The notes under the pieces were generated by a model. It saw only the letters and a list, made by a program, of their open reading frames with translations, searched no databases and was not told where the DNA came from. The position numbers and the translations under genes are program-made. This document shows, one piece after another, positions 1 through 34,580 of a DNA stretch of 34,580 nucleotides. Position 1 is the first letter of the stretch. Each line of letters begins with the position of its first letter. Source of the stretch: Comamonadaceae bacterium (GTDB taxonomy: Bacteria; Pseudomonadota; Gammaproteobacteria; Burkholderiales; Burkholderiaceae_C); NCBI GenBank assembly GCA_947380945.1, contig CANCTD010000003.1, positions 1-34,580 of the forward strand, read 5' to 3'.

Positions 1-83
1 TGCACGGGCAGGGTCAGGTCCTGGTCTTCGGCCGGGCTGAGCCAGCGTTTGAAGGGATTGAGCTTGTGGGCCAAGGCCATCAT
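1..83 (-). CDS. ftsW: FtsW, lipid II polymerase / cell division protein (N-terminal fragment)
   Basis: Only about the first 27 codons lie in the window, and the gene runs off the left edge. An ATG at 83 overlaps the murD stop as ATGA; a second in-frame ATG follows directly at 80. The visible peptide starts MMALAHKLNPFKRWLSPAED, a polar cytoplasmic tail of the sort that precedes the first membrane helix of FtsW. The call rests mainly on position: ftsW follows murD in the proteobacterial dcw cluster. FtsW is the SEDS-family glycan polymerase that works with FtsI at the septum. The fragment is too short to show any catalytic residue. Confidence 0.72.
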   Translation of the reverse strand, partial: MMALAHKLNPFKRWLSPAEDQDLTLPV

Positions 84-1621
84 GCCGCCGCCTCCATGGG
101 CGTGCCCTGGTGTTGTGCCAGCGCGGCCACCGCCTGCACGAAGACCTGCGCCCGGTGGGCGTAGTTGTCAAACATGTCCAGGCTGGCGCAGGCCGGTGAG
201 AGCAGCACCGCATCCCCCGGGCGCGCCTGTTGCGCGGCGATCTCCACGGCCTGCTCCAGGGTGTCGGCGTCCACCATGGTCAGCCCGGCTTGGCTGGCCA
301 GCGCGTCGCGGATACGGCCTGCGTCGCGCCCGATCAGCACCACCGCGCGGGCGTAAGCGGCCAGCGGCGCAGCCAAGGGGCCAAAGTCCTGGCCCTTGCC
401 GTCGCCACCCAGAATCAGCACCAGACGGCGTTGGCTACCCAGGCCGTGCAGCGCGGCCACCGTGGCGCCCACATTGGTGCCTTTGCTGTCATCGAAATAT
501 TCCACGTCGGCCACCACAGCGACCGACTGCATGCGGTGCGGCTCGCCACGGTATTCGCGCAAGCCGAAGAGCACCGGTGCCAGCGGGCAACCGGCCAGGG
601 TCACCAGTGCCAGCGCGGCCAGGGCGTTGGTGGCGTTGTGGCGTCCGTGGATGCGCAGGGCGTCGGCGGGCATGAGGCGCTGGATCAGGATTTCTTCTTG
701 CGCGCCGCGTGCGACTTTTTCGCCGCTTCCGACGGCGCGCACCAACCAGCTCAGACCGTTGACATCTTCCAGGCCGAAATCGCCCATCTGCGTGGGCATG
801 TCGCTGCCAAAACGCAGCATGGTGCGCGTGCTTGCCGGTGCGGCTTTGGGGCTGGCGCTGCGTGCGCCCTTGGCAGCCGGCACGGGGGCCGGTGCCATGC
901 GCATCACCGCCGCGTCATCGCGGTTGAGCACCATCGCTGCCCGCGTCCCGAAGACGCGGGACTTGGCGGCTGCGTAGTCGTCCATGTCCGCGTGCCAGTC
1001 CAAATGGTCCTGGCTGAGGTTGAGGACCACGGCCGCGGTCGGCTCAAAACTGCCGCTGTGCTGCAGCTGAAAGCTCGACAGCTCCAGCACCCAGACGGCG
1101 GGCAGGGACTGCGCCTCCAAAGCCTGCGCCAGGGTATCGAGCAGGGTCGGCCCGATGTTGCCTGCCACCGCGACGGTCTTGCCCGCGCGGGCCACCAGTT
1201 GGCCGGTCAGGGAGGTCACCGTGGTTTTGCCATTGGTGCCGGTGATTGCCAGGACGCAGGGCGCGTAATCCATGCTTTGCTGCAAGTCGGCCAGCGCCTG
1301 GGCAAACAGGGCGAGCTCGCCGCCTACCCATAGGCCCAGGCCGCGTGCCGCATCGACCAGTTCAGCGGTTTGCGCCGGCGCCAGCCCGGGGCTGACAAAG
1401 ACCGCGCGGATGTCGCTGCCTTGTACCCAATCGGCGGTGAATGCGCCGCACAGCAAGCGCGCTGCGGGAACGCCGGCTTGCAGCGCAGGCGCTTGCGGCG
1501 GGGCAGAGCGGTTGTCGAGCACGCTGACCCGCGCACCGGCACGGGCGCACCAACGCGCCATCGCCAGGCCGGATGCACCCAGGCCCAGAATCAGAACGTG
1601 TTGGTCGCGCAAGGAGTCCAT
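80..1621 (-). CDS. murD: MurD, UDP-N-acetylmuramoyl-L-alanine:D-glutamate ligase
   Basis: This cytoplasmic ligase adds D-glutamate to UDP-MurNAc-L-Ala using ATP. The N-terminal Rossmann-like domain starts ILGLGASGLA (about residues 11-20). The ATP loop [11 protein letters not shown] is at 125-135. K220 in DDYAAAKSRVF fits the carbamylated lysine of Mur ligases, and DDSKGTN at 377-383 lies in the C-terminal domain. At 513 residues it is longer than the roughly 440 usual for the family. An Ala/Pro/Lys-rich stretch around residues 243-268 accounts for much of the excess. The ATG at 1621 lies three bases after the mraY stop, so the two genes are probably translationally coupled. The 3' end overlaps the ftsW start. 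Confidence 0.96.
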   Translation of the reverse strand: MDSLRDQHVLILGLGASGLAMARWCARAGARVSVLDNRSAPPQAPALQAGVPAARLLCGAFTADWVQGSDIRAVFVSPGLAPAQTAELVDAARGLGLWVGGELALFAQALADLQQSMDYAPCVLAITGTNGKTTVTSLTGQLVARAGKTVAVAGNIGPTLLDTLAQALEAQSLPAVWVLELSSFQLQHSGSFEPTAAVVLNLSQDHLDWHADMDDYAAAKSRVFGTRAAMVLNRDDAAVMRMAPAPVPAAKGARSASPKAAPASTRTMLRFGSDMPTQMGDFGLEDVNGLSWLVRAVGSGEKVARGAQEEILIQRLMPADALRIHGRHNATNALAALALVTLAGCPLAPVLFGLREYRGEPHRMQSVAVVADVEYFDDSKGTNVGATVAALHGLGSQRRLVLILGGDGKGQDFGPLAAPLAAYARAVVLIGRDAGRIRDALASQAGLTMVDADTLEQAVEIAAQQARPGDAVLLSPACASLDMFDNYAHRAQVFVQAVAALAQHQGTPMEAAA

Positions 1622-1624
1622 GGC

Positions 1625-2803
1625 TTAGCGCAGCTTCAAGGTCGACAGGCCCAAAAGGCACAGCAACATGGTGATGATCCAAAAGCGCACCACGACCTGG
1701 GTTTCGCGCCATCCGGATTTTTCGAAATGGTGGTGCAGCGGTGCCATCTTGAGCAGGCGGCGGCCTTCGCCGAAACGGCGCTTGGAGTACTTGAAATAGC
1801 CCACTTGCAGCATCACCGAGAGCGCCTCGACCACAAAAATGCCGCCCATGACCGCCAGCACAATTTCCTGGCGCACGATCACCGCCACGGTGCCCAGCGC
1901 AGCGCCCAAAGACAGGGCGCCCACGTCGCCCATAAAGACCTGCGCCGGGTGGGTGTTGAACCATAAAAATGCCAGCCCTGCGCCGGCGATGGCGGCGCAG
2001 AAAATCAGCAATTCACCGGCACCGGTGATGTGCGGGAAAAACAGGTATTTGGAGTACACGGCGCTACCGGTCACATAGGCAAAAACGCCCAGGGCGGATG
2101 CCACCATCACCACCGGCATGATGGCCAGACCATCCAGGCCGTCGGTCAGGTTCACCGCATTGCTGGAGCCCACAATCACCAGGTAGGTCATGATCACAAA
2201 GCCCAGCACGCCCAGGGGGTAGCTGATCTCTTTGAAAAACGGCAGCAGCAGGCCGGCTTTGGGCGGCAGGTTGACATCGAAGCCGGAGCTCACCCACATG
2301 CTGAACAACTCCCAGACGCGCTGGTTGGAGTTCTCGGAAATGCTGAACACCAGACCGATGGCCGCCACCAGTCCAATGGCGGATTGCCAGAAATACTTTT
2401 CACGCGAGCGCATGCCCTCGGGATCTTTGCGCACCACTTTGCGCCAGTCATCGACCCAGCCGATGGCACCGAAACCCAGTGTGACGATCAGCACGATCCA
2501 GACAAAGCGGTTGCTCAGATCGGCCCACAGCAGGGTGGAAAAGGCGATGGACAGGAGGATCAAAACCCCGCCCATGGTCGGTGTGCCGCTTTTGACCAGG
2601 TGGGTTTCCATGCCGTAGCCGCGCACCGGCTGGCCGATCTTCAGCGCGGTCAGCCGCCGTATCACGGCCGGGCCGGCAGCCAGGCCTATAACCAGGGCGG
2701 TTACCGCAGCCATTACCGCGCGCAGAGTGATGTACTGGAACACCCGGAATATCCCGTACTCGGGTGACATGGCTTGCAGCCACTGCGCCAGACTCAGCAA
2801 CAT
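1625..2803 (-). CDS. mraY: MraY, phospho-MurNAc-pentapeptide transferase (lipid I synthase)
   Basis: This inner-membrane enzyme transfers phospho-MurNAc-pentapeptide from UDP to undecaprenyl phosphate, making lipid I. The 392-residue protein has about ten hydrophobic segments. It carries the family motifs: the aspartate pair in GWVDDWRK (about 115-122), [13 protein letters not shown] (215-227) and the histidine cluster MAPLHHHFE (353-361). Its ATG overlaps the last 10 bases of murE/murF. A purine-rich AAGGGGAAG about seven bases upstream can act as its ribosome site inside the upstream gene. Length and motifs are normal for the family. Confidence 0.97.
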
Positions 2804-5742
2804 GCGGCTTCCCCTTGTTGTGCGGCGGTCTGCGGCTGCGGTGCGCAGGCCTGTGTCAGCGCGGCAACCACCTGCTCCATGCGCATAAAGCGCGAACCTT
2901 TGACCAAGATGCTGCCCACTTGCGGCAGCTGCTGCACTGCAGCGGCGCAGAGCGCGGGCATGTTGTCGATGTGCTGCGACTGCGGCGCGGCAGCATGGGT
3001 GTGGCGGCTCAGGTCTCCGCTGAGCAACACGGTTTCAATGCCTTTGGCAGCGGCGTACGCGCCGGCCTCGCGGTGCAGCGCAGGGCCCTGGTCGCCGACC
3101 TCGCCCATATCACCCAGCACCAGCAAGCGCGGGGCGGGCAGCTCGGCCAGCACGTCGATGGCCGCGCGCACCGAATCGGGATTGGCGTTGTAGCTGTCGT
3201 CGACCAGGGTGATGCTGCGCCCCGCGTGTTGCAGGGCTAGCGCACGCGAGCGGCCCTGGACCGGGACAAAGCTGGACAAGCCCCTGACCACGTTCTCTGC
3301 GGACACGCCGGCTGCCAGCGCGCAGGCCGCCGCAGCCAGCGCGTTCAGCACGTTGTGGCGTCCGGCGATATGCAAGTCAAAGGCCAGGGTTTCGGTGTGG
3401 CCCGCCAGCTGCGCCACGGCTTCAAGCTGCCAGCAACCCGAACCCCACCGCGCGGATTGCAGGTAGACGCCTTCGCCAGCCGGTTTCGCTTGCGCGCTGA
3501 AGGTCAGCACCCGGCGCGTACCGGCCAGTTTGCGCCACAGTGGCGCATACGCGTCATCGGCCGGGAATACGGCAACACCAGAGGCGGGCAGGGCGGTAAT
3601 GACTGCGCCGTTTTCTGCGGCCACCGCGTCCACCGTGTGCATGAATTCCAGGTGCTCGCGCTGGGCGTTGTTAACCAGTGCCACCGTGGGCTGCGCCACC
3701 GCGCTGAGCTGGGCGATTTCACCGGGGTGGTTCATGCCGAGTTCGACCACGGCGATGCGGTGTTCGCGGCGCAGGCGCAAAACCGTCAGCGGTACCCCGA
3801 TGTGGTTGTTCAAATTGCCCTGGGTCGCCAGCGCCGCACCCTGTGGCGCATGGGCGTGCAGGATGGACGCGATCATTTGGGTGACCGTGGTTTTGCCATT
3901 GCTGCCGGTTACGCCGATCAGGGGCAGATGCCATTGCGCGCGCCAGGCCGCAGCCGATGCGCTCAGCGCCTGCTGGGTGTCGGGTACTTCGATACGCGGC
4001 AGCGCGGCACCCGGCGCGCCAGCAGGCTGGGGCTCGCACACCACCGCCACCGCGCCACGGTCCAGCGCCTGCGGCAGAAACTGGTTGGCGTCGAACTTCT
4101 CGCCGCGCAGCGCCAGGAATACATCGCCCGCCTGGGTGCTGCGGCTGTCGGTATGTATCCGCAGCCAGGGGGTGCCCGGGTCGGCGCTGAGCTGGCTGTG
4201 GGGGATCAGTGCCGCCAGATGGCCCAGGGTCAGGCGGCTGTTGGCACGCGCAGCGAGCGCGCTACGCGCCTGGACGCGGTCATCAAAGGGCAGGCGCTGA
4301 CCGGCGATTTCCTGGGTGGCTTCGTGGCCTTTGCCGGCCAGCAGCAAGAGGTCGCGGTCATGCATGCTTTGCACCGCGCCGGCAATTGCGGCCGCCCGAT
4401 CCGGCTGCACCTGCCAGTGGTCTGAGGGCTCAAGCGTGGCAACCATCTGGGCCAGGATCTGCTGCGGGTCTTCGCTGCGCGGGTTGTCGCTGGTGAAGAC
4501 CACATGGTCCGCGCCCTGTGCGGCCACTGCGCCCATGCGCGGGCGTTTGCCGGCATCGCGGTCGCCGCCGCAACCGACCACACACCACAGCTTCCCGCCG
4601 CGCGCCGTCGCCACGGGGCGCAAGGCCGCCAAGGCCTGGTCCAGGCCGTCCGGCGTATGGGCGTAGTCAACCAGAACCAGCGGGTTGCTGTCCGGTGCCG
4701 CCACCGCCTGCATGCGCCCGGGTGGGGCTTGCAGACCGCTGCAGGCGGTGGCCGCTTGCGCCAGCGGGATGCCCTGGCTGCGCAAGGCGGCAATCACACC
4801 CAGCAGGTTGGCGACGTTGTAGTTGCCCGCGACCGGGCTGTGTACCGTGTGCTGTTCGCCGGCCTCACGCACCGCAAACACCATGCCGGTGCCGCTGCTG
4901 CGGATGTCGCAGGCTTGCAGGCGCGCGCGCTGGCTGCCCGAACAGGTCCACAGGTCCAGTCCTTTGTCTGACAGCTCGGCGGCCAAGCTGGCACCACGCT
5001 GGCCATCGATGTTGATCACAGCGCTGCGCAAACCAGGCCAGGCGAAGAGCGCCGCTTTGGCCGCCCAATAGGCGTCCATGCTGCCGTGGTAGTCCAGATG
5101 GTCCTGGCTGAAATTGGTGAAGATGGCGCAGTCGATAGGCAGGCCGTCCAGCCGGTGTTCCTGCAAGCCGATGGACGACGCCTCGATGGCGCAGCCGCGC
5201 GCGCCCTGCGTGGCAAAGCGCTGGAGCGCCGCATGCAGGGTGACCGGGTCGGGTGTGGTCAGGCCGGTGCTGTCCAGACCGCTTGCGTCGGACGGCGCGC
5301 CGCTGCCCAACAGGCCGCAGCCCAGGGTGCCGATAAAGCCTGCGCAGGCCGGTGTGGGCGCCAGCGCGGCCAGGGCCTGCGCCAGCCACCAGGCGCTGGA
5401 GGTTTTGCCGTTGGTGCCGGTTATTGCAAACACCGGAATGCGCGTCGTGCCGCCTTCAAAAAATGCCGCTACCAACGGGCCCAGCGCTTTTTGCAAGCCG
5501 TTGAAGCTGGCAACCGGTGCGCCCGCGAAATCCCAGGCATGCGCGCCTTGTGCTTCCACCAGACAGGCCGTCGCGCCGCGCTGCACGGCCTGCGCCACAT
5601 GGCGGCGCGCGTCGCTGGCCGCACCCGGCCAGGCCACAAAGCCGTCGCCGGGCCGTACCAGGCGGCTGTCGCTGACCAGCGTGCCGGTGACGCGGGTTTG
5701 CAACCAGGCCAGGGCTTCAGTGCGGTGTGCCAGATGCTGCAT
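2794..5742 (-). CDS. murE/murF: Bifunctional MurE-MurF fusion (meso-DAP-adding and D-Ala-D-Ala-adding ligase)
   Basis: One uninterrupted frame of about 982 codons holds two complete Mur ligases. Residues 1 to about 500 are MurE: ATP loop ITGTNGKTS (107-115), lysine 229 in YWAAK matching the carbamylated lysine, and DNPR (419-422), the motif linked to meso-diaminopimelate rather than lysine. Residues from about 504 to the end are Mur[17 protein letters not shown] near the start, ATP loop [10 protein letters not shown] (610-619) and [10 protein letters not shown] (848-857). The link [12 protein letters not shown] is short and has no stop or internal start signal that I can see. The track begins at a TTG at 5745. 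The ATG at 5742, overlapping the ftsI stop as TGATG, is the better start. The product would perform two successive steps of UDP-MurNAc-pentapeptide synthesis in one chain. Such fusions are known in some Burkholderiales. Confidence 0.95.
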
Positions 5743-7484
5743 CAAAAGCTCTCGTCTTCGGCTGCGGCCACAACTTGGGGGCGCACCGAAATATCGGGTT
5801 GCACTCCCATGATGCGCAGGCTGTGTTGCACCAGTTCGCTGAATACCGGGGCGGCGACTTCGCCACCGAAATACTTGCCCGCGCTGGGCTCATCGAGCAT
5901 CACGCCAACGATGATGCGGGGCTTGTCAATCGGGGCCATGCCGACAAACCAGCTGCGGTATTTGCGGTTGCCGTCGCTGCCGTAGCCCTTGCCGACTTGT
6001 TTGTATGCCGTGCCCGATTTGCCGCCTACCGAATAGCCCATGGTCTGCGCTTTGGGGCCGGTGCCGCCGGGGCCGGCTGCCATGTGCAGCATCTTGCGGA
6101 TTTTTGCGGCGGTATCGGCTGAGAAAACCGGCGCACCCACGGCCGGGTTGTCGGTTTTCATGAGTGTTGCCGGAATGATCTGGCCGTCGTGCGAGAACAC
6201 GGTGTAGGAACGCACCATCTGGAACAACGAGGCCGACAGGCCGTAGCCGTAGGACGCGGTGGCCTGCTCAATCGGACGCCAGGATTTATAGGGCCGCAGC
6301 CGGCCGGAGACCGCACCTTTGAATTCAATATGGGGGCGCTCGCCAAAGCCGGCGGCCACATAGGTGTTCCACATTTCGCTGGGCTGCAACTGCATGGCAA
6401 TCTTGGTGGTGCCCACGTTGCTGGAGACCTGGATGATTTGCTCCACGCTCAAGGCTCCGTGCGGATGCGCGTCGCGGATGGTCACACCGGTGATCGAGAC
6501 TGAACCCGGCGCGGTGTCAATCACTGTCTCGGGTTTGACGCGTCCTGTTTCGAGGCCGATGCCAATAGTGAAGGGCTTCATCACCGAACCCGGCTCAAAG
6601 GTGTCGGTCAGCGCCCGGTTGCGCAGCTGCTCGCCGGTGAGGTTGGCGCGTTTTTGCGGGTTGTAGCTGGGGTAGTTGGCCATGGCCAGCACTTCGCCGG
6701 TGTTGGCGTCCAAGACCACCACGCTGCCGGCGTGGGCGCGGTTATTCACCACGGCCTCTTTGAGCCTTTGATAGGCGAAGAATTGAATCTTGCTGTCCAC
6801 GCTGAGCTGCACATCGTCGCCCGGCAGCGGCGGCACGACTGCGCCCACGTCTTCGACCACACGGCCGCGCCCGTCCTTGATCACGTGGCGCAAGCCCGGC
6901 TTGCCGGTGAGTGCGCGGTTGAAGAACAGCTCCACGCCCTCCTGGCCTTTGTCTTCAACGTTGGTAAAGCCCACGATGTGTGCGGCCGACTCGCCTTCCG
7001 GGTACTGGCGCAGGTAGTCCGCGCTTTGGTGAATCCCTTTGAGTTCGAGTGCGCTGATCGCTTTGGCGGTATCGGTGTCGACCTGGCGCTTGATCCAGAC
7101 AAAGGTTTTGTCTTCGTCGGCAAATTTTTTGCTCAGATCGGCCGCACGCATGTCCAGCAACTTGGCCAGTTGCTGGGTTTGCGCCGGCGTCATGTCCACG
7201 TCCTCGGGGATGGCCCAGATGCTGGACGCGGGCACGCTGGAGGCCAGAATCAGTCCGTTGCGGTCCAGCACCCGGCCCCGGTTGGCCGGTAGTTCAATCG
7301 TGCGGGCAAAACGCACCACGCCCTGGTGCTGGAAAAAGTCGTTGTTAAAAATCTGGATATAGGCCGCACGCGCGCCCAAGCCGGTGAAGCCCAGCGCGAT
7401 CATGGCCACCACAAATTTGCTGCGCCACACGGGGGTGCGGCTGGCCAGCAAGGGGCTGGAGGTGTATTGGATGCTGCGGCTCAT
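5742..7484 (-). CDS. ftsI: FtsI / PBP3, septal peptidoglycan transpeptidase
   Basis: This class B penicillin-binding protein cross-links septal peptidoglycan with FtsW. It has a short cytoplasmic start and one membrane anchor (about residues 24-45). A pedestal domain includes RGRVLDRNG (69-77). The transpeptidase domain carries the three catalytic motifs: SVMK (300-303) with the nucleophilic serine, SSN (354-356) and KSGT (489-492). The 580-residue length is normal for the family. The ATG at 7484 overlaps the ftsL stop as ATGA, and its own stop overlaps the murE/murF start. No lipobox is seen; the N-terminus is an uncleaved anchor. Confidence 0.97.
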   Translation of the reverse strand: MSRSIQYTSSPLLASRTPVWRSKFVVAMIALGFTGLGARAAYIQIFNNDFFQHQGVVRFARTIELPANRGRVLDRNGLILASSVPASSIWAIPEDVDMTPAQTQQLAKLLDMRAADLSKKFADEDKTFVWIKRQVDTDTAKAISALELKGIHQSADYLRQYPEGESAAHIVGFTNVEDKGQEGVELFFNRALTGKPGLRHVIKDGRGRVVEDVGAVVPPLPGDDVQLSVDSKIQFFAYQRLKEAVVNNRAHAGSVVVLDANTGEVLAMANYPSYNPQKRANLTGEQLRNRALTDTFEPGSVMKPFTIGIGLETGRVKPETVIDTAPGSVSITGVTIRDAHPHGALSVEQIIQVSSNVGTTKIAMQLQPSEMWNTYVAAGFGERPHIEFKGAVSGRLRPYKSWRPIEQATASYGYGLSASLFQMVRSYTVFSHDGQIIPATLMKTDNPAVGAPVFSADTAAKIRKMLHMAAGPGGTGPKAQTMGYSVGGKSGTAYKQVGKGYGSDGNRKYRSWFVGMAPIDKPRIIVGVMLDEPSAGKYFGGEVAAPVFSELVQHSLRIMGVQPDISVRPQVVAAAEDESF

Positions 7485-7783
7485 GGCGTGGCAGTCTTGG
7501 CGGCGGCGGGGATGCCGTCCGCGGGGTAGCTCATATAGGTGGTGATGCCGGGCGTGGGCTGGCGCATGTCCAGTTTTTCACGCGCCAGGCGCTCGACCCG
7601 CCCGGGGCTGGCCTGGGCGCGCTTTTCGACTTCCAGGCGCTCCACGTCCATGGCCAGACGGCGCGCCTGGGAGTGCGCTTTGTCAAGCTCGGAAAACAGG
7701 CGGCGTGATTCGTACTGGACCCGCACCAGGTAAATCGCCGTGGCCACCACCGCCAACAGCAGCAAGGCGTTGATGCGCGTCAC
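7481..7783 (-). CDS. ftsL: FtsL, divisome membrane protein
   Basis: This is a small bitopic division protein that works in the FtsQLB complex. The track opens the frame at 7876, but that N-terminus is inside rsmH and looks like shadow. A GTG at 7783 overlaps the rsmH stop as GTGA and gives a 100-residue protein, the usual FtsL length. It begins [20 protein letters not shown], a single membrane helix. A heptad-like region follows ([20 protein letters not shown]), and then the motif-like [14 protein letters not shown] typical of FtsL. Identification rests on length, topology and position between rsmH and ftsI, because FtsL sequences diverge strongly. Confidence 0.9.
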
Positions 7784-8733
7784 GCGGCCACCGCCTGGCT
7801 TGCGCGCGGCAGGCGCTGCGCCACCCGCATCACGGCGCTGCGCGCGCGCGGGTTGGCGGCGATTTCTGCCGCGCATGGTTTGATGCGACCCAGGGCTTTC
7901 AGGGCCATGGTTTTGGGTGCGGCAAAGGGCGTGCGGCGGTCGTAGACCTCGCGCGCATGTTCGGCAATGAACTGCTTGACGATGCGGTCTTCCAAAGAAT
8001 GGAAGCTGATCACCACCAGCCGCCCGCCGGGCTTGAGCAGTTCCAAGGCCGCACGCAGGCCTTGGCTCAGCTCTTCCAGTTCGGCATTGATGAAAATCCG
8101 CAGCGCCTGAAAGGTACGGGTGGCCGGGTTTTGGCCTTTTTCACGGGTTTTGACTGCAGCAGCCACGAGCGTGGCGAGCTCCGTGGTGCGGGTGATGGGC
8201 CCGTGTTCTGTGCGGCGCGCCACAATTGCTTTTGCAATCGCGCCAGCAAACCGCTCCTCGCCATAGTCACGAATCACCTCCGTCAAGGTTTGTACATCGG
8301 CCCCTTGCAGCCACTGCGCCACGCTCATGCCGCGCGTGGTGTCCATGCGCATGTCCAAGGGGCCGTCAAAGCGGAAGCTGAAGCCGCGCTCTGCACTGTC
8401 AATTTGGGGGGAGCTCACGCCCAGGTCCATCAGCACGCCGTCCAGGCTGCTCGCTGGCAGAGCGCCGATGTCGGAAAAGGGCTGCTGGCGGATCGAAAAA
8501 CGCGCGTCCTGCACCGCCCGGGCGTGCGCCGCCGCCTCGGGATCGCGGTCAAAGGCGATCAGCGTGGCGTCAGCCGGTAAGCGCTGCAGGATCAGGCTGG
8601 AATGGCCGCCGCGCCCGAAGGTGGCGTCAACAAAACAGGCCAGGGGTGCAACGCCATCGCCCAGCAAGGCGTCTACCGCCTCGTGGAGCAACACCGTGGT
8701 GTGCGCGGGCGCGGGCTGCACGTCGGCTTCCAT
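7780..8733 (-). CDS. rsmH: RsmH (MraW), 16S rRNA C1402 N4-methyltransferase
   Basis: This SAM-dependent enzyme methylates N4 of cytidine 1402 in the ribosomal P site. The track extends to 8961, but the extra 76 codons lie inside mraZ. The ATG at 8733 shares one base with the mraZ stop (TGATG) and gives 317 residues, the family norm. It begins [20 protein letters not shown]. The SAM-binding motif [13 protein letters not shown] is at about 34-46. Other conserved parts are [29 protein letters not shown] and the late [15 protein letters not shown]. It sits second in the dcw cluster, as is usual. Confidence 0.96.
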
Positions 8734-9161
8734 CAGAAGGAAAAGTCTTTGAATACGTCGGGCATATCGCCCTGCATCGCCTGGGCTTCCTGGGCTTCGT
8801 AAGTGGCTTTGTCCCAGAGTTCGAAGTGGTTGCCCATGCCCAGCAGTACGGTTTCCCGGTCCAGCTTGGCGGCAGCGCGCAGTTCGGGGGAGACCAGCAC
8901 GCGCCCGGTTCCGTCGATTTCGACATCCATGGCATTGCCCAGCAGGATGCGCTTCCACCACTGAGCGGCCATGGGCAATTCCACGATGCGTTGGCGGAAT
9001 TGCTCCCAGGCTGGTCGCGGGAACACCATCAGGCAGCCGTGCGGGTGGCGCGTGATCGTCAGCTGTCCCGAGGCGACCGCCGCCAGCACGTCACGATGCC
9101 GGGTCGGCACCGAGAGCCGACCCTTGTTATCGAGACTGAGTGATGAAGCGCCTTGGAACAC
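8733..9161 (-). CDS. mraZ: MraZ, dcw-cluster transcriptional regulator
   Basis: MraZ is a ring-forming SpoVT/AbrB-like DNA-binding protein that represses its own cluster in several bacteria. The 142-residue protein has the duplicated AbrB-like fold signature: [16 protein letters not shown] near the start and [17 protein letters not shown] in the second half. The start at 9161 is GTG (GTG TTC CAA GGC) with only a weak AGG upstream, so translation may be modest. It is the first gene of the cluster. A candidate binding region for its own product lies 57-81 bases upstream (see that entry). Confidence 0.95.
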
Positions 9162-9217
9162 TGCGTACGACCTGTTTTGTCAATCCAACCGTGGAATTGC
9201 CAATTCATGGGAATTTC

Positions 9218-9242
9218 TCCCACGAAATGCGATTTTTTACCA
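9218..9242 (-). promoter_or_regulatory. Candidate MraZ-binding boxes upstream of mraZ
   Basis: Read on the minus strand, TGGTA is followed exactly 20 bases later by TGGGA. TCGCA sits at the 10-base midpoint as a poor middle copy. Known MraZ operators are tandem TGGGN boxes at 10-base period, so two good boxes and one weak one fit that spacing. TGGGA also forms a short inverted repeat with TCCCA across five bases (9208-9222). The match is by eye, and I could not place a convincing -35/-10 pair around it. Confidence 0.35.
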
Positions 9243-9517
9243 CTGTACCAGCAAATTGATGCTTTGCAAGTCACGTGGACGGAAAAAATGCCAATCAAAT
9301 CAATGACTTAGGCCTGTATCGTGAGAAAATTACTACTCAAAATGCTATCTAAATGAAGCACTTAGCGATCACTATGAAGGTGATACTTCAAATTTTTTCG
9401 CCGGTCTGAATATTTTGTTGACGGACCGGTTCTGGTGCCCGGACACGGTGTCACAGTCCCGACCGCCCCTGATTCGCTTGGACAAGTAGAAGTGCCATTT
9501 TGCGTACGAATCCGTAT

Positions 9518-9560
9518 TCCTAGGTGTAAATCCTAGGTATTTAGAGAAAATTAGTACCTA
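9518..9560 (+). promoter_or_regulatory. Candidate activator site: repeated TCCTAGGT plus inverted TACCTA
   Basis: TCCTAGGT occurs twice in direct orientation, starting at 9518 and 9531 (13 bases apart). The second copy also pairs with TACCTA at 9555-9560 as an inverted repeat. The block lies about 120-160 bases before the first gene of the polyol operon. That operon ends with its own AraC-family regulator, and such regulators often bind direct repeats near the -35 region. Assignment to that regulator is inference; the repeats themselves are plain in the sequence. Confidence 0.35.
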
Positions 9561-9678
9561 AATTGGTGGCCCGAGTATCAATTTGGTGCAAGCCCGTAGC
9601 TATCTTCGTGATGTCAATGCTGCCTGCGAACGAGCGTTGAACACGCCTTAGCAAAACCAACCCATCAGGAGACTGTGT

Positions 9679-10992
9679 ATGAAATCGAAATTCCGCCTTG
9701 CCCTCGCGGCAACCTTGGTTGCCTCGCTCTGGGGTACCTCGGCCAGCGCCGTCGAACTGGTCATTGCCACCGTGAACAACGGGCACATGATCGAAATGGA
9801 AAAGCTCAGCAAAAACTTTGAAGCCGCCAACCCCGGCATCACCCTCAAATGGGTGACCCTGGAAGAAGGCGTGCTGCGTCAGCGCGTGACCACCGACATC
9901 GCCACCAAGGGCGGCCAGTTCGACGTCATGACCATCGGCATGTACGAGACCCCCATCTGGGGCAAAAAAGGCTGGTTGACCGAGCTCAAGGGCGATGCCA
10001 GCTATGACGCCGATGACATCCTGCCCGCCATGCGCAATGGCCTGAGCGTGGACGGAAAAATGTATGCCGCGCCTTTCTACGGCGAAAGCTCGATGCTGAT
10101 GTACCGCAAAGACCTGACTGACAAGGCCGGCATCAAGTTCGCCGACCGTCCGACCTGGAACGACGTGCGTGACGCCGCCGCCAAAATCCACGACCCCAAA
10201 AACGGCGTGTACGGCATCTGCCTGCGCGGCAAGCCGGGCTGGGGCGACAACATGGCTTTCCTGTCCACCATGGCCAACAGCTTTGGCGCGCAGTGGTTTG
10301 ACATGTCCTGGAAGCCGCAGCTGGAATCCAAGCCTTGGAAAGAAGCCGTCACCTTCTATGTGGACCTGCTGACCAAATACGGCCCTCCCGGATCTTCGGC
10401 CAACAGCTTCAACGAAATCCTGGCGCTGTACAACGAAGGCAAGTGCGGTATGTGGATCGACGCGACCATCGCCGCATCCTTCATCACCGACCCCAAGCAA
10501 TCCAAAGTGGCTGATAAAGTGGCGTTCGCACAAGGCCCCTACAGCGTGACGCAAAAGGGCGCGAACTGGCTGTGGGCCTGGGCGCTGGCGATTCCGGCTG
10601 GAACCAAAAACGCCGATGCAGCGCAGAAGTTCGTGAGCTGGGCGACCTCCAAGGACTACATCAACCTGGTGGCTAAGACCAATGGCTGGGCACGCGTTCC
10701 GACCGGCACCCGCAAGTCGACCTATGCCAATCCGGAGTTCCAGAAAGCGGCTGTCTTTGCCGCTGCTGAAAAAGCCGCGATTGACTCGGCCAACCCCAAC
10801 GACAGCACCTTGCCCAAGTCCCCGTATGTGGGAGTGCAGTTCGCAGCGATTCCGGAGTTCCAGGCCATTGGTATCGCCGTGGGTCAGCAAATGAGCGCGG
10901 CTCTGGCTGGCAAGACCACGGTGGATGCGGCGCTCAAGGCATCGCAAGTTGCCGCCGACCGTGAAATGAAGAAGGGCGGCTACTACAAGTAA
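9679..10992 (+). CDS. smoE: Polyol ABC transporter, periplasmic substrate-binding protein (SmoE/MtlE-like)
   Basis: This is a 437-residue family 1 solute-binding protein. A Sec signal peptide runs to about residue 24, with likely cleavage after SASA. The mature part starts VELVIATVNNG, and RQRVTTDIATKGGQFDVMTI, IWGKKGWLTEL and APFYGESSMLMYRKDL follow. From memory this resembles the SmoE/MtlE proteins that bind sorbitol, mannitol and arabitol. CAGGAGA six bases before the ATG is a strong ribosome site. It is first in the operon and is followed by a hairpin before the permeases, which fits the higher level at which binding proteins are made. The exact polyol cannot be read from sequence. Confidence 0.9.
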   Translation: MKSKFRLALAATLVASLWGTSASAVELVIATVNNGHMIEMEKLSKNFEAANPGITLKWVTLEEGVLRQRVTTDIATKGGQFDVMTIGMYETPIWGKKGWLTELKGDASYDADDILPAMRNGLSVDGKMYAAPFYGESSMLMYRKDLTDKAGIKFADRPTWNDVRDAAAKIHDPKNGVYGICLRGKPGWGDNMAFLSTMANSFGAQWFDMSWKPQLESKPWKEAVTFYVDLLTKYGPPGSSANSFNEILALYNEGKCGMWIDATIAASFITDPKQSKVADKVAFAQGPYSVTQKGANWLWAWALAIPAGTKNADAAQKFVSWATSKDYINLVAKTNGWARVPTGTRKSTYANPEFQKAAVFAAAEKAAIDSANPNDSTLPKSPYVGVQFAAIPEFQAIGIAVGQQMSAALAGKTTVDAALKASQVAADREMKKGGYYK

Positions 10993-11039
10993 GCCGCAAG
11001 CCGGGGCAGCACCTGCATGGGTGGCTGCCTTGCCTGCGA

Positions 11040-11064
11040 GGTGTCGGCACCGCGTGCCGGCACC
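11040..11064 (+). promoter_or_regulatory. Intercistronic hairpin between binding protein and permease genes
   Basis: GGTGTCGGCAC, a CGC loop and GTGCCGGCACC form an 11-bp stem with one G-U pair. It sits in the 109-base gap after the binding-protein gene. The nearest T-run (GTTTTTA) starts about 12 bases downstream, so it is not a standard terminator. In binding-protein operons such hairpins commonly protect the upstream mRNA or lower downstream expression. That role is inferred here. Confidence 0.6.
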
Positions 11065-11101
11065 TTATCCGTACCGTTTTTATCTTCCAGCCCCACTCCC
11101 C

Positions 11102-11962
11102 ATGAACCGCCTGCTGCCCCGCTTGTTGCTGACGCCTGCCGTCGCCACGCTGCTGCTGTGGATGCTGGTTCCCTTGGTGATGTCGGTGTATTTTTCGGTG
11201 ATCCGCTACAACCTGATGCAGCCGGAACAGACCGGCTTTATCGGTTTCGAGAATTTTGAATTTTTCCTCACCGACCCCTCGTTTTCGGTGGCGGTGCTCA
11301 ACACCATCGTGCTGCTGGGCAGCGTGATTCTGATCACGGTGCTGTTGGGTGGCGCGCTGGCCTTGTTGATTGATGAGGCCTTTCCCGGGCGTGCAGTGGT
11401 GCGCCTGTTGCTGATATCCCCCTTCTTTGTGATGCCCACCGTCAATGCGCTGCTGTGGAAGCACATGATGATGCACCCCATTTACGGCGCGCTGGCGCAG
11501 GTGTGGATGTTTTTTGGCGCCACGCCGCTGGAGTGGCTGAGTGATTTCCCCCTGGGCTCGATTGTCACCATGGTGGCCTGGCAATGGCTGCCTTTTGCTA
11601 CCCTGATTTTCATGACCGCGTTGCAAAGCATGAACCGCGAACAGCTGGAAGCCGCGCGCATGGATGGCGCGACCTACCTGCAGCAAATGCGCTACCTCTA
11701 CATCCCGCATCTGGGCCGCTCGATTGCGGTGGTGGTGATGATTGAGATGATTTTTCTGCTGAGCGTTTTTGCCGAAATTTTTACCACCACCGGCGGCGGA
11801 CCGGGTGACGCCAGCACCAACGTGGCCTTTCTGATCTTCAAGCAGGCATTGCTGAATTTCGATGCCGGTGTGGCCTCCGCCGGGGCCTTGTTTGCCGTGC
11901 TGCTGGCCAATATCGCGGCTGCCTTTTTGATCCGCATGGTCGGCCGTAACCTGGATACCTGA
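11102..11962 (+). CDS. smoF: Polyol ABC transporter permease (SmoF/MtlF-like)
   Basis: This is an inner-membrane subunit of the importer. The track starts at a GTG at 11021, but those extra residues are Arg/Pro-rich. The ATG at 11102 begins MNRLLPRLLLTPAVATLLLW, a direct lead into the first membrane helix, and gives 286 residues. About six hydrophobic helices are visible. The cytoplasmic EAA loop that docks on the ATPase reads EAARMDGATYLQQMRYLYIP. No clear ribosome site precedes the ATG. Two bases separate its stop from the next permease, so the two are surely co-translated. Confidence 0.9.
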   Translation: MNRLLPRLLLTPAVATLLLWMLVPLVMSVYFSVIRYNLMQPEQTGFIGFENFEFFLTDPSFSVAVLNTIVLLGSVILITVLLGGALALLIDEAFPGRAVVRLLLISPFFVMPTVNALLWKHMMMHPIYGALAQVWMFFGATPLEWLSDFPLGSIVTMVAWQWLPFATLIFMTALQSMNREQLEAARMDGATYLQQMRYLYIPHLGRSIAVVVMIEMIFLLSVFAEIFTTTGGGPGDASTNVAFLIFKQALLNFDAGVASAGALFAVLLANIAAAFLIRMVGRNLDT

Positions 11963-11964
11963 AC

Positions 11965-12795
11965 ATGGCCGCACGCTCCAAATACCCGCCCGCCCTGATT
12001 CTGCGCACGCTGATCGCGTGGCTGGTCACGCTGGTCTTGTTCTTTCCCCTGGCGTGGTTGATCATGACCGCCTTCAAGACCGAGTTGCAGGCGATTGCGG
12101 TTCCACCGCTGTTGTGGTTCACACCCACGCTGGACAATTTCCGCGAGGTCGAAGAGCGCAGCGATTACCTGCTGTACGCCCGCAACTCGCTGGTCACCAG
12201 CGTCGTGTCCACCGTGATCGGATTGCTGATTGCCGCACCGGCCGCGTATTCCATGGCTTTCTTCAAAGGCCGCCACACCAAGAACATCCTGATGTGGATG
12301 CTGTCGACCAAGATGATGCCCGCCGTGGGCGCGCTGGTGCCAATTTATGTGCTGGCCCAGCGGGCCGGCTTGCTGGACACACGTACCGGCTTGATCATCA
12401 TCTTCATGCTTTCCAACCTGCCCATCATGGTCTGGATGCTGTATTCGCATTTCAAAGACATCCCGCACGAAATCCTGGAAGCTGCGCGCATGGACGGGGC
12501 CAACCTTTGGCAGGAGTTTTACCGCGTCACCCTACCGCTGGCGTTGGGTGGACTGGCGTCTACCGGTTTGCTGTGCCTGGTACTGAGCTGGAACGAGGCC
12601 TTCTGGAGTTTGAACCTGAGCTCGGCCAAAGCCGGCACGCTGGCCACCTTGATTGCCAGCTACTCCAGCCCCGAAGGCCTGTTCTGGGCCAAGCTGTCGG
12701 CCGCCTCGCTGATGGCGATTGCGCCCATCGTGGTCTTTGGCTGGTTCAGCCAGAAGCAGCTGGTGCAAGGCCTGACCTTCGGTGCGGTCAAGTGA
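11965..12795 (+). CDS. smoG: Polyol ABC transporter permease (SmoG/MtlG-like)
   Basis: This is the second membrane subunit, 276 residues, MalG-type. It starts MAARSKYPPALILRTLIAWL, with an early helix ending FPLAWLIMTAFKTE. It has the EAA loop EAARMDGANLWQEFYRVTLP and ends in a short cytoplasmic tail SQKQLVQGLTFGAVK. It pairs with the preceding permease to form the translocation channel. The gap to the ATPase gene is 38 bases and contains no obvious terminator. Confidence 0.91.
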   Translation: MAARSKYPPALILRTLIAWLVTLVLFFPLAWLIMTAFKTELQAIAVPPLLWFTPTLDNFREVEERSDYLLYARNSLVTSVVSTVIGLLIAAPAAYSMAFFKGRHTKNILMWMLSTKMMPAVGALVPIYVLAQRAGLLDTRTGLIIIFMLSNLPIMVWMLYSHFKDIPHEILEAARMDGANLWQEFYRVTLPLALGGLASTGLLCLVLSWNEAFWSLNLSSAKAGTLATLIASYSSPEGLFWAKLSAASLMAIAPIVVFGWFSQKQLVQGLTFGAVK

Positions 12796-12833
12796 ATCCC
12801 GAGTCCTATTTACCTTTCGATTGAAGCCCGTCC

Positions 12834-13886
12834 ATGTCTTACCTTCAACTGCGCGGCATAGAAAAAATGTTCGGCGCGCTGCGCGTCATCCAGGGTATTG
12901 ATCTGGAAATTCAGCGTGGCGAATTTGTGGTGTTCGTGGGTCCATCCGGTTGTGGCAAGTCCACGCTGCTGCGCCTGATTGCAGGCTTGGAACAAACCGA
13001 TGCCGGGAGCATTCTGCTGGACGGTCGTGACATCACCGAAGCGCCTTCCAGCCAGCGCGACCTGGCCATGGTGTTCCAAAGCTACGCGCTCTACCCGCAC
13101 ATGAGCGTGTTCGAAAACATGAGCTTCGCCCTCAAGCTTGCGAACGTGCCGCAAGCGCAGATCCGCGAAAAAGTGGAACGCGCTGCGCACATCCTCAACC
13201 TCACGCAGTACCTGCAGCGCACGCCCAAAGAGCTGTCCGGCGGCCAGCGCCAGCGGGTGGCGATAGGGCGCGCTATTGTGCGCGCGCCCAAGGTTTTTTT
13301 GTTCGATGAGCCGCTGTCCAACCTGGACGCAGCCTTGCGCGGGCAGACCCGTATCGAGATTGCCAAACTGCACCGCGATCTGGGTGCGACCACGGTCTAT
13401 GTCACCCATGACCAGGTCGAGGCCATGACCCTGGCCGACCGCGTGGTGGTTTTGCGCGATGGCCGCATTGAGCAAGTGGGCACGCCCCTGGAGTTGTACG
13501 ACCGCCCCGCCAACCAGTTTGTCGCGCAGTTCATCGGTACGCCGCAGATGAACATCATTGCGGCCTCGCAAGCCACTGAGCTGCTGCAGGCCACAGGCCT
13601 GGTCGTGCCGGCCGGTGGTGCCATCGGCCTGCGTCCTGAGCACCTGGAACTGTGCGCGCCCGGCAGCGGCCAGGTACAAGCCCGGGTCGAGCTGATCGAG
13701 GCGCTGGGCGCAGAAACCCTGGTGTACCTGAGCACCCCTGCGGGTGTGCAACTGGTCGTGCGCCAGAACACCCGCAGCCCTTTGCGGGTCCACGAGAGCG
13801 CCGGGATTGCCATCGATGCCGATGCCGCCCATTTGTTTGACGCCCAGGGCCGCATCAGCCGCGCGGGCCGCACCCCTTCCCATTGA
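12834..13886 (+). CDS. smoK: Polyol ABC transporter ATP-binding protein (SmoK/MtlK, MalK-type)
   Basis: This 350-residue ATPase energises the importer. Walker A is GPSGCGKST (36-44), the Q-loop lies in FQSYALYPHMS, the signature is LSGGQRQRVAIGRA (134-147), Walker B is VFLFDEPLSNLDA (154-166) and the switch histidine is H192 in VYVTHDQVEA. A C-terminal MalK-like regulatory domain (about 240-350) includes IGLRPEHLEL. The downstream dehydrogenase begins at or just after its stop codon, which ties transport to catabolism in one transcript. Confidence 0.94.
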   Translation: MSYLQLRGIEKMFGALRVIQGIDLEIQRGEFVVFVGPSGCGKSTLLRLIAGLEQTDAGSILLDGRDITEAPSSQRDLAMVFQSYALYPHMSVFENMSFALKLANVPQAQIREKVERAAHILNLTQYLQRTPKELSGGQRQRVAIGRAIVRAPKVFLFDEPLSNLDAALRGQTRIEIAKLHRDLGATTVYVTHDQVEAMTLADRVVVLRDGRIEQVGTPLELYDRPANQFVAQFIGTPQMNIIAASQATELLQATGLVVPAGGAIGLRPEHLELCAPGSGQVQARVELIEALGAETLVYLSTPAGVQLVVRQNTRSPLRVHESAGIAIDADAAHLFDAQGRISRAGRTPSH

Positions 13887-13897
13887 CACTCGCCACC

Positions 13898-15313
13898 ATG
13901 CCGTCCACCGCTACGCCGCTGACCATGCTCCACCTCGGGTTGGGCTCTTTCCACCGCGCCCACCAGGCGGTCTACTTGAACCAACTCCAGGCCAGCGGCG
14001 ACCACCGCTGGACCCTGGCGGGCGGCAACATCCGCCCGGATATGCAGGACACCGTGGACGCCCTGATCGCTCAAAACGGTGCTTACACACTGGAAACCGT
14101 GACCCCGCAGGGCCTGCGCAGCTACACCCGCATCACGGCGATCAGCCGCGTCATTCCGTGGGACGCCCAACTCAGCGGCCTGGTGGCCCTGGGTGCGCAG
14201 GACAGCACCCGCATCATCTCTTTCACGGTCACCGAAGCCGGTTATTACCTGGATAGCAAAGACCGCCTGGATCTGGGGTTTGTCGATCTGCAAGCCGATC
14301 TGGACGCAGCCCGCGCCGGGCGGCCGGGTTGCACGATTTATGGCGCGCTGGTGGCTATTCTGCGGGCCCGCATGCGCGCCGGATCGGGTCCGCTGTCGCT
14401 GCTCAACTGCGACAACCTGCGCCACAACGGCGAGCGCGCCCGCGCCGGCTTGTTGCAGTTCATCGAACTGCTTAACGATGAATCTCTGCGTGATTGGGTG
14501 GCGCTGCACACGTCCAGCCCCAACGCCATGGTGGACCGCATCACGCCGCGCCCGACGGCCGCTGTGCGCGAGCGGGTTGCCGCAGCAACCGGCGTGGACG
14601 ACGCTGCCGCTCTGATGGGCGAGAGCTTTATCCAGTGGGTGATCGAGGACAAGTTCATCGCCGGACGTCCCGCCTGGGAGCAGGTCGGGGTGGAAATGGT
14701 GGCCTCGGTGCAGGCCTACGAAGAAGCCAAAATCCGTTTGCTCAACGCCAGCCACAGCTGCATCGCCTGGGCCGGCACGCTGGTGGGCTTCACCTACATC
14801 CACGAAGGCACGCAGGACGCGCAGATCCGCCGCTTCGCCTTTGATTACGTGACCGATGACGTCATGCCCGTGCTCGACACCGCCGAGCACCCCAGCCCGA
14901 TCAACCTGGCGCAGTACCGCGACGTGGTGCTGGACCGCTTTGCCAATCCGGCCATTGCCGACACCAACCAGCGCGTGGCCATGGACGGCTTTTCCAAGAT
15001 ACCAGGCTTCATCGCACCCACCATCCGCGAGCGGCTCGCACGCGGGCAGAGCATTGCCAGCGTGGCCCTGCTGCCCGCGCTGTTTCTGGCCTATTTGCAA
15101 CGCTGGCACGCTGGTGCCATCGCCTATACCTACCAGGACCAGGCCATGGACCCGGCTGCTGCCCATGCGGTATGCGCCAGCCCGGACCCGGTTGCCGCAT
15201 TTTGCGCAGATGCCACGCTGTGGGGCCCATTGGCGGCAGACCCGCGCTTGCGCGAAGCGGTAGCACTGGCCTATGCGCGGGTGCAGGAATTTATGAAAAG
15301 GACCACACCATGA
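13898..15313 (+). CDS. dalD: Mannitol-dehydrogenase-family polyol dehydrogenase, D-arabinitol 4-dehydrogenase (DalD)-like
   Basis: This NAD-dependent long-chain dehydrogenase oxidises a hexitol or pentitol to a ketose. The cofactor domain begins LHLGLGSFHRAHQAVYL. The catalytic set K-x4-N-x2-H appears in AKIRLLNASH (K283, N288, H291 counting from the TTG). From memory, LLNCDNLRHNGER, SSPNAMVDRITPRPTA and DTNQRVAMDGFSKIP match DalD more closely than mannitol 2-dehydrogenase. D-arabitol to D-xylulose is therefore the best guess, with mannitol to fructose next. The track uses a TTG at 13883 that overlaps the ATPase stop. I prefer the ATG at 13898, though neither has a good ribosome site. No xylulokinase or fructokinase lies nearby. 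Confidence 0.85.
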   Translation: MPSTATPLTMLHLGLGSFHRAHQAVYLNQLQASGDHRWTLAGGNIRPDMQDTVDALIAQNGAYTLETVTPQGLRSYTRITAISRVIPWDAQLSGLVALGAQDSTRIISFTVTEAGYYLDSKDRLDLGFVDLQADLDAARAGRPGCTIYGALVAILRARMRAGSGPLSLLNCDNLRHNGERARAGLLQFIELLNDESLRDWVALHTSSPNAMVDRITPRPTAAVRERVAAATGVDDAAALMGESFIQWVIEDKFIAGRPAWEQVGVEMVASVQAYEEAKIRLLNASHSCIAWAGTLVGFTYIHEGTQDAQIRRFAFDYVTDDVMPVLDTAEHPSPINLAQYRDVVLDRFANPAIADTNQRVAMDGFSKIPGFIAPTIRERLARGQSIASVALLPALFLAYLQRWHAGAIAYTYQDQAMDPAAAHAVCASPDPVAAFCADATLWGPLAADPRLREAVALAYARVQEFMKRTTP

Positions 15314-16098
15314 GCCAGCGTTTGCAGGGTAAACACGCCATCTTGACCGGGGCCGCAGGTGGCATTGGCCTGGCCGTCGCATCGGCCTACCTGGCGCAGG
15401 GCGCGCGCTGCACGGTGGCCGACCTGGGCCCACAGCCCACGCCCGAGTTGGCCGCGCTCATGGCGCGCCACCCCGACGCGCTGGCTTACGTGCCCACCGA
15501 CGTGCGCCACATGGCGTCGATTGACGCCTTGTTGAACGCGGCGAAGGCCCGCTTCGGAGCGGTCACCACCTTGTTTAACAACGCCGCGATTTTTGATATG
15601 GCCCCCTTGCTGGAAAGTGATGAGGCCATGTATGACAAGCTGTTTGCCGTGAATGTCAAAGGCGCTTTCTTTGTGATGCAAAAAGTGCTGGCGCACATGG
15701 TGGACGCTGGTGTTGCGGGTGGCAGCGTGATCAATATGGCCAGCCAGGCCGGACGCCGGGGCGAGGCGCTGGTCTCGCATTACTGCGCCAGCAAGGCGGC
15801 CATCATCAGCTACACCCAAAGTGCCGCACTGGCCATGGCGCCGCACAAAATCCGGGTCAACGGGATTGCGCCGGGCGTGATCAACACACCGATGTGGGCC
15901 CATGTGGACGCCCTGTTTGCGCAATACGAAGGCCTTCCGATTGGCGAGAAGAAAAAACGCGTCGGACTTGCGGTTCCGCTGGGTTACATGGGCGACCCCA
16001 CGGACATTTGTGGCGCTGCGGTGTTTTTGGCCAGCGACGACGCGTCCTACATCACCGCCCAGACCCTGAACGTGGATGGCGGAAGCGTCATGTCCTGA
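15310..16098 (+). CDS. smoS: SDR-family polyol dehydrogenase (SmoS-like sorbitol/galactitol dehydrogenase)
   Basis: This is a classical short-chain dehydrogenase of 262 residues from the ATG at 15310, which overlaps the dalD stop as ATGA. The longer track start at 15172 is dalD shadow. The cofactor motif TGAAGGIG is at 13-20, and D38 at the end of strand two favours NAD over NADP. NNAA is at 90-93, the catalytic serine is in NMASQAGRRGEAL, and the Y158-x3-K162 pair is in YCASK. NMASQAGRRGEAL and the C-terminal AQTLNVDGGSVMS resemble the SmoS/PolS family. That family oxidises D-sorbitol to D-fructose and also galactitol. A second dehydrogenase widens the range of polyols handled. Confidence 0.87.
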   Translation: MSQRLQGKHAILTGAAGGIGLAVASAYLAQGARCTVADLGPQPTPELAALMARHPDALAYVPTDVRHMASIDALLNAAKARFGAVTTLFNNAAIFDMAPLLESDEAMYDKLFAVNVKGAFFVMQKVLAHMVDAGVAGGSVINMASQAGRRGEALVSHYCASKAAIISYTQSAALAMAPHKIRVNGIAPGVINTPMWAHVDALFAQYEGLPIGEKKKRVGLAVPLGYMGDPTDICGAAVFLASDDASYITAQTLNVDGGSVMS

Positions 16099-16107
16099 GC
16101 GCATCCC

Positions 16108-17025
16108 ATGCCGTCCAAACCGCGCAACCTCAGTCCCGAGCTGGAGCACGACTATGTGCGCTCGCCCGAGCTGGGCTATGAGCGGCCCGAGGAGGTCGGC
16201 ATCGTGCGCTGCCTGGCCCATGGTTTTCCCACGCCGCTGGCGCGCTGGCATTACCACGACGAGTACGAGCTGCACCTGATCACAGCGACTTCGGGCAAAG
16301 CCTTTGTGGGCGATTGGATAGGGCAGTTCCAGCCCGGCCATTTGGTGTTGACCGGACCGCGCTTGCCGCATAACTGGATCAGCATGGATTTGCCCGATGG
16401 CGGTGTGCCCGAGCGCGACCTGGTGATCCAGTTTCCGCACGATCCCATCGAGCAAAGCAGCCGCTCTATCCCCGAGCTGCGCGCCGCGCTGCCCTTGCTG
16501 GAGCGGGCCCGCCACGGCATCGAATTTTTTGATTTCGGCCCCCAGGCCCTGGACTACTGGCAGCGCATCAAGGCTGCACAAGGGCTGGGGCGTTTTGCGG
16601 TTTTTTGCGAATTTTTGAATGCGCTGGCGCGCTGCAACGATTACCGGCTGCTGTCGACCGCGCAAATCCAAAGCGTAGACAACGACGCGCAGCTGGACCA
16701 GATCAACGCCATTCTGAGTCGCATCACCAGCGGGTTCGGCCACGATATGTCGGCGGCCGAGCTGGCGCGCGAGTTCGGCATGAGCGAGAGCCGGTTTTCC
16801 CGCTTTTTCCGCCGGGCCACCGGCAATACCTTCACCGATTTTGTCAACCACGTGCGCATCAACCGCGCCTGCCAGCTGCTGACTGCATCCGATCAGCAAA
16901 TCACCAACATCGCCTTCGAGGTTGGTTTCAACAATCTGGCCAATTTCAACCGCCGCTTTTTGGATATCAAGGGCATGACCCCGCGCGACTACCGCCGCCA
17001 GGGTGCCAAGTTGTTCAGCGCCTGA
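16108..17025 (+). CDS. AraC-family transcriptional regulator (MtlR-like)
   Basis: This 305-residue protein lies nine bases after the last dehydrogenase, in the same direction. An N-terminal cupin-like sensing part includes ARWHYHDEYELHLI (about 45-58) and GHLVLTGPRLPHNW. The C-terminal part (about 213-300) has two helix-turn-helix units, MSAAELAREFGMSESRFSRF and ITNIAFEVGFNNLANFNRRF, ending in the family tail KGMTPRDYRR. The layout matches the mannitol/arabitol activator MtlR of pseudomonads. The likely role is activation of the operon by its polyol through sites upstream of the binding-protein gene. The effector and sites are inferred. Confidence 0.9.
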   Translation: MPSKPRNLSPELEHDYVRSPELGYERPEEVGIVRCLAHGFPTPLARWHYHDEYELHLITATSGKAFVGDWIGQFQPGHLVLTGPRLPHNWISMDLPDGGVPERDLVIQFPHDPIEQSSRSIPELRAALPLLERARHGIEFFDFGPQALDYWQRIKAAQGLGRFAVFCEFLNALARCNDYRLLSTAQIQSVDNDAQLDQINAILSRITSGFGHDMSAAELAREFGMSESRFSRFFRRATGNTFTDFVNHVRINRACQLLTASDQQITNIAFEVGFNNLANFNRRFLDIKGMTPRDYRRQGAKLFSA

Positions 17026-17239
17026 GCGTGGTGTCGGAACCCGGTGCGGCCCATTGCGCCCGCATCTGTGCTTCGATGGCGTCAATCTTGGCGAGGATCT
17101 CGGCCCGGTTGCGTTCGGATACGCCCGCTGGTGCGATGGGCTCTCCCGCACGCACCTCTGCGGTCCTGCCGTGCTGGGATGCCTGCGCAGACCGCAGCCG
17201 GGCAAATTCAGCCTGCCGGATAGATGCGGGCGTGTCCAC
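17015..17239 (-). CDS. Small hypothetical protein downstream of dksA
   Basis: I do not recognise this 74-codon frame. It starts at a GTG 23 bases after the dksA stop and runs in the same direction. Its last 11 bases overlap the end of the AraC gene. The product is soluble, and the stretch RAEILAKIDAIEAQMRAQW would form an amphipathic helix. Codon use (many GCC, CGG, GAC, ATC) looks like real coding sequence here. The ribosome site is weak. It could be a small dksA-linked protein or a chance frame. Confidence 0.42.
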   Translation of the reverse strand: MDTPASIRQAEFARLRSAQASQHGRTAEVRAGEPIAPAGVSERNRAEILAKIDAIEAQMRAQWAAPGSDTTLRR

Positions 17240-17262
17240 GGCTTCGGGTCTCGGACCGGGAA

Positions 17263-18294
17263 TCAGTCTCCGAACATTTTTTGTTTGAGCTCACGGCGTT
17301 GCTGGGCTTCCAGCGACAGCGTGGCAGTGGGGCGGGCGAGCAGGCGGCCCACGCCGATGGGCTCGCCAGTTTCATCGCAGTAGCCGTATTCGTTGGCGTC
17401 GATGCGGCTGATGGCCTGTTCGATTTTCTTGAGCAATTTGCGTTCGCGGTCGCGGGTGCGCAACTCCAGCGCATGCTCTTCTTCGATGGTGGCACGGTCA
17501 GCCGGGTCGGGCATCACTGAGGTGTCCTCGCGCAGGTGTTCCGTGGTTTCGCCCGCGTTGCTGAGGATGCCGTTCTTGAGTGCCACCAGCTTCAAGCGGA
17601 AGGCGCTCAGTTGCACCTCGTTCATGTATTCGTTATCGGGCATGGCGATCAGCTCGGCGTCGCTCAGGTCACCAGCGGCCTTCTTCTTCCAGTTACCCGC
17701 CAGTTTGGGATCTTTCTTGATGGCATGCGGCACCAGCGGGTGCAACTCGTCGCGGCTGTCGGTCGGCAAAAACGAGGACTTGGCCGCAGTCGAGGCCACG
17801 CTTTGCGCCATGGACGGCACGGTGATTTGTACCAGCCGCGAAGAGGGACGCACCGCTTTGACGATGCCGGTGGCATGCACGATGGGCGCTGCGGGGGGCA
17901 GCGGTGCCGCCTTGGGCTGGGCCGGCTTTGCGGCGGGGGCAGCGGCTTTTACGGGGGCCAAGGGGGCTTTGGCCACAGCCTTGGCCGCTGGTGCTTTGGC
18001 AGGCGCGATGGGCGCGGCCTTGGCGCTGGTTTGAGGGGCGGCTTTGGCAGCGGGCTTGGGCACTGCTGCCGGCACCGCTTTGCTGGGGGCAGCAGCCTTC
18101 TTGGCCGGGACTGCAGCGGGCTTCTTCACCGGTGCGGCGGCGACCTTGGTTGCCGGTTTGGCGCTGGTCTTGGCGGGTGGAGTGGCTTTTGCAGTCGGAG
18201 TCTTCATAGGGGTTGTGGGCTTCACGGGAGCGGCTTTGGAGGGAGCGGGATGGGCTGCTTTGCGCGCAGCAAGGGGTTTGGCGGGGGGTTTCAC
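17263..18294 (-). CDS. dksA: DksA, RNA polymerase-binding regulator, with long Ala/Lys/Pro-rich N-terminal extension
   Basis: DksA enters the RNA polymerase secondary channel and works with ppGpp on rRNA and amino-acid promoters. The C-terminal ~150 residues are the DksA domain. The coiled-coil tip keeps D-x2-D-x-A in DPADRATIEEE. The finger region reads YGYCDETGEPIGVGRLLARPTATLSLEAQ: only the first of the four zinc cysteines remains, so a zinc-free fold is expected. Before the domain lie about 150-190 residues made mostly of Ala, Lys and Pro. The track starts at 18456. The GTG at 18294 has CAGGAGA six bases upstream and is much the better start, giving 343 residues. A 258-base gap to the upstream GTPase gene probably holds its promoter. 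Confidence 0.92.
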   Translation of the reverse strand: MKPPAKPLAARKAAHPAPSKAAPVKPTTPMKTPTAKATPPAKTSAKPATKVAAAPVKKPAAVPAKKAAAPSKAVPAAVPKPAAKAAPQTSAKAAPIAPAKAPAAKAVAKAPLAPVKAAAPAAKPAQPKAAPLPPAAPIVHATGIVKAVRPSSRLVQITVPSMAQSVASTAAKSSFLPTDSRDELHPLVPHAIKKDPKLAGNWKKKAAGDLSDAELIAMPDNEYMNEVQLSAFRLKLVALKNGILSNAGETTEHLREDTSVMPDPADRATIEEEHALELRTRDRERKLLKKIEQAISRIDANEYGYCDETGEPIGVGRLLARPTATLSLEAQQRRELKQKMFGD

Positions 18295-18552
18295 GGCTCG
18301 TCTCCTGTGGGTGCCGGTTGGCTGTAGGGCTGATGCTGGCGTTGCGCCGGTGCCCACCGGCACCGCCGCAGGTGACCCGGCTTCGGCGCGCGAGTGTACA
18401 GGCAAGCCAAGACCCAGCCCCATCCATTGAAACATTGCAGCAAACATCGGCACCACCTGTTCTCCGCGCCACCGGGCACTTACAAAATGCTGCGGCGCAG
18501 CATGGATCGTATTCTGCCCTAAACAGGCCGGTGCCGGCTCTGGCAGGAACCT

Positions 18553-19641
18553 TCAGACCAAGGATTGTTCCAGGCCCTGGCGCAGAATGTCTTGCGGCAT
18601 GTCAATGCCGATAAAAACCATTTTGCTGTGGCGTTGCTCATCGGGGCCCCAAGCCGGGCCCAAATCGCTCCCCATGAGCTGGTGCACGCCCTGGAAAATC
18701 ACCTTGCGCTCGGTGTCTTTCATGTAGAGCACGCCTTTGTAGCGCAGCATGCGCGGCCCATAAATGTTGACGATGGCGCCCAGAAAATCCTCTAGCCGCG
18801 CCGGATCAAAGGCCCGGTTTGACTTGAAGACAAAGCTTTTTACGTCGTCGTCCACATGGTGGTGGTGGCCCGCGCCGTGCGCAGGGTCATGTGCGTGCGC
18901 ATGCTGGTGGGACGGGTGCTCGCAATCGGGGCCGTGCACATGGTCATTGCCGTGGCCATGGTCGTGTTCGTGGTGCGCCTGTTCGTCCTTCAAAAAGTCC
19001 GGGTCTATATCGAGCTTGGCGTTGAGGTTGAAGCCGTACAGGTCGAGCACGTCTTTGATTGCCACCTCGCCGAAATGGACCACGCTTTGCGGCGCGCGCG
19101 GGTTCATGTGGCTCAGGCGGTGCTGGAGCGCTTCCAATTCCTTGGCATCCACCAGATCGGCCTTGCTGATGAAAATCCGGTCGGCAAAACCGACCTGGCG
19201 GCGCGCTTCCTGGCGCTCATTGAGCTGGGTTGCCGCGTGCTTGGCGTCCACCAAAGTCAGGATGGAGTCCAGCAGGTAGGACTCGGCCACTTCATCGTCC
19301 ATGAAAAAGGTTTGCGCCACCGGCCCCGGGTCGGCGAGACCCGTGGTCTCGATCACGACGCGGTCAAAGTGCAGCTCGCCTTTGCGCTTTTTCTCGGCCA
19401 GACTGTGCAGCGTGGCGCGCAGGTCTTCGCGGATGGTGCAGCAAATGCAGCCGTTGCTCATTTGCACGATCTGCTCCGTGGTGTCGGACACCAGGATTTC
19501 GCTGTCGATATTTTCCTCGCCGAACTCGTTTTCCACCACGGCAATTTTCTGGCCGTGGGCTTCGGACAGGATGCGCTTGAGCAAGGTGGTTTTGCCCGCG
19601 CCCAGAAAGCCGGTCAGTATGGTGGTAGGAATCAATTTCAT
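18553..19641 (-). CDS. CobW/COG0523-family metal-chaperone GTPase (ZigA/YjiA-like)
   Basis: This G3E-family GTPase is thought to deliver a metal, usually zinc, to client enzymes. The 362-residue protein has Walker A GFLGAGKTT (11-19) and the metal-binding GCICC motif (64-68). Its switch region is VIETTGLADPGP, and SKADL (159-163) is the guanine-specificity motif. A very His/Asp/Glu-rich stretch at about 222-262 (for example HEHDHGHGNDHVHG) is probably a metal-holding loop. The CobW C-terminal domain follows (FKSNRAFDPARLEDF). It lies 41 bases after pyk, in the same direction. No Zur-like palindrome was recognised nearby, so zinc regulation is not shown. Confidence 0.9.
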   Translation of the reverse strand: MKLIPTTILTGFLGAGKTTLLKRILSEAHGQKIAVVENEFGEENIDSEILVSDTTEQIVQMSNGCICCTIREDLRATLHSLAEKKRKGELHFDRVVIETTGLADPGPVAQTFFMDDEVAESYLLDSILTLVDAKHAATQLNERQEARRQVGFADRIFISKADLVDAKELEALQHRLSHMNPRAPQSVVHFGEVAIKDVLDLYGFNLNAKLDIDPDFLKDEQAHHEHDHGHGNDHVHGPDCEHPSHQHAHAHDPAHGAGHHHHVDDDVKSFVFKSNRAFDPARLEDFLGAIVNIYGPRMLRYKGVLYMKDTERKVIFQGVHQLMGSDLGPAWGPDEQRHSKMVFIGIDMPQDILRQGLEQSLV

Positions 19642-19682
19642 GGCAATTTCAGCAGCGTGGGGCCCAATGTGGCGGTGAAGAC

Positions 19683-21116
19683 TCAGGCGACCTGGCAGAT
19701 CTTCAGCATATTGGTGCCGCCGGGCGCACCCATGGGTTCGCCGCAGGTAATCACATAGACATCGCCACCTTGCACGATGCCACGTTTTTTAAGGTGGTTC
19801 TCGGCTTCCAGCAAGGCCGAATCGCGGTTGCTGCTGGTGTCCATCAACAGCGGGCGCACGTTGCGGTACAGGGCCATGCGGCGCTGGCTGCTCAGGCGCG
19901 GTGTGAGGGCGTAAATCGGCACATGGATCAGGTGGCGGCTCATCCACAGGGCGGTGGAGCCGCTGTCGGTCATGGCCACAATCGCTTTGGCACCCATGTG
20001 GTGGGCGGTAAACAGCGAACCCATGGCAATGGACTGGTCGATGCGGGCAAAGGTTTTGCCGATGAAGTCAGCATCGAGTTTGACCTGCTGGCTTTCTTCG
20101 GCCGCCAGGCAGATTTGCACCATTTCCTTGATGGTCTCCAGCGGGTATTTGCCAGCGGCAGTTTCGGCCGACAGCATCACGGCGTCGGTCCCATCCAGCA
20201 CGGCGTTGGCCACATCGCTGACCTCGGCGCGGGTGGGCACCGGGTTGGTGATCATGGACTCCATCATCTGGGTGGCGGTAATCACCACCTTGTCGAGCTC
20301 GCGCGCCATTTTGATCATGCGCTTTTGCAAGGCAGGGACCGCGGCGTTGCCAACTTCGACTGCCAGATCGCCGCGCGCGACCATGATGGCGTCGCTGGCG
20401 CGCAGGATTTCTTCGAGTTTGGGGATGGCTTCGGCGCGCTCAATCTTGGCGATCAGTGCGGGCGTGTGGTTGAACTCGGCACCGGCCACGTTACAGAGCT
20501 GGCGCGCCATTTCCATGTCGGTGGCGTTTTTGGGGAAGCTCACCGCCACATAGTCGGCCTGGAAAGCCATTGCTGTGCGGATGTCTTCCATGTCTTTGGC
20601 AGTCAGCGCCGGGGCGGTCAGGCCGCCACCTTTTTTGTTGATGCCCTTGTTGTTGGAGAGTACGCCGCCCAGCGTGACCACGGTGTGGACCTGCTCGCCG
20701 ACTACCTTGGTGACGGTAATCACAATCAGTCCGTCGTTGAGCAGCAAAACGTCGCCCGCTTTCACTTCCCGTGGCAGTGCTTTGTAGTCCAGCCCAACGC
20801 CCTGGATATCGCCCAACTCGGTGCGCAGTGCGTCCAGCACAAAGGGCTGCCCGACCTCGAGCATGACCTTGCCTTCGGCAAATTTTCCGACGCGAATCTT
20901 CGGGCCTTGCAAATCCGCCATGATGGCGACTTCGCGTCCGGCGCGTTGCGCAACGGTGCGCACCATCGCGGCGCGGTCGATATGGTCCTGCGCTGTGCCG
21001 TGGCTGAAATTGAGCCGCACCACGTTCACGCCGGCCCGGATCATTTCTTCCAATAAAGCCGGATCGCTGGACGCAGGGCCGAGGGTGGCCACGATTTTGG
21101 TTGCGCGAAGCGCCAT
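19683..21116 (-). CDS. pyk: Pyruvate kinase
   Basis: This glycolytic enzyme converts phosphoenolpyruvate and ADP to pyruvate and ATP. The ATG at 21116 follows a strong AAGGAG six bases upstream and gives 477 residues. The longer track start at 21188 is unlikely. The protein opens RATKIVATLGPASSDP, and VNVVRLNFSHG and IMADLQGPKIRVG follow. The active-site helix is MVARGDLAVEVGNAAVP, and the K/Mg region includes ATQMMESMI and EVSDVANAVLDGTDAVMLS. The C-terminal allosteric domain is complete. The gene is followed closely by the CobW-family GTPase and preceded by mnmA 89 bases away. Confidence 0.96.
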   Translation of the reverse strand: MALRATKIVATLGPASSDPALLEEMIRAGVNVVRLNFSHGTAQDHIDRAAMVRTVAQRAGREVAIMADLQGPKIRVGKFAEGKVMLEVGQPFVLDALRTELGDIQGVGLDYKALPREVKAGDVLLLNDGLIVITVTKVVGEQVHTVVTLGGVLSNNKGINKKGGGLTAPALTAKDMEDIRTAMAFQADYVAVSFPKNATDMEMARQLCNVAGAEFNHTPALIAKIERAEAIPKLEEILRASDAIMVARGDLAVEVGNAAVPALQKRMIKMARELDKVVITATQMMESMITNPVPTRAEVSDVANAVLDGTDAVMLSAETAAGKYPLETIKEMVQICLAAEESQQVKLDADFIGKTFARIDQSIAMGSLFTAHHMGAKAIVAMTDSGSTALWMSRHLIHVPIYALTPRLSSQRRMALYRNVRPLLMDTSSNRDSALLEAENHLKKRGIVQGGDVYVITCGEPMGAPGGTNMLKICQVA

Positions 21117-21205
21117 GGAAATCTCCTTTGTATGGGAATCAACGCGGTGTACGCGGGTCTTGCCATTGTCCCATGCGCGTAGGGACAAACGGTTACATCA
21201 CAGCA

Positions 21206-22357
21206 TCAAGCTGGCCCCGCGCCTGCCTGGATCACGCCGCCGCCCAGGCACACATCACCTTGGTAGACCACTGCAGACTGCCCCGGTGTGACCGCCCATT
21301 GCGCCTGCGCGAAGTCCAGCGTGAATGCGTTTGGCGCGTGGCCGTCTGCTTGGAAGCTGCAGGTGGCATCCGCTTGGCGGTAGCGGGTTTTCGCACCCAG
21401 GGTAGCGGCGCCGGCGGGCGGCGCGCCGGCTACCCAGCTTGTGTCGGCGGCGTGTAACTGCAGCGACTGCAACCACGGGTGATCATGTCCTTGCACCACC
21501 CACAGCGTATTGCTCGCCATGTCTTTGCGCGCCACAAACCAGGGCGCATGTTCGCCGCCGCCTTTTTGCGCGCCCCGCGCCTTCAGCCCGCCAATGCCCA
21601 GGCCCTGGCGCTGGCCCAGGGTGTAGAAAGACAGTCCGACATGCTGGGCAATCGTCTGGCCCTTGTCGTTCTTGATCGGGCCAGGCGCATGGGCGATGTA
21701 GCGGTTCAGAAATTCGCGGAACGGCCGCTCACCGATAAAGCAAATACCGGTCGAGTCCTTCTTCTTGGCGTTGGGCAGGCCGATTTCGTCCGCAATCCGC
21801 CGCACCTCGGTCTTGAGAAGCTCGCCCACCGGAAACAGGGTTTTGGCCAGCTGGGCTTGCGTCAGCCGGTGCAAAAAATAGCTTTGGTCTTTCGCCGGAT
21901 CCAGGCCCTTGCGCAGTTCATGCAAGCCGGTGGCCGGGTTGCGCCGCACGCGCGCGTAATGGCCGGTGGCGATGTGGTCGGCACCCAGACGCATTGCGTG
22001 GTCCAAAAATGCTTTGAACTTGATCTCCGCGTTGCACAGCACATCGGGGTTGGGCGTGCGACCGGCGGAATACTCGCGCAAAAATTCGGCGAATACCCGG
22101 TCTTTGTAATCGGCGGCAAAGTTGACATGCTCGATCTCGATGCCCAGCACATCCGCCACCGCCGCAGCGTCCACAAAATCGATGTTGGACGAACAGTATT
22201 CGTTGTCGTCATCGTCTTCCCAATTTTTCATGAAGATGCCCACCACCTCATGGCCCTGGCGCTTGAGCAGGTAAGCCGTGACCGCCGAATCAACGCCGCC
22301 GCTTAAGCCGACCACGATGCGTTGTTTGGCTTGGGTGCTTAAGGCTGCTTGGGTCAT
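21206..22357 (-). CDS. mnmA: MnmA, tRNA-specific 2-thiouridylase
   Basis: This enzyme thiolates U34 of tRNAs for Lys, Glu and Gln, taking sulfur from the TusABCDE relay. The PP-loop ATPase motif GLSGGVDS is at about 17-24. The two catalytic cysteines are C108 in [12 protein letters not shown] and C206 in [16 protein letters not shown]-type recognition appears as [10 protein letters not shown], and the C-terminal beta domain ends [13 protein letters not shown]. At 383 residues it is near the family norm. It lies 23 bases downstream of the nudJ-like gene, the same neighbour order as in E. coli, which supports both names. Confidence 0.96.
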
Positions 22358-22380
22358 TGACTGATTTTAGGAGCGGCGCC

Positions 22381-22887
22381 TCAGCCCAGCGGCCCGTACA
22401 CACTCGCATCCGTGCGGACCAACTCCAGCGGGTAGCGCTGTCCGCGCAGGTAGTCTTCCATACAGGCCAGCAGGTAGGCGCTGCGGTGGCGCGCGCGGGT
22501 GGCGCGGATTTCGTCCGGTGTGAGCCACAGGGTGCGCACGATGCCGGTGTCCAGGCTGCGCCCGGCTATGGCTTCGCCTACGCTGCCGCAGAACGCAAAG
22601 CGCATATAGCTGATGTCTTCGCCTTGCGGCCAGTTGGGGCTGGCCGGGCGCTGGAATCGGCCGTAGTAGATGCCCAGCAGGGCGGTGGGGGTGAAGGCAT
22701 GGGCGGTTTCCTCCAGCACTTCGCGTACACAGGCTTCCTGGGGTGACTCGCCGGGATCCAGATGGCCCGCCGGGTTGTTCAAGCGCAGACCTTCGGGCGT
22801 GTGCTCCTCAATCAGCAGAAAGCGGCCGTCGCGTTCGATGACGGCGGCCACAGTGGTGCTGGGTTTCCAGCGTTCGGACAAAGACAT
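22381..22887 (-). CDS. nudJ: Nudix hydrolase, NudJ-like phosphatase
   Basis: This is a 168-residue Nudix enzyme. The Nudix box GHLDPGESPQEACVREVLEETA matches G-x5-E-x7-REVxEExG with Ala in place of the last Gly. The start WKPSTTVAAVIERDGRFLLIEE and the C-terminal GQRYPLELV resemble NudJ. NudJ hydrolyses thiamin pyrophosphate precursors and nucleoside triphosphates. The ATG at 22887 with an upstream AGG is the sensible start; the track frame to 23250 adds 121 Arg/Pro-rich residues. Placement directly upstream of mnmA matches enterobacteria. The in vivo substrate is not visible from sequence. Confidence 0.9.
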   Translation of the reverse strand: MSLSERWKPSTTVAAVIERDGRFLLIEEHTPEGLRLNNPAGHLDPGESPQEACVREVLEETAHAFTPTALLGIYYGRFQRPASPNWPQGEDISYMRFAFCGSVGEAIAGRSLDTGIVRTLWLTPDEIRATRARHRSAYLLACMEDYLRGQRYPLELVRTDASVYGPLG

Positions 22888-23179
22888 GGTGATTACCTGA
22901 CCAGTGCGGTTGTTGGAATGGCGTTGGCCCGGTCGGCTCCGCTGTCCCCGTGCATTGCGCAGCGGGATTATCGGGAGTTTCAGGCGCAAGACGGCCTGTC
23001 GCACCCTGGGAAAGCAGGCCACACATGCTGTGCGGCGCACGCTGAAGGTTCCGGATGCGATGGGTTTCGGTCGGGGTATTTCCCTAGTTGTGCGTTGGCG
23101 GACCCTGGCAACCCAAGGGTCAAACTCATGTAAGCTTGGCGCAAGTTCGCGCCGCGCAGGCGTTTCCAAGGAGTTTTCC

Positions 23180-24310
23180 ATGCAGATTGGCGTACCCGCC
23201 GAAACCGTAGCGGGCGAAACCCGCGTCGCCGCCACGCCCGAGACCGTCAAAAAGCTGGTAGCCGCAGGCCACCGCGTGCGGGTGCAGGCTGGCGCCGGTC
23301 TGGCATCCAGTGTGACCGACGCAGCCTACCAGGCCGCCGGTGCCGAGCTTTGTTCGGCGGCCGAGGCATTGGGTAGCGAGATGGTGCTCAAGGTCGCCGC
23401 CCCGCAGGGTGGTGAGTTGCAGCAGATGCAGGCTGGATCGGCTGTTGTGGGCATGCTGAATCCGTTCGACAAAAGCGGTTTGCAGCAAATGGCACTGGCC
23501 GGTTTGAGCGCTTTCGCGCTGGAGGCCGCGCCCCGTACGACGCGGGCCCAAAGCATGGACGTGCTGTCCTCCCAAGCCAATATTGCCGGTTACAAAGCCA
23601 TCATGCTGGCGGCTGATAAATACCAGCGATTTTTCCCCATGCTGATGACGGCGGCCGGAACGGTGAAGGCGGCGCGGGTGGTAATTTTGGGCGTGGGCGT
23701 GGCCGGCTTGCAGGCGATTGCCACCGCCAAGCGCATGGGCGCGGTGATCGAGGCCTCGGACGTGCGTCCCAGCGTCAAGGAGCAAGTCGAGTCGCTGGGT
23801 GCCAAGTTCATAGATGTGCCCTTTGACACCGCCGAGGAGCGCGAGGCCGCTGAGGGTGTGGGCGGATACGCCCGCCCCATGCCGCAAAGCTGGCTGGATC
23901 GGCAGAAGGCCGAGGTGGCCAAGCGGGTGGCGCTGGCCGACATCGTAGTGTCGACTGCGCTGATTCCGGGCCGGGCGGCCCCGGTGCTGGTGACCGAGGA
24001 GATGGTCAAGAGCATGAAGCCGGGTTCGGTGATCGTCGATCTGGCCGCGGGCAAGGCGGCTGACGGCATAGCCGGTAACTGCGTGCTGACCCAGGCCGGG
24101 CGCACCGTGCAGGCGCACGGCGTGACGCTGGTGGGCGAAACCAATCTGCCCGCGCTGGTCGCTGCAGATGCGTCGGCCCTGTACGCCCGCAACGTGCTGG
24201 ACTTTTTGAAACTCGTCACCACCAAAGAGGCGGCGTTTCACCTCAACCTGGAAGACGACATTGTTGCCGCCTGCATGGTTGCCCACGGCGGCGCGGTGAC
24301 GCGCCCCTGA
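23180..24310 (+). CDS. pntAA: PntAA, NAD(P) transhydrogenase alpha subunit part 1 (NAD-binding)
   Basis: This is the soluble NAD(H)-binding dI domain of the proton-translocating transhydrogenase. The ATG at 23180 has AAGGAG six bases upstream; the 468-codon track frame extends it wrongly. The 376-residue product begins [20 protein letters not shown], like alanine dehydrogenases. The NAD fold motif is [14 protein letters not shown] (about 167-180), and the mobile-loop part includes [20 protein letters not shown]. The alpha chain is split, with its membrane part encoded by the next gene. The 292 bases before it, shared with divergent nudJ, contain a small hairpin (GACCCT/AGGGTC, 23101-23121) but no promoter I can name. 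Confidence 0.95.
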
Positions 24311-24360
24311 AACGGCTGTGCGTACACACCACCACTCCTGAATCCGACCCCCACACTTTT

Positions 24361-24678
24361 ATGCAAGTCGATCACACCATCATCAACCTGATTATTTTTG
24401 TCCTGGCCATTTATGTGGGCTACCACGTGGTCTGGACTGTGACACCCGCGCTGCACACGCCTTTGATGGCGGTGACCAACGCGGTGTCGGCCATCATCAT
24501 TGTCGGTGCGATGCTGGCGGCGGCCCTGACTGTCACACCGCTGGGTAAAACCATGGGCGTGTTGGCCGTGGCATTGGCCGCTGTCAATGTGTTCGGCGGA
24601 TTTCTGGTGACCCGGCGGATGTTGGAAATGTTCCGCAAGAAAGACAAAAAAGCGCCTGCCGCAGGAGACCAAGCATGA
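24361..24678 (+). CDS. pntAB: PntAB, NAD(P) transhydrogenase alpha subunit part 2 (membrane)
   Basis: This is a small membrane subunit of 105 residues with three hydrophobic helices: [37 protein letters not shown] and [19 protein letters not shown]. It corresponds to the alpha-chain part of the membrane domain dII. It ends with a basic tail ([13 protein letters not shown]). A 50-base gap separates it from pntAA. Its stop overlaps the pntB start as ATGA, and the AGGAGA that serves pntB lies inside it. Confidence 0.94.
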
Positions 24679-26102
24679 GTATGAATCTGGTGACCCTGCT
24701 GTACCTGGTGGCCAGCGTTTGTTTTATTCAGGCGCTCAAGGGCCTGAGCCATCCAACCACCTCCATCCGCGGCAATATGTTCGGTATGGCCGGTATGGCT
24801 ATTGCGGTGCTGACCACCGCCGCGCTGATCGTCAACCTGGCTGGTCATGCCGATGGCCTGAGCTGGGTGCTTTTGGGTCTGGTAGTGGGCGGCGGCGCAG
24901 GTGCTGTCATGGCGCAGCGCGTCGAGATGACAAAAATGCCTGAGCTGGTCGCATTCATGCACAGCATGATCGGTTTGGCAGCCGTTTTTATTGCCGTGGC
25001 TGCAGTGGTGGAGCCGGCAGCTTTTGGCATTACCGCCCAGGGCGCGGGCACGCTGGATATTCCGGCAGGTAACCGGCTGGAGTTGTTCCTCGGTGCCGCC
25101 ATTGGCGCGATCACCTTCAGCGGCTCGGTAATCGCCTTCGGCAAGCTGTCGGGCAAATACAAGTTCCGCCTGTTCCAGGGTGCGCCTGTGGTGTTTGCCG
25201 GACAGCACATGCTCAATCTGGTGCTGGGCGTGCTGACGCTGGGGCTGGGCGCGGTCTTCATGTTCACCGGGAACTGGGATGCGTTTCTGGGCATGCTGGC
25301 GCTGTCATTTGTTTTGGGCGTTTTGATCATCATCCCGATTGGCGGGGCCGACATGCCTGTGGTGGTGTCCATGCTCAACAGCTACTCGGGCTGGGCAGCT
25401 GCGGGTATCGGCTTCAGCCTGAACAACAGCATGCTGATCATTGCCGGCAGCCTGGTTGGCTCGTCCGGTGCGATCCTGAGCTACATTATGTGCAAGGCCA
25501 TGAACCGGGCCTTCTTGAACGTGATTCTGGGCGGTTTCGGCGGTGAGGCCGGCGTGGCAGCGGGTGCAACTGAACAGCGCCCGGTCAAGAGCGGCAGCGC
25601 CGACGACGCGGCCTTTGTGCTCAGCAACGCCGAAACCGTGATCATTGTTCCAGGCTACGGTCTGGCCGTAGCCCGTGCCCAGCATGCGGTCAAAGAGTTG
25701 GCGCACAAGCTGACCGAGCACGGTATCACCGTCAAGTACGCCATACACCCGGTTGCGGGTCGTATGCCGGGGCATATGAATGTGCTGCTGGCTGAGGCGG
25801 AGGTGCCTTATGACCAGGTGTTTGAGATGGAAGACATCAATGGCGAGTTCGGGCAGGCCGATGTGGCCATCATTCTGGGCGCGAACGACGTGGTCAACCC
25901 GGCAGCGATGACCAAGGGCAGCCCGATTTACGGCATGCCGATTCTGGAGGCCTACAAGGCCAAAACCATCATCGTGAACAAGCGTTCTATGGCCGCGGGC
26001 TATGCCGGTTTGGATAACGAGTTGTTCTATATGGACAAAACCATGATGGTCTTCGGAGACGCCAAAAAAGTCGTCGAGGACATGGTCAAGGCGATTGAAT
26101 AG
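24675..26102 (+). CDS. pntB: PntB, NAD(P) transhydrogenase beta subunit
   Basis: This 475-residue subunit combines the rest of the membrane proton channel with the NADP(H)-binding dIII domain. The first ~280 residues hold about eight or nine hydrophobic helices. They include [16 protein letters not shown], whose histidine lies in the proton path region. The dIII domain has [20 protein letters not shown], the NADP-binding fold, then [20 protein letters not shown], and [10 protein letters not shown] and [11 protein letters not shown] near the end. With PntAA and PntAB it couples proton entry to making NADPH from NADH. An AGGAGA seven bases before the start supports it. Confidence 0.97.
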
Positions 26103-26132
26103 GGCGGCTCCCGTGCTGCGCAGGACATTGCG

Positions 26133-27803
26133 ATGACCGAGCGCATCTGGCTAGAGCACTACCCGCCCGGCGTCCCTGCCGATGTGGATGTAGACCGCTA
26201 TCCCTCCTTGGTAGCCCTGATGGAAGACAGCTTTGCCCGCTTCACCGGGCGGGTTGCCTTCAGTTTCATGGGCAGCGAGATGCGCTACGGCGAGTTGGAC
26301 CAATGGAGCCGCGCTTTTGCGGCCTATTTACAGAGTTTGGGTCTGGCGCGGGGTGAGCGGGTCGCGGTCATGATGCCCAATGTGCCGCAGTATCCGGTAG
26401 CGGTTGCGGCGATTTTGCGCGCGGGCCTGATTGTGGTGAACGTCAACCCGCTGTACACCGCCCGCGAGCTGGAATACCAGCTGAAGGATTCCGGCTCCAA
26501 GGCCATCGTGATTCTGGAGAACTTTGCCCACACCTTGGAGCAGTGCATCCGTTCAACCCCGGTGAAGCAGGTTGTCGTTTGCGCCATGGGTGATTTGCTG
26601 GGTCCGCTCAAAGGGGCGCTGGTGAATTTTGTGGTGCGCAGGGTGAAGGGACTGGTCCCCGAATTCCAGCTGCCCGGCATGCAGCGCTTCAACGCAGCCC
26701 TGGCCAGCGGCCGCCGTACCGGGCTGGCACCGGCTGCTGTCGGGCCAGATGATGTCGCCGTCCTGCAGTACACCGGGGGCACGACTGGCGTTTCCAAAGG
26801 CGCTGTGCTGCTGCACCGGCAGCTGGTGGCCAATGTGCTGCAGTCCGAAGCCTGGAATCTGCCGGCGCTCGCCCGCATCCCGCCGGGGGAGCAGCCGACC
26901 GGGGTGTGTGCGCTGCCGCTCTACCATATCTTTGCGTTCACGGTCAGCATGATGCTGGGCCTGCGCCAGGGCGGCAAAACCATATTGATTCCCAACCCGC
27001 GTGACCTGCCCGCAGTGCTCAAAGAGTTGTCGCGGCACCGGGTACACAGCTTTCCAGCAGTGAGCTCGCTTTTTAACGCGCTGTTGAACCATCCGGATTT
27101 CGGCCGGGTTGACTGGAGCCATCTGACCAGCACGGTAGGTGGCGGTACAGCGGTGCAGCGCGGCGTGGCCCGGCAGTGGTTCGAGAAGACCGGATCTGTG
27201 ATCTGCGAGGGATACGGCCTGAGTGAAACCTCGCCCAGCGTGTGCTGCAACCCCGCCGATACGCCAGCGCACGACGGCACCATCGGTCCGCCCTTGCCCA
27301 ATACCTGGGTCAAGCTGCTCGATGACGCGGGCAATGACGCAGCGCCCGGCCAGCGCGGCGAGATCGCGGTGAAAGGCCCGCAGGTCATGGCTGGCTACTG
27401 GCAGCGCCCGGATGAGACCGCCAAAGTCATGACCGCCGACGGCTACATGAAAACCGGCGATATCGGGTCCATGGACGCACGGGGTTTTTTCAGTGTCGTG
27501 GATCGCAAGAAGGACATGATTCTGGTGAGCGGCTTCAACGTCTTTCCCAGCGAGGTCGAGGAGGTCGTGGGCCTGCTGCCCGGTGTGCGCGAATGTGCCT
27601 GCATCGGTGTGAGCGACGAGCTGACCGGTGAAGCGGTCAAGCTTTTTGTGGTGGCAGGCGGTGCGGGTGTGAACGAAGAGGCCGTGCGCGCGCACTGCCG
27701 CGACAACCTGACCGGTTACAAGCAACCCAAGACCATCGAGTTCCGCACGGACCTGCCCAAAACCCCGGTGGGCAAAATTTTGCGACGCGCCTTGCGCGAT
27801 TAA
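26133..27803 (+). CDS. fadD: Long-chain fatty-acid--CoA ligase (FadD-type)
   Basis: This enzyme activates fatty acids to acyl-CoA through an acyl-adenylate. The 556-residue protein has the AMP-binding signature YTGGTTGVSKGA (213-224). Other parts are EGYGLSETSP, YMKTGDIGSMD and DRKKDMILVSGFNVFPSEVEE, and the C-terminal catalytic lysine lies in KTPVGKILRRALRD. The opening IWLEHYPPGVPADVDVDRYPS resembles bacterial FadD. It follows pntB by 30 bases with a CAGGA site, so it may be co-transcribed. FadD sequence alone does not fix chain length. Confidence 0.92.
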   Translation: MTERIWLEHYPPGVPADVDVDRYPSLVALMEDSFARFTGRVAFSFMGSEMRYGELDQWSRAFAAYLQSLGLARGERVAVMMPNVPQYPVAVAAILRAGLIVVNVNPLYTARELEYQLKDSGSKAIVILENFAHTLEQCIRSTPVKQVVVCAMGDLLGPLKGALVNFVVRRVKGLVPEFQLPGMQRFNAALASGRRTGLAPAAVGPDDVAVLQYTGGTTGVSKGAVLLHRQLVANVLQSEAWNLPALARIPPGEQPTGVCALPLYHIFAFTVSMMLGLRQGGKTILIPNPRDLPAVLKELSRHRVHSFPAVSSLFNALLNHPDFGRVDWSHLTSTVGGGTAVQRGVARQWFEKTGSVICEGYGLSETSPSVCCNPADTPAHDGTIGPPLPNTWVKLLDDAGNDAAPGQRGEIAVKGPQVMAGYWQRPDETAKVMTADGYMKTGDIGSMDARGFFSVVDRKKDMILVSGFNVFPSEVEEVVGLLPGVRECACIGVSDELTGEAVKLFVVAGGAGVNEEAVRAHCRDNLTGYKQPKTIEFRTDLPKTPVGKILRRALRD

Positions 27804-27821
27804 GTCCCGCTGCGCGGGCTT
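27802..27821. terminator. Hairpin in the 16-base convergent gap between fadD and corA
   Basis: AAG-T-CCCGC, a TGC loop and GCGGGCTT make an eight-pair stem with one bulged T. It covers the whole gap and part of both stop codons. No T-tract follows on either strand, so it is a weak bidirectional terminator or a 3'-end barrier at best. Confidence 0.4.
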
Positions 27822-28809
27822 ACTTCAGCCAGCCGCGCTTGCCGAAATACCACATGGGCAGCGCTGCGCTGAAAACCATGATCGCCACGGTATACGGATA
27901 ACCCCAGTCCCCCAGCCACTGCAACTCGGGGAATTTCAGGTTCATGCCGTAAACGCTTGCCACCAGGGTTGGCGGCAGCAGCGCCACGCTGGCCACCGAG
28001 AAAATTTTGATGACCTTGTTCTGGTTGATGTTGATGAAACCGACGGTGGCATCCATCAAAAAGTTGATCTTGTCAAACAAAAATGCGGTGTGCGAATCCA
28101 GCGAATCGATGTCGCGCAGGATCTGGCGCGCGTCTTCAAATTGGTCGGAACTGAGGATCTTGGAGCGCATCATGAAGCTCACCGCGCGGCGTGTGTCCAT
28201 CACGTTGCGGCGTATGCGTCCGCTCAAATCCTCGTGGCGCGCGATCGCCGCCAGCGCTTCGCCGGCAATCTCATCGGTGACGTTGCCGGCCAGCACTTTT
28301 TTGCTGACTTTTTCCATTTCGTCGTAAATGCCTTCCAGCGTGTCGGCAGAGTACTCGGCGTCCACGTCGAAGAGTTTGAGCAGCACGTCTTTGGCGTCGG
28401 TGATCAGGCCCGGTGAGCGGCGCGCCCGCATGCGCAGCAAGCGAAACACCGGCACGTCTTCGTCATGGATCGAAAACAGAACACCTTTGCTGCTGAGGCT
28501 GTCGTTGACCAGATTCAGGATAAAAGCAGTGCGCACGGTGCGCGGTTCATCCTCGTCGGCGATCAAAAAATCGCTGCGGATGTGCAGCTCACCGTTTTCC
28601 TCTTGGTAAAAGCGCGCGGACTCTTCGATGTCCTCGTCCATCGCGTCTTCGGGAATGAGCAGGCCGAAGTACTGCTTGATCCAGCGCTTTTCTTCCGGTG
28701 TGGGGGACTCCAGGTCGACCCAGATGGGCTGGAAGCGCGCCAGTTCTTCCAGCGATTCAATTTCTTCCTGGAACAGCCGGCCGTTGGCCAGCGTGAATAT
28801 GTTGAGCAT
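27820..28809 (-). CDS. corA: CorA, Mg2+/Co2+ channel
   Basis: This pentameric inner-membrane channel imports Mg2+, with Co2+ and Ni2+ as side substrates. The 329-residue protein has the large acidic cytoplasmic domain (about 1-265) and two C-terminal membrane helices (about 268-287 and 304-322). The selectivity motif YGMNLKFPE (287-295) lies between the helices, and a basic end (FGKRGWLK) follows. It opens MLNIFTLANGRLFQEE. No Shine-Dalgarno sequence is visible before the ATG. Instead the upstream leader contains two interleaved inverted repeats, the nearer ending 13 bases before the start (see that entry). This suggests expression is set in the leader. Confidence 0.95.
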   Translation of the reverse strand: MLNIFTLANGRLFQEEIESLEELARFQPIWVDLESPTPEEKRWIKQYFGLLIPEDAMDEDIEESARFYQEENGELHIRSDFLIADEDEPRTVRTAFILNLVNDSLSSKGVLFSIHDEDVPVFRLLRMRARRSPGLITDAKDVLLKLFDVDAEYSADTLEGIYDEMEKVSKKVLAGNVTDEIAGEALAAIARHEDLSGRIRRNVMDTRRAVSFMMRSKILSSDQFEDARQILRDIDSLDSHTAFLFDKINFLMDATVGFININQNKVIKIFSVASVALLPPTLVASVYGMNLKFPELQWLGDWGYPYTVAIMVFSAALPMWYFGKRGWLK

Positions 28810-28822
28810 GGGCGAAGCATTC

Positions 28823-28915
28823 GCGGGCCAGAGTCCAATGATTCAACACGATTCATTGATGGAGGAAGTAGCTTTCGGGCGACTGGACTCTGGCCCGCAA
28901 TGGTGTGAAAGCTAC
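28823..28915 (-). promoter_or_regulatory. Structured corA 5' leader with two interleaved inverted repeats (candidate RNA switch)
   Basis: Repeat A is a perfect 15-bp inverted repeat. On the minus strand GCGGGCCAGAGTCCA (28898-28884) pairs with TGGACTCTGGCCCGC (28837-28823). Repeat B is a perfect 9-bp inverted repeat, GTAGCTTTC (28915-28907) with GAAAGCTAC (28876-28868). Along the RNA the order is B5', 8 bases, A5', 7 bases, B3', 30 bases, A3', 13 bases, corA ATG. The arms interleave, so the two stems form a pseudoknot or exclude each other. A small AGGAG/CTCCT hairpin (28948-28935) lies nearer the 5' end. I know no named RNA family for this arrangement. A Mg2+-responsive role is inferred only from the downstream gene. 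Confidence 0.6.
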
Positions 28916-28967
28916 CGCAGAGGGTAGGGGTTCAAGGAGAGCGCTCCTGGAAGTGGTGCAGCTTTCC

Positions 28968-28973
28968 ATTATG
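28968..28973 (-). promoter_or_regulatory. Candidate -10 box for corA
   Basis: CATAAT on the minus strand differs from TATAAT at one base. Initiation about seven bases downstream would give a leader of about 150 bases that contains both inverted repeats. No good -35 hexamer is seen at the usual distance. Confidence 0.3.
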
Positions 28974-29135
28974 GCACCTGCGCGGGGCCAGCCAGGCGGT
29001 AAAAAGGGCTTGCCATGAACTGCGGATCGGGGCACAGTGGGACTGGGGAACCGGCCCGTTCCGGCATCCCAGCGGCAAGGCCCGAGCGCCCCGGGCAAGC
29101 CGGGGAAATTCAACTGGAAGAACTGGAGAATGCGT

Positions 29136-29465
29136 ATGAACCTGACGATTAGCGGACACCATCTCGACGTAAGCCCTGCCCTGCGCAGCTATGTGATCCA
29201 GAAGCTGGACCGCGTGATACGCCATTTTGACCAGATGGTCGATGTCAAGGTTCTGCTGTCCATTGAGAAGCAGAAAGCCAAGGAAAGCCGCCAGCAGGTG
29301 GAGTGCAACATCCATGTCAAAGGCGGCGATTTGTTTGCCCAGTCGGCCCACGAGGACATGTACGCGGCCGTGGACGCCTTGGTCGACAAACTGGACCGGC
29401 AGGTGGTGCGCCATAAAGACAAGGTTCAGGACCACCAGCACGCCGCACCCAAGCGCTTGATGTAA
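29136..29465 (+). CDS. hpf: HPF, ribosome hibernation-promoting factor (short form)
   Basis: This protein binds the 30S decoding region and inactivates ribosomes in slow growth. The ATG at 29136 has GGAGA at ideal spacing; an in-frame ATG six bases earlier overlaps that spacing and is less likely. The 109-residue product begins MNLTISGHHLDVSPALRSYV. It has the RaiA/HPF fold parts KLDRVIRHFDQMVDVKV and CNIHVKGGDLFAQSAHEDMYAAVD, and a basic C-terminus. It lacks the dimerisation domain of long HPF. It is followed by a clear terminator and then ptsN, a neighbour typical of the rpoN region, though rpoN itself is not in the window. Confidence 0.93.
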   Translation: MNLTISGHHLDVSPALRSYVIQKLDRVIRHFDQMVDVKVLLSIEKQKAKESRQQVECNIHVKGGDLFAQSAHEDMYAAVDALVDKLDRQVVRHKDKVQDHQHAAPKRLM

Positions 29466-29494
29466 ACCTGCGCCGCGCGGCGTACTCCCTTCAC

Positions 29495-29519
29495 AAGCCG
29501 CCCCTTGCGGGCGGCTTTT
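29495..29519 (+). terminator. Intrinsic terminator after hpf
   Basis: AAGCCGCCC, loop CTTGC and GGGCGGCTT form a perfect 9-bp GC-rich stem followed at once by TTTTC (counting the last two stem Ts). It lies 30 bases after the hpf stop. It should separate hpf from ptsN at least in part. Confidence 0.85.
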
Positions 29520-29524
29520 CTATG

Positions 29525-29530
29525 CATAAT
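29525..29530 (+). promoter_or_regulatory. Candidate -10 box for ptsN
   Basis: CATAAT, part of TATGCATAAT, lies 11 bases before the ptsN ATG and directly after the hpf terminator. Initiation here would make a nearly leaderless mRNA, which would agree with the missing Shine-Dalgarno sequence. The -35 region overlaps the terminator and is poor. Confidence 0.3.
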
Positions 29531-29541
29531 CCGCGCACTTT

Positions 29542-30018
29542 ATGAACCGTCTCGCCGCCATACTCCCCCTCGCACAGGTTATGACCGGCACCGGCATCGC
29601 CAGCAAAAAGCGGGCATTTGAGGAGGTGGGCTTTTTGTTCGAAACCTTGCATGGCTTGAGCCGGGCCCTGGTGACCGACAGCCTGTTTTCCCGGGAGCGC
29701 CTGGGTTCGACCGGCTTGGGGAATGGCGTGGCCATACCGCACGGCCGTATCAAGGGCCTGAAGCTACCCATGTCGGCCGTGCTGCTGCTGGAGCAACCCA
29801 TAGGCTTTGACGCGCCGGACAACCAACCGGTGGATCTGCTGGTTTTCCTGCTGGTGCCCGAGGCGGCGACCCAAAAACACCTGGAGCTGCTGTCCGACAT
29901 TGCCGCCTTGCTCAGCGACGAGACCCGCCGCATGGCTTTGCGGCGCAGCGATTCGGCGCAGAGCCTGCATACGCAGATTTGTGACTGGCCCGGCCAGCCC
30001 GAAGCCGTCAGACCTTAG
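29542..30018 (+). CDS. ptsN: PtsN, PTS enzyme IIA-Ntr
   Basis: This is the phospho-acceptor of the nitrogen-related phosphotransferase chain (PtsP, NPr, PtsN). It regulates potassium and nitrogen metabolism rather than sugar uptake. The 158-residue protein has the active-site histidine H67 in GNGVAIPHGRIKG. The domain also shows KKRAFEEVGFLFE, ALVTDSLFSRERLGSTGLG and VDLLVFLLVPEAATQKHL. The ATG at 29542 has no ribosome site. hprK follows 33 bases later, an arrangement usual in betaproteobacteria. Confidence 0.94.
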   Translation: MNRLAAILPLAQVMTGTGIASKKRAFEEVGFLFETLHGLSRALVTDSLFSRERLGSTGLGNGVAIPHGRIKGLKLPMSAVLLLEQPIGFDAPDNQPVDLLVFLLVPEAATQKHLELLSDIAALLSDETRRMALRRSDSAQSLHTQICDWPGQPEAVRP

Positions 30019-30051
30019 CCGGTATCCGCCTCTGAACCCCGGGCTGCTTAC

Positions 30052-31011
30052 ATGAAACCCACGGTTGTCAGCGCCGACGTTTTGTTTGAGGCATTCCGCA
30101 CCCGGCTGCATTGGGAGTGGGTGGCTGGCCTAGGGGCGTCGGAGCGGCGCTTTGACGAAGTGGCGGTCCGCGCTGCCCGTTCGGGTGCCGATCTGGTGGG
30201 CTATCTCAATTACATCCACCCCTACCGCGTGCAAATTCTGGGTGAGCGTGAAATTGCGTACATCGCGGAGGCCGACCCGGCCGAGCCAGAGCGCAGCCTG
30301 GCGCGCATCGCCCGCATCGTGACCCTGGAGCCACCGGTGATTGTGCTGGCCGACGGACAAAGCGCCCCGCCAGCCCTGATTTCCATGTGCGAGCAGGCGC
30401 AAATTCCCATGTTCGCGACAAAGGATTCGTCGGCTTTTGTGATCGACGTGCTGCGCGCTTATTTGTCCAAGCACTTCGCCGACCGGGTCTCCATGCACGG
30501 CGTGTTCATGGATATTTTGGGCCTGGGGGTGCTGATCACCGGCGAATCCGGTCTGGGCAAAAGCGAGCTGGGGCTGGAGTTGATCTCGCGCGGTAACGGG
30601 CTGGTGGCGGATGATGCGGTGGATTTGTACCGGATCAACCAGGCCACGATCGAGGGCCGCTGCCCCGAGCTGTTGCAAAACCTGTTGGAGGTGCGCGGCA
30701 TCGGTTTGCTCGACATCCGGGCGATCTTTGGCGAAACCGCGGTGCGCCGCAAGATGCGGCTCAAGCTGATCGTGCATTTGGTCCGCAAAGAAACCCTGGA
30801 GCGGGAATACGAGCGCATGCCGCATGAGCCGCTGACGCAGGACATCATCGGCATTCCGGTGCGCAAGGTGGTGATCCAGGTGGTTGCAGGGCGCAATATC
30901 GCTGTGCTGGTGGAGGCGGCGGTGCGCAACACGATTCTGCAGTTGCGCGGCATTGACACCTACCAGGAGTTCCTGGAGCGCCACAGGCAGGCGATGGAGC
31001 GCGGTGCTTAG
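30052..31011 (+). CDS. hprK: HprK, HPr kinase/phosphorylase
   Basis: This enzyme phosphorylates and dephosphorylates a serine on HPr-type proteins. The 319-residue protein has the N-terminal MurF-like domain, then H149 in [11 protein letters not shown]. The P-loop [18 protein letters not shown] starts at 164, followed by [10 protein letters not shown]. The signature [19 protein letters not shown] and the C-terminal [19 protein letters not shown] are also present. The genuine P-loop shows it is a kinase, not a decayed copy. Its stop codon overlaps the fur stop on the other strand. Confidence 0.96.
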
Positions 31012-31457
31012 CTTGCGTTGTTGCCGGGTGCGGCTTGCCGGTGAGGGCAGGGGTTTTTGCGGCAGGTGGCGTACAGGCTGAGCGCGTGGTCCGCAATTTC
31101 AAAACCGAGTTTGCGGGCGATGGCGTGCTGGCGGTTTTCGATCTCCGCGTCAAAAAATTCTTCTACATGGCCGCAGTCCAGACATACCAGGTGGTCGTGG
31201 TGCTGCCCGTGGTTGAGTTCGTAAAGCGATTTGCCGCCTTCAAACTGGCTGCGCGTGAGCAGGCCGGCTTGTTCAAACTGCGTCAGCACCCGGTACACCG
31301 TGGCCAGGCCGATGTCGAAATTTTCCAGAATCAGCAGACGGAACACGTCCTCGGCAGACATATGGGTTTGCTTGGCGCGCTGGAAGATGTCCAGGATCTT
31401 CAGGCGCGGCACCGTGGCCTTCAAGCCGGAGTTTTTGAGTCCATCGCTGCTGTTCAT
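31008..31457 (-). CDS. fur: Fur, ferric uptake regulator
   Basis: This is an iron-dependent dimeric repressor of 149 residues. The winged-helix part has [26 protein letters not shown] and [19 protein letters not shown]. The metal part has HHDH (86-89), C92 and C95 in CLDCG, and C132/C137 at the end (TCRKNPCP). These fit Fur rather than Zur or PerR. It diverges from bamE across 73 bases, where I see no good Fur box, so self-regulation is not evident. It converges on hprK with a four-base overlap. Confidence 0.95.
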
Positions 31458-31530
31458 GGTGGTCGTGTGTGGGGGCGGATGCGTGCAGCACAGCCGCTAC
31501 AATGCTTTGTCACTATTGTCTGCGAAGTTT

Positions 31531-32097
31531 ATGAACCCCCCTGTGCGTTGTGCTTTGTGGCTCGCGGCATTGCTGGCAACGGCGTTTTTGCTCAGCGCTT
31601 GTGAAACCGCCAGCAGGATGGTCGATAGGACATCCGCCACCGTCACCCCCCTGATTGCACCCTACGTCACGCCCTACAAAATCGATGTGGTGCAGGGCAA
31701 TGTGGTCACCCGTGAGCAGCTTGCGGCGCTGAAAATCGGCATGCCGCGCGCCCAGGTTCCTGGCGTCGTTGGCACCTCGCTGTTGGTCAGCGTCTTCCAT
31801 GCCAACCGGTGGGACTATGTGTTCAGCTTCAAGAGAAAAGGCGGCGACATGGAGTCGCGCCGGGTCACCTTGTGGTTTGAGGCTGACAAGCTCGCCCGGA
31901 TCGAGGCGGATGAATTGCCCAGCGAAGCCGAATTCGTGGCCAGCCTCAAGGGCGTCCAGGCCCCCGGACCGCTGCCCACGCTGCAAGCCTCGCCCGAGCA
32001 ATTGCAGCGTTTTCCGGCACCGGCGGCGCCTGCCGCTGCCAACGCTGCGCCAGCGATTCCGGTCACTTATCCGCCGCTTGAATCCCCATCCAACTAG
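31531..32097 (+). CDS. bamE: BamE (OmlA/SmpA), outer-membrane assembly lipoprotein
   Basis: This lipoprotein is part of the BAM complex that inserts beta-barrel proteins. The track frame starts at 31231, inside fur. The ATG at 31531 gives 188 residues with a lipoprotein signal ending LLSAC, with the lipidated Cys at 24. The BamE fold follows: [38 protein letters not shown] and [14 protein letters not shown]. An Ala/Pro-rich tail of about 40 residues is added. TACAAT at 31498-31503 is a possible -10 box. The arrangement divergent from fur is widespread in proteobacteria. Confidence 0.94.
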
Positions 32098-32105
32098 GTC
32101 CGACT

Positions 32106-32930
32106 ATGTCTATTGCGCGCGCAAGCACACCCTACCGTATTGCTGTTGCCGGCGCGTCCGGCCGCATGGGCCGCATGCTGGTCGAAGCCATTGCCCACGC
32201 GGATGATTGCGTGCTGTCCGCAGCCCTGGAAATGCCCGGCAGTCCGGCACTCGGCCAGGATGCGGCGGCTTTCAGCGGCATGTCTGCGGGGGTGCTGGTG
32301 CGCGATGACATGGAGCAGGCACTTGCGGGCAGCGCATTTTTGATTGATTTCACCCGCCCCGAGGGCACCATGGCGCATGTGGCGCTATGTACCCGCTTGG
32401 GTATCGGTATGGTGATCGGCACCACCGGATTCAGCGACGCCCAGAAAGAACACATTGCCCAGGCAGCGCAATCCATCCCCATCATGATGGCACCCAATAT
32501 GAGCGTGGGCGTCAATGTCACGCTCAAGCTCCTGGAAATGGCGGCCAAGGCGCTGTCCACGGGTTACGACATCGAAATCATCGAAGCCCATCATCGCCAC
32601 AAAGTCGATGCGCCGTCCGGTACCGCTTTGCGTATGGGTGAGGTGATTGCGCAGGCTTTGGGGCGCGACCTGAAGGACTGCGGGGTGTTCACCCGCGAAG
32701 GCATTACCGGTGAGCGCGACCCTTCCAGCATAGGCTTTGCCACGATACGGGGTGGCGACATCGTGGGCGACCACACGGTTTTGTTCGCAGGCACTGGCGA
32801 GCGCATCGAAATCACCCACAAGTCCTCCAGCCGCTCCACCTATGCGCAGGGCAGCTTGCGGGCGGTGCGGTTTTTGGCCGATAAGCCGCACGGCTTGTTC
32901 AATATGTTTGACGTTTTGGGCCTGCAATGA
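32106..32930 (+). CDS. dapB: DapB, 4-hydroxy-tetrahydrodipicolinate reductase
   Basis: This enzyme makes tetrahydrodipicolinate on the way to meso-diaminopimelate and lysine. The 274-residue protein has the cofactor motif [11 protein letters not shown] (about 14-24). The family core [16 protein letters not shown] holds the catalytic His and Lys, and [22 protein letters not shown] and [17 protein letters not shown] follow. It lies eight bases after bamE and its stop overlaps the exbB-like start as ATGA. Its product, meso-DAP, is the substrate expected for the MurE half of the fusion at the other end of the window. Confidence 0.97.
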
Positions 32931-33574
32931 ACCAGTTAGCGATGCTTCTTGAGGGCGATGCTGTTCATCTGGCGGTTGCCGGATTGCTGCTGCTGATGTC
33001 TGTGGCCAGTTGGACCGTGATGCTGTGGAAAGCCCTTTTGCTGGGGCAGGCCGGCGGTGGTGTGCGCCGCGGCGTGCTGGCGTTTTGGCAGGCCGCGCGC
33101 TGGGACGACGCGGCACTGGCAGCCCGGAGTTTGGACGGCAGCGGCCTGCTCGCGCCCCTGTTGGACGCCGCCGCGCAAGCGCCGCAAGGCACCATGGCCG
33201 CCGCAGGCAGCCCCGCGCAGCAGCACATGCGCGGCCTGCGGGTCGCGCTCGATGCGGCCTCGCGCCGCCTGCAATCCGGCCAGGTGCTCTTGGCCAGCAC
33301 CGGCGCGACCGCCCCCTTTGTGGGTTTGCTGGGAACGGTTTGGGGGATTTACCACGCATTGCTCGGCATTGCCGACGTTGGGCAGGTCACGCTGGGCCAG
33401 GTTGCCGCCCCGGTGGGGCAGGCCCTGATCATGACCGCCGCCGGTTTGGCTGTGGCGATTCCGGCCGTGCTGGCTTACAACCTTCTGGGGCGCTGGATTG
33501 CGCGCATCGAGGCCGAGCTGGAAGGCTTTGCCTTTGACCTGCACGCGCTGCGCCTCGGGCCGCTTGCGGCCTGA
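32927..33574 (+). CDS. exbB: MotA/TolQ/ExbB-family proton channel protein (ExbB-like)
   Basis: This inner-membrane proton-channel subunit energises TonB or TolA. The 215-residue protein has three hydrophobic helices: an early one ([19 protein letters not shown]), one in [20 protein letters not shown], and one in [21 protein letters not shown]. The middle part [13 protein letters not shown] and the last [11 protein letters not shown] are the family signatures. The next gene is ExbD-like, forming the usual pair. No tonB or tol gene is in the window, so ExbB versus TolQ is decided on resemblance alone. Confidence 0.88.
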
Positions 33575-33585
33575 TCCAAACCGCC

Positions 33586-34580
<995 letters not shown>

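Follow-up and report, generated by a model that had tools for sequence, protein, structure and literature searches.

Our data suggest that the mRNA leader of the Mg2+ channel gene corA in this Comamonadaceae bacterium carries a corL-type switch that is coupled to a short upstream open reading frame (uORF), a reading that we hold with a probability of roughly 60%. It is directly supported by the layout of the leader, the coding conservation of the uORF, the covariation of the hairpin P2, the conserved complementarity of the helix P3, and the exclusive link to corA. By analogy with known leaders, Mg2+ would be the signal and the switch would have the polarity proposed below. We furthermore infer that it targets translation, either instead of Rho termination or in addition to it, and still works in this genome.

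Results

We analyzed a 34,580-nucleotide stretch of DNA (the window), in which corA, the regulated gene, occupies 27820..28809 of the minus strand and encodes 329 amino acids (Pfam CorA, PF01544; E value of 2.6e-45), with its ATG at 28809. Since an hpf-type ribosome hibernation factor gene and a PTS EIIA (ptsN-like) gene, at 29130-30018 of the plus strand, diverge from corA, the corA leader lies in a divergent intergenic region. Leaders of corA from the same family were gathered via DNA and via CorA protein, giving 110 distinct leaders, 87 of which contain the 29-base block nTGGAAACCTACCCYAGTCGGTAGCTTTC.

The family layout, as predicted from these leaders, comprises an extended -10 box, a Shine-Dalgarno (SD) sequence, a 7-codon uORF, two hairpins (P1 and P2), and an alternative helix (P3). 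P1 lies over the end of the uORF, P2 begins at the uORF stop, and P3 combines the P2 loop with the corA ribosome-binding region. In the window, a near-consensus extended -10 box, TGCCATAAT, was read from the sequence at 28968..28976 (minus strand), upstream of all other elements, and the transcript is expected to start near 28961. Among the relatives, NATAAT is found in 82 of 87 leaders and TGN-NATAAT in 73, at a median of 30 nt 5' of the uORF. An SD-like GGAG precedes the uORF at 28944..28947 (minus strand), as an SD-like sequence does in 70 of the 87 relatives, and an alternative pairing of this GGAG with CTCC before the start is possible. The minus-strand order, 5' to 3', is thus TGCCATAAT, GGAG, the uORF, GTAGCTTTC, a loop containing CATTGCGGGCCAGAGTCCA, and GAAAGCTAC, followed by a 30-nt linker, TGGACTCTGGCCCGC-g-AATG, 8 bases, and the corA ATG. 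No intrinsic terminator was recognized in the leader sequence, as a U-run is absent both after P2 and after P3.

The initial annotation had described two interleaved perfect inverted repeats between a -10 box and the corA ATG, and both their exactness and their placement hold, with a 15-bp repeat at 28823-28837/28884-28898 and a 9-bp repeat at 28868-28876/28907-28915. Its judgment that such repeats are improbable by chance applies to the 15-bp repeat, the sole perfect inverted repeat of at least 15 bp within 100 bp in the window (none in 30 block shuffles), but not to the 9-bp repeat taken alone: repeats of this kind number 33 in the window, against 15.3 expected. The 9-bp repeat gains its significance from its conservation in relatives. 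It corresponds to P2, and the 15-bp repeat corresponds to a long form of P3, the helix being extended by 4 bp (CATT/AATG) past one bulged base, to 28902 and 28818. The annotation was also right that corA here has no SD, where most relatives have GGGAG; absent from its description were the uORF and the third hairpin, P1. The only other perfect repeat of at least 12 bp within 100 bp in the window is a 13-bp inverted repeat at 4700-4760 (plus strand), around CCACCGCCTGCA/TGCAGGCGGTGG.

Between promoter and corA, the leaders contain a short uORF for which codon-level conservation, weak start codons, and an SD predict translation. In the window, this corL-like uORF, part of the block homologous among relatives, reads TTG AAC CCC TAC CCT CTG CGG TAG (M-N-P-Y-P-L-R-stop; 28912..28935, minus strand). 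The consensus of the 87 leaders is M-[E/D]-x-x-P-S-[R/W/C], with M-E-x-x-P-S-R/W-stop as the family form. The start codon is TTG in 45 leaders, ATG in 27, and GTG in 15, and never CTG. Codon 2 is acidic (GAA/GAC/GAG) in 85 leaders, codon 5 is Pro in 86, where each of the four CCN codons occurs, and codon 6 is Ser, encoded by AGT in 80 leaders and by TCT in 4. Codon 7 is mostly CGG/CGC/TGG/TGC, and TAG follows as codon 8 in 68 of the 87, the frame elsewhere remaining open to a stop after 11 to 20 codons. The freedom of the third base of codon 5, the two-base swap between Ser codons, and the exchange among three start codons argue for selection acting on the predicted peptide.

In the window, the ORF is intact, but the peptide, MNPYPLR, has diverged and no longer contains the Glu2 and Ser6 that are conserved in relatives. 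The two leaders in which codon 2 is not acidic, that of the window and L011 (MKNCPGR), both contain a REP pair with 58-bp spacing, which hints, post hoc and from two leaders, that the peptide may decay where P3 is very strong. A covariance model (R2) built on 44 relatives, with the window left out, matches the window at 28871-28949 of the minus strand (26.3 bits; E value of 4.4e-7), and this corA leader is the only match listed in its own genome.

P1 is formed over the uORF end by CTACC (28927-28923) and GGTAG (28916-28912), thus spanning 28912..28927 of the minus strand; in the 44 aligned relatives, 93% of its cells are paired, with one pair changed on both sides. An extended P1 was also considered as the main competitor and was rejected, as it showed little covariation. 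The 5' arm of P2, GTAGCTTTC (28907..28915, minus strand), overlaps the end of the uORF by GTAG, starting within its stop region, and the 3' arm, GAAAGCTAC (28868..28876, minus strand), is its exact repeat partner and is paired with it in the covariance model. In the same relatives, 97% of P2 cells are paired and 6 of its 12 pairs have changed on both sides, a result not reached in any of 500 shuffles. For P1 and P2 taken together, no shuffle matched the observed values, and sliding the partner destroyed the signal. The compensatory changes that the initial annotation had proposed to look for in relatives were thus found insofar as the stems are conserved, P2 covaries, and the P3 complementarity is kept. 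Separately, four leaders (L027, L221, L251, and L283) and similar window-like leaders contain a second copy of CTTTCGAA/CTTCGAAT 3' of P2, a potential partner of the P2 3' arm in a possible third competing helix.

The 5' strand of P3, CATT-GCGGGCCAGAGTCCA (28884..28902, minus strand), lies in the P2 loop, combines the exact repeat with its extension, and is REP-like in reverse orientation. The 3' strand, TGGACTCTGGCCCGC-g-AATG (28818..28837, minus strand), ends 8 nt before the corA ATG and is likewise REP-like (TTGGACTCTGGCCC). The 15-bp stem sequence itself is not conserved, and other sequences occupy the same role in relatives. In most of these, the corA SD is GGGAG and CTCCC lies within the P2 5' arm. 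The base after CTCCC and the base before GGGAG form a Watson-Crick pair in 43 of 80 leaders, against 22.6 in shuffled data (0/10000), and the next flanking pair does so in 42, against 27.4 (1/10000); one slid register is also mildly in excess (48/2000), so that some effect of relatedness remains in this covariation.

In all leader groups, furthermore, the P2 loop forms a stronger predicted duplex with the pre-ATG tail of the same leader than with tails swapped in from other leaders (0/5000 each), including in window-like leaders without REP sequence, with relatedness and base composition partly remaining in this comparison. Composition is removed when tails are dinucleotide shuffled, and here the group mean z scores were -2.75, -1.71, -1.21, and -1.41, compared with +0.18 for a control region and -7.1 for the window. 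The bases of P2 and P3 overlap or interleave, so that the two helices would compete, and the leader is predicted to adopt two mutually exclusive folds, backed by covariation or conserved complementarity, as the initial annotation had suspected. Sterically, the simultaneous formation of P2 and P3 as a pseudoknot is possible. For the window, the minimum free energy of the whole leader is -51.0 kcal/mol, compared with -31.3 kcal/mol when the P3 strand is masked. As Glu2 and Ser6 are lost and the P3 fold is predicted to be about 20 kcal/mol more stable, regulation may be weakened here, with the switch of this genome perhaps lost or biased toward the off state.

The origin of this long P3 provides the main rival to our interpretation, namely, that the 15-bp repeat is a RAYT-mobilized REP pair (REPIN) that landed by corA and has no role in its control, with only the uORF and P2 being functional. 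The arms match a palindromic REP, TTGGANTCTGNCCC, inverted pairs of which are found about 58 bp apart in genomes G110 and G206, as here. REP-like matches number 14 in the window's own genome, against 1 for a control pattern. This genome also encodes a RAYT-type transposase (Y1_Tnp) of 236 amino acids (L337; G000:C66, 1156-1866, minus strand), flanked on both sides by inverted REPs, GGGTCAGATCCCGA and TCGGAATCTGACCC, and the REP sequence of the corA leader likely derives from its family. Two relatives of the same genus, G126 (L031) and G218 (L054), have ordinary leaders.

In their match to the REP of the genome's own RAYT family and their inverted 58-bp spacing, the arms resemble REPINs (PMC3116915). 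The interior between the arms, however, is the leader sequence itself, with the P2 3' arm, and does not resemble REPIN interiors. On the possibility, raised by the initial annotation, that the unit is scattered in the genome, the answer is divided: the whole unit is single copy, with no repetition in its own, 78%-complete assembly, but the REP family that includes the 15-bp arm is dispersed. The window-like leaders L010, L011, L041, and L316, as well as L087, also carry REP-like sequence at one or both of two places, the loop and the pre-ATG strand. Pairing between the arms persists in L010 and L316 although one of the arms has diverged from the REP, and leaders without REP sequence pair at the same place. 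We regard a REP insertion without function as unlikely and read the captured REP sequence as probably serving as P3, or at least sitting in it.

A motif scan with one genome per species returned at least 119 stretches; all 116 that could be read precede corA, the remaining three being cut short by the end of the contig. Among the matches listed, nearly all record titles name Comamonadaceae genera or unclassified Burkholderiales or beta-proteobacteria, and the two that name other genera (Bordetella and Pantoea) may be mislabeled. In an order-wide draw, the covariance model scored high only in Comamonadaceae, with R2 reaching at most 25.5 bits elsewhere, and among the leading matches outside the family, a few of which were read as sequence, nothing corA-like was seen. 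Matches of an earlier model (R1) in other families were rejected as unrelated, mostly coding DNA. By motif, no corL-like uORF was found in the sampled other families of Burkholderiales, based on annotated starts of which a few may be misplaced, and the sampled gamma-proteobacteria yielded one (MDSHSRY). A blastn search of plasmids gave no match.

Discussion

In the scenario that we favor, a ribosome completing the 7-codon uORF would sit with the stop codon at the P2 5' arm and, because this arm starts inside the stop codon, would have to cover it and block P2. The P2-loop strand would then form P3 with the sequence immediately 5' of the corA ATG, lowering CorA synthesis. At low intracellular Mg2+, the M-[E/D]..P peptide would be expected to abort translation early, whereupon P2 would form, P3 would be excluded, and corA would be translated. 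The P3 of this genome would be an unusually strong (15+4 bp), REP-built version of this helix. Besides the loss of Glu2 and Ser6 and the very stable P3 in the window, two points speak against such a switch. A modeled ribosome on the uORF changed the pairing of the ribosome-binding site inconsistently, which neither confirms nor excludes the polarity, and the peptide has a single acidic residue, fewer than mgtL.

A switch of opposite polarity appears quite improbable. In that scenario, P1, extended by GAAA/UUUC, would block P2 when no ribosome is present, and uORF translation would open P1 and turn corA on. While the extended P1 is paired in 95.5% of cells, this pairing is mostly invariant coding sequence with only one pair changed on both sides, the extension is weak in the window, and the known corL works in the other direction (PMC11552253). 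A direct riboswitch, akin to the metal-sensing RNA considered in the initial annotation, would bind Mg2+ or another ion through the P2/P3 fold, perhaps in pseudoknot form, and the uORF would be dispensable. Such a riboswitch fits the presence of alternative folds in the leader of a Mg2+ channel gene and a possible pseudoknot geometry, but it is very improbable, given that there is no sign of ligand binding or of a conserved unpaired aptamer core, that conservation centers on a coding mini-ORF whose stop codon abuts P2, that loop and linker lengths vary freely, and that Rfam has no match.

With the corL-type switch as the preferred reading, the closest known system is probably the uORF-coupled Mg2+ control of corL and mgtL, because E. 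coli corL begins MDTPSR. In E. coli, corA expression varies inversely with the translation of corL, and the effect of Mg2+ is exerted via this leader, with Rho (PMC11552253). For mgtL, early acidic residues with Pro destabilize the ribosome, which EttA relieves (PMC11282234). The corL (ysgD) gene translates as MDTPSRYWLTILSSRINS, with its TTG start taken as Met, and the likeness of its beginning to the consensus METYPSR here is suggestive; the peptides are too short for a homology statistic or to prove descent. The corL-corA leaders of E. coli and Salmonella likewise have a tiny uORF, exclusive alternative folds, and weak start codons. However, the E. coli uORF has 18 codons rather than 7, and the architectures look different in an informal comparison. 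Furthermore, corL-corA is Rho dependent and Mg2+ responsive (PMC11552253), whereas P3 is predicted here to act on the ribosome-binding region.

The mgtL-mgtA leader (Rfam Mg_sensor) similarly combines an early acidic residue and Pro in the leader peptide of a Mg2+ transporter, but mgtL carries EPDP, compared with one acidic residue and one Pro here, and Rfam does not match our leader. The M-box (ykoK) is also the leader of a Mg2+ transporter gene; the leader described here has no visible aptamer core and contains a uORF. Searches of Rfam, M-box and Mg_sensor included, returned 0 matches at gathering and 0 at E values up to 1-2, consistent with the initial annotation, which had not recognized an M-box or other known Mg2+ leader. 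The open-access literature searched contained no account of a corL from beta-proteobacteria. Rather than an M-box or a demonstrated metal aptamer, the leader is thus apparently an undescribed, beta-proteobacterial form of a known control principle.

A 7-codon uORF is conserved at the amino acid level before corA throughout Comamonadaceae, and E. coli corL has a similar motif. We tentatively extend this to a broader claim, on which the odds are somewhat unfavorable: that a family-wide Mg2+-control leader absent from Rfam uses a 7-codon uORF, whose peptide motif (M-[D/E]-x-x-P-S-R) it has in common with enterobacterial corL, to gate whether the corA ribosome-binding region is sequestered, and that some lineages have rebuilt its stem from captured REP. 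If true, this would allow a direct test of whether a very short nascent peptide suffices to report Mg2+, and of which residues matter, and the stem made of REP sequence would cleanly exemplify how a mobile repeat can be put to use as a regulatory helix.

The single gamma-proteobacterial uORF of this kind lies upstream of corA in L342 and reads TTG GAC AGT CAT AGT CGA TAC CGA ATA TCG CTT TAG (MDSHSRYRISL), with an AGAAGGA SD-like site. Since this relative, which is Pasteurellaceae-like (a label that is a guess), has no Pro in its peptide, Pro is not universal in corL-like peptides. Three leaders from the same family as the window, L007, L014, and L015, differ from the other corA leaders and contain the mini-ORFs MDSHPR-stop, MDQSHPR-stop, and MDSTAPR-stop, respectively. 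Translated by eye, these resemble the Pasteurellaceae-like MDSHSRY and may represent a second leader subtype.
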